Below, piece after piece: positions 1 through 47,329 of a stretch of 47,329 nt of DNA. The position numbers were made by a program, and so were the translations under genes. The number at the start of each line of letters is the position of its first letter. Positions within the stretch are counted from its first letter, which is position 1. The notes beneath the pieces were generated by a model. The model saw only the letters and a list, made by a program, of their open reading frames with translations, did not search any database and was not told the DNA's origin. This DNA comes from Luminiphilus sp. (GTDB taxonomy: Bacteria; Pseudomonadota; Gammaproteobacteria; Pseudomonadales; Halieaceae): the NCBI GenBank assembly GCA_029253705.1, contig JAQWYY010000001.1:1-47329 (forward strand). The letters are read 5' to 3'.

Positions 1-710
1 CACTGCTACGCAGGGAGCCCAAAGCGATCGTGGCCTTGTGGTTAGAGGCCAGCCGGCGGGATAAGCGCGCTCAGGCCCTGCTGCGTCTTGCGGCAGATCA
101 AGGCGTAACCGTCGAACGCGTTTCTGGAGCAGCCCTTGATGAAGTGGCGTCTGGCCGTCACCAAGGCATTGCAGCTCAGGTTAAATCGGGCGCAGCCACA
201 GAAGCGATCGACGAGGTCGGTTTAATGGCCTTACTGCAACGTCAGGACTCACCTTTGCTATTGATTCTGGATGGGGTCACTGACCCACACAATTTGGGTG
301 CCTGCTTGCGTACAGCTGATGCGGCGGGCGTCACGGCGGTCGTGGTGCCTCAAGATGGTGCTGCGGGCCTCTCGCCGGTCGCGCGTAAGGTAGCCTGTGG
401 TGCCGCCGACACCGTGCCGTTCGTTCGAGTTACCAACCTCGCGAGAACGTTGGGACAACTTAAAGCGGCGGGTGTTTGGCTAATTGGTACCAGTGACAAA
501 GCGTCCTGCACTGTATTTGAGCAGGATTTCTCTGGGCCCCTGGCCATAGTGATGGGTGCGGAGGGTGCGGGAATGCGACGCTTGACCGAGGAAAACTGTG
601 ATTTCTTGGTAAGTTTGCCCATGCAAGGAACCGTTTCTAGCCTGAATGTGTCCGTGGCTACGGGTATTTGCCTGTTTGGGGCGGTTAGGCAGCGACAAAT
701 CGCAAACTAG
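1..710 (+). CDS. rlmB: 23S rRNA (guanosine-2'-O-)-methyltransferase RlmB (5' truncated by window edge)
   Basis: SpoU motifs LLILDGVTDPHNLGACLRTADAAG, VMGAEGAGMRRL, SLNVSVATGICLFEA-like end. The frame stays open upstream of the listed GTG at 30 to the window edge and reads ..LLRREPKAIVALW.., as in the RlmB N-terminus. Confidence 0.95.
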   Translation, partial: LLRREPKAIVALWLEASRRDKRAQALLRLAADQGVTVERVSGAALDEVASGRHQGIAAQVKSGAATEAIDEVGLMALLQRQDSPLLLILDGVTDPHNLGACLRTADAAGVTAVVVPQDGAAGLSPVARKVACGAADTVPFVRVTNLARTLGQLKAAGVWLIGTSDKASCTVFEQDFSGPLAIVMGAEGAGMRRLTEENCDFLVSLPMQGTVSSLNVSVATGICLFGAVRQRQIAN

Positions 711-843
711 GCCCAAAATAGCGCCATTGCATTGTGTGTTGGTGCTGGGTAAACTCCGCGCCTCAGAAAATTAGGCGGGGTGTAAACCCCATCTCCTTGC
801 CATACCGCGGACGCGGGTGGCGCAATCCGAAAGGAGTGATCGA

Positions 844-1299
844 GTGCGACACTACGAAGTTGTGTTTATGGTTCATCCCGACCAGTCAGAACAGGTCCCG
901 GGCATGATCGAGCGTTATTCAGCCGTCATCACCAAAGACGGCGGAACAGTCCACCGGCTCGAGGACTGGGGTCGGCGTCAGCTGGCCTATCACATCAATA
1001 AGGTGCACAAAGCGCACTACATCTTGATGAATGTTGAAGCTTCCAATGAAGCGATGGAAGAGTTGAGCACTACCTTCCGTTACAACGACGCCGTTATCCG
1101 AAATCTCGTAATCCGCCGCGATGAGCTGGTGACTGAAGAGTCATTGATCATGAAGGCCGAGAAAGAGGATCGTGAGCGTAAATCTCGTTATCAGGAGCGA
1201 CAGGCGGCAGAAACCGAGGCCCCAGAAGCTGAAAAGGATAATGAAGACGCTCCGGCAGAGGCCGAAGCCCCATCAGATTCAGATAACAGCGAGGAGTGA
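844..1299 (+). CDS. rpsF: 30S ribosomal protein S6
   Basis: [27 protein letters not shown] start at 844 preceded by an AAGGAG Shine-Dalgarno; acidic C-terminal tail. The ORF track start at 817 is probably too far upstream. Confidence 0.95.
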
Positions 1300-1302
1300 G
1301 CC

Positions 1303-1530
1303 ATGTCTCGTTTTTTTCGTAGACGCAAGTTTTGCAAGTTTACCGCCGAAGGCATCAAAGAGATCGACTACAAAGATCTCGATACGCTGAAGCAGTACAT
1401 CACTGAGACTGGAAAGATCGTACCCAGTCGTATTACGGGTACCAAGGCTAAGTACCAGCGACAGCTGGCCACGGCCGTCAAGCGTGCACGATTTTTGGCG
1501 CTGCTACCCTACACCGACGCTCACCAGTAA
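1303..1530 (+). CDS. rpsR: 30S ribosomal protein S18
   Basis: [17 protein letters not shown]...[27 protein letters not shown]. Confidence 0.97.
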
Positions 1531-1542
1531 GCCGGTGAAGTA

Positions 1543-2415
1543 ATGCGCGGCCTCGCAGAATTTATTATGCGTGGCCGCTGGCAGGCGCTAGCGGTTGCGG
1601 TGGTAGGCGCGGGAAGCCTGCTTTTTGGCTGGCTCAGTGCAGCCGCTATTGCGCTAGTAACGTTGCGCAAAGGGATCATTGACGGCAGTTGGCTGGTGCT
1701 CTGGGCATTGCTGCCAGCGTTATTAGCGGCTTGGATGAGTGGCGACATTGGCAGTATCGTGTTGCTCGCAGGTACCTTTGTACTGGCGGTGATACTGCGA
1801 ACGACGGTTAGCTTGGCATTAGCGATTTTGGCCAGCGCAGCGCTCGGAATATTGGGTGGTGCGGGCTTGCTGCTGATTAGCGGTGAATTTTTAGACCAGC
1901 TGGTTGTGGTGTTCGCGGAGCTTATTGGTGACCTCGAAGCCAATATGAAGGCAAGTGGGGAGACGATAACGCTGCCGCGCCCTACACCTGGGCAGGTCGC
2001 TGGTATTCTCGCCGCCGGTAACGCAGTGACTGCAGTTTTGAGTTTGTTGTTGGCTAGATATTGGCAAGCCTTGTTGTACAACCCGGGAGGTTTTCGGGTT
2101 GAGTTCCACCGGTTACGTTTGCCGGTTGGTGCCACGCTAATTTTGGGTGGATTGGCCATTTTTTTATGGTTGCAAGCCTCTTGGATTAGCGGATGGGCAA
2201 TGGTTTGGGCAGTGCCGTTGATGTTTGCGGGATTTGCTCTGGTGCACGCTTGGGTTGCGTTCACCCGCCGAGGTAACGGTAGCCTCGTCGCGTTTTATGC
2301 GATGTGGCTGTTTTTAGACCCAGTGAAAGGGTTGTTGTTGGGCTTGGTGATGGCCGATGCTCTTCTGGATTTCAGGCGTCGATGGTCTTCGGCGTCAACG
2401 GATGGGGAAGCCTGA
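1543..2415 (+). CDS. DUF2232-type integral membrane protein
   Basis: Highly hydrophobic multi-TM ORF at the conserved position between rpsR and rplI. Confidence 0.8.
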   Translation: MRGLAEFIMRGRWQALAVAVVGAGSLLFGWLSAAAIALVTLRKGIIDGSWLVLWALLPALLAAWMSGDIGSIVLLAGTFVLAVILRTTVSLALAILASAALGILGGAGLLLISGEFLDQLVVVFAELIGDLEANMKASGETITLPRPTPGQVAGILAAGNAVTAVLSLLLARYWQALLYNPGGFRVEFHRLRLPVGATLILGGLAIFLWLQASWISGWAMVWAVPLMFAGFALVHAWVAFTRRGNGSLVAFYAMWLFLDPVKGLLLGLVMADALLDFRRRWSSASTDGEA

Positions 2416-2470
2416 GGCTTCTGGATTTTGTAGGAACGGTGTCGGGTAGGCCGACTGCGAGGAAGTTAAA

Positions 2471-2920
2471 ATGGAAGTTATTTTGCTGGAAAACGTGGGT
2501 AACCTGGGAAGTCTGGGCGATAAGGTCGATGTCAAGGCAGGCTACGGGCGAAATTTTTTGATTCCCCATGGTAAGGCGGTCCCTGCGACGGGTGACAACG
2601 TGGCTAAATTTGAAGCGCGACGTGCTGAGCTCGAGGCCGCAGCAGCCGCTTCGTTGGAGGCAGCTGAGAAGCGTGCAGCGGCAATCGTCGAGTTGGCAGG
2701 CATTTCGATTGAGGCAACCGCGGGTGAAGAGGGCAAGCTCTTTGGTTCCGTGGGTACCCGCGATATCTCCGAGGCGATCACCGCAGCGGGTGTCGACATC
2801 GATAAAGCCGAAGTTCGCCTGCCAGAAGGCGTGATTAGGGATCTGGGCGAATACGAAGTTATGCTGCAGCTGCACGGCAATGTCGCCACCAGTATTGCCG
2901 TATCAGTCGTCCCTGCCTGA
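2471..2920 (+). CDS. rplI: 50S ribosomal protein L9
   Basis: [40 protein letters not shown]. Confidence 0.97.
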
Positions 2921-2978
2921 GCCGCTGAGCAGCGTTATTAGTAGGTAGATCATACTATCTAGCGTTGCAAACCAACTT

Positions 2979-2997
2979 GGGCGTACCCAGTACGCCC
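2979..2997. terminator. Perfect 8-bp hairpin (GGGCGTAC-CCA-GTACGCCC) between rplI and dnaB; no clear T-tract
   Basis: Inverted repeat read directly; terminator versus operator function undetermined. Confidence 0.4.
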
Positions 2998-3040
2998 TAG
3001 CATGGGTTATGCTGCACTGCCGGCCACCGGATAGCTGTTA

Positions 3041-4441
3041 ATGACTCAATCTTCATCTCCCTCCTACGCCCCTTCGACGGGTGACTTAGATCTCGAGCGC
3101 ATTCGCATGCAGCCGCAGTCAGTTGAGGCCGAGCGGTCGGTTATTGGCGGTTTGCTAATTTCATCTGAAGGCTGGGATGCCATCGCTGAGATTGTGGTAG
3201 CTGAGGACTTTTACCGACCGGAACACCGAGCCATATTTCGTCAGATCGCAAAACTCGTCGATTTGGGCCAGCCCGTTGACGTGATAACAGTGGCTGACCG
3301 CTTGCTGGCCACGGGAGAGCTAGACGCTGCCGGCGGCCATACCTATCTTGCTGAACTCGCGGAAACGACGCCCACGGCCGCCAACATTCGTGCTTACGCA
3401 ACAGCCGTACATGAGCGCGCGGTACTCAGAAAGCTGATCGGTGCGGCGCAGGATATCGCCAATACGGGCTTTCATCCTGAGGGTCGTGCCGCTGAGGAAC
3501 TGCTGGATGAGGCCGAGCGGCGCATCATGCAGATCTCCGAGGAAGGTCCCAAGACCGGCGGCGCCCGTGCCATGGAGCCGTTGTTGCAGGGTGCCCTTGA
3601 GCGGATCGAAGAGCTATTTCAAAGCGGCGGCGAAATATTAGGCTTAACGACGGGGTTTATTGATCTCGATCGCATGACTTCGGGCTTACAGGATTCAGAC
3701 TTGGTGATAGTGGCGGGCCGTCCCTCGATGGGTAAAACCGCTTTTGCGATGAACCTTGTTGAGAATGCCGCCTCAGGTAGCGAAAAGCCGATATTGGTGT
3801 TCTCGATGGAGATGCCGGCGGAACAGCTTGTCATCCGCATGATGTCCTCGCTAGGTAAGATCGATCAGACCCGTGTGCGAACCGGGAAACTTGAGCAAGA
3901 GGACTGGCCTAAACTTTCCGCCGCCATGGCAAAGTTAAAGGAGGCCAACGTTTTTATTGACGATACGCCAGCACTGACGCCCACAGAAGTGCGTTCCCGA
4001 GCGCGGCGCGTCTCTAGGGAGCAAGGATCATTGGGGATGATCATGGTGGATTATCTTCAACTCATGCGGGTGGCGGGTTCTAGTGAAGGGCGTACAGCAG
4101 AAATCTCAGAAATTTCTCGCAGCCTGAAAGCTATTGCTAAAGAGTTTAAGTGTCCGGTTGTTGCGCTATCACAGTTGAATCGAGCACTTGAGCAGCGACC
4201 CAATAAGCGCCCCGTAAATTCAGATCTTCGTGAGTCGGGAGCGATTGAGCAGGATGCTGACGTCATCATGTTTATCTATCGTGATGAGGTCTATCACGAG
4301 GATTCTCCGGATCAAGGCACCGCTGAGATTATTATTGGCAAGCAGCGAAACGGTCCTATAGGCACTTGTCGCCTGGCCTTTCAGGGCGAATATACCCGCT
4401 TTGATAATTTAGCTAGGGGTGATTACGGCGGTTACGCCTAA
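3041..4441 (+). CDS. dnaB: Replicative DNA helicase DnaB
   Basis: PQSVEAERSVIGGLL, VIVAGRPSMGKTAFAMN (Walker A), MVDYLQLM, LSQLNRALEQR..RP; no intein-like insertion. Confidence 0.97.
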   Translation: MTQSSSPSYAPSTGDLDLERIRMQPQSVEAERSVIGGLLISSEGWDAIAEIVVAEDFYRPEHRAIFRQIAKLVDLGQPVDVITVADRLLATGELDAAGGHTYLAELAETTPTAANIRAYATAVHERAVLRKLIGAAQDIANTGFHPEGRAAEELLDEAERRIMQISEEGPKTGGARAMEPLLQGALERIEELFQSGGEILGLTTGFIDLDRMTSGLQDSDLVIVAGRPSMGKTAFAMNLVENAASGSEKPILVFSMEMPAEQLVIRMMSSLGKIDQTRVRTGKLEQEDWPKLSAAMAKLKEANVFIDDTPALTPTEVRSRARRVSREQGSLGMIMVDYLQLMRVAGSSEGRTAEISEISRSLKAIAKEFKCPVVALSQLNRALEQRPNKRPVNSDLRESGAIEQDADVIMFIYRDEVYHEDSPDQGTAEIIIGKQRNGPIGTCRLAFQGEYTRFDNLARGDYGGYA

Positions 4442-4513
4442 CACGCTCAAAGCGACTTCTCCTAAGCCGACGCGCCATGGTGCCGTTCCATGGGGCTCAC
4501 GGGAGACGAAGCA

Positions 4514-5191
4514 TTACAGGTCTAGCGTCTCTCGAAGCTTGCTCAGGGCCTGTTGCCGTTCTTCTTTAGACATCGCAACGGTTGCTGGCTCAGGAAGCTC
4601 AGCGCGTGTTGGCAATACTATCGTTTCGCCCCGACTCAATCGAGCTACCCAGCGATCGTAATGGCCTTTGAAAACCGGCAGGGTCATGCGTTCGGCATTG
4701 TTGCTCAAAAAAAACCAATCACTGTCCCGTCCTGCGAAGTACACCACCGGGTGCGACCAGGTTTGTGCCAGTTTGGGTGATGGTTTCTCGCAGGCTTCTA
4801 TGAAAGCGTCTCTTAAAGGTGGTACGCCTAGCCGCTCAAGGGCCAGTTGGCAGCAGTCGAGCATGCGCTTGAGCGTAGGTAAGTAATCACTATCTTCAAT
4901 TGCGCGCTTTGCCCCGGTTAATATTGATTCCGCGGTGAAGCTGGAGAGTGCTTCTAGCCATAGGCGTTTTATTTGGTTCAGCTGGGTGGTGTCGGCATAG
5001 GCCGCGTAAAACTGATTGTGATAATTCAGCCTGAACAGGGCAAAAACCTGATTGATCGTATCGGCCAAGTCATCTCTCGGTGTCGCATCAGTTGGCCCAG
5101 CTGGTATCGCTGAGGTCGTCAGCGATGGATCGGTCCCGCGTACGATGTTCTCCGCCAGACTGCCCACGTCCTTGCTGTCCGCCATGGTCAT
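4514..5191 (-). CDS. Phage lambda replication protein P-like putative helicase loader
   Basis: INQVFALFRLNYHNQFYAAYADTTQLNQIKRLWLEAL...YLPTLKRMLDCCQ...HPVVYFAGR...F.GHYDRWVARLSRGE resembles lambda-P family proteins; no Walker A. Likely ATG start at about 5191/5185 (RBS-like AAAAAGGGA), inside the upstream gene; the track start 5365 overlaps much further. Confidence 0.55.
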   Translation of the reverse strand: MTMADSKDVGSLAENIVRGTDPSLTTSAIPAGPTDATPRDDLADTINQVFALFRLNYHNQFYAAYADTTQLNQIKRLWLEALSSFTAESILTGAKRAIEDSDYLPTLKRMLDCCQLALERLGVPPLRDAFIEACEKPSPKLAQTWSHPVVYFAGRDSDWFFLSNNAERMTLPVFKGHYDRWVARLSRGETIVLPTRAELPEPATVAMSKEERQQALSKLRETLDL

Positions 5192-6308
5192 TCCCTTTTT
5201 TGCCTGATTGTCCTTGTTCCCAGCGCCACTGGTGTTTGACGTGCTGCAAGAATTTGCTGTTCCAAGAGGTTTGAAGGTCTCCGGAGTCGCACCAGAAAAC
5301 TCGGAATTCCCCCAGACGTTCTGTGGCGTAGCTGCGTTCAATATTTGACAGCGCCAACACCTCAAAGACCTGCTCGCTGGGTTGCCAGTCCTGTGTCATG
5401 GGTCGAGGCTCGGGGCTGTGGCCTAGCCCTGCCTGAAAGCGTACCCAGCGTTGTCTAATCCAGCCTATGAATTTGCTGTTGACCTCTTTTGGCGGTCCGC
5501 CACGTTCTCGCCAGTACAAAATAAACTCGGGTCGCATTGAGTCTATGAATTCAAGGTCGACACCGTTACCCGCCATAATGTCCAATGCGTCATCGCTAGG
5601 GCGCCAGTTTTGATCGAAGGCCGGGGGTGCAGTAATTTCAAAGGCTGGGTGCTGACTTTGGTGACGTCTCCAAGCGCTGAGTACATGCTGCCTGAAGCGA
5701 TTGTCTGGTGCAGGGTCGGTTGGGGCCGGGCTGAACTGGGGCAGTTGTGACAAAGCAAATTGTCTGTTGATCCCGTGGCTCAGGTGCAGCAAATCTAAGA
5801 GGTCTTCTGACGGTTGCCAAGATCGCGCAGCTGCTTTAACGACTGGAGGCTCCGGTGACTTTTTTTCGGCTTGATAGGGGCTTGGTGGCGCCTTTGCATT
5901 TGGGTTGGACCGACCGGGTGCCGGTTGGGTTTGGGCCTTATCTGCTGCGAGTGCCGATGGCGCTGCCACTGCAGAAATTCGGATGACGTCAGCATTCTGA
6001 TTTTCATGGCGCACATGAATGATACCCAGAGCTTCAAGTCGCTCAAGAAGCTCACGAATTTTAGGCACCTCCCAGAAGGGGAAATTACGCTCAAACTCCG
6101 AAAGTGCGACGCATTGGCTTGCCTGCGGTCTGCCCAATAGCAGTTCGCCTAGCCCCTGCAGCAAAATGGCTTCCTCTAAGCCAATGGTCGCGGCAAGATC
6201 TGGCGAAAACGTCAGCTGGCGATCGGGAATGAGGGAACCTGGCGGCATGAAGTTAGGGATCTTAGGCTTGGGTTTGCTAGCATACCGCTGTGAAGCCTGT
6301 TCGTGCAC
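5088..6308 (-). CDS. DnaT-domain (primosomal) protein with three tandem DnaT-like repeats
   Basis: Three W-x-P-S repeats: SWQPSEDLLDLL.., NWRPSDDALDIM..EFILYWRERG..NSKFIGWIRQRW, DWQPSEQVFEVL..LGEFRVFWCDSG..WNSKFLQHVKHQW. N-terminal helical/wHTH-like region. Confidence 0.65.
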   Translation of the reverse strand: MHEQASQRYASKPKPKIPNFMPPGSLIPDRQLTFSPDLAATIGLEEAILLQGLGELLLGRPQASQCVALSEFERNFPFWEVPKIRELLERLEALGIIHVRHENQNADVIRISAVAAPSALAADKAQTQPAPGRSNPNAKAPPSPYQAEKKSPEPPVVKAAARSWQPSEDLLDLLHLSHGINRQFALSQLPQFSPAPTDPAPDNRFRQHVLSAWRRHQSQHPAFEITAPPAFDQNWRPSDDALDIMAGNGVDLEFIDSMRPEFILYWRERGGPPKEVNSKFIGWIRQRWVRFQAGLGHSPEPRPMTQDWQPSEQVFEVLALSNIERSYATERLGEFRVFWCDSGDLQTSWNSKFLQHVKHQWRWEQGQSGKKGNDHGGQQGRGQSGGEHRTRDRSIADDLSDTSWAN

Positions 6309-6342
6309 CTCCTTGTCGCTAATCTTCTTCTAGGAATCGTTT

Positions 6343-7716
6343 ATGCCCAAATCAAAGACCGCATTTGTTTGTAACGACTGCGGTGCAGACTACGGCAAGT
6401 GGCAAGGACAGTGTGGTGAGTGCTCAGCGTGGAATACCATCACAGAAATTCGCCTAGGCCCCGCCAGTAGCGGAAAAAGCAGTCTGCGGGGAGGCCGAGG
6501 AGGGTACGCGGGAGCGAGAGCGGAGGTAAAAGTTCTCAAAGATATTGACCTTGTCGACGTACCTCGATTCAGCAGTGGTTTTACTGAGCTTGATCGGGTG
6601 TTGGGCGGGGGGTTAGTGCCTGGTTCGGCTATTCTCATTGGCGGCCACCCCGGCGCAGGAAAAAGCACCCTACTGCTGCAGACGCTTTGTTATCTTGCCG
6701 CAGGCGGTCCTGCGCTGTACGTCACAGGCGAAGAAAGCCCTCAGCAAGTGGCCATGCGCGCCGACCGCCTTGAGCTTGCCGTCGATGCTTTACAGCTTAT
6801 GGCGGAAACCGAAGTGGATGCCATTCTTGCGGCCGCCGATGAAATGCGTCCCCGGGTTATGGTGGTAGATTCCATACAGGTGATGCACTCAGAGGGAATT
6901 ACATCAGCGCCGGGCAGCGTTTCCCAAGTGAGAGATTGCGCCGCGCAATTAACGCGATACGCCAAGCAGTCTGGGGTAGTTCTCATCTTGGTTGGCCATG
7001 TTACTAAAGATGGCAATCTCGCGGGCCCAAAAGTATTGGAACACATGATTGATTGCTCCATTTTGCTCGAGGGCGAGCATGACTCCCGTTTTCGAACCTT
7101 AAGAAGCAGTAAAAATCGTTTTGGCGCGGTCAATGAACTTGGTGTATTTGCCATGACCGATAGAGGCATGCGCGAAGTGAAAAACCCGTCGGCTATATTT
7201 CTTGATCGTGCTGAGGAGCCTGCCTCTGGGACAACCGTCATGGTGGTGTGGGAGGGCACTCGACCGCTGCTGGTAGAAATTCAGGCCTTGGTAGACGACA
7301 GCTCGCTTGGCAATCCTAGGCGAGTCGCGGTGGGATTTGAGCAAAACAGGCTTGCGATGCTGTTAGCGGTGCTACACCGTCACGGCGGCATTATGGTAGG
7401 TGACCAAGATGTCTTCGCTAATGTCGTGGGTGGCGTTCGAGTGACCGAAACCAGTGCCGATCTCGCGCTGCTGGTGGCTGTTGTCTCCAGCCTGAGGAAC
7501 CGTATTTTATCGCGGGATTGGGTTGTCTTTGGCGAAGTCGGGCTGTCGGGAGAAATTCGCCCAGTACCATCTGGTCAGGAACGGTTAAGTGAGGCGGCGA
7601 AACACGGCTTCAAGCGCGCTGTTGTGCCCAAGGGGAATGTACCCAAGCAGGCAATTGTCGGCCTCGAAGTCATTGGTGTGTCCCGACTGTCTGAGGCGTT
7701 AGAAGCCCTGCTGTGA
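6343..7716 (+). CDS. radA: DNA repair protein RadA/Sms
   Basis: C4 zinc finger CNDCGADYGKWQGQCGEC, Walker A GGHPGAGKSTLLLQ, KNRFGAVNELGVFAM, Lon-like C-terminus. Confidence 0.97.
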   Translation: MPKSKTAFVCNDCGADYGKWQGQCGECSAWNTITEIRLGPASSGKSSLRGGRGGYAGARAEVKVLKDIDLVDVPRFSSGFTELDRVLGGGLVPGSAILIGGHPGAGKSTLLLQTLCYLAAGGPALYVTGEESPQQVAMRADRLELAVDALQLMAETEVDAILAAADEMRPRVMVVDSIQVMHSEGITSAPGSVSQVRDCAAQLTRYAKQSGVVLILVGHVTKDGNLAGPKVLEHMIDCSILLEGEHDSRFRTLRSSKNRFGAVNELGVFAMTDRGMREVKNPSAIFLDRAEEPASGTTVMVVWEGTRPLLVEIQALVDDSSLGNPRRVAVGFEQNRLAMLLAVLHRHGGIMVGDQDVFANVVGGVRVTETSADLALLVAVVSSLRNRILSRDWVVFGEVGLSGEIRPVPSGQERLSEAAKHGFKRAVVPKGNVPKQAIVGLEVIGVSRLSEALEALL

Positions 7717-7773
7717 GCTGAATTTTATGATGGCCTGTATTCTCAGCAGGGCTCGGCAATGCCGTCCTTAAGC

Positions 7774-9444
7774 TCAGCCCATTAATTTACGGTGCTTCAC
7801 TCGGCTGGGCATATCGGCGTCTTTACCCAGGCGCGCGACCCGATCCTCCTCATATTCTGTAAAGTTCCCTTGGTGAAACGCCACGCTTCCGTCGTCTTCA
7901 TACGCCAAAATATGGGTGGCAATACGGTCTAAAAACCAGCGGTCGTGTGAAATGACCAGAGCCGAGCCCGGGAACGCGAGTATGGCCTCTTCCAGAGCTC
8001 GAAGGGTTTCAATGTCGAGGTCGTTAGTGGGCTCATCGAGCAGCAGCATGTTGCCACCTTGTTTTAGCAGCTTAGCTAGGTGCAGACGGTTGCGTTCACC
8101 CCCCGACAGATCTTTCACAAATTTTTGTTGGTCCGAACCTTTAAAGTTAAAGCGTCCAACGTAGGAGCGCGAAGGCACTTCGTAACTGCCAATGCGCATA
8201 ATATCGAGACCATCAGAGATTTCTTCCCACACTGTTTTGCTGCCGTCTAGGTCATCTCGGGATTGATCAACGTAAGACAATTGCACCGTTTCGCCCAGTT
8301 CAATTTCACCACCATCGGGGTTTTCAATACCCATTAACAATTTGAAGAGTGTGGATTTACCCATGCCGTTGGCGCCAATAATGCCCACGATGCTTCCGGT
8401 CGGCACGGTGAAGCTGACGTCGTCAAAAAGCAGGCGGTCGCCGAAGGTTTTTCTGAGGTTTTTAACTTCAATAACTTTGTCGCCCAGTCTGGGTCCCGGT
8501 GGAATGTATATTTCGTTCGTTTCGTTACGCGTTTGGAATTCTTGGGAATTTAATTCCTCAAAACGCGCAAGTCGGGCTTTGCTTTTGGCTTGACGGCCCT
8601 TGGGGTTGGATCGCACCCACTCAAGTTCGGCTTTAATGGCTTTTTGGTGGGCCGCCTCGGTGCGCTGTTCTTGTTCAAGGCGAGTCTCTTTGGCTTCTAG
8701 CCATGTTGAGTAATTACCTTCGTAGGGAATACCTCGGCCACGATCCAGTTCCAAGATCCAGCCGGCTGCGTTATCCAAGAAATAGCGGTCGTGCGTAATA
8801 GCTACCACAGTACCGGAAAAATTTTCAAGGAAGCGCTCAAGCCAGGCTACCGACTCTGCGTCGAGGTGGTTAGTCGGTTCGTCGAGCAACAGCATGTCGG
8901 GCTCTGACAACAGAAGCCGGCATAGTGCGACCCGGCGCCGCTCTCCGCCAGACAGCGTTGTTACGTCGCTATCCCAAGGCGGCAGCCGCAGCGCATTGGC
9001 TGCAATGTCGAGGCGTGTATCAAGGTTGTGGGCATCCTTCGCCTGAATGACATCCTCATAGCGCGCTTGTTTTTTCGCTAGCTCATCAAAGTCGGCATCG
9101 GGCTCTGCGTAGGCGGCATAAACCGCGTCTAGACCTTGCAGAGCGTCAATGGCTTCCTGCACCCCCTCCTCAACATTGCCACGAACATCCTTGTCGGGGT
9201 TCAGCTGTGGCTCCTGAGGCAGGTAGCCAATGTTAATGCCAGGCTGTGGCCTGGCCTCGCCCTGAATGTCGGTATCGAGGCCTGCCATGATTTTCAGCAG
9301 TGTCGACTTTCCGGCGCCATTAAGGCCAAGCACGCCTATTTTGGCGCCGGGGAAAAAGGACAAAGAGATATCTTTGAGAATTTCACGTTTGGGTGGGACC
9401 ATTTTGCCAACGCGGTTCATGGTGTAAACGTATTGCGCGCACAT
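7774..9444 (-). CDS. ettA: Energy-dependent translational throttle protein EttA (ABC-F ATPase)
   Basis: Two ABC cassettes (GLNGAGKST, GANGMGKST; LSGGERRRVALC, LSGGERNRLHLAK), start MCAQYVYTMNRVGKMVPPKREILKDISLSF. Confidence 0.95.
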   Translation of the reverse strand: MCAQYVYTMNRVGKMVPPKREILKDISLSFFPGAKIGVLGLNGAGKSTLLKIMAGLDTDIQGEARPQPGINIGYLPQEPQLNPDKDVRGNVEEGVQEAIDALQGLDAVYAAYAEPDADFDELAKKQARYEDVIQAKDAHNLDTRLDIAANALRLPPWDSDVTTLSGGERRRVALCRLLLSEPDMLLLDEPTNHLDAESVAWLERFLENFSGTVVAITHDRYFLDNAAGWILELDRGRGIPYEGNYSTWLEAKETRLEQEQRTEAAHQKAIKAELEWVRSNPKGRQAKSKARLARFEELNSQEFQTRNETNEIYIPPGPRLGDKVIEVKNLRKTFGDRLLFDDVSFTVPTGSIVGIIGANGMGKSTLFKLLMGIENPDGGEIELGETVQLSYVDQSRDDLDGSKTVWEEISDGLDIMRIGSYEVPSRSYVGRFNFKGSDQQKFVKDLSGGERNRLHLAKLLKQGGNMLLLDEPTNDLDIETLRALEEAILAFPGSALVISHDRWFLDRIATHILAYEDDGSVAFHQGNFTEYEEDRVARLGKDADMPSRVKHRKLMG

Positions 9445-9559
9445 AGGACAAGCTCGTTATTTATCGGGTGGAATGAGTGTGTTTATTGTACGGACGCATC
9501 TTAACCGATGGCGACGGTCAAAGATGACTAAAAGTATTTTGTATTGAATTTTCGCAGCT

Positions 9560-9580
9560 ATTTAGTTAGCCTAACTAAAT
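9560..9580. promoter_or_regulatory. Perfect palindrome ATTTAGTTAG-C-CTAACTAAAT overlapping the marR-like start; candidate autoregulatory operator
   Basis: 10-bp perfect inverted repeat with 1-nt centre in the ettA/marR divergent intergenic region. Confidence 0.6.
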
Positions 9581-10061
9581 GATTAAGCAGCCTTCAAGCC
9601 CCTCCGTGGTTTATCGAGCCTTTAGGCTCATGCGCATTCTCAGCGAAAACGCCCAGCGTGAATTGGATAACCGCCTCCCTGACACGCTGACATCACGCCA
9701 GTTTGAGGTTCTGAACCGACTCTATTTTGTAGGAGATCAAACGGCTTCTGAGCTGGCCGCCGCATTTGACGTATCTGCCCCTTCAATGAGTCAAATGATC
9801 ACACGGCTTCGGCTTGAGGGGGTCATTGAAACGAGTCGTAAATCTGATGACGCACGCGCCAAGCTTGTTCGCATCACTGAGTACGGCAAGGGTATTCTGG
9901 AATCCACCGTCCAATCTTTGATGTCCGGTTTTGAGCCGGTTGAGGAAGCCTTAGGCAATACGCGGTTACAACATTTGCTCCAAGAATTGGAGTCGGTACA
10001 CGGTGCTTTGAGTGGCGCAGCCTCAAAGACCACCGGTAAGGACGCTGATGCCGAGCCCTAG
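9579..10061 (+). CDS. MarR-family transcriptional regulator
   Basis: LTSRQFEVLNRLYFVGDQTASELAAAFDVSAPSMSQMITRLRLEGVIETSRKSDDARAKLVRITEYG. The true start may be downstream (GTG 9606 or ATG 9630). Confidence 0.85.
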   Translation: MIKQPSSPSVVYRAFRLMRILSENAQRELDNRLPDTLTSRQFEVLNRLYFVGDQTASELAAAFDVSAPSMSQMITRLRLEGVIETSRKSDDARAKLVRITEYGKGILESTVQSLMSGFEPVEEALGNTRLQHLLQELESVHGALSGAASKTTGKDADAEP

Positions 10062-11070
10062 ATCTCGGAAGGATGACGGTGCGGGCGACCTGAAGACTGG
10101 TCCCAATCAGTCACGCAAATGGAACAATCCATTGCAGTGGATGGCAGGGGTAGTGCTGATTTGGACGGCCAGTACGCTTACTTTTTTTCTGGCGGCGGCA
10201 TCTTCGCCATCCCTGCCACCAATAGCCCATGGGGCATTGTTAAACTTACTCACGCTTTACCTGCCGGTTTTCTCACTGGTGGTTTGCTTGCTTCTCTTTC
10301 TTACTCGAAAGCGTGGGGCGATTGATTGGCGGCATAATTTTTCCCTTGATCAGATGACGGCGGTTAAAGAGAGCGTCATGGTCTTTGGCTATCTGCTGAT
10401 AACGCAGCTGCTGTTGGGTGTCTGGGGACATGCTGGTCTACACTTTCCCGGGCCCGACATGTACGACCCGCTTCTTCACGATTTGCGAGGTGTTGCTATC
10501 TGGGTTGCGCTGTACGTGGCGACTTATATCGCGATGCCTGTTGCTTGGTTATTTTATCGTTCTTTTGACTGGTTAGGCTTGCTCAATTCACTGAGGTGGA
10601 AGCGTGATCTTTGGATTATAGGTGTGTACTGGGCGCTGGATTTCTTTGGTCCCATCGTATTCGGAGCACCCTTCTTTGGCCTCGATCCTTGGCTGTATGC
10701 TCTGGGAATTCCCGGTGGAATTGTTGTGAATACCTTGGGCGCCGGGTTGCCTGTCGTGATCCTCATGCATATTATTTTGATACCGCGCCTGACGGTCATT
10801 TTTAACAGCAAGTTCACAGTAATTGCTATCGCAGGACTTTTTTATGCCATTTTTAGCCTGTTTGACCCCGGCGTCGACTACAGCAATGGGCAACAAGCGC
10901 TGTTGAGTGTGGCTTATATTGTCATGACCCAGACACTCGTGGGCATGGGGAAGGCGGCTTTTACGGTGGTAACTGGCAATCCTTTTATCCACTTCATCAC
11001 ACTGCACGTGCTGAGTGCCAGAGTACCTCTAGACACCGCGATGTATGGAGAGATTTTCAGCGGCCAGTAG
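10048..11070 (+). CDS. Multi-pass membrane protein of unknown function
   Basis: Long hydrophobic ORF; ATG at 10048 overlaps the end of the MarR gene, indicating translational coupling. The track start at 10012 is less likely. Confidence 0.7.
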   Translation: MPSPRSRKDDGAGDLKTGPNQSRKWNNPLQWMAGVVLIWTASTLTFFLAAASSPSLPPIAHGALLNLLTLYLPVFSLVVCLLLFLTRKRGAIDWRHNFSLDQMTAVKESVMVFGYLLITQLLLGVWGHAGLHFPGPDMYDPLLHDLRGVAIWVALYVATYIAMPVAWLFYRSFDWLGLLNSLRWKRDLWIIGVYWALDFFGPIVFGAPFFGLDPWLYALGIPGGIVVNTLGAGLPVVILMHIILIPRLTVIFNSKFTVIAIAGLFYAIFSLFDPGVDYSNGQQALLSVAYIVMTQTLVGMGKAAFTVVTGNPFIHFITLHVLSARVPLDTAMYGEIFSGQ

Positions 11071-11257
11071 GTATACCTAACCCAACTAACGAGCGGCGGC
11101 CGCAGCTGGCGTCCAATACGACCTTTCGAGAATAGTTCCATCTAATCGCTCCCACAGACCGTTTTATCGCTTATGCCTTCATGTCGGCGGCTACAACCAG
11201 TAGCGTGAGCGGGCTAATAAATAACAATTCTAATTTTTTTTGGAGAGTCCCAAGACT

Positions 11258-14248
11258 ATGTCCCAACAAAAAGGTTTTAAAAAAGCACCGCTGGCGGCAG
11301 GGGTTGCTCTGGCAGTAGCGTCTCAGCTGAGTTTTGCCCAAGACGCGCCTGATGAAGTCAGTAGCGGCGTTTCAGACCCGGCGATGGAAGAAGTGATCGT
11401 AACTGGCATCCGTCAGAGTCTTCAGAAGTCCGCGGACATCAAACGCGATAACGCGGGTGTTGTGGATGCAATCACGGCTGAAGATATTGGTGCATTTCCT
11501 GATACCAACTTGGCAGAAGCACTTCAGCGCGTTACTGGAGTGGCGATTGATCGAACCCGTGGCGAAGGTCAGTATGTGACCGTCCGTGGTTTTGGTCCCG
11601 CTTTTAACCTAGTCACGCTTAACGGTCGTCAAATGCCAACAACGGGTGGCGACAGCCGATCATTCGACTTCAGCAACCTAGCGGTTGAGGGCGTTTCGAG
11701 AGTTGAGGTCTACAAAAGCGGTAAGGCCGACGTCCCGACGGGCGGCATTGGTTCTACCATAAATATTGTAACGACACGTCCTTTGGAGGCGCCGGGTTTT
11801 AACGCTACGGTCGCTGCATCGGCCATGCACGATACGTCAACAGAGACGGGCGATGACTTCACCCCTGAAGTGTCTTTGCTGATTTCAAATACCTTCCTTG
11901 ACGACACTGTGGGTATTTCTTTGAGTGCAGTACGCCAGGAGCGAAACAATGGCGCTGCTACTGCGAGTGTTGGCGGTTGGCGTAGTTTTGCCGGAGACGT
12001 AGATAACTGCTGGTGTAGCGCACGACCCTCTGAGTGGGGCGGTATTCCCTACGATTTGGCATCGCAGCAAAACAGACCCACGAGTGCTGACGAGCAATAT
12101 TCAGTGCCGCAGAACACAGGCTATGAGTTTGCCGAGTGGGATCGCGTGCGAACTAACGGGCAGCTGACCATGCAGTGGGCACCAACGGAGCGTCTGACTG
12201 CGACCGTTGATTACACTTACTCTGAAGTAGAGCTTGAGCGCACCTTTACCAACTACTCGGCTTGGTACAACTTTGGTGGTCAGGAAACGGTTTGGGATGG
12301 CAATAACAGCAATGCGTCGCCAACCACCTACGCTGAATTCAACGGCGGTACCGGTGACTTCGCTATGGCCGGTGGCAGCGATGCGACCGTCGCCGAAAAC
12401 ACCTCGATTGGCATTAACTTGGCTTGGGATGTGACTGATCGACTGTCACTCATGTTTGATTATCACGACTCTGATGCCGAGCAGCGCCCCGACAGTCCGT
12501 TTGGCAGCGCTTCGCAGCTGGCCATTTCTGCATTTTCTCGGGATAAGACAACAACTTACTTCGATCGTGGAGATTTACCGGTTCTAGCTTTGGATCTGTC
12601 TAACCCTCTCAGTACTGACGATATGATTGTAACTGGTAGCGTATTCGCGAATGACTACGCCAAAATGGAAATTGAACAGGCCCGATTTGGGGGTTCATTC
12701 GACTTTAACCCTGATGGCGTCGTAAAGAACATCGACTTTGGTGTTGAGTTTACTGAAGTCAACAACCGTTCGGCGGGCTCTGTAGTGCAGCGTGACGCTT
12801 GGGGTGGTGTATCCCAGGTAGGTGCTATTGCAGACCTTTTGACCGAGGTGTCCTCTGCCGGTCGGTTTGATGACATTTCAGGTGGCAGTGATCCTGAGCT
12901 GGTGACAAATTATTACGGTTTTGACATGCCTGCGCTTATTGAGCGCACGGAGCAGTTGATGGCCAGCGGTGATGCCGCCACTTTTGCGGTGCCTGATATG
13001 GGTGATTGCGGAACGGGTCTTTGTGCCTCCAGCACCTACAGTTCTGATCGACGCACCACAGAAGAGCAGCTCGCAGCTTACTTTCAGGTGAATATGGGCT
13101 TTGATATTGGCGCAGTGCCTGTTGATGTTCGGCTTGGCGTGCGCTACGAAGAGACCGATATCGATTCCCAAGCATTGGCACCTAGCTATTCGCGGATCGA
13201 CTGGGTTGGCGGCAATGAGTTTAGCGCAGTCCCGGGAGACGCAGACTTTACCGAGCTAAGTGGTAGCTACGACAACGTGTTGCCTAATCTAGATGTCAAA
13301 GTGGGCTTGACCGAAACAATAGTGGCTCGATTCTCCTACAGCAAAACAATGACTCGCCCCAACTATGCAGATATTCAGGGTGGCCAAACCATTGACCAAC
13401 TGCTGCGAATCGATGGTGGCACAGGATCTCGGGGTAACCCAAACCTCAAGCCCTTCGAGTCTGACAACATTGACCTGTCTTTTGAGTGGTACTACGGCGA
13501 TGCCAGCTACTTCTCTGTGGGCTACTTCACAAAAGACGTTGAAAATTTCATTGGCTTCGCCGAATTCAATGAAACGCTGTTTGACCTTCCACACCCGGGT
13601 AACGGCAGTTATGCCGATGAGGCCAGGGCGGCGTTAGGTAACGCGGCGACTTCCGGTGAATTGTATGATTGGATTCTGGCTAATAAAGCTGGATCTCCGG
13701 GGGTCAACACGGCTAACGGTTCAATCACTGGTCAGTCTGGTGACAGTCTTGCTAACTTCCGCGTGACTGCGCCAATTAACCAAGATGACGATACCGTCGA
13801 TGGTTGGGAAATTAACCTTCAGCACACCTTTGGTCAGACGGGCTTTGGCTTTATCGCAAATGCCACATTGGTTGAATCAGACACCGAATATGATAATACC
13901 GACCGCACCCAGCAGTTTGTGGTCTCTGGTATTGGTGATTCGGCTAACCTGATTGGCTTTTATGAGAATGATCGATTCTCAATTCGAGTGGCTTATAACT
14001 GGCGGGATGATTTCCTCGCCGGTACCGGCCAGGCCAACGTTGGCGCAATTCCACCGACCTACGTCGGAGAGTACGACCAGTGGGATATCGGTGCGCAGTT
14101 CCATGTGACTGATAACCTGTCGGTTTTTGCGGACGCAATCAACATTACGGACGAGACAACCTACGTCTACGGACGGAGCGAATCTCAGCCACTGTTCGTT
14201 GCACAACAGGGTGCTCGATACAATGTAGGTGTTCGCTATACCTTCTGA
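11258..14248 (+). CDS. TonB-dependent receptor (Xanthomonas/Caulobacter oligosaccharide type)
   Basis: Signal peptide, EEVIVTGIRQSLQKSADIKRDNAGVVDAITAEDIGAFPDTNLAEALQRVTGVAIDR..GEGQYVTVRGFGP plug domain; C-terminal aromatic VGVRYTF. ATG 11258 preferred over the track TTG 11240. Confidence 0.95.
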   Translation: MSQQKGFKKAPLAAGVALAVASQLSFAQDAPDEVSSGVSDPAMEEVIVTGIRQSLQKSADIKRDNAGVVDAITAEDIGAFPDTNLAEALQRVTGVAIDRTRGEGQYVTVRGFGPAFNLVTLNGRQMPTTGGDSRSFDFSNLAVEGVSRVEVYKSGKADVPTGGIGSTINIVTTRPLEAPGFNATVAASAMHDTSTETGDDFTPEVSLLISNTFLDDTVGISLSAVRQERNNGAATASVGGWRSFAGDVDNCWCSARPSEWGGIPYDLASQQNRPTSADEQYSVPQNTGYEFAEWDRVRTNGQLTMQWAPTERLTATVDYTYSEVELERTFTNYSAWYNFGGQETVWDGNNSNASPTTYAEFNGGTGDFAMAGGSDATVAENTSIGINLAWDVTDRLSLMFDYHDSDAEQRPDSPFGSASQLAISAFSRDKTTTYFDRGDLPVLALDLSNPLSTDDMIVTGSVFANDYAKMEIEQARFGGSFDFNPDGVVKNIDFGVEFTEVNNRSAGSVVQRDAWGGVSQVGAIADLLTEVSSAGRFDDISGGSDPELVTNYYGFDMPALIERTEQLMASGDAATFAVPDMGDCGTGLCASSTYSSDRRTTEEQLAAYFQVNMGFDIGAVPVDVRLGVRYEETDIDSQALAPSYSRIDWVGGNEFSAVPGDADFTELSGSYDNVLPNLDVKVGLTETIVARFSYSKTMTRPNYADIQGGQTIDQLLRIDGGTGSRGNPNLKPFESDNIDLSFEWYYGDASYFSVGYFTKDVENFIGFAEFNETLFDLPHPGNGSYADEARAALGNAATSGELYDWILANKAGSPGVNTANGSITGQSGDSLANFRVTAPINQDDDTVDGWEINLQHTFGQTGFGFIANATLVESDTEYDNTDRTQQFVVSGIGDSANLIGFYENDRFSIRVAYNWRDDFLAGTGQANVGAIPPTYVGEYDQWDIGAQFHVTDNLSVFADAINITDETTYVYGRSESQPLFVAQQGARYNVGVRYTF

Positions 14249-14268
14249 TGCCGCAAGGCACTGATGAC

Positions 14269-14291
14269 AAAGCTGCCCTCGGGCAGCTTTT
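14269..14291 (+). terminator. Rho-independent terminator downstream of the TonB-dependent receptor
   Basis: AAAGCTGCC-CTCG-GGCAGCTTTT hairpin followed by a T-rich run. Confidence 0.8.
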
Positions 14292-14348
14292 GTCGTTTAA
14301 AGAGCGTTAAAATAAGCGCTGATAAGAACAAGGTTACAGGCTAGATTA

Positions 14349-15920
14349 ATGCGTACAACTGAGCATGTCGTTATTGTAGGTGGTGGTACTGCTGGCTGGC
14401 TCACCGCGGCTAGACTGGGTGCAATGGCTAACCGTCAATTCGATATCACTTTGGTGGAGTCGCCCAGTGTTCCCACAGTGGGTGTTGGCGAAGGTACCTG
14501 GCCATCAATGAAGGCTACGCTGCAGGCGATTGGGCTGTCAGAACGGGTTTTAATTTCAGAGTGCGACGCCAGTTTGAAGCAGGGCACGCTATTCCATGGC
14601 TGGCGGACCGGCGCTGGGGATGACAGTTATTTGCATCCGTTTAGTTTGCCCCCCGAGTACGCGTCAAAAAATATTGCTGAATATTGGCGACGAGATGGAT
14701 TGCGCTATCCATTCCACGAAGTTGTCACGCCCCAAACACTTATCGCAACTACTTACAAAGCGCCTAAAACAGCGGATACCCCAGACTACGCGTTTGCGCT
14801 TAATTATGGGTATCACGTCGATGCAGTGAAGTTTGCCGAACTGTTGCGGCGACACAGTATCTCGCATTTTGGGGTGCGGCATGTAGAAGGCCATGTTGCC
14901 GGTGTGAACAGCGACGCCGAGGGTTTCCTCACGAGCTTAGAGCTTGAGGGCGGTGATCGGTTATCGGGCGACTTTTTTGTCGATTGTTCGGGTCAGAGAG
15001 CCCTGCTTATTGGTGGCCATTTCCAAATGTCCTTTGAGTCGGCTCGGCAGGTGCTGCCTAATAATCGGGCTGTGGTGGCTCAAGTGCCTTACAACGAACC
15101 CAACGATGAAATCCACTCTTGCACACAGTCGAGTGCTCAAGACTGCGGCTGGATTTGGGATATTGGTCTTCAGTCTCGTCGTGGCATTGGCTATGTTCAC
15201 AATGCCGACCTGATCTCCGAAGCTGATGCAACTCAGGCCCTTCGAGACTATGCCGAGCAATCGGTGGGAGCCCAAGTTGCCAAAGATTTAGCGTGCCGCA
15301 CGCTAAATTTTGAACCTGGCTATCGCACTACTCCCTGGACCCATAATTGTGTGGCTGTAGGCTTGTCTGCTGGATTTATAGAGCCTTTAGAAGCATCAGC
15401 TCTGGCCATGATTGAACAGGCGGCTTCATTTTTGGTTGAAAGCTTTCCTGTAAACCGAGATCTTATGGGGCCAGCCTCCCGCGCGTTTAATCGTAAAATG
15501 CAGAGCAATTGGGCAAGTATTCAGGAATTTCTCAAGCTCCACTATGTATTAAGCGATCGTGACGACACGCCCTATTGGCGGCAGGCAAAAGATGAAGCGG
15601 GTATCTCAGAGGCGCTGTCAGACAAGCTGGCTTTGTGGCAGGTTCGGGCGCCTTGGCACCCTGACACACCACGTATTGATGAGCTATTTCCTGCCGCGAG
15701 CTATCAGTACGTTTGGCTCGGTATGAACGGCCATCTCAATGGCGTGTTAGGGTCAGAAAAACAGGGTGGCACAAATAACGTTGGCAACAGCTCTGATCTT
15801 GACTCTATCTTATTCAAGGTGAGGGAGCGTGCCCTGCAATTGTCACGAGCTATGCCGGGGAATCGGCAATTGCTCAATGCCCTTCGAATGAATAACCCTG
15901 CAGCGACGGTAACAGCATGA
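14349..15920 (+). CDS. Flavin-dependent (tryptophan-type) halogenase family protein, copy 1
   Basis: GGGTAGW FAD motif, SLKQGTLFHGW catalytic-Lys region, GLSAGFIEPLEAS; variant WxWx motif WIWDIG. Confidence 0.85.
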   Translation: MRTTEHVVIVGGGTAGWLTAARLGAMANRQFDITLVESPSVPTVGVGEGTWPSMKATLQAIGLSERVLISECDASLKQGTLFHGWRTGAGDDSYLHPFSLPPEYASKNIAEYWRRDGLRYPFHEVVTPQTLIATTYKAPKTADTPDYAFALNYGYHVDAVKFAELLRRHSISHFGVRHVEGHVAGVNSDAEGFLTSLELEGGDRLSGDFFVDCSGQRALLIGGHFQMSFESARQVLPNNRAVVAQVPYNEPNDEIHSCTQSSAQDCGWIWDIGLQSRRGIGYVHNADLISEADATQALRDYAEQSVGAQVAKDLACRTLNFEPGYRTTPWTHNCVAVGLSAGFIEPLEASALAMIEQAASFLVESFPVNRDLMGPASRAFNRKMQSNWASIQEFLKLHYVLSDRDDTPYWRQAKDEAGISEALSDKLALWQVRAPWHPDTPRIDELFPAASYQYVWLGMNGHLNGVLGSEKQGGTNNVGNSSDLDSILFKVRERALQLSRAMPGNRQLLNALRMNNPAATVTA

Positions 15921-16642
15921 GCAACTTTCAAATACTCAATAACGTCGACCATAAAGATCTGCGTATCGTGGAAGCGGTGGGTCCGGAGTTCGGGGATGAC
16001 ATTCACAGTTGCCCCGCATACACCTTTGAATTTAGAGACCTTCAGGTGGATTTTCCGATTTTGCTGCAAGCCACCGAGCACGATGGGCTAATACCTGTGG
16101 CAGTCATGGGATTTGAGCCGGGGGAAAACCTGTTTTTAAAGAACTCCGAATGGGCGGCGCTGAGTCGGCCTGCGTTCATGCGCAAGGGCCCATTTTTGAT
16201 TGGGCAGCACCAGTCGGAAGAGGGCGAAGAGGTGCGATTGTTGAGCGTCGACATGGCGCATCCTCGAGTCTCCCAGGGCGCACAGGGGGAGGCTGTTTTT
16301 CAGCCACTGGGTGGGAGAACTCAGTACCTCGAACAGCAGGCCGATTTACTGGAAAAAATCCATGAAGGCGCAGGCCATACCCAGCGATTTACGCAATGTC
16401 TTGCGGATCTCGACCTTGTTGAGTCAATTACCCTCGATATAAGTTTGCAGGATGGATCCAAAAATCAGTTGATTGGCTTTTCGGCGATCAACGAAGATAA
16501 CGTAAGGGCTTTGTCGGCAGAGAGTCTCGAGCTGCTGTCCCAGCAGGGGTTCATCATGCCCTTATTCATGATGCTGGCCTCATTGTCGAATATGGGGCGG
16601 CTGATTCAATTTAAACAACAAATCCGAGACGCTAAACAGTGA
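15917..16642 (+). CDS. SapC family protein
   Basis: HSCPAYTFEFRDLQVDFPILLQ..., ALMGFEPGENLFL-like core, C-terminal GFSAINEDNVRALS; 4-bp overlaps with both neighbours. Confidence 0.8.
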   Translation: MSNFQILNNVDHKDLRIVEAVGPEFGDDIHSCPAYTFEFRDLQVDFPILLQATEHDGLIPVAVMGFEPGENLFLKNSEWAALSRPAFMRKGPFLIGQHQSEEGEEVRLLSVDMAHPRVSQGAQGEAVFQPLGGRTQYLEQQADLLEKIHEGAGHTQRFTQCLADLDLVESITLDISLQDGSKNQLIGFSAINEDNVRALSAESLELLSQQGFIMPLFMMLASLSNMGRLIQFKQQIRDAKQ

Positions 16643-17658
16643 CAGATCAGGCTCCTAGCATTGTTGAAACCGTTGAGGGAATAACCCCCGATGCGATTCC
16701 AGCTTGGGTGTTTGAACGGGAAGAGCCCCTTGTTTTACGTGGTCTGGTGGCCGATTGGCCAGCTATTCCCAAGGGGGATGGCGACCTCGAGCAGCTTGAG
16801 GGTTATCTTTCCAAGTTTTGGACGGCAAAGCCTGTGACTGCCTATGTTGCCCCTACGGAAGTGGGGGGGCGCTTTGGCTATAACGGCGCCTTCAACGGTT
16901 TCAATTTTCGCAGTGGCAATGCCCCTCTTGAGGATATTTTGCAGCGCCTGCGGGAGCAGGCAGATCCGGACAATAAAGAGCCGTTATCGATTTACGTTGG
17001 CTCTACCCCCATAGCGGGTTGGCTGCCAGGCTTTGAAAAAGCGAACGCACTAAAAATTCCGGGTGATCCTTTGGTGAATTTCTGGCTTGGCAATCGCACA
17101 ACGGTTTCGGCACATTACGATTTCCCCAGCAATGTGGCATGTGTTGTATATGGTCGCCGCGAGTTTACGCTGTTCCCCACGGATCAAATTGGCAATCTTT
17201 ACGTCGGCCCTCTCGACCGAACTCCGTCCGGACAGCCTATTAGTCTGGTCGATTTTGCGGCGCCTGATTTCGAAAAATTTCCTCGTTTTCGCGATGCCAT
17301 GGCGGTGTCTCAGCGCTGTGAGCTGGGTCCGGGAGACGCCATTTTTATTCCTAGTATGTGGTGGCACCACGTTAAGGCACTAGCAGATTGTAATTTGTTG
17401 GTGAATTACTGGTGGCTCGATCACGAGCAACACTTTGGTTCGCCATTTAATGCTTTGCTCCATGGGGTGTTATCTATTCGCCATTTGCCCGAAGCACAGC
17501 GTTTGGCGTGGCAGAAGCTGATGAATTTTTACGTATTTGAATCAGACCCGGAGGCCACCGAGCATATTCCTGATCATGCGTTGGGATGTCTGGGAGAAAT
17601 GAATAAAATTGAAGCAGATCGCCTCCGCGAAGAATTACTGAATAGATTGAAGACATAA
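16639..17658 (+). CDS. Cupin-like / JmjC-domain (cupin_8) protein
   Basis: VSAHYDFPSNVACVVYGRREFTLFP (HxD) and FIPSMWWHHVKAL. Confidence 0.85.
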   Translation: MTDQAPSIVETVEGITPDAIPAWVFEREEPLVLRGLVADWPAIPKGDGDLEQLEGYLSKFWTAKPVTAYVAPTEVGGRFGYNGAFNGFNFRSGNAPLEDILQRLREQADPDNKEPLSIYVGSTPIAGWLPGFEKANALKIPGDPLVNFWLGNRTTVSAHYDFPSNVACVVYGRREFTLFPTDQIGNLYVGPLDRTPSGQPISLVDFAAPDFEKFPRFRDAMAVSQRCELGPGDAIFIPSMWWHHVKALADCNLLVNYWWLDHEQHFGSPFNALLHGVLSIRHLPEAQRLAWQKLMNFYVFESDPEATEHIPDHALGCLGEMNKIEADRLREELLNRLKT

Positions 17659-17689
17659 CAGCGCCCTGCAGGCACTTGGAGTCAGTTCG

Positions 17690-19174
17690 ATGGAACATCA
17701 GAAGATCAAACACGTCGTCATAGCGGGAGGTGGTACCGCCGGGTGGATGGCGGCCGCGGCGGTAGCAAAACTGCTGGGTAAAACAGTCAAGGTCACCCTA
17801 GTAGAGTCTGAAGAAATTGGCACGGTTGGTGTTGGGGAAGCAACGATCCCAACGCTCTTGACCCTCCATGAACTGCTGAAGATTAAAGAGCAGGATTTCA
17901 TCAGCGCCGTGGGCGGCACGTTTAAGCTGGGTATTTCTTTTGAAAACTGGCACGACGTGGGTAAAGACTATATCCACTCCTTTGGTTACACCGGTAAAGA
18001 TTGTTGGGCGGCGGGTTTTCAGCATTTTTGGCTAAAAGGGAAAGAGCTGGGAATTAGCAAGGAGTTTGGTGAGTACTGTAATGAATGGGCAGCTGCCAAG
18101 CAGAATCGATTTGCGGTTTTGCCCAATCAGAATCTCAATTACGCTTATCATTTCGACTCGTCACGTTACGCTAAGTTCCTGAGAGAAATTGCAGAGGAAC
18201 ACGGCGCCGTTCGCGTTGAAGGCAAAATTGAAGCGGTACAGCAGCACGAGCAAACCGGCTTTATTACTGGGCTTCGCCTTGATAATGATCAGCAGATTGA
18301 TGGTGATTTCTTCGTTGACTGCACGGGCTTCCGAGGGCTCTTGATAGAGCAAACTTTGCATGCTGGCTACGACGACTGGCAGCATTGGTTGCCTTGCGAC
18401 AGTGCCTTGGCGGTACAAACAGAGAACGTTCAGCCACCGATCCCTTACACACGCTCTATAGCCCATGAGGCTGGGTGGCAGTGGCGGATTCCACTTCAGC
18501 ATCGCACCGGCAATGGCTTGGTGTATTGCAGTAAATTTTGGTCGCGAGACGAGGCCGAGGCGAAATTACGGGGTAATCTTGAAGGCGAAATGGTCACTGA
18601 GCCCCGGCCGATTAAGTTTCAGACCGGGACGCGGCGGCGTCACTGGGTAAAGAACTGTGTGGCTGTGGGGTTGTCCAGCGGATTCATGGAGCCTTTGGAA
18701 TCGACCAGCATTCATCTCATTCAGCGCAGTATTGTTCGGTTTATGCAGATGTTTCCCTCGGATGGGGTTCGCCAGCCGGACATTGATGAATTCAACAGTC
18801 AGATGAAGTTCGAAATCGAAAATATCCGAGATTTCATCATCCTTCATTACCATGTCACCAACCGCACCGATACGCCATTCTGGCGTCATTGTCGCACTAT
18901 GGAAATCCCAGAGTCTCTGCAACATCGTATCGATTTATTCAAGGAGACAGGGCGGGTATTCAAAGTGCCAACGGAGCTGTTTGGTGAAAATTCCTGGACG
19001 CAGGTCATGTTGGGTCAGGGCCTTAACCCGGAGCAGTATCATCCCATCGTCAACATGATGGAAGAGCAGGAGTTGCGGGATTTCCTAGGTGGAATCCACG
19101 GTTCGGTCGAGCGCCTAGTAAGCCAGCTGCCTGAGCATCAGCGGTTTATCGATCATTACTGTCGAGAGGCGTGA
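17690..19174 (+). CDS. Flavin-dependent (tryptophan-type) halogenase family protein, copy 2
   Basis: AGGGTAGWMAAAAVAK, FKLGISFENW, canonical WQWRIP (WxWxIP), GLSSGFMEPLESTSIHL. Confidence 0.92.
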   Translation: MEHQKIKHVVIAGGGTAGWMAAAAVAKLLGKTVKVTLVESEEIGTVGVGEATIPTLLTLHELLKIKEQDFISAVGGTFKLGISFENWHDVGKDYIHSFGYTGKDCWAAGFQHFWLKGKELGISKEFGEYCNEWAAAKQNRFAVLPNQNLNYAYHFDSSRYAKFLREIAEEHGAVRVEGKIEAVQQHEQTGFITGLRLDNDQQIDGDFFVDCTGFRGLLIEQTLHAGYDDWQHWLPCDSALAVQTENVQPPIPYTRSIAHEAGWQWRIPLQHRTGNGLVYCSKFWSRDEAEAKLRGNLEGEMVTEPRPIKFQTGTRRRHWVKNCVAVGLSSGFMEPLESTSIHLIQRSIVRFMQMFPSDGVRQPDIDEFNSQMKFEIENIRDFIILHYHVTNRTDTPFWRHCRTMEIPESLQHRIDLFKETGRVFKVPTELFGENSWTQVMLGQGLNPEQYHPIVNMMEEQELRDFLGGIHGSVERLVSQLPEHQRFIDHYCREA

Positions 19175-19316
19175 GTTGAATCCCTTTGGCCGTGGGTTTT
19201 ATCCCTCTCGTCGCATCTGGCTAGAACATCCGAACAGCCCGCAATAATCTCTATCGTGGAGCACCTTGTCTGGAAGCAGAATAGGGCCAAATAATAATCA
19301 CTAGGTAGATGTAGAG

Positions 19317-21803
19317 ATGAGTAAGTTGCGCGTCTTCGCGGTAGTAACGCTGAGTGTTGTCTCGGTTCTTGGCGGGGTGCTGGCCGCCGGTTGTACCAGC
19401 CCATCAGAACCCTCCGTCACCTCTGATCCTGAACAAGCGGCCAAAGCACTCCTAGCGACACTTTCTTTAGAACAGAAAGTCGGCCAGATGATTCAAGGTG
19501 AGATCTCACAGGTCACTCCAGATGATTTGCGCAAATACGGCTTAGGCAGTGTTCTCAACGGTGGGGGTTCTTTTCCTGGTGGCGAAAAGCGCGCATCTAT
19601 TGATGACTGGCTAGCACTCGCAGACGCCTATTACCTCAGCTCAATTGATACCACTCAGGGCAATGCGGGTATTCCTGTTATTTGGGGCACTGATGCAGTG
19701 CATGGGCATAACAATGTCGTGGGTGCCACTATATTTCCGCACAACATTGGCTTGGGTGCTGCAGGTGATCCTACTTTGGTGGCAGCCATTAGTGGCGCTA
19801 CAGCTCGAGAAGTGAAGGCTACCGGTATCGACTGGATTTTCGCGCCTACTGTGGCGGTTGCTCGAGATTATCGTTGGGGGCGAACCTACGAATCTTATAG
19901 TTCCGACGCTGCTGTGGTGGCTTCTTATGCGGGTGGCATGGTTGAGGCAATGCAAGCGGAGGGTATCGTAGCAACAACGAAACACTTTGTTGGTGACGGT
20001 GCAACGGTCTCTGGTGTTGACCGAGGCGATACACGGTTAGCGCTAGAGGAGTTAATCGAAGTGCACGGCGCTGGGTACAAGCCAGCTATTGCTGCTGGCG
20101 TACAAACGGTAATGGCATCGTTTAACAGCTGGAACGGAGAGAAGGTGCACGGCAACAAAGCGTTGCTAACAGACGTATTGCGAGGTGACCTCGGATTTGA
20201 TGGCTTCGTGGTGAGCGACTGGAATGGCATTGGCGAAGTTGAAGGCTGTACCGATGATGACTGTCCGCAAGCCATCAATGCTGGCATTGATATGGTTATG
20301 GTGCCGCAGGATTGGCGGTCGGCACTGGATAATTTGGTTGCTCAAGTACGAGCCGGCGTTGTGTCGGAAGCTCGGATTGATGAGGCAGTGCTGCGCATCT
20401 TGAAAATTAAGTTTGCGTCCGGCCTCATGGAGCGAGGTCTGCCATCGAAAATAGGACGGCCATTACAGTCGCAGGTGGGCAGTCAAGACCACCGCGCCTT
20501 AGCGAGAGAAGCTGTGCGTCGTTCGTTGGTCTTGCTGAAGAACGAAAAGGGTTTATTACCTCTTGATCCGGCGGGTCAATACCTGGTTGTGGGTGAGGGC
20601 GCTGACAATATTGGCATGCAGTCTGGCGGGTGGACGATTAGCTGGCAGGGAACCGGGAATTCTAATGAAGATTTTCCTAACGGTACTTCGTTACTCGATG
20701 GCTTTGTTGAACAAGTTTCCAAGGCTGGGGGTAAGGTCTATCACAATGAGCCTATTCCTGATGGAGTAGAGATTGATGGCGTGATTGCAGTGTTTGGCGA
20801 AACGCCTTACGCGGAAATGCAGGGGGATATTTCCTCTTTGGCATGGCAACAGCCAGATTTCTCAGATCTTGCGCTGTTAAAGCAATACCAAGCCCAAGGC
20901 CTCTCGATAGTCTCGGTTTTTCTGTCTGGCAGGCCATTGTGGGTAAACCGTGAAATCAATGCTTCGTCAGCTTTCGTTGCTGCTTGGCTGCCGGGCAGTG
21001 AGGGGGCTGGTGTTGCGGAGGTCCTATTCCGAAACCCTGACGGTTCGGTACAAAATGAATTTGTCGGGCGCTTGCCGATGTCATGGCCTAGTGCCGATAT
21101 TCACGCAAACGACAGAAGCCTTGCGGTTGTAGATACGGCATTCTCTCGAGGTTATGGGCTTACCACCGAGGCTGTGGAAACGGTCGCTGCACTACCCGAA
21201 GCGCCCCGTGGCGAAGCATTGTCCCTTGATCGTCCTGTGTTTGCCGGTGGCGCGCGCGGACCTTGGCGCCTCTACCTAGGCAATGAGCTCGATTGGGCGG
21301 TTGCTAGTGGGCCCCGTGGGGGCGCGACTCGGGATGAACAGCTGGCAGTTTCAGTTATTGATCACCGTGTGCAGGAGGATGCCAGGCGGCTGGAGTGGAG
21401 CGGTAATGGAGGTCGATCCAGTCAGGTTTATTTCCGTACCGACAACCCCATCAATGTCTCTGATTTGAGCACTTCGGGTGGGGCGATGGTGTTTGAGATT
21501 CGTCTGGGCCAGCAACCTATTGAGCCGGTGAAACTCCGCATGGATTGTTTGTGGCCATGCAGTGGTGAGCTGGATGTTACGCAGCAGTTTGAGGACCTTG
21601 AGCTTGCGGCGTGGCACCGATTGGCGATACCGCTTGCCTGCTTTGAAGCGGCCGGTACTGATATGAGCGCTGTGGATGTGCCGTTTCTGATGAGTACTTC
21701 AGGGGCATTTAGCGTTGATCTTGCTGAGGTGACTCTGGTTGAAAAAATTTCCGAAGCGAGCTTGTTGAGCTGCCCCATAAAAGAAGTAGCTAGCCTAAAC
21801 TAG
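19317..21803 (+). CDS. Glycoside hydrolase family 3 exo-beta-glucosidase, predicted lipoprotein
   Basis: Lipobox LAAGC; KQKVGQMIQGE-like start, GTDAVHGHNNVVGATIFPHNIGLG, FVVSDWNG (nucleophile Asp), ExoP-like C-terminal domain. Confidence 0.93.
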   Translation: MSKLRVFAVVTLSVVSVLGGVLAAGCTSPSEPSVTSDPEQAAKALLATLSLEQKVGQMIQGEISQVTPDDLRKYGLGSVLNGGGSFPGGEKRASIDDWLALADAYYLSSIDTTQGNAGIPVIWGTDAVHGHNNVVGATIFPHNIGLGAAGDPTLVAAISGATAREVKATGIDWIFAPTVAVARDYRWGRTYESYSSDAAVVASYAGGMVEAMQAEGIVATTKHFVGDGATVSGVDRGDTRLALEELIEVHGAGYKPAIAAGVQTVMASFNSWNGEKVHGNKALLTDVLRGDLGFDGFVVSDWNGIGEVEGCTDDDCPQAINAGIDMVMVPQDWRSALDNLVAQVRAGVVSEARIDEAVLRILKIKFASGLMERGLPSKIGRPLQSQVGSQDHRALAREAVRRSLVLLKNEKGLLPLDPAGQYLVVGEGADNIGMQSGGWTISWQGTGNSNEDFPNGTSLLDGFVEQVSKAGGKVYHNEPIPDGVEIDGVIAVFGETPYAEMQGDISSLAWQQPDFSDLALLKQYQAQGLSIVSVFLSGRPLWVNREINASSAFVAAWLPGSEGAGVAEVLFRNPDGSVQNEFVGRLPMSWPSADIHANDRSLAVVDTAFSRGYGLTTEAVETVAALPEAPRGEALSLDRPVFAGGARGPWRLYLGNELDWAVASGPRGGATRDEQLAVSVIDHRVQEDARRLEWSGNGGRSSQVYFRTDNPINVSDLSTSGGAMVFEIRLGQQPIEPVKLRMDCLWPCSGELDVTQQFEDLELAAWHRLAIPLACFEAAGTDMSAVDVPFLMSTSGAFSVDLAEVTLVEKISEASLLSCPIKEVASLN

Positions 21804-21818
21804 AGCGGGTATTAACCT

Positions 21819-23378
21819 ATGCTGTCATCACTAGATATTACTATTGTTGTCATTTACGCCATCGCTTTGTTTGGCTTGGCCCAGTGGGTATCTCGGGAAA
21901 AACCCGGGCACCAGAAAGACGCGTCAGATTACTTTCTCGCGGGCAAGTCGTTGCCTTGGTGGGCGATAGGGGCGTCACTGATCGCGGCTAATATTTCGGC
22001 AGAGCAGATTATTGGTATGTCAGGCTCGGGCTATGCTATTGGCCTTGCGATCGCTTCGTATGAATGGATGGCAGCCATCACGCTTATTCTCGTGGGTAAG
22101 TTTTTACTTCCGGTCTTTTTGAAAACCGGCATTTACACAATGCCGCAATTTTTGGAGCAACGTTACGACCATCGTGTTAGAACCGTGATGGCCAGTTTTT
22201 GGCTGGGTGTCTATGTCTTTGTGAACCTGACCTCTATTTTGTGGTTGGGAGCCCTGGCAATTAATACTGTGGCAGGGGTCGATTTGACCCTGGGTTTGGT
22301 GCTGCTGGGACTTTTTGCGGTGTCGTATTCCTTGTATGGCGGCCTTAAAGCGGTAGCGCTGACCGATATCGTTCAAGTGGTGTTATTGGTGGCAGGTGGC
22401 CTCATGATCGCGGCGATTCTTTTGGAGAAGGTGTCAGAAGGCTCCGGTGTAGTTCAGGGGTTCGTAATGCTTATGGACACCGTGCCAGATCGCTTTGACA
22501 TGATCCTTGCTAAGGATCACCCGCATTACATGAGTTTGCCGGGAATCTCTGTTTTGATTGGCGGTATGTGGGTTATGAATGTCTCCTACTGGGGTTTCAA
22601 TCAATACATCATTCAACGAGCCCTAGCCGCTAAAAGTGTGAGCGAGGCCCAAAAAGGAATCGCTTTCGCCGCTTTTTTGAAGCTGCTGATGCCTCTCATT
22701 GTTGTTTTGCCCGGAATTGCCATGTTCGCACTGAACGCTGACTTGGCCACCCCCGATCAGGCTTACCCCTCGGCCATGGCTTTGTTGCCTACGGGTATAA
22801 AGGGGCTGGTCTTCGCCGCTTTGCTGGCGGCTATTGTGTCGTCACTGGCGTCAATGTGTAACAGTATTTCAACGATTTTCACCGTTGATCTATTGCCTTC
22901 GATGGTCTCCGAGACTTGGTTGGAACGGAACCGAGTTTTCAGTGGTCGTGTTACTGCATTGGTGGCTATGGCCATTGCTATGGCAGCTGCACAGCCATTG
23001 CTCGGTAATTTTGATCAGGCTTTTCAGTACATTCAAGAGTTCACAGGGTTCTTTACGCCGGGCATTGTCGCGATCTTTTTGTTGGGTATGTTTTGGAGCA
23101 AAACCACAGCGACTGGCGCTTTGCTTGCCGCTGTCGGTTCGGCAGTTTTGTCTTTGGCGATGAAGCTTCTTTTACCTACGCTGCCATTTATCGATCGAGT
23201 AGGCATTGTTTTCTTATTATGCGTTGGTATCGCTGTGGTTTGGTCCTTGGCAAGACCTCAGCCGCAACCTGGTTACATTCAACCCTCCGGAGTGAGCTTT
23301 TCAACTACCAATGGCTTTAATGCAGCGGCCGTTGTAGTGACGTGCATATTGGCATTTTTCTATACAACTTGGTGGTAA
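21819..23378 (+). CDS. Sodium/solute (SSS/SGLT) symporter, probably sugar
   Basis: DYFLAGKSLPWWAIGASLIAANISAEQIIGMSGSGY, TDIVQVVLLVAGG, NQYIIQRALAAKS, LASMCNSISTIFTVDLL. Confidence 0.93.
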   Translation: MLSSLDITIVVIYAIALFGLAQWVSREKPGHQKDASDYFLAGKSLPWWAIGASLIAANISAEQIIGMSGSGYAIGLAIASYEWMAAITLILVGKFLLPVFLKTGIYTMPQFLEQRYDHRVRTVMASFWLGVYVFVNLTSILWLGALAINTVAGVDLTLGLVLLGLFAVSYSLYGGLKAVALTDIVQVVLLVAGGLMIAAILLEKVSEGSGVVQGFVMLMDTVPDRFDMILAKDHPHYMSLPGISVLIGGMWVMNVSYWGFNQYIIQRALAAKSVSEAQKGIAFAAFLKLLMPLIVVLPGIAMFALNADLATPDQAYPSAMALLPTGIKGLVFAALLAAIVSSLASMCNSISTIFTVDLLPSMVSETWLERNRVFSGRVTALVAMAIAMAAAQPLLGNFDQAFQYIQEFTGFFTPGIVAIFLLGMFWSKTTATGALLAAVGSAVLSLAMKLLLPTLPFIDRVGIVFLLCVGIAVVWSLARPQPQPGYIQPSGVSFSTTNGFNAAAVVVTCILAFFYTTWW

Positions 23379-23382
23379 AATT

Positions 23383-24186
23383 TTGAGACGAGGGCCTACA
23401 CACTTTACTTGCCTTATTTTGGCGATAGCGCTGAGCCAAAACGTTTTGGCTGGGCCTGAGCAGTGTGCACCGACTTTGGTCGAGAATTTCGACAGTGAGG
23501 TGGACTCTTCCATCTGGCGTATTGTCGAGGGTAATGGTTGCGATATCGGCCTATGCGGCTGGGGTAACAACGAAGTCCAGCACTACGCTCAACAAGCTGT
23601 TCGGGTTGCTAATGGCGCGCTAGCCATCACGGTGACCGAAGAAAACGGCCATATTACGTCTGGCAAGTTGGTAAGCGAAGGTCTCTTCAGCCAGCAGTAT
23701 GGTCGATTTGAAGCGCGTATCAACTTACCCAGCGGGCGCGGTCTGTGGCCTGCATTTTGGATGATGCCGCAAAGTGACAGTGCATGGCCTCTGGCCGGCG
23801 AGATAGATATTATGGAATGGACCGGTAACGAGCCTAATCGCCTTATCGGCGCAGCCCATTTTGGACCTTTGCCGCCCAATAATGTGCACTACAGTGAAAC
23901 TTTATTGGTGCCCACGCCGTGGAATGAAGGCTGGCACCAGTTCGCGGTAGTGTGGTCACCTGAACTTATCCAGTGGGAGATTGACGGGCGCATTCACAGC
24001 ACTATGTCGCCGCCCGATGTTATGCCGCACCCGTGGGTATTTAACCAAGTTCCGTTCTATCTTATTCTTAACGTGGCTGTTGGTGGGACCCTCGGCGGTG
24101 AGGTTCATGTGCAAGACTTACCCGCCACGATGCTGGTCGATTGGGTCAAGGTTTACCCATCTGATTGCAGCCAAGAAGATCTCTGA
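23383..24186 (+). CDS. Glycoside hydrolase family 16 endo-beta-1,3-glucanase (laminarinase-like)
   Basis: GWGNNEVQHYAQQ, GRFEARINLPSGRGLWPAFWMMP, catalytic GEIDIMEWTGNEP. Confidence 0.93.
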   Translation: MRRGPTHFTCLILAIALSQNVLAGPEQCAPTLVENFDSEVDSSIWRIVEGNGCDIGLCGWGNNEVQHYAQQAVRVANGALAITVTEENGHITSGKLVSEGLFSQQYGRFEARINLPSGRGLWPAFWMMPQSDSAWPLAGEIDIMEWTGNEPNRLIGAAHFGPLPPNNVHYSETLLVPTPWNEGWHQFAVVWSPELIQWEIDGRIHSTMSPPDVMPHPWVFNQVPFYLILNVAVGGTLGGEVHVQDLPATMLVDWVKVYPSDCSQEDL

Positions 24187-24592
24187 AGCCTATTACTGCT
24201 GGAGCTTAGTGCGCTACCGGCGTAAGGCGCTGTCAGTGCTAAGTTAGGCGCTTAATGTACGCTCAGCAGGTGGTAGTTTGCAGCGCAGTTGTACTGGAAC
24301 GTTTAGACGTAGAGACGTGTCCAGAGGTTGGAATCTCGACGAAGATCACCTGATCCCCTCAGTTCTTTATACTTCCCCCTTGGGAAGCTTCAGGCGCCAC
24401 AACTACCCCCTGATATGAACAAATGCCGAATTAGCGGGAATGTTGCCAATGCATTCCCAACCAAGCCAACGAAAGTACTAGTTCGCATTATCGCGTTATC
24501 CTCTTATAGGGGAAGGTGAGGATGGGCTAGAATAGGTCGCTCGGAGTTGACGCACGCACAACGCTTCCGCGGTATATTGTGTGTTCAGTAAA

Positions 24593-24622
24593 GCGGCGTT
24601 GTTTTATAAAAGTAAACGCCGC
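24593..24622 (+). promoter_or_regulatory. 5'-leader hairpin upstream of glyA (GCGGCGTT ... AACGCCGC)
   Basis: Perfect 8-bp stem, 14-nt A/T-rich loop, followed about 14 nt later by a T7 run. Confidence 0.4.
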
Positions 24623-24664
24623 CACAGGCGCGCATCATTTTTTTGACAAATCAGGATAGAAACC

Positions 24665-25963
24665 ATGAATCAAGCGGCATCCCAGCCTTCGAACTTTCTG
24701 GATGGCGACGTGCAATCCATCGCGGCTTTTGATCCAGACCTTTGGGAGGCTATGCGTTCAGAGACGCGGCGCCAAGAGGAGCACATCGAGCTGATCGCCT
24801 CGGAGAACTACGCCAGTCCTCGTGTGCTTGAGGCGCAGGGTTCGGCTTTAACCAACAAATACGCAGAGGGCTATCCAGGGAAACGCTATTACGGTGGCTG
24901 TGAGTTTGTCGATGTGGCAGAAGAATTGGCGATTGACCGAGCCAAGAAGCTCTTTGGCGCGGCGTATGCGAACGTCCAGCCTCATTCAGGCTCCAGTGCT
25001 AACATTGCGGTTTACCACGCATTGCTCGAGCCCGGTGATACGGTGATGGGGATGAGCTTAGCTGACGGCGGACACCTGACCCATGGTGCATCGGTTAATT
25101 TTTCGGGAAAAATTTATAAGGCTGTACAGTACGGCATTGACCACGACACGGGCCTGATAAATTACGACGCCCTGATGGAATTGGCCAAAACCCACAAACC
25201 TAAGCTCATTATTGGCGGTTTCTCGGCCTACAGCCGAATCATGGATTGGGCAAAATTCCGAGAGATAGCGGATGCAGTGGGTGCCTATCTGCTGGTAGAC
25301 ATGGCCCATGTGGCGGGTTTAGTGGCTGCGGGGGTTTACCCCTCACCTATGCCCTATGCCGATGTTGTGACCTCGACGACACACAAAACCCTGCGAGGCC
25401 CCCGCAGCGGCATTATTTTGGCCAAAGATGACGAGGCGCTCCACAAAAAGCTTAACAGTGCGGTATTCCCCGGTGCTCAAGGTGGCCCACTGATGCATGT
25501 TATTGCTGCCAAAGCGGTGGCTTTTAAAGAGGCAATGGAGCCCGACTTTGCTGATTATCAACGCCAGGTTGTCAAAAATGCCCAGGCGATGGCAGCAACA
25601 TTTATGGAGCGCGGGCACAAAATTGTCTCTGGCGGCACTGACAATCACCTTATGCTACTAGACCTTATTGGTAAGTCGTATACCGGCAAGGATGCTGATG
25701 CAGCCTTGGGAGAGGCTTACATCACGGTTAATAAAAATGCGGTTCCCAATGATCCTCGCTCGCCTTTTGTTACCTCCGGCTTGCGTTTGGGGACACCGGC
25801 AATAACTACCCGTGGTTTCTCTGAAGCCGATACAACTCAGCTGACCCACTGGATATGTGACGTGCTGGCTGCGCTAGAGACTGACACGGGCGATACAGTA
25901 ATCCCCGAAGTTCGTGGCAAGGTGCTGGAAATTTGCGGTCGCTTGCCCGTTTACACCCGTTAG
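24665..25963 (+). CDS. glyA: Serine hydroxymethyltransferase
   Basis: [44 protein letters not shown]..., [16 protein letters not shown]-Lys motif. Confidence 0.97.
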
Positions 25964-25972
25964 AGGTCTGCT

Positions 25973-26440
25973 ATGCAGTGCCCTTTTTGCACCATTGACG
26001 AAACTAAGGTAATTGACTCTCGTTTAGTTGCTGACGGTGGTCAGGTGCGGCGGCGGCGTGAGTGTCTTGGATGCAAAGAGCGCTTTACAACTTATGAGCT
26101 CGCCGAGTTGGTAATGCCACGAATCATCAAACAAAACGGGAGTCGTGAGCCTTTTAATGAAGAAAAGCTACGTGGTGGTTTTCTGAGGGCACTGGAAAAG
26201 CGGCCGGTTTCAGTTGAAGAAATTGAAAAGTGGATAACGCAGATTAAGCATAAGTTGCGCGCCACAGGCGAGAGAGAGCTGCCGTCAGATGAGGTGGGCA
26301 GCCATGTAATGGAGGCCCTCAAAGCCATGGACCAGGTAGCTTATGTGCGCTTTGCCTCGGTTTATCGCAGCTTTCAAGATCTTTCAGAGTTCAGGGACGC
26401 CATCGAGAGCTTGGAGGCGGAACCCCCCGCAGAAACGTGA
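25973..26440 (+). CDS. nrdR: Transcriptional repressor NrdR
   Basis: MQCPFC...[32 protein letters not shown]. Confidence 0.97.
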
Positions 26441-27555
26441 GCAACGCTTCTGTACCGTCAGAAGACGCCCTTTTTATGGAGCAGGCTCTCGTTGAGGCCC
26501 GCAAGGGTCGATTTTGGGCCTCACCTAACCCGCATGTGGGCTGTGTGGTCGTAAAGGACAATGCGATTATCGGAAAGGGTTTTACTCAGCCTGCAGGCGG
26601 TGCCCACGCCGAGGTTATGGCACTTAGTGCTTGTGCATCACCCGAGGATGCAACGGTGTATGTCACCCTTGAGCCCTGTGCACACCACGGGCGCACGGGC
26701 CCCTGTGTTGATGCGTTGATTAACGCAGGTGTTGGGCGAGTTGTCGGTGCGTTGGAAGATCCTAATCCCAGCGTCTCAGGACAGGGCTATAACCGGCTAA
26801 GGTCCGCGGGTATTGACGTGACTCAAGGTGTCTGTTCTGAGGCTGCTGCCCGTGAGTTGAAGGGGTTTTTATTGCGCATGGAGCGCGGATGGGGGCGTGT
26901 ACGTCTCAAGCTCGGTTGCTCTTTAGACGGCCGTACGGCGATGGCTTCGGGTGAGAGTCAGTGGATTACGGGTGCCTTAGCTCGCCAGGATGTGCAGCGC
27001 CAGCGCGCTGCCAGTTCGGTCATTATTACGGGTATTGGCACCGTGCTGGCGGACGATTGCTCTTTGACAGTTAGATCTGATGAGTTGGGTTTGGAGGGTG
27101 TCGAATTGGCGCGGGCATTGCATCGGCCGCCAACACGTGTGGTTCTCGACAGTTATGGTCGCACGCCAAATAGCGCTCGCGTCTTGTCAGCTGAAGCTCC
27201 AACCTTAGTCATAACAGCACCTGATCAGCAGCCTTTAACCGAGGGCCTGCACCGGACGGTAAGGCTTACTCGAGACGGTTTAGATTTGCGGGATATACTT
27301 AAAGTACTTGGGTCGGAAGGCGCCAATGAAATTTTGTTAGAAAGCGGCCCTTCATTGGCGGCGGCTTTTTTAAAAGAGGGCCTGGTCGATGAGTTACTCA
27401 TTTATCAAGCGCCGTTGCTTTTGGGCAGCTCCGCTCGCCCGCTTGCAGACCTCGCTTTTTCTGAGTTGAAAGATGGCATCCAATTGGCTTACCGAGAGGT
27501 GAGTCGTTTGGGCTCGGATCTGCGTATCATCGCTGCTGTAGTAGAGGAAAACTAA
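26437..27555 (+). CDS. ribD: Bifunctional diaminohydroxyphosphoribosylaminopyrimidine deaminase / 5-amino-6-(5-phosphoribosylamino)uracil reductase RibD
   Basis: HAEVMAL and [10 protein letters not shown] zinc motifs; C-terminal reductase domain. Confidence 0.95.
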
Positions 27556-27559
27556 AGAC

Positions 27560-28216
27560 GTGTTTACAGGAATTATTCAGGCCGTTGGAGAAATTGCAGC
27601 GATGGAGACCCAAGGAGGCGATCTCCGGTTGCGGGTGCTCACGCGAAAACTCGATCTCAGTGATGTCCAGTTGGGTGACAGCATTGCCACTAGTGGAGTT
27701 TGTCTTACCGTTACGGGGTTGCCCGGTGACGGTTACTGGGCAGACGTTTCCATTGAGTCGTTAAATCTGACGACACTGGGCGATCGCAAGCCAGGGGATC
27801 ATGTCAATTTAGAGAAATCGCTAACGCCCACATCACGCTTAGGTGGCCACATTGTCAGTGGCCACGTTGACGGTGTGGGTACCGTGGTGTCGGTAGCACG
27901 TGAGGGCAGATCTTGGCGTTACGTTATTTCTGCGCCCCAAGAACTCGCACGCTATATCGCCCACAAGGGCAGCATTACGGTGGACGGTACCAGTTTAACC
28001 GTGAACTCGGTCGACGGGTCGGAGTTTGATCTCAATATCATTCCCCAAACCTTCGAGGAGACCGTGTTTGGAGAGTACCAAGAGGGCTCGCGTATCAACC
28101 TTGAGGTTGATGTGATCGCACGTTATTTAGAACGACTACTGCAGGGAGATAATGCCTCCCAGCGTTCAGGCCTCTCAATGGACGCGTTGCGTGCCTCAGG
28201 ATTTATTCATGACTAA
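27560..28216 (+). CDS. ribE: Riboflavin synthase alpha subunit
   Basis: MFTGIIQAVGEI, duplicated barrel, GHIVSGHVDGVG, DGTSLTVNSV. Confidence 0.95.
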   Translation: MFTGIIQAVGEIAAMETQGGDLRLRVLTRKLDLSDVQLGDSIATSGVCLTVTGLPGDGYWADVSIESLNLTTLGDRKPGDHVNLEKSLTPTSRLGGHIVSGHVDGVGTVVSVAREGRSWRYVISAPQELARYIAHKGSITVDGTSLTVNSVDGSEFDLNIIPQTFEETVFGEYQEGSRINLEVDVIARYLERLLQGDNASQRSGLSMDALRASGFIHD

Positions 28217-29324
28217 GACCCTAAACTATCGCAATCCTGCAGGTCTAATTAGTGATTTACGCCATGGTAATATGGTGTTGCTGTTACTAGAGGACAGCAG
28301 CGGTGGTGTCACTGGTATCGTGACGATCGCAGCAGAACTTTGTGAGGCAAGCCACATCACTTTTATGGCACGTCAGGCTCGAGGGTTAATTTGTTTAGGG
28401 CTCACCCGGGAGCGTTGCGAATACCTCCATTTGCCACTAATGGTAGAGGGGCAGGGTGATACTGCGCCGTTTACTCTTTCCATAGAGGCAACAGAAGGTA
28501 TTGAAACGGGAATTTCAGCCAAAGACCGGGCGCGCACCGTTCGTGTGGCTGTAGCACCGCAAACTTCTGCGGCCGATCTGGTGCAGCCCGGGCACATTTT
28601 TCCTGTGGCGGCAGAAGACGGTGGGTTGCTCACGCGAGCTGACAGAGCAGAAGCCACTACAGACCTAGCTAGGTTGGCTGGCTTGTTTCCTGCAGCAGTG
28701 TTTACCGAGGTGCTGGACGAGACGGGCAACATAGCAAGGGGTGATGCGCTAGAGCGGTTTGCCGCGCTTCATGAATTACCCATAGGCAGAGTCTCTGAGC
28801 TTATTGATCATAGGCTCACAACAGAGCGCACAATAGAGCGTATTCGGCAAGGCTTGGTTGAAACCACTCACGGTGAGTTTGAGTTGACAGTGTACCGTGA
28901 GCTTCATCAGGGCTCTCTTCATCTGGCGTTGAGCAGAGGAACTTTGCAAAGCGATGAGACGACGGTCGTACGGGTACATGTGACCTCTGCCCTCCGAGAT
29001 TTAGTGGGAACGACTCTTCAGGGGCAAACCACGTGGCGCTTTGATACGAGTTTGGCCGAGATCGCCGCATCTGAACGAGGTGTTCTCGTGCTGATATCTA
29101 GGCCCGAGACTGCCGAGGCATTATTGGCTAGTGTTGACCGCCTCTTGGGCTTGCCGGTGACGGAGCAGACTGCAACACAGGCTGGCTATGCGTCAATTGG
29201 TTTAGGAGCTCAGATTCTTAATGATTTGGGGGTGGGAAAGATTGAACTGTTGGGTGCGCCACTGAAGTACAATGCCCTCGCTGGGTTTGGACTGGAAGTG
29301 GTAAATTTTGTCGCGCCCGAGTAA
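28209..29324 (+). CDS. RibBA-like protein; both DHBP synthase and GTP cyclohydrolase II domains appear degenerate
   Basis: Overall RibBA architecture (ARQARGLICLGLTRERCEYLHLPLMVE, TGISAKDRARTVR, RPGHVFPL-like QPGHIFPV, GVGAQILRDLG-like GLGAQILNDLG), but catalytic motifs missing (see findings). ATG 28209 overlaps the ribE stop. Confidence 0.8.
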   Translation: MTKTLNYRNPAGLISDLRHGNMVLLLLEDSSGGVTGIVTIAAELCEASHITFMARQARGLICLGLTRERCEYLHLPLMVEGQGDTAPFTLSIEATEGIETGISAKDRARTVRVAVAPQTSAADLVQPGHIFPVAAEDGGLLTRADRAEATTDLARLAGLFPAAVFTEVLDETGNIARGDALERFAALHELPIGRVSELIDHRLTTERTIERIRQGLVETTHGEFELTVYRELHQGSLHLALSRGTLQSDETTVVRVHVTSALRDLVGTTLQGQTTWRFDTSLAEIAASERGVLVLISRPETAEALLASVDRLLGLPVTEQTATQAGYASIGLGAQILNDLGVGKIELLGAPLKYNALAGFGLEVVNFVAPE

Positions 29325-29351
29325 TACGCACGAAATTTTTAGGAGAAGCAA

Positions 29352-29834
29352 ATGAGTAGCCAGGGAATACGAACAACCGAAGGCACATTGGGACCTAACC
29401 AAGGGCGATATGTATTAGTGGTGGCTCGCTGGAATAGTTTTGTTGTCGAGCACCTTCTTGAAGGCGCTCTGGACACTTTACGGCGCCATGGCATTAGCGA
29501 TGATCAGATGCACATTGTGCGAGTGCCAGGTGCATTCGAAATCCCTATAGCTTGCCAAAAATTAGCTCAGCGCGATGACTGTGATGCCATTATTGCACTC
29601 GGTGCGGTTATCCGTGGTGGTACACCTCACTTTGAATATGTTGCTGGTGAGTGTACCAAGGGTCTGGCTCAGGTACAGATGGAAACAGGCAAACCTATAG
29701 CGTTTGGCGTGCTTACAGTCGACTCGATCGAGCAGGCAGTTGAGCGTTCTGGTACCAAAGCGGGTAACAAAGGTGCTGAAGCGGCCATGAGTGCCTTGGA
29801 AATGGTGAGTTTGAGTATCGCCCTGGGAGTTTAA
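29352..29834 (+). CDS. ribH: 6,7-dimethyl-8-ribityllumazine synthase
   Basis: [57 protein letters not shown]. Confidence 0.96.
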
Positions 29835-29839
29835 GGGTA

Positions 29840-30286
29840 ATGTCATCGATAAATGCCTTAGCTGCGCAGCGACGTCGCGCTAGACACTTTGCGCTTCAAG
29901 GTCTCTATCAGTGGTCAATGACTCAGGCAAACCTCGCAGAAATTGAAGCTGAGTTTAGAATTGACAACGACTTCTCTCATGTCGACGGCGAATATTATCG
30001 GGCGTTGCTCACGGGTGTTGTTAGTGACGCATGCGAACTAGACAGCAGCTTCGAGCAGTTACTCGATCGTACCCTAGACGAGCTTGACCCTATTGAACGC
30101 TCGTTGCTGCGATTGGGCACTTTCGAGCTAAAGGAACGTATTGATGTGCCCTATAAGGTGGTGATCAATGAATCTGTGGCTCTAGCTAAAAAATTTGGTG
30201 CGACCGACAGTTACCGCTATATCAACGGTGTGCTTGACAAAGTCGCTAGAAATTACCGCCAAATTGAAATCAATGCAGAAGCCTAA
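29840..30286 (+). CDS. nusB: Transcription antitermination protein NusB
   Basis: RRRARHFALQGLYQWSMT...LDPIERSLLRLGTFEL..VPYKVVINESVALAKKFGATDSYRYINGVLDKV. Confidence 0.96.
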   Translation: MSSINALAAQRRRARHFALQGLYQWSMTQANLAEIEAEFRIDNDFSHVDGEYYRALLTGVVSDACELDSSFEQLLDRTLDELDPIERSLLRLGTFELKERIDVPYKVVINESVALAKKFGATDSYRYINGVLDKVARNYRQIEINAEA

Positions 30287-30297
30287 TGTAGTGCGTC

Positions 30298-31233
30298 ATG
30301 GCGGGTGGTGAATTTGATCTTATTTATCGCCATCTTGGTATTTTTGGCGCAGGCTCTCAGGTGCGCTTGGGCGTTGGGGACGATGCTGCTGTGCTGGCAC
30401 TCCCCGCTAATTCCGAGTTAGTTGTATCCTCTGATAGCGTTGTCGAGGGCACGCACTTCCCTGAATTCACGCTACCTGAGCACGTCGCAACGCGCGCTGT
30501 AGCGGCGGCGGCCAGCGATTTGGCCGCTATGGCTGCTGAACCTTTGGCGATGACCCTGGCGCTAACATTACCCGAACCTGACGAACTGTGGCTGCATAGT
30601 TTCAGCCAAGGCCTGGGCCGTTGCGTAGAGGCTTTGTCTTTGCCTTTGGTGGGGGGGGATTTAACTCGGGGTCCGCTGTCCGTTACTGTTACGGTGATGG
30701 GAAGTGTGCCGACAGGCCGAGCGCTTGTGCGTTCTGGCGCTAAGCCTGGGGATTGGCTTTGTGTAACCCACACGCTAGGTGACGCAGCTGCAGGGCTTGC
30801 GCTGATCATGGGTCAGCTGCAAAGCGACTATGAAGTTGCTGCTGAGGATGAGGAGTTTCTGGAGACAAGGTTTTACCAGCCGACAGCGCGTTTGGAGTGG
30901 GTGTCTTGGTTGCGGGAGCATGCCCGTAGCGCTATCGATATTTCAGATGGTCTGCTTGTAGATGTTGCGCACATGGCGGATGCCTCGGGTTGCGCTTGCA
31001 TAATAGACAGTGGGGCGTTGCCTCTGTCCCCTGCATTGTCTCGCTTGGACGCTAACCTGCGTTTAGACTTGGCACTGGCTGGCGGCGACGATTACGAACT
31101 TGCAGTGGCGGTTCCGCCTAAAACCGAGTTACCGCCGGGCTTAGTGCAAGTGGGTGAGTTTCACGAGGGGTCAGGCGTGCAATGTGATTATATTCCAGCG
31201 AAACGGGTGGGTTTCGACCACTTTGGTGCTTAA
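30298..31233 (+). CDS. thiL: Thiamine-monophosphate kinase
   Basis: GEFDLIYRHL, GVGDDAAVL, SDSVVEGTHFP, AIDISDGLL. Confidence 0.95.
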   Translation: MAGGEFDLIYRHLGIFGAGSQVRLGVGDDAAVLALPANSELVVSSDSVVEGTHFPEFTLPEHVATRAVAAAASDLAAMAAEPLAMTLALTLPEPDELWLHSFSQGLGRCVEALSLPLVGGDLTRGPLSVTVTVMGSVPTGRALVRSGAKPGDWLCVTHTLGDAAAGLALIMGQLQSDYEVAAEDEEFLETRFYQPTARLEWVSWLREHARSAIDISDGLLVDVAHMADASGCACIIDSGALPLSPALSRLDANLRLDLALAGGDDYELAVAVPPKTELPPGLVQVGEFHEGSGVQCDYIPAKRVGFDHFGA

Positions 31234-31743
31234 ATGAACAGTCAATTACCCTCAGTGGGTCAAGTCATCAGGTCTCCCGCGCTTTTGCTTGCAACGTGGT
31301 GGGGGTCCGGTTTGTCCCCTCGAGCGCCCGGAACTGTGGGTAGCGTTGCAGCTTTACCTTTTTGCTATTTGTGGCTGTTGACCTTACCGGGTTGGGGCGT
31401 TGCGGGGGTCGCGTTTGTCCTTTTATTTTTAGGGGTCTGGGCTGCAACGCAGGCGGGAGAGGCCTGGGGAAAGGTCGATCATGGTGCGATAGTAATCGAT
31501 GAAGTCTTGGGGCAGCTCTTGGCCCTAGCGATCCCTTTTTACGTCATGAGCACCTCGGTGATAAGCCTCGAGCTCTTGCTGATTGGGTTTGTGCTGTTTA
31601 GGTTATTCGACGTTGCCAAACCATGGCCGGTCAGTTATTTCGATAACCACTGGAAGTCTGGTTGGGGAGTCATGATGGACGATGTCGCAGCGGGTGTATT
31701 GGCTGGCTTGGGTGCTTTGCTCGTTTTAACGCTTTTAGCCTAA
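31234..31743 (+). CDS. pgpA: Phosphatidylglycerophosphatase A
   Basis: LLATWWGSGLSPRAPGTVGSVAALP, DEVLGQLLAL, FRLFDVAKPWPV, DDVAAGVLAGL. Confidence 0.95.
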   Translation: MNSQLPSVGQVIRSPALLLATWWGSGLSPRAPGTVGSVAALPFCYLWLLTLPGWGVAGVAFVLLFLGVWAATQAGEAWGKVDHGAIVIDEVLGQLLALAIPFYVMSTSVISLELLLIGFVLFRLFDVAKPWPVSYFDNHWKSGWGVMMDDVAAGVLAGLGALLVLTLLA

Positions 31744-31747
31744 TCCC

Positions 31748-32590
31748 CTAATGTTCGCGTCTGACCATGGCGATTGCCAGATTCAACAACGGTTGCGCGG
31801 ATTCACCATAAGGGCTAAGACAAGCTATGGCCTCCGCCAATAACTTTTCAGCTTCTTTCTGCGCTCCTTCAAGGCCAAGGCAACTAACGTAGGTTGATTT
31901 CTCTACGGCAACATCCTTCCCAGCAGTTTTCCCCAAGGTGGCACTGTTCTGAGTGACGTCCAATATATCGTCGGCGACCTGAAAGGCGAGGCCGATAGTG
32001 CTCGCGAATTGCCCAAGACACGTCATATCACGCTCTGTAGCCTGTGCGCAGATAGCACCAGAAAGTACCGCGGCTTTAATGAGGGCTCCGGTTTTCTTTT
32101 CATGGATAAGGCGTAGCTGCTCGAAGCTGGAGGTCGCACCCTCTGCTGCCATGTCTAGAGCCTGCCCTCCAACCATGCCACTGAATCCAATGGCGTTGGC
32201 TATTAGGGCGATCAGTTTTAGCCGCGTATCACTGGGGAGTCGATCATCTTCGGAGATCAGGGAAAAAGCAGCGGTCTGTAATCCATCACCTATGAGTATG
32301 GCCGTTGCCTCATCGTAGACAGTATGCACGGTAGGCTTTCCTCGGCGCAGTGCATCGTTGTCCATGGCGGGAAGATCATCGTGCACCAGCGAATACGTAT
32401 GTAGCCACTCGATGGCGGTGGCCGCAGAAGCCGCAGAGTCCTCTGGCCCCTCGCAAAGCATACGATAACTTGCCATGACCAAGCGGGCCCGCAAGCGCTT
32501 CCCACTATTCTCAAGGACATAGTGCAAAGCATTAGCCAGCCGCGGATCATCACAAATTAGCGGGGTTTTGGGCGTCGCTACGTCACTCAT
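31748..32590 (-). CDS. ispA: Polyprenyl (farnesyl/geranyl) diphosphate synthase
   Basis: GKRLRARLVMA, HDDLPAMDNDALRRGKPTVH, QVADDILDVT. Confidence 0.94.
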   Translation of the reverse strand: MSDVATPKTPLICDDPRLANALHYVLENSGKRLRARLVMASYRMLCEGPEDSAASAATAIEWLHTYSLVHDDLPAMDNDALRRGKPTVHTVYDEATAILIGDGLQTAAFSLISEDDRLPSDTRLKLIALIANAIGFSGMVGGQALDMAAEGATSSFEQLRLIHEKKTGALIKAAVLSGAICAQATERDMTCLGQFASTIGLAFQVADDILDVTQNSATLGKTAGKDVAVEKSTYVSCLGLEGAQKEAEKLLAEAIACLSPYGESAQPLLNLAIAMVRREH

Positions 32591-32820
32591 GAATCGATGG
32601 GTTGAACCTGACCGTCTTCTGTCACCATGGCGACACGCTGCTCGGCAGCGTCAAGGACCTTGCTTGCTGCCGTCACAAGGGCCATGCCTTGCTCGTAAAA
32701 GGTTAGCGATTCCTCAAGCGATACATCGGGGTCTTCCAGTTTCTCCACGATGTTTGCGAGTGCTTCCATCTGTTCCTTAAGTGATGGTGAGGCGTCGTTT
32801 GTGTTGGCTGCTTTAGGCAA
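32587..32820 (-). CDS. xseB: Exodeoxyribonuclease VII small subunit
   Basis: EALANIVEKLEDPDVSLEESLTFYEQGMALV. Confidence 0.93.
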   Translation of the reverse strand: MPKAANTNDASPSLKEQMEALANIVEKLEDPDVSLEESLTFYEQGMALVTAASKVLDAAEQRVAMVTEDGQVQPIDS

Positions 32821-32874
32821 AGCACGGCTCCTGATGGTTAAAAACCCAAAATTTTTGGTTTAACACAGTGTGAA

Positions 32875-34779
32875 CTAAACAATTTTTGTTAACGCTTCTG
32901 CTGCAGCGGTTGTTAAGGTTCCTGCATCAATAATGGCTTCGCTGGTCAGCCCTGCTGCCCTTCGGTTTTCGGTCTGACTGCCGTGATGGATGAACGCATC
33001 GGGGATAGCAATATGCCGGATCTCAATATCGATATTGGCACCCGACAAAAATTCAGCAACGGCACTTCCCGCGCCACCAGCTAGGGCGTTTTCCTCAACG
33101 GTAATCAGTCGATCATGGGATTGTGCAACCTGCAACAATAAGCCCTCATCAAGCGGCTTGGCCCATCGCATGTCGACTAATGTGGCCTTGAGGGCCTTGG
33201 CAGCAATTTCTGCTTCATCTAACATCACGCCGAAGTTAAGAATTGCCACCTTGTGGCCTGTTCTAAGTGTTACCGCCTCACCAATAGGCAGCGCGGTCAT
33301 TTGTTGCTCGACCAGTGCCCCAGTTCCTGCACCACGTGGATAGCGAATTGCGGCTGGCCCCTCATATTGATAGGCCGTATATAGCAGTTGGCGGCATTCG
33401 TTTTCATCAGAGGGGCAAGCGATGATCATATTGGGAATGCATCTTAAATAACTCAGATCATAAACCCCGTGGTGGGTTGCGCCGTCTTGCCCCACCAGCC
33501 CTCCACGATCAATGGCAAAGGTGACGTCCAAGTTTTGCAGGGCAACATCGTGTATGAGTTGATCATAGGCCCTTTGTAAAAATGTGGAGTAAATAGCCAC
33601 GACCGGTTTAAGGCCATCACAAGCCATACCCGCAGCAAGGGTGACGGCATGCTGTTCGGCAATGGCAACGTCGTGGTAGCGGTCTGGATATTCTTCAGAG
33701 AATCGCACCATTCCTGAACCCTCGCACATTGCGGGGGTGATTCCGATCAGGCGGCTGTCGACGGCGGCTGTGTCGCACAACCAACGACCGAACACATCCT
33801 GATACTTTGGAGGTGAGGGTTTCTTGTTGCTGTTAGTGTCTGGGTTGGCTTCAATTTTATTAATGGCATGATAGCCCACCGGATCGCTCTCCGCTGGACT
33901 GAAGCCTTTGCCCTTCACCGTGCGGATGTGAAGTAGTTGGGGCCCCTTGAGCTCTATCATCGCCTCAAGGGTTTGCACCAGTTGAGGGAGGTCGTGGCCA
34001 TCTAGCGGACCCACGTAATTAAAGCCTAACTCTTCAAACAACATTCCGGGGGCTACTAGGCTCTTCATTTGCTCTTCAGTCTTTTTGGCAAAATCCCAGG
34101 CTGTCCGTACGTGTTCTAAGATGCGCTTGGAGCCCTCTCTGAGCGCGATGTAAGTAGGGCTTGCCCAAATTTTAGCGAAATAGGTGGCCAAGCCACCGGT
34201 GTTGTGCCCAATAGACATCTGGTTGTCATTCAGAATAACCAGCATATTTGGTCGAACATGTCCGGCATGAGCGAGAGCTTCAAAGGCCATGCCTCCGGTA
34301 ATGGCTCCGTCGCCTATTACCGCCACTACCTTGCGCTCCAAGCCTTGTCGATGGGCTGCAATGGCCATGCCCATGGCGGCTGAAATGCTTGTAGAGCTGT
34401 GACCCACGCCAAATGTATCGAAACTGCTTTCGCTGCGTTTTGGAAAGCCCGACAGCCCTTTTGCCTGTCGAATGGTCGCGAGTCGTTCCATGCGTCCGGT
34501 GAGAATTTTATGGGGATAGGTTTGGTGGCCTACATCCCAAACTATCCGGTCCTCAGGGGTATTCAGCACGTGATGTAGCGCTATTGATAACTCGACAACA
34601 CCTAGCCCGGCACCAAAGTGACCGCCGGTTTGACTGACACTAAACAACATATACTGCCGAACTTCGTTGGCAAGCGTTTGTAAGTCGTCCTCACCTAGAG
34701 ATCTAAGCACTCCTAGATCAGAGTTGATCTTTTCCAGTAGCGGCGTGACAGGTTTGACGGTAGGGAACGTTGTGGTCAT
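32875..34779 (-). CDS. dxs: 1-deoxy-D-xylulose-5-phosphate synthase
   Basis: FGAGLGVVELSIALHHVLNTPEDRIVWDVGHQTYPHKILTGR, VIGDGAITGGMAFEALAHAG; ATG about 34779 preferred over the track start 34893. Confidence 0.96.
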   Translation of the reverse strand: MTTTFPTVKPVTPLLEKINSDLGVLRSLGEDDLQTLANEVRQYMLFSVSQTGGHFGAGLGVVELSIALHHVLNTPEDRIVWDVGHQTYPHKILTGRMERLATIRQAKGLSGFPKRSESSFDTFGVGHSSTSISAAMGMAIAAHRQGLERKVVAVIGDGAITGGMAFEALAHAGHVRPNMLVILNDNQMSIGHNTGGLATYFAKIWASPTYIALREGSKRILEHVRTAWDFAKKTEEQMKSLVAPGMLFEELGFNYVGPLDGHDLPQLVQTLEAMIELKGPQLLHIRTVKGKGFSPAESDPVGYHAINKIEANPDTNSNKKPSPPKYQDVFGRWLCDTAAVDSRLIGITPAMCEGSGMVRFSEEYPDRYHDVAIAEQHAVTLAAGMACDGLKPVVAIYSTFLQRAYDQLIHDVALQNLDVTFAIDRGGLVGQDGATHHGVYDLSYLRCIPNMIIACPSDENECRQLLYTAYQYEGPAAIRYPRGAGTGALVEQQMTALPIGEAVTLRTGHKVAILNFGVMLDEAEIAAKALKATLVDMRWAKPLDEGLLLQVAQSHDRLITVEENALAGGAGSAVAEFLSGANIDIEIRHIAIPDAFIHHGSQTENRRAAGLTSEAIIDAGTLTTAAAEALTKIV

Positions 34780-34780
34780 T

Positions 34781-35533
34781 CTAGGATGATACCCCATCTG
34801 TAGGTATTTCAGTGGTGGGGTTTGAGACTCCGGCATAACCCAGCAATGCCCCTTGCAGGAGTTTACAGCCTTTCTTGCCCAGCGTTTTCCCATCCGGCCA
34901 AAACAGGAGAGGATCGACCTCGCCCTGATCGTTGGAGAGCAGAGTATTGATATCCAGCATAGTAGTACCAGCCCTGTTATTCATCCAAGTGACCAAGCGT
35001 CGCTCGAAGTCCCTTAGCATGCTGCCTTCGGACTTGAGCGCAGGCGTTATTGCTGGCGGCACTACGACAAAGCGTGGAGACACGCTCCAATAGGCTCTGA
35101 GTGCGTCGATCTCATCCAGTGCATTAAAGGTTGACGCTGATTTTGCCAGGCCGTCAACGTCATCCAGAAATAGGACCAGCGTGACGGGCCGGTAGTGTGC
35201 AACCATTCGCTCAAAACATTTGGCGATGGTTGTGGGGGTAAAAAGGGGTGAGGCCTTGACTCGCAGTTGTGTAGGTTCAAGCTTCTGCGCTGAGCGCGTC
35301 TTCCACTCAGAGAACACTGAGCCACCTATGACTAGTGTAGATGAATCTTTACTAATTCTAATTTGGTCTGATTCTTCAAGCAGAATTCGCACGTTTTCAC
35401 AGGAAGAATTGGAGGTCTGGTCCCCCAAATCAGCCGTTGTCAAAATCGCGATAATAGCGGGTAACGCCAGTATCAGTATGAGCAGCCACGAGAAGCGCGT
35501 AGGTTCATCTTCAGAGTAAAGCTGCTGATTCAT
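34781..35533 (-). CDS. Membrane-anchored SGNH/GDSL-hydrolase-like protein, probably non-catalytic
   Basis: N-terminal TM helix; IGGSVFSEW in the block-I position and WPDGKTLGKKGCKLL in the block-V position; fold assignment is tentative. Confidence 0.5.
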   Translation of the reverse strand: MNQQLYSEDEPTRFSWLLILILALPAIIAILTTADLGDQTSNSSCENVRILLEESDQIRISKDSSTLVIGGSVFSEWKTRSAQKLEPTQLRVKASPLFTPTTIAKCFERMVAHYRPVTLVLFLDDVDGLAKSASTFNALDEIDALRAYWSVSPRFVVVPPAITPALKSEGSMLRDFERRLVTWMNNRAGTTMLDINTLLSNDQGEVDPLLFWPDGKTLGKKGCKLLQGALLGYAGVSNPTTEIPTDGVSS

Positions 35534-35670
35534 ACGCCTCCTGTGATTTTATTAATTAGGCCCGAAAAGGCATAAAAAAACACTAATAATGGCCTAATTC
35601 TGCCATTTATTTGTGATTAATGTGCGGACCTGCGCTAAAGTTTTGGCCGGCGGGGTCAAAGATAAGCGAT

Positions 35671-36882
35671 ATGCTGTATCAGAGAAAAATTTCCAAGGGC
35701 GATGCGTTGTCCGCGAAGCTGGGGTTCCAGCTTCAAACCACACGTTATGTTCTGGCAGGCACCCAAATGCTGGGTGTTTGTGGCGGTATGTTTTTACTCT
35801 GGTACCAGTCTGTTCCACTGCCGACCCCAGCGTGGGGCGTCGGCATGTTGATTTTATCGTTTATCCAGTCCTTGCACATGAGCCAAGCGCTTGAAAGTCA
35901 ACGGCACATCACGGCTGTAGGGCCGGTTCTGAGGGAGCTGCTTGTTTCTGCGTTCATAGGCGGTTTTGCATGGTCTGCGACGGTAATCTGGATGGGTGAA
36001 TATCTGTCCGACGAGGTGCTGTACGCGCTCATTATGATCATGGTGATTATTACGGTTGCGACGGTGGCTGCGACCGCGGTAGTTCGAGAGTTTTATCTGG
36101 TTTGGCTTTGTTCTTCGCTCATTCCCGTTGCTTGCTGGTTGGCATGGAGCGCGGATGCCCGGCCTTTTAACCTGATTTTTGCAGCGGTGCTGTGGGGACT
36201 CGCTATTCTCATGGCGATTTTAAGCTACGGAATAAGTCGATCCTTCGCGCAGATGGTGGAATCAGGCCTTGAACGCGAAGCCATGGCTAAAGATATGGCT
36301 GGGTTTTCAGAAACACTTAGGGCTAAAAATACCCAGCTTCAAGAGGCTCGAAAGCAACTAGCAGATCTTGCGAAACTCGACGAGTTGACGGGCCTTCGTA
36401 ACCGGCGGGGCGCTGACAAGGCTTTCGATATGGAGGTGAGTCGCGCGCAACGTGGCGGTAGTCCGATCGCCGTCATTATGATCGACGTAGATCACTTCAA
36501 GGCCTACAACGACACCTACGGCCATCCCGCGGGAGATGACGTACTAAAACGTATAGCAGGGGTCTTGCGGTCGGTAACGGCGCGAGCTGGAGAATTGGCT
36601 ATACGCATGGGCGGTGAAGAATTCCTGCTGTTGTTACCCGGGGCAGGTCAAGCTGATGCTCTGGTTGCAGGGGAGAGGATCAGAACAAGAATTATGTCCT
36701 TGGAAATTGAGCATTCGGCGTCGCCTTCAGGTTCTATAGTCACAGTTTCCCAGGGGCTTGTCGCTTGTATTCCCTCGATGTCCACAGAGTTCAAGCAGCT
36801 TTTGGAGGCAGCCGACAAAGCGCTTTACTCCAGCAAAGAGGGGGGGCGAAATACCGTAACGTTGTCGCCTTTTAGGCCCTAG
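35671..36882 (+). CDS. Membrane-bound diguanylate cyclase (GGDEF domain)
   Basis: N-terminal TM region; LDELTGLRNRRGADKAF, IDVDHFKAYNDTYGHPAGDDVLKRIA, RMGGEEFLLLLPG. Start could be 35620 or 35671. Confidence 0.92.
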   Translation: MLYQRKISKGDALSAKLGFQLQTTRYVLAGTQMLGVCGGMFLLWYQSVPLPTPAWGVGMLILSFIQSLHMSQALESQRHITAVGPVLRELLVSAFIGGFAWSATVIWMGEYLSDEVLYALIMIMVIITVATVAATAVVREFYLVWLCSSLIPVACWLAWSADARPFNLIFAAVLWGLAILMAILSYGISRSFAQMVESGLEREAMAKDMAGFSETLRAKNTQLQEARKQLADLAKLDELTGLRNRRGADKAFDMEVSRAQRGGSPIAVIMIDVDHFKAYNDTYGHPAGDDVLKRIAGVLRSVTARAGELAIRMGGEEFLLLLPGAGQADALVAGERIRTRIMSLEIEHSASPSGSIVTVSQGLVACIPSMSTEFKQLLEAADKALYSSKEGGRNTVTLSPFRP

Positions 36883-37328
36883 TCGCTTTCAGAGCTAGGG
36901 CCTCCACCGCGCCGCAGGCGGCTTATCTGCCTTCGCTCATGTTTGTCCGGACGGTGATCAGGTTTGTTTAGACCTCCGGCTGCACGACGCAGCAGTGCTT
37001 CTCGCTCACGGCGGGCAACACTTTCTTCTGATTCTTCGTACAACGTTTGGGCTGTCGAGGCAGGGCCTCTTTGGTCGCTCAAGCACAGTATGGTGATGTC
37101 TTTCTCGTCCCAGCCTTGTCGTATTGTGAGTCGATCACCGATGGCAATCTCTCGGCTGACCTTAACTCTCTGCCCCTCAAGCTGAACCTTGCCACCTTCG
37201 ATAGCGGCCTTGGCGAGGCTGCGGGTTTTGAAAAATCGTGCCGCCCACAGCCATTTGTCGACGCGTACCTTAGCTGTTTTGGTTTGTTTATCTGTCAAAA
37301 TGGGGCAACCCCTCAAATAGCTCGTCAA
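36879..37328 (-). CDS. hslR: Heat-shock protein 15 (S4-domain RNA-binding)
   Basis: VRVDKWLWAARFFKTRSLAKAAIEGGKVQLEGQRVKVSREIAIGDRLTI; neighbour of yrfG. Actual start may be an internal TTG near 37298. Confidence 0.92.
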   Translation of the reverse strand: MTSYLRGCPILTDKQTKTAKVRVDKWLWAARFFKTRSLAKAAIEGGKVQLEGQRVKVSREIAIGDRLTIRQGWDEKDITILCLSDQRGPASTAQTLYEESEESVARREREALLRRAAGGLNKPDHRPDKHERRQISRLRRGGGPSSESD

Positions 37329-37995
37329 AGTGGAGTATGGCTGGGTAACGTGTATGGGTGCGACTGGACTGGCTGCTGTCGGGCTGGCGCAATGTAATCA
37401 GATGAGCCACCCCGTAAGTTTCAGCCGATACAAGCACTGATTCGGAGTCATCAATAAACAAAGTCCGCTGTGGTTCAAATGCACTTGCCGCTTGCAGCTT
37501 TTGCCAAAATGTCTGGTATTCCTTGGGGGCCTTAAAGCCGTGAGAGGTAAAGACTTTGTCCAACCAGGGCTCAAGTTGGACTTGCTCTAACTTAATACGC
37601 AGGGTGTCTGGATGGGCATTAGTGATCAAGACAACCTCGCAGTGGCTAGCGCGCAACCTGCGGAGAAAGTTTTCTGCCTCCGGCCGCCAGCTAATTTTGG
37701 CAGCGTGGCGCTGTTTGAGCTGTGCAATATCAAAGTCCACAACGTTGGACCAAAAATCCAAACAGTACCAATTGAGGTGGCCGCTCTCCCTCGCATGGAT
37801 AGGGTCGAGGAAGGCTTTTGCCGCTTCAAGATCGATTCCTTGAGTTTGGGCATAGGTGGCTGGAACGACCTCGGTCCAGAATTCAGTATCGAAGCGCAGA
37901 TCTAGCAAGGTACCGTCCATATCCAGCAAAACGGTGTCAATTTTTGACCAATCCACGCCCAGAACAGATTTATCGTTATGCACACTCAGTGCCAT
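37288..37995 (-). CDS. yrfG: HAD-family GMP/IMP nucleotidase YrfG-like
   Basis: VLLDMDGTLLDLRFDTEFW, LITNAHPDTLRIK, FIDDSESVL; adjacent to hslR as in E. coli. Confidence 0.9.
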   Translation of the reverse strand: MALSVHNDKSVLGVDWSKIDTVLLDMDGTLLDLRFDTEFWTEVVPATYAQTQGIDLEAAKAFLDPIHARESGHLNWYCLDFWSNVVDFDIAQLKQRHAAKISWRPEAENFLRRLRASHCEVVLITNAHPDTLRIKLEQVQLEPWLDKVFTSHGFKAPKEYQTFWQKLQAASAFEPQRTLFIDDSESVLVSAETYGVAHLITLRQPDSSQSSRTHTRYPAILHFDELFEGLPHFDR

Positions 37996-38017
37996 GGCAA
38001 TGTTACCCTTTCATGCA

Positions 38018-38965
38018 ATGGAGATATTAAAACACGCGATTCCCACTCCCCCGGAGCTGCCCCCGGGCTTTGAGCCCTTGCCTGCCGATTTAACAGCGAA
38101 ACTGCTGTCACTTTTGGCCCGCACATCTGAGGCACTGGTCGGTTACTACCAAAATACTGAATCTGTAGCTGTGGACCGTAAGGCAGATCGCAGCCCGGTG
38201 ACCACTGCCGACCACAGTGCCCATGCAATGCTGGCCCAGGGGCTGGCAGAGCTGACCCCCAATATCCCCTTCTTGTCAGAGGAATCTTCAACGGAAGAGA
38301 TACGCGACCGCCATAACTGGCGGATCTGCTGGATGGTCGATCCTTTAGATGGCACTCGGGAGTTTTTGGAGCGCACGGGGGAATTCACAGTCAACGTAGC
38401 CCTGATAGTCGATCAAAGGCCCCTGCTGGGATTCATAGCGCAGCCCCTTGAGAAACAAGGTTACCTAGGTATACCGGGGTCCGGTTTGTGGCGGTGTGGG
38501 GGTACTGATTTTGATCTGGTCTCCTCGCTGACTCCAAGTGTTAGTCAGGGCGAGAGTATCCGTATGTTGGCCAGTCAGCGGCACAGTCCCAAACGTGTTG
38601 CAGCGCTAACTCAGCTGCTGATCGGTTCCGGTCTACCTGTTGAGCGAGTTAACGCCGGCAGCGCCCTTAAATTTTTTGCTCTCGTTGATGGACGGGCCGA
38701 TATTTATCCTCGCAGCTCGCCCTGTTATGAATGGGACGTGGCTGCTGGCGATGCGTTGGTTCGAGCAGCCGGAGGGGAAGTGTTGTCCGAACTGGGGTTG
38801 CCTATGGCTTATAATAGTCGTGACACACTTTTGGTAGATTACTTCGTCGCAGCGGTCCCTTCCGGGTTGCATTTGCTGCCCTTGCTTGAAGGGGCGCAGG
38901 ATTTGTTTAACAAGTCACGCGATGTTCATGCGTCCAATGTTTTAGAGGACACTGGCAATGGCTAA
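38018..38965 (+). CDS. cysQ: 3'(2'),5'-bisphosphate nucleotidase CysQ
   Basis: DRSPVTTADHSAH, FLSEES, WMVDPLDGTREFLERTGEFTVNVALI, YEWDVAAGDALVRAAGG; start 38018 (or 38000) rather than the track start 37856. Confidence 0.93.
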   Translation: MEILKHAIPTPPELPPGFEPLPADLTAKLLSLLARTSEALVGYYQNTESVAVDRKADRSPVTTADHSAHAMLAQGLAELTPNIPFLSEESSTEEIRDRHNWRICWMVDPLDGTREFLERTGEFTVNVALIVDQRPLLGFIAQPLEKQGYLGIPGSGLWRCGGTDFDLVSSLTPSVSQGESIRMLASQRHSPKRVAALTQLLIGSGLPVERVNAGSALKFFALVDGRADIYPRSSPCYEWDVAAGDALVRAAGGEVLSELGLPMAYNSRDTLLVDYFVAAVPSGLHLLPLLEGAQDLFNKSRDVHASNVLEDTGNG

Positions 38966-39194
38966 CGAAAACGATGCTGCTGAAAACGATGCTGCTAATG
39001 AGGAGATGACCCCGGCTATGCGTCTTATGGTGCTACAGTCTAAGCATCGTGGGCTCGATCAGAAAATCTCAGAATTACAGCTGCAGCCGTACCATAACCA
39101 AATTCTTATACAGCGGCTTAAGAAAGAAAAGCTGAGATTGCGAGATGCTATTGAACGCATCAAGGATGAAATGATCCCTGACCTCAATGCCTGA
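38958..39194 (+). CDS. YdcH/DUF465 family small coiled-coil protein
   Basis: LQSKHRGLDQKISELQ...LQRLKKEKLRLRDAIERIKDEMIP. Confidence 0.85.
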   Translation: MANENDAAENDAANEEMTPAMRLMVLQSKHRGLDQKISELQLQPYHNQILIQRLKKEKLRLRDAIERIKDEMIPDLNA

Positions 39195-39212
39195 TTTTTA
39201 TATTTGAAGGCT

Positions 39213-39698
39213 TCAACACAAAATTGACCCCTCGTGGGTGAGAAGCCACTTTTTTCTATGCAAGCCTCCGGCAAACCCAGTAAGGTCACCTCGGCTGCCA
39301 ACAATACGGTGGCAGGGCAGTATTAGCGATATCGGATTGCGGCCTACCGCGCTGCCAATAGCTCTAGGGCCCGTGGGGGGCTGCAGTCTTTGTGCGAGCT
39401 GGCCGTAACTTAACGTTTGACCAAAAGATATTTCCATTAATCGTTGCCAAACGCTTTGTTGATAGGCTGTGCCCGCCGGTGCTACTGGTACATCAAACAC
39501 GGTGAGTCGCCCCTCAAAGTAAGCCTGAAGTTGCCTCGCGCAGTCATCAATTACCGGACAGGAGTGGGTTGTTGTGCCTGTTGCTGGGGCCCCATCGAAA
39601 TGCCATCCGACACTTTCAATCGCGTGTGAGCTCCCCGTAATGATTAAAGGCCCGAGCGGAGTGTTAATTTGAGAGCGGTAAGCTCCGGGTTTGCTCAT
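39213..39698 (-). CDS. ogt: Methylated-DNA--protein-cysteine methyltransferase
   Basis: QSVWQRLMEISFGQTLSYGQLAQRLQPPTGPRAIGSAVGRNPISLILPCHRIVGSRGDLTGFAGGLHRKKWLL. Confidence 0.95.
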   Translation of the reverse strand: MSKPGAYRSQINTPLGPLIITGSSHAIESVGWHFDGAPATGTTTHSCPVIDDCARQLQAYFEGRLTVFDVPVAPAGTAYQQSVWQRLMEISFGQTLSYGQLAQRLQPPTGPRAIGSAVGRNPISLILPCHRIVGSRGDLTGFAGGLHRKKWLLTHEGSILC

Positions 39699-39701
39699 TG
39701 T

Positions 39702-41273
39702 TTAGTGATCTCCTGAGTCGCTGATGTCGCTAGCGTGTGCGGCAAATCCGGCTCCCGCTTGAGCGTAAAGATTAAATGCTGAAATGCCCAAGGAGCGCAG
39801 TTGCTCCGAATGCTCTTCATGTCGCACCACTGACGCGATATTACCCGAATACCCCATGGACCGAATGAGTTCAGCGACCATGATATTTTCAGAGTGATTT
39901 GTGAGCGCGAGCATAATAATTTCTACCTCTTTAAGGTTTATTCGCACCCAAAAATCTGGATCAGAGGCATCGGCGCAAATAACCCGGCGATGTTCCTGTT
40001 GGTGGCCAGTAACTTTGTCTGGAGAAGTTTCTACGCCCAACAACGTTTCACCCAAGCGAGGTGCTAGAGCTTCATAAGCGCCAGTGCCCACGCGACCCAT
40101 TCCCAGGATAACGGTATTGACGTGGTCAGTGCGTTCGTAGGTCTCCATTAACTGCATCGATCTATGGCTTAGTAAATGATCGCGATATTTTCTGTAAAAA
40201 CCGTGGGAGGCCTTGCTCATAGGTGCAGCCAGTAAAAAGCTAATAGCGAGGGCAATCGAGAGCGTAGAGCTCCACACGGGAGCGACCCACCCCAATCCTG
40301 CGGCGACTGAGATAACAATGAGTCCAAACTCACTGTGGCTAGACAATACGCTTGAGGCCAAAACGGCCGACCTTGGGGTGGTGTGCAGGCGCGTCATTAA
40401 GAAGAAGTAGAGCAAAGGCTTGGCTAACGAGATAAGGCCTAAGATGATCGCTATTCCAATCAGTAGTGCGGGGGGCCAGCCCCCAAGGCCAATAGATAAG
40501 AAAAAACCGACTAGAAACAGATCTTTGAGTTGAATAAGGTTTGCAGCGAGGGCTTTGGTTTTTTGTTCTCCTGCCAGCATTGCGCCAATTAGTAGAGCAC
40601 CAAGGTCGCCTTTTAATCCCACAAGTTCTGATACTTCGGCGGCTCCAATGGCCAGTGCTAATCCCAGCAGCGTCAGTAGTTCGCCGTAGCCACTTACCGA
40701 CAGGAGCTTGAGGATAACGGGTCTTGCCGGAATGATGATCAGTAACCCCAAAGCGTAAATACTGGGTACCTTGCCAGTGGTAACAGCCAGAAAACTCACG
40801 GCTACCAGGTCTTGAACAACTAATATACCGATGGCGAGAATTGCGTGATTAGATTGAAGTTCGCCACGCTCCTGCAGGGTTTGAATGACAAATACGGTAC
40901 TGGAGAAGGTAAGCGCGAAGGCAATGACGGCGGCGCCAGTCATTGATAAGTGCAGGGCTGGGAAGACTTGCGCGAGCCCAATGAGCAGCAACAGTAATAA
41001 GCCTTGCGAGACCGCCATGTGAACAAGTGTTGTGCCCCACACGTTGAGCTTTAAGAGGGCTCTGATGTCTAGCTTGAGTCCGATACTAAAAAGCAGCAGT
41101 GTGATGCCTAGGTCGGCCAGTTGCTCCAGCCAACTGCCTGGGGTTACACCGATTTCATGAAGCACAAAACCCGCAGTGAGGTAACCTATTAGCGCGGGAA
41201 GTCCCACTGCACGGCCAGCTAAGCCGCATAGTAGGGCGATTAAAATGATCAGTGGTTGTGAAAAATCAGCCAT
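39702..41273 (-). CDS. CPA2-family cation:proton antiporter (Kef/YbaL-like) with TrkA-N domain
   Basis: Multi-TM N-terminus and HVNTVILGMGRVGTGAYEAL Rossmann motif. Confidence 0.9.
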   Translation of the reverse strand: MADFSQPLIILIALLCGLAGRAVGLPALIGYLTAGFVLHEIGVTPGSWLEQLADLGITLLLFSIGLKLDIRALLKLNVWGTTLVHMAVSQGLLLLLLIGLAQVFPALHLSMTGAAVIAFALTFSSTVFVIQTLQERGELQSNHAILAIGILVVQDLVAVSFLAVTTGKVPSIYALGLLIIIPARPVILKLLSVSGYGELLTLLGLALAIGAAEVSELVGLKGDLGALLIGAMLAGEQKTKALAANLIQLKDLFLVGFFLSIGLGGWPPALLIGIAIILGLISLAKPLLYFFLMTRLHTTPRSAVLASSVLSSHSEFGLIVISVAAGLGWVAPVWSSTLSIALAISFLLAAPMSKASHGFYRKYRDHLLSHRSMQLMETYERTDHVNTVILGMGRVGTGAYEALAPRLGETLLGVETSPDKVTGHQQEHRRVICADASDPDFWVRINLKEVEIIMLALTNHSENIMVAELIRSMGYSGNIASVVRHEEHSEQLRSLGISAFNLYAQAGAGFAAHASDISDSGDH

Positions 41274-41291
41274 AACGAGCTGCGATAGGAT

Positions 41292-41678
41292 TCATCGGGA
41301 CGTTACCAGCGCAAACGCCGCAGTGGTAATGAGACAAACCTCCATGACCGCCATAACCCTGAGGATATCTGTTGTTGCAGTAATGCTACCAACCCCCGAC
41401 GATGCAACTATCAGCGTTAAAAATAGGCTCAGCCTTGCAGTGCCCATTAAGCCTATGCCCAACAGAAGTAAAATTACGCCTCGCCCTGCCTCCAAAAGAC
41501 TGGCTTCTGAGAGTGGTACCAGCCAAAGGTTCGCTACTGCTAGGCAACCGGCCAAAATTGCGAGGGCGGTTGCGCAGTGGCGTGATACTCGACCGAAACC
41601 CAAATCGATGCCGTACCCACGCTGGTCAGTGCGAGTTGGAGCTGAACCGTTACTTGTGGGTAATTTGGCCTTATTCAT
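41292..41678 (-). CDS. Small membrane protein, unknown function
   Basis: 128 aa ORF with several hydrophobic helices, co-directional with the antiporter gene; an opposite-strand ORF overlaps it. Confidence 0.55.
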   Translation of the reverse strand: MNKAKLPTSNGSAPTRTDQRGYGIDLGFGRVSRHCATALAILAGCLAVANLWLVPLSEASLLEAGRGVILLLLGIGLMGTARLSLFLTLIVASSGVGSITATTDILRVMAVMEVCLITTAAFALVTSR

Positions 41679-41739
41679 GGGCTATAGCTTAGACTGACTT
41701 GGGCTTAGAGTCAGTGATCAATATCAACTTGGAGTTTTG

Positions 41740-42567
41740 ATGGTCGACACCCCTCAAATTTTAGGCAATGTTTGCCTATCTGATACCGCGATACGTGAAA
41801 ACATCTCGGGTGTGGGCCTTAGCGGGCTGCGTATTGAGGTCGAAGAGGCGTTGGATTCCACTAATGCCGCGCTAAAACGCAGGGCGACATCTGAAAATAT
41901 TCATGGCTTGGCTCTCTTTGCGGAAACACAAACAGCGGGTCGAGGAAGGCTTGGTCGGCTCTGGGTCAGTCCCCCTAAAGGTAATATTTATATGTCCTTG
42001 GGTTGGTGCATAGGTCTGGAACCTTCTGAATTGGCAGGGCTTAGTCTTGCAGTGGGGTGCGCCATTGGCGAAGGGTTAGACCGTGAGTTTGGTCTAAACA
42101 TGCAACTTAAATGGCCCAACGACATGTACTTGGCGGGAAAAAAATGTGGGGGTGTCTTAATTGATCTTGTGCAGTCAGCGAACCAGGGTTGGATCGTCAT
42201 TGTGGGGGTGGGGCTCAACGTTGCGATGCCAAAATTAAGTGGCGACGAGATTGATCAGCCTTGGACTGACCTGAGCACCCATTCAGCGGAAAAGTTGGCA
42301 CGTCATGAGGTGGGGGGGCGAATTCTTGAGGCTCTGGTGCCATTGCTGTCGAGCTGGCAAGTCGGCTCTTTCGGCCAGTGGCGGGAATCGTGGTGTCGAA
42401 GAGATCTTATGGCAGGACGAGAAATTAGCATTCAGCAAGGAGGTCACGCGATTGCAGGGCGTGCTGAGGGTGTAGATTTTTCCGGTGCACTGCGGGTCGT
42501 AACCCATGAAGGACTAACCTTGGTGCAATCGGGAGAGGCGTCAATGTTGCGCGGTGAAACGTTATGA
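41740..42567 (+). CDS. birA: Biotin--[acetyl-CoA-carboxylase] ligase lacking the N-terminal HTH domain
   Basis: ALDSTNAALKRRA, TQTAGRGRLGRLWVSPPKGNIYMSL, LKWPNDMYLAGKKCGGVLID. Confidence 0.93.
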   Translation: MVDTPQILGNVCLSDTAIRENISGVGLSGLRIEVEEALDSTNAALKRRATSENIHGLALFAETQTAGRGRLGRLWVSPPKGNIYMSLGWCIGLEPSELAGLSLAVGCAIGEGLDREFGLNMQLKWPNDMYLAGKKCGGVLIDLVQSANQGWIVIVGVGLNVAMPKLSGDEIDQPWTDLSTHSAEKLARHEVGGRILEALVPLLSSWQVGSFGQWRESWCRRDLMAGREISIQQGGHAIAGRAEGVDFSGALRVVTHEGLTLVQSGEASMLRGETL

Positions 42568-43298
42568 GCAGGTTACTAATCGACGTGGGTAATAGCTCGG
42601 CTAAGTGGGCCGTATTCGATGGTTACAATTTAAACGCGCAGCGGCACAGTGGCAGTGTCTCGGAGTTCGCTGCAGTCTTGGACGCTGAGGTACACGACAA
42701 GACTTCCGTTTGGATTGCCAGTGTTAGGGGCGAACAGTTTGATCAGGCTCTGGTGTCTGAGCTGCAAGCCCTTGAGTTTACTGGGGTGCACATTTGCGGC
42801 ACAGCATTGCTTGAGGACGGGCTGCTAAACAGTTACGAAGAGCCTTCACGTATGGGTGCTGATCGTTGGTTTGCCATGCTTGGTGCTAGAGCGTGCCAGC
42901 CCGGTCCACTGCTCGTGATTGATGTAGGAAGTGCCGTCACCTGTGATTTGGTAGCAACCGACGGGCGTCACCTTGGGGGTTATATTTTCCCGGGGCCGGC
43001 CCTAATGGAAGCGGCGCTTCAGTTGAACACTCGCAAAGTGCGCTACACCGATAGCCTTGAATCCACTATTGTGCCAGGCCAAAGCACTGCCGAGTGTGTG
43101 GCTTCCGGCATCTCTGCTGCAGTATTGGGCGCCGTAAAGCAAGTTTGTGAGCAGTACCCAGACCACCACATTATTTTTACAGGTGGCGGGGCCGCCGGGT
43201 TAAAGGCGCTGGGTCTGGCCGGAGACTGGCGACCTGATCTGGTGCTCGAGGGACTATTAAGACGTGCCCTAGGCACAGATGTGGCTTTTACCACTTGA
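42564..43298 (+). CDS. coaX: Type III pantothenate kinase
   Basis: LLIDVGNSSAKWAVFDG, GADRWFAMLGAR, VIDVGSAVTCDLV, GGYIFPGPALM. Confidence 0.95.
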   Translation: MSRLLIDVGNSSAKWAVFDGYNLNAQRHSGSVSEFAAVLDAEVHDKTSVWIASVRGEQFDQALVSELQALEFTGVHICGTALLEDGLLNSYEEPSRMGADRWFAMLGARACQPGPLLVIDVGSAVTCDLVATDGRHLGGYIFPGPALMEAALQLNTRKVRYTDSLESTIVPGQSTAECVASGISAAVLGAVKQVCEQYPDHHIIFTGGGAAGLKALGLAGDWRPDLVLEGLLRRALGTDVAFTT

Positions 43299-43365
43299 CC
43301 CGAGGGGTTGCGATCAGCACAATCTGCGCGCCGGATCGGTAAAGCAGATTTGGAACACGCGTTAA

Positions 43366-43441
43366 GCTGGCGTAGCTCAGTAGGTAGAGCAGCTGATTTG
43401 TAATCAGCCGGTCGGGGGTTCGATTCCTCTCGCCAGCTCCA
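43366..43441 (+). tRNA. tRNA-Thr (anticodon TGT)
   Basis: 76-nt cloverleaf GCTGGCGTAGCTCAGTAGGTAGAGCAGCTGATTTGTAATCAG...GGTTCGATTCCTCTCGCCAGCTCCA; acceptor GCTGGCG/CGCCAGC, encoded CCA. Confidence 0.97.
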
Positions 43442-43794
43442 TTCTCTTTTTATACCCCTTTATACCCCCCGCAATCACCAGTTTTTGATCTGGCTGCGGG
43501 CTGCGTTTGGGCAGATCTAGCACACTTAGTCGCATATGCCCGCGTTGATTTTGGCACCTTCCTTGAGCGTTTCAATGAGCTGGCTTCAAGGAGGCGGTGG
43601 GAGGGCTGTTGCGATCAGTACGTTGCCTGAGTCCCACCCTTGCTTTCGAAGAATGTTTTTCGTCTGGCGCCCACTGTGCGAGCGCCTTTCTGACAAAACC
43701 CCTAGACACCTCGGCCCCGTGATGGGGCTGGGGTGGTTTTAGGCGAATAGATTTTAGTTGATCCACGTTTCAGGTTTTTCCCGTACTAAAAACG

Positions 43795-44250
43795 ATGAAT
43801 AAAAAGATGTTATTAAAAGTAGCTCTTGTGGTTTTGTGTCTGCCTATTGGGGTCAGCGCAGCCCCTTCAAATACATTTGCTCAGCTATTGCTGTTGTTGC
43901 AGTCACTTAAGTCACAGAAGACCTTGAGTAATGGGGGTGCAGTTACGCCGGCCCCAGCTATTATTTTCAGTGCAGGGCAATCTGCTGTTATCTCTGGTGA
44001 AACCCTGAACCTGACCTGGTCATCTACTAATGCGACTTCCTGTGAGGCCTTAGGTTCTTGGCGTGGGGATTTACAGACTTCTGGCGCCTCAGAGCAGCAG
44101 ACATATGGCATTGGGGAGCGCTCTTTTTCGATCACATGTACGGGTAGTGGCGGTACGACTGTATCGACCCCAGTTATTGTGCGCTTCGAGCTCAGCCCGG
44201 CTCAACGAGCGGCTCAAGCGGCGGTGTCTGCAGCTATGTCCACTTTTTGA
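43795..44250 (+). CDS. Secreted protein with an Ig-like bacterial domain, unknown function
   Basis: Signal peptide MNKKMLLKVALVVLCLPIGVSA; LNLTWSSTNATSCEALGSWRGDLQTSGASEQ repeat-domain signature. Confidence 0.65.
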   Translation: MNKKMLLKVALVVLCLPIGVSAAPSNTFAQLLLLLQSLKSQKTLSNGGAVTPAPAIIFSAGQSAVISGETLNLTWSSTNATSCEALGSWRGDLQTSGASEQQTYGIGERSFSITCTGSGGTTVSTPVIVRFELSPAQRAAQAAVSAAMSTF

Positions 44251-44265
44251 ATCTGGAGAAAGATA

Positions 44266-44778
44266 GTGAAGAAGCTATTGAGTGTTTTTGTTTTGTTTTA
44301 CTCGGCTCTCGCATTCAGTGCCGTCCCTGAACTTCCTTTCCCTACTGGGAGCTGCTCTGGAATCTTATCACTTGTAGATCCCGAGCTAAGTTCAAATAAT
44401 AGCCACACTTTTGATGGAGACGCCAACTTAACGTTAATTTTCGATTTTGACGCGGGCCAGGCCTACGGCGTGTTTCTCCTCTTTGATGATTTTGACGGAG
44501 ACAATGAACGCTTCGCGCAATGGTCAGTGGACCAAGACGCCTCTGGGGCGAGTTTTACTATGGAGCGGGACGAACTTATGCCTGCCTCATTTATAGCAAC
44601 GCTGTCCCTTGATTTCCCGATTGACGCCAGTACGCCCAACCTTGTGAACCTTCAGCCAACCGGCAATGTCTTTCAAGAGTATACGGTCAAGTTTCGCTTG
44701 CTCCCGACAGGGGGAGGCTCCGTGTATATCATCCAAGGCATTAACAATGCTGAGCATGGCTTTTGTGCGGCGCTTTGA
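44266..44778 (+). CDS. Secreted protein, unknown function
   Basis: Signal peptide MKKLLSVFVLFYSALAFSA; start 15 nt after the previous stop with GGAGAAAG RBS; beta-rich acidic sequence. Confidence 0.65.
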   Translation: MKKLLSVFVLFYSALAFSAVPELPFPTGSCSGILSLVDPELSSNNSHTFDGDANLTLIFDFDAGQAYGVFLLFDDFDGDNERFAQWSVDQDASGASFTMERDELMPASFIATLSLDFPIDASTPNLVNLQPTGNVFQEYTVKFRLLPTGGGSVYIIQGINNAEHGFCAAL

Positions 44779-45340
44779 TCGACGTTGGCTGTTACCTTCG
44801 AGCCTGTAAGGAATCATTTTCACCCCTTAGCCTTGGGCCCTCTGAAATTGAGTTGACCGAGGTCTTCTGCAACGGCCTGCCTCAACTTAATATAGTTTAG
44901 CTATAGCGCCCGACCTCCATTCAGCCAAGGGTTATGGTGCCGCCTGCACTCCTAAAAACGGGCATGCCACCTAACTGCCCGCCCGTTGGCAGAAATATTT
45001 CTCACAAAAGTAGAGGCCGACGCCTTATTTTACAAAAGCCTTTTTGGTTTTTGCAGGGATTAAGCACCTACGTCCCTTTGCCCCAAGGCACCCAATAATT
45101 GCCAAGAAAGTGCTGCCTATTGGCGGGTACTTTGAGTTTTCTTGTTTCTGTAGTTCATTTTTGAGCTATATGTCGCAATTTGCGACTTATAAACGAACCT
45201 ATTTTGCGATAAATTGTGTTGCGAGATTTAGGAAACTTGGCGAAACCAGTCAAAAGGCTGGCGGAGATTGCACATTTATTATCCATAGATCGCCACAAAA
45301 TAGGGACATGAAGTCGCTAACGAAATGAGAAGGGTCTGTT

Positions 45341-47329
45341 ATGCAAGACTTGCACCTCGAGCCAGGGATGGCTTTTAAACGATCAGCTAAAATTTCCAGA
45401 CGGCGAAATGGCCCAGCCCGTCACTGCCTTTTGCTAGTGGCTGTTTGCCTCTTTGCTGGCGGGTCCGAGGTTCAGGCGAGTCCACACAACGCCGTTGGTG
45501 GATTGCTGGGCGTGGTTGGTCAAGCGCGATCAGGGGCTGTCGATACCGGACCACAGAGCGAAGATGCGCCCGAGGCCTGCGCCACTGCCAGTGCTTGCTA
45601 CGTTAGCGATGTCGAGCCCGTTATTCAGCAAAGCTGCGCGGTGTGCCATCAGCAGGGGCTAGCGGCCGATCAGCAAGGTGCCCGTCTCCTATTTACTGAC
45701 GACCCTGCCACAAATCATGCCGCCCTTGAAGCCTTCGTAACCTCCGATGGTGTTGGTCCAGATTGGTTGTTGGGTAAGATTGTCGGCGACTTTGAGCATG
45801 GCGGTGGTCCAGTTTTGGCACAGGGTAGCAATAGCTATTGGACTTTTGCTGACTACCTCACCTTGCTAGTGGGTGCGAATACTGATGATGGTAGTGTTGA
45901 GGCAAGTGCAATTTGGGCTGGCACTGTTATGGAAAGTCGCGAGACAACATTGCGCCGAGCTGCCATTCTTTTGGCCGGAACAGTGCCCCCAAAAGGAGCG
46001 TTGAAGCGGGTCAAAGACTCTGATGAAGCTCTCAAGTGGGACCTAAAGAGGCTGATGAAAGGCGAGGGCTTCCACGATTTCCTCACTACCGGCGCCAACG
46101 ATAGGTTGTTAACGGAAGGGCTGAATAATGGCATCGACTTCCAGTTTGATAACCGGGGTCGTTTCCCCGATTTTATGCAGTTTGAGGGGAGCCTCCCCGA
46201 GGAACGTCCCGAAGAGTTCAATACTGAAGACTATCGGGACCGGCCTTTTCTGCATCAAGGCAATGCCAACCGAGAGTTTCGAAGTGCATTGATCCGCGAG
46301 CCCCTTGAGCTGATTGCTTACATCGTTGAAAACGACCGATCCTATAAAGAAGTCGTGACCGCAGACTACACCATGGTCAACCAATTCTCGGCCATGGCGT
46401 ATCGCGCAGATGTGACTTTCGATGAGCCCATGTATGACGATGATGGCTTCTACGATCGATCGCGCTTAAACACCTTCAAGCCTGCAAAAAATAGCGGACA
46501 CATTCCCTCTATCAATGACAACGTTGTCGACCAAGACGCAGGGATTTATTCGATCGCCGAGTACCACGATTGGCCCCATGCTGGGGTGTTGAGCACACCG
46601 GCCTGGCTTTCCCGGTACCCCTCTACCGACACGAATCGTAATCGTGCCCGAGCTCGGCGGACCTATTACCAGTTTCTGGGTGTGGATATTGAAAAGTTGG
46701 CGCCTAGAACCACCGACCCGGTGGCACTGGCCGACACTAACAACCCAACCATGAAAAACCCTGCCTGCACGGTTTGTCATGAACGCATGGACCCTGTGGC
46801 GGGTGCCTATCAAAGCTTTGGTGATGGCGGCAACTATCTCGATCAGTGGGGGGGGCTAGATTCGTTGTCGGACACGTACAAAAATCAGCAAAGACCCGAC
46901 GGCGACCTTTACGAATTAGAGCACGATAACGCGTCTCAGGGTCATTATGACTTTCATGAAGTCTCTCAAAGCTTCACGACAAGCACTGGAGGTAACTTTG
47001 CCATCAGTAACCCTGACCCTTGTATCGAGGACGAAGAAAATAGCTCGGAGGAAGAGTGGGTTGGATGGTGTAGCCGCCTTGGTGTTGCTGATATCGCTAT
47101 ATATGACGCTGATGGAGAGCAGGTCGTAAAGCTAAAAGCTTCTGAGTTTGAAGATTACCCAGGCTTTTCCGTGTCGACATATATAGATCGTGACTCTGGA
47201 GAGCAGCGCTCGCAAGGTGATCTGAATGGCAACGTTTATCAGCTTCACTTTGACGTTTGGATGGCTTTTGATTTCGATATCCCCGAGGGTGACTATGAAA
47301 TTGTAGTCACTTTGGCAACGCATGCGGAG
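45341..47329 (+). CDS. Large secreted diheme c-type cytochrome-like protein (DUF1592/DUF1588-like), 3' truncated by window end
   Basis: Translated by eye: open frame from ATG 45341 to the window end. N-terminal hydrophobic signal HCLLLVAVCLFAGGSEVQA; CxxCH motifs CAVCHQQG and CTVCHERMDPVAGAYQSFGDGG; EPLELIAYIVENDRSYKEVVTADYTMVN; HAGVLSTPAWLSRYPSTDTNRNRARARRTY. Absent from the ORF track, presumably because it has no stop inside the window. Confidence 0.8.
   Translation, partial: MQDLHLEPGMAFKRSAKISRRRNGPARHCLLLVAVCLFAGGSEVQASPHNAVGGLLGVVGQARSGAVDTGPQSEDAPEACATASACYVSDVEPVIQQSCAVCHQQGLAADQQGARLLFTDDPATNHAALEAFVTSDGVGPDWLLGKIVGDFEHGGGPVLAQGSNSYWTFADYLTLLVGANTDDGSVEASAIWAGTVMESRETTLRRAAILLAGTVPPKGALKRVKDSDEALKWDLKRLMKGEGFHDFLTTGANDRLLTEGLNNGIDFQFDNRGRFPDFMQFEGSLPEERPEEFNTEDYRDRPFLHQGNANREFRSALIREPLELIAYIVENDRSYKEVVTADYTMVNQFSAMAYRADVTFDEPMYDDDGFYDRSRLNTFKPAKNSGHIPSINDNVVDQDAGIYSIAEYHDWPHAGVLSTPAWLSRYPSTDTNRNRARARRTYYQFLGVDIEKLAPRTTDPVALADTNNPTMKNPACTVCHERMDPVAGAYQSFGDGGNYLDQWGGLDSLSDTYKNQQRPDGDLYELEHDNASQGHYDFHEVSQSFTTSTGGNFAISNPDPCIEDEENSSEEEWVGWCSRLGVADIAIYDADGEQVVKLKASEFEDYPGFSVSTYIDRDSGEQRSQGDLNGNVYQLHFDVWMAFDFDIPEGDYEIVVTLATHAE

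Follow-up and report, generated by a model that had tools for sequence, protein, structure and literature searches.

Bacteria cannot replicate without loading their replicative helicase, and phage genes have taken over this step several times. A lambda-derived gene pair was reportedly proposed by Brezellec et al. in 2017 (Genome Biol Evol 9:1561) as a third type of helicase matchmaker, replacing dciA and dnaC, and is said to have been named dopC and dopE there. The Cellvibrionales lack both loaders, dciA and dna[CI] (Brezellec 2016, PMC5109545), and in a 2026 paper DopE is listed together with DciA among the accepted loader families (PMC13326638). In phage lambda, the P protein captures and opens DnaB (PMC6391071), and P binding has been assigned to the C-terminal region of the O protein (PMC6022878).

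We analysed a window of 47,329 nt from Luminiphilus sp., a member of the Halieaceae (NCBI order Cellvibrionales), comprising positions 1-47,329 of contig JAQWYY010000001.1 in assembly GCA_029253705.1. The original prediction described two same-strand genes convergent with dnaB and read them as a candidate helicase-loading module, and both genes are indeed present on the minus strand. The first, dopC-like (5088-6308), encodes a protein with a predicted winged helix, three DnaT domains and a conserved C-terminal tail. The second, dopE-like (4514-5191), encodes a lambda P-type helicase loader recognized by PF06992, by phrog_109 and by a fold match to lambda P. The replicative helicase gene dnaB (3041-4441, plus strand) converges on the pair, in a neighbourhood conserved in the Halieaceae, and radA (6343-7716, plus strand) diverges from it and serves as a synteny marker, since it adjoins dopC in 37 of 43 loci. 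We consider it highly probable that this is the dopC/dopE matchmaker published for the Cellvibrionales, whose name reaches us through citing papers. The locus has a chromosomal lambda P-type protein and an adjacent same-strand partner of phage-initiator type, in a host of an order without dciA and dna[CI], and neither dciA nor a resident dnaC or dnaI was found; the suggestion that this could be the DopC/DopE system is thus supported. The module is therefore already known. What is new here is a motif in the DopC tail, a constraint from dual coding and the extent of the reciprocal distribution with dciA. Our overall reading, which we hold very probable, is that the pair is a resident, phage-derived loading module that replaces a lost dciA, with the DopC tail handing over a DopE-DnaB complex.

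The start of dopE may be the ATG at 5191 (225 aa) or that at 5185 (223 aa), the latter opening with MADSK and preceded by AAGGGA 7 nt upstream. The start at 5365 given in a mechanical list of open reading frames was rejected, because homologues begin at about 5185 (MADSK) or 5191. For dopC, the candidates are GTG 6308 and ATG 6248 (M21, 386 aa), and the second may be the likelier true start, because alignments with relatives begin only at M21 and the stretch before it is interrupted by a stop in three close relatives. The two coding sequences overlap by 98 nt (5088-5185, minus strand), or by 104 nt if dopE starts at the upstream ATG, and the length of the overlap is conserved across the clade with three DnaT repeats (mostly 86-98 nt). 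Pairwise comparisons of eight Luminiphilus sequences gave, within the overlap, 125 substitutions that are silent in dopC and change DopE versus 26 that do the opposite, an asymmetry that marks dopC, at the level of these sequences, as the constrained frame. The overlap probably couples the translation of the two genes. Further along the window (11240-23378) lie a TonB-dependent receptor, then two tryptophan-halogenase-like FAD proteins, SapC, a cupin, a GH3 glycosidase and a sodium:solute symporter, which have the appearance of a marine gammaproteobacterial cluster for polysaccharide use.

The resemblance of the second protein to lambda P was borne out, as was its lack of an AAA+ Walker A motif. 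The Pfam family Phage_lambda_P (PF06992) matches it with E=6.7e-9 (36.2 bits, cut-off 26) and matches all 22 members of the DopE-like alignment; the PHROG family phrog_109, 'P-like helicase loader', matches with 9.6e-21. No P-loop of the form G....GK[ST] occurs in the protein or its homologues, and PF01695, the family of the DnaC/DnaI AAA+ loaders, gives no match in it. When the AlphaFold2 model (mean pLDDT 77.7) was compared with the PDB, the top match was lambda P from the DnaB-lambda P complex 9oa1 (E=1.3e-6, probability 1.00); of the matches listed, only the five lambda P chains of 9oa1 and 9oa2 reached a probability of 1.00. The predicted fold thus resembles lambda P as seen in its complex with DnaB, in favour of the original prediction. 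When PDB sequences were searched with a profile of the DopE alignment, only chance matches came up.

The three tandem DnaT-like repeats announced for the first protein were also recovered, with three matches to Pfam DnaT (PF17948; E=4.6e-52, 174 bits, cut-off 25), so that both Pfam families named in advance match above their curated cut-offs. All on the minus strand, domains 1 (5646-5825) and 2 (5421-5612) are placed approximately, from Pfam and the DopC alignment, and domain 3 (5208-5402) from Pfam, with E=1.4e-25 at these coordinates. To this description we add the C-terminal tail and the N-terminal domain, a predicted winged helix at approximately 5970-6203 (minus strand; residues 16-93 of the 386-aa form). 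The AlphaFold2 model of DopC has a mean pLDDT of 69.2, and its N-terminus shows the order of helices and strands of a winged helix, with many winged-helix Foldseek matches, none below E=0.05; the confidence of the model in this part is only moderate. PHROG families of replication initiation or DnaD-like helicase loader proteins match up to 12 of 20 DopC orthologues. The Phage_rep_O domain (PF04492) has no Pfam match in the DopC-like protein and matches the O protein of phage PAJU2 at 3.9e-19; DopC would work like O, yet it is not filed in that family. The number of DnaT repeats is three in most families, sometimes four, and one in families f2, f6, f8, f27, f36 and f39 and in one Halieaceae genus (g7). 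Two loci of this genus (L131 and L173) have a DopC in the same syntenic place that keeps the winged helix and the tail around a single DnaT domain, and these sequences suggest a loss of two repeats within the Halieaceae.

The tail of DopC, RTRDRSIADDLSDTSWAN, is encoded at 5091-5144 (minus strand), with the core D-T-S-W at 5097-5108. Every chromosomal DopC whose end is complete carries the motif D-[T/R or similar]-[S/D]-W, in most cases with A after it. It was found in 83 of 84 distinct tails picked automatically, and the 84th came from a wrong choice of reading frame at one locus (L145), whose correct DopC carries the motif as well, making 84 of 84. The motif also persists at loci without a gene overlap (L115, L070, L071, L176) and in DopCs that have a single DnaT domain. 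Among phage initiators of O type whose gene immediately precedes that of a P-type loader, obtained through PAJU2-type P and leaving near-identical lambda O relatives in viral contigs out of the counts, 24 of 28 distinct tails have the motif and 4 lack its exact form; the ends of lambda O (TNTDWIYGVDL) and PAJU2 O (NDTSWAVGL) both share it. In contrast, it occurs in none of 13 distinct tails of O homologues that have the same N-terminal domain and precede a DnaB-like helicase (Fisher p=1.4e-7, a value that overstates independence, because the phage tails are related by descent). A scan of viral contigs with the DopE-like protein alone found no relative. In one viral contig, a DnaD-like open reading frame (L341:2477-3421) ends in GDTDW, as chromosomal single-repeat DopCs do, with no P-like gene detected downstream.

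These patterns point to the DopC tail as a putative docking peptide through which the initiator contacts its loader, DopE. Lambda genetics is consistent with this: an O protein without its last five residues (YGVDL, the first of them two residues beyond the W) does not allow plating on a non-suppressing host (PMC6022878, where the stop allele is Oam205 in the tables and Oam29 in the discussion). A wider claim, that D-x-[S/T/D]-W(A) is a general docking signal for the handover of DnaB from O-type to P-type proteins both in lambdoid phages and chromosomally in most families of the order, is one towards which we lean slightly. Our limited literature search found no published description of the motif. 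The tail might instead be conserved for binding DnaB, SSB or DnaA, its link with P reflecting shared ancestry of the O proteins, since the phage O tails found beside P are mutually related. We regard this as the less probable explanation, if a serious one, because the tail is absent when O with the same N-terminal domain precedes a helicase and persists across DopCs of differing domain content and without gene overlap.

On our overall reading, the module would work much as O and P do. DopE, as a non-AAA+ loader of lambda P type, would bind DnaB and break its ring or hold it open, leading to loading. DopC would be the adaptor on the initiator side, of the lambda O, DnaD or DnaT type, its winged helix and three DnaT domains binding DNA and/or DnaA or PriA at the opened origin or fork, and its C-terminal D-[T/R]-[S/D]-W(A) tail handing over DopE-DnaB as lambda O hands over P-DnaB. 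We would expect such a pair to be essential. It could also serve replication restart only, as a PriA-DopC-DopE pathway resembling PriA-DnaT-DnaC of E. coli, with another loader or none acting at oriC. The DnaT domains are of the restart-protein type, with a weak structural match to DnaT (E about 0.01), and PriC was not found in 29 relatives. We nevertheless think restart alone unlikely, because no other loader (DciA or DnaC) was detected, the distribution of the pair replaces that of dciA, a gene essential for initiation in P. aeruginosa (PMC5109545), and the phage counterparts act at an origin.

A DopE-like gene was found in 129 of 140 Halieaceae genomes, and in 76 of the 78 near-complete ones, with a family-specific query, used because a six-frame genome search with PF06992 misses most members of the family (30 of 140 genomes matched). 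DciA (PF05258) was found in none of the 140 genomes, nor does it match either protein of the pair. The survey for dnaC and dciA thus revealed neither DciA nor a resident DnaC in the genome, the genus or the family, a result that rests mainly on the family-wide search, the assembly itself being 82% complete. Strong matches to PF01695 (DnaC/IstB) are scattered, as expected of IS21, and those scoring about 25 bits, which lie in open frames some 500 aa long and occur in nearly every genome, were set aside as cross-matches to DnaA because of their frame length and universality. The wider sample of 295 genomes from the order contains 180 with a DnaT domain, 180 with a DopE match and 91 with DciA; the first two features occur together in 178 genomes, none of which, in lists compared by eye, has DciA. 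The exceptions are single matches: DciA with a DopE match in one genome (G199, E=6e-18) and DciA with one DnaT domain in two others (G363 and G385). The pair is carried by 28 of the 47 sampled families and DciA by 17, so the proposed loading module is not narrowly clade-specific. Some genomes of family f36 (G265, G174, G238, G210) have up to ten DopE-like and six DnaT-domain matches each, and the extra ones may be prophage or mobile copies beside the resident pair.

One may ask whether a diverged DciA missed by the HMM, or some other loader, does the essential loading and leaves dopC/dopE an accessory role. PF05258 does miss some genomes of the order, and about 24 of the 295 (e.g. G161, G175, G182 and G184) show neither DciA nor any dop match, which may reflect missed detections, diverged DciA, incomplete assemblies or another loader. 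For the Halieaceae we judge this very improbable, because the search that finds no DciA in the family is the one that finds 91 in the rest of the order. The gammaproteobacterial dciA site moreover lies between secA and lpxC (PMC5109545), and in the complete relatives inspected, where the order is ftsZ-lpxC-M23 peptidase-secA, there is no dciA between lpxC and the M23 peptidase gene, the gap of about 50-170 nt being too short for it.

The gene order radA-dopC-dopE-dnaB-rplI is conserved in the Halieaceae; dopC and dopE are adjacent in all 43 loci checked, 28 of which have dnaB on the same fragment. Where single-repeat families were examined, neither radA nor dnaB adjoins the pair. The DopE proteins of the three-repeat clade form a single clade (support 99/97) whose inner order follows the families, and this form is vertically inherited, whereas the single-repeat families occupy two separate positions with respect to phage P proteins, an uncertain placement given the long phage branches. 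From the topology of this sequence tree one deep domestication is clear and a second event is possible. The conserved place and the vertical inheritance are those of a domesticated pair, which is resident and not part of a prophage. That it is a prophage or mobile-element remnant lying beside dnaB by chance is scarcely credible: both genes encode phage-type proteins, and the O-P gene order is known from phages (PAJU2), but the locus has housekeeping flanks, conserved synteny and intact frames, occurs in nearly every genome of the family and gives a tree that follows taxonomy. Another contig of the assembly (C278:1-6000, L174) carries a second rplI-dnaB-dopE-dopC-radA block at 88-99% protein identity; we rejected a paralogue and read it as probably a second strain in the metagenome-assembled genome, because the whole rplI-radA block is repeated and contamination is 5.6%.

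The locus is a clear instance of the replacement of a helicase loader by phage genes in an abundant marine genus, and the comparison shows dciA replaced in over half of the families sampled from the order. The motif in the tail links the genetics of lambda O, whose last five residues are essential, to chromosome replication in free-living bacteria, and makes a bioinformatic proposal testable at one residue. If it is a general docking signal, a contact between a phage initiator and its loader would have become an essential step of host chromosome replication.

Compared with known systems, the pair is, like the published DopC/DopE, a phage-lambda-derived gene pair of the Cellvibrionales, and nothing tested contradicts their identity; the triple DnaT domains, the docking-like tail motif and the coding overlap are described here from sequence. 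DciA (DUF721) shares the inferred role and has a reciprocal distribution, but it has no sequence match to the pair and belongs to an unrelated fold family. The DopE N-terminal helices superpose on the SPP1 helicase loader/inhibitor G39P (TM 0.80 on the target, 2.0 A over 69 columns), a likeness that is not significant alone (Foldseek E=1.3) and is accompanied by a weak Pfam match in 2 of 22 DopE-like proteins. B. subtilis DnaD and the DnaD-like phage initiators resemble DopC in the layout of a winged helix and DNA-binding repeats, and the PHROG DnaD-like helicase loader family matches 12 of 20 DopC members; the partner of DnaD is, however, the AAA+ loader DnaI, and the DnaD-like phage protein Suso has neither the tail nor a P-like partner. 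The parallel first drawn with E. coli dnaT-dnaC holds in that a DnaT-domain protein is encoded just before a helicase loader, here of a non-AAA+ phage type, whereas DnaC is AAA+ and DnaT has one DnaT domain, ends in IPPGFRG and lacks a D-x-S-W tail. Lambda O-P is the better parallel. The lambda genes overlap by 4 nt, against about 100 nt in dopC/dopE, which are chromosomal and conserved, and DopC has DnaT domains in place of a Pfam Phage_rep_O domain. Yet both systems have the O-then-P gene order, an initiator with an N-terminal DNA-binding region and a loader of the P-type fold (9oa1), and the C-terminus of lambda O, NTDWIYGVDL, matches the tail of DopC.
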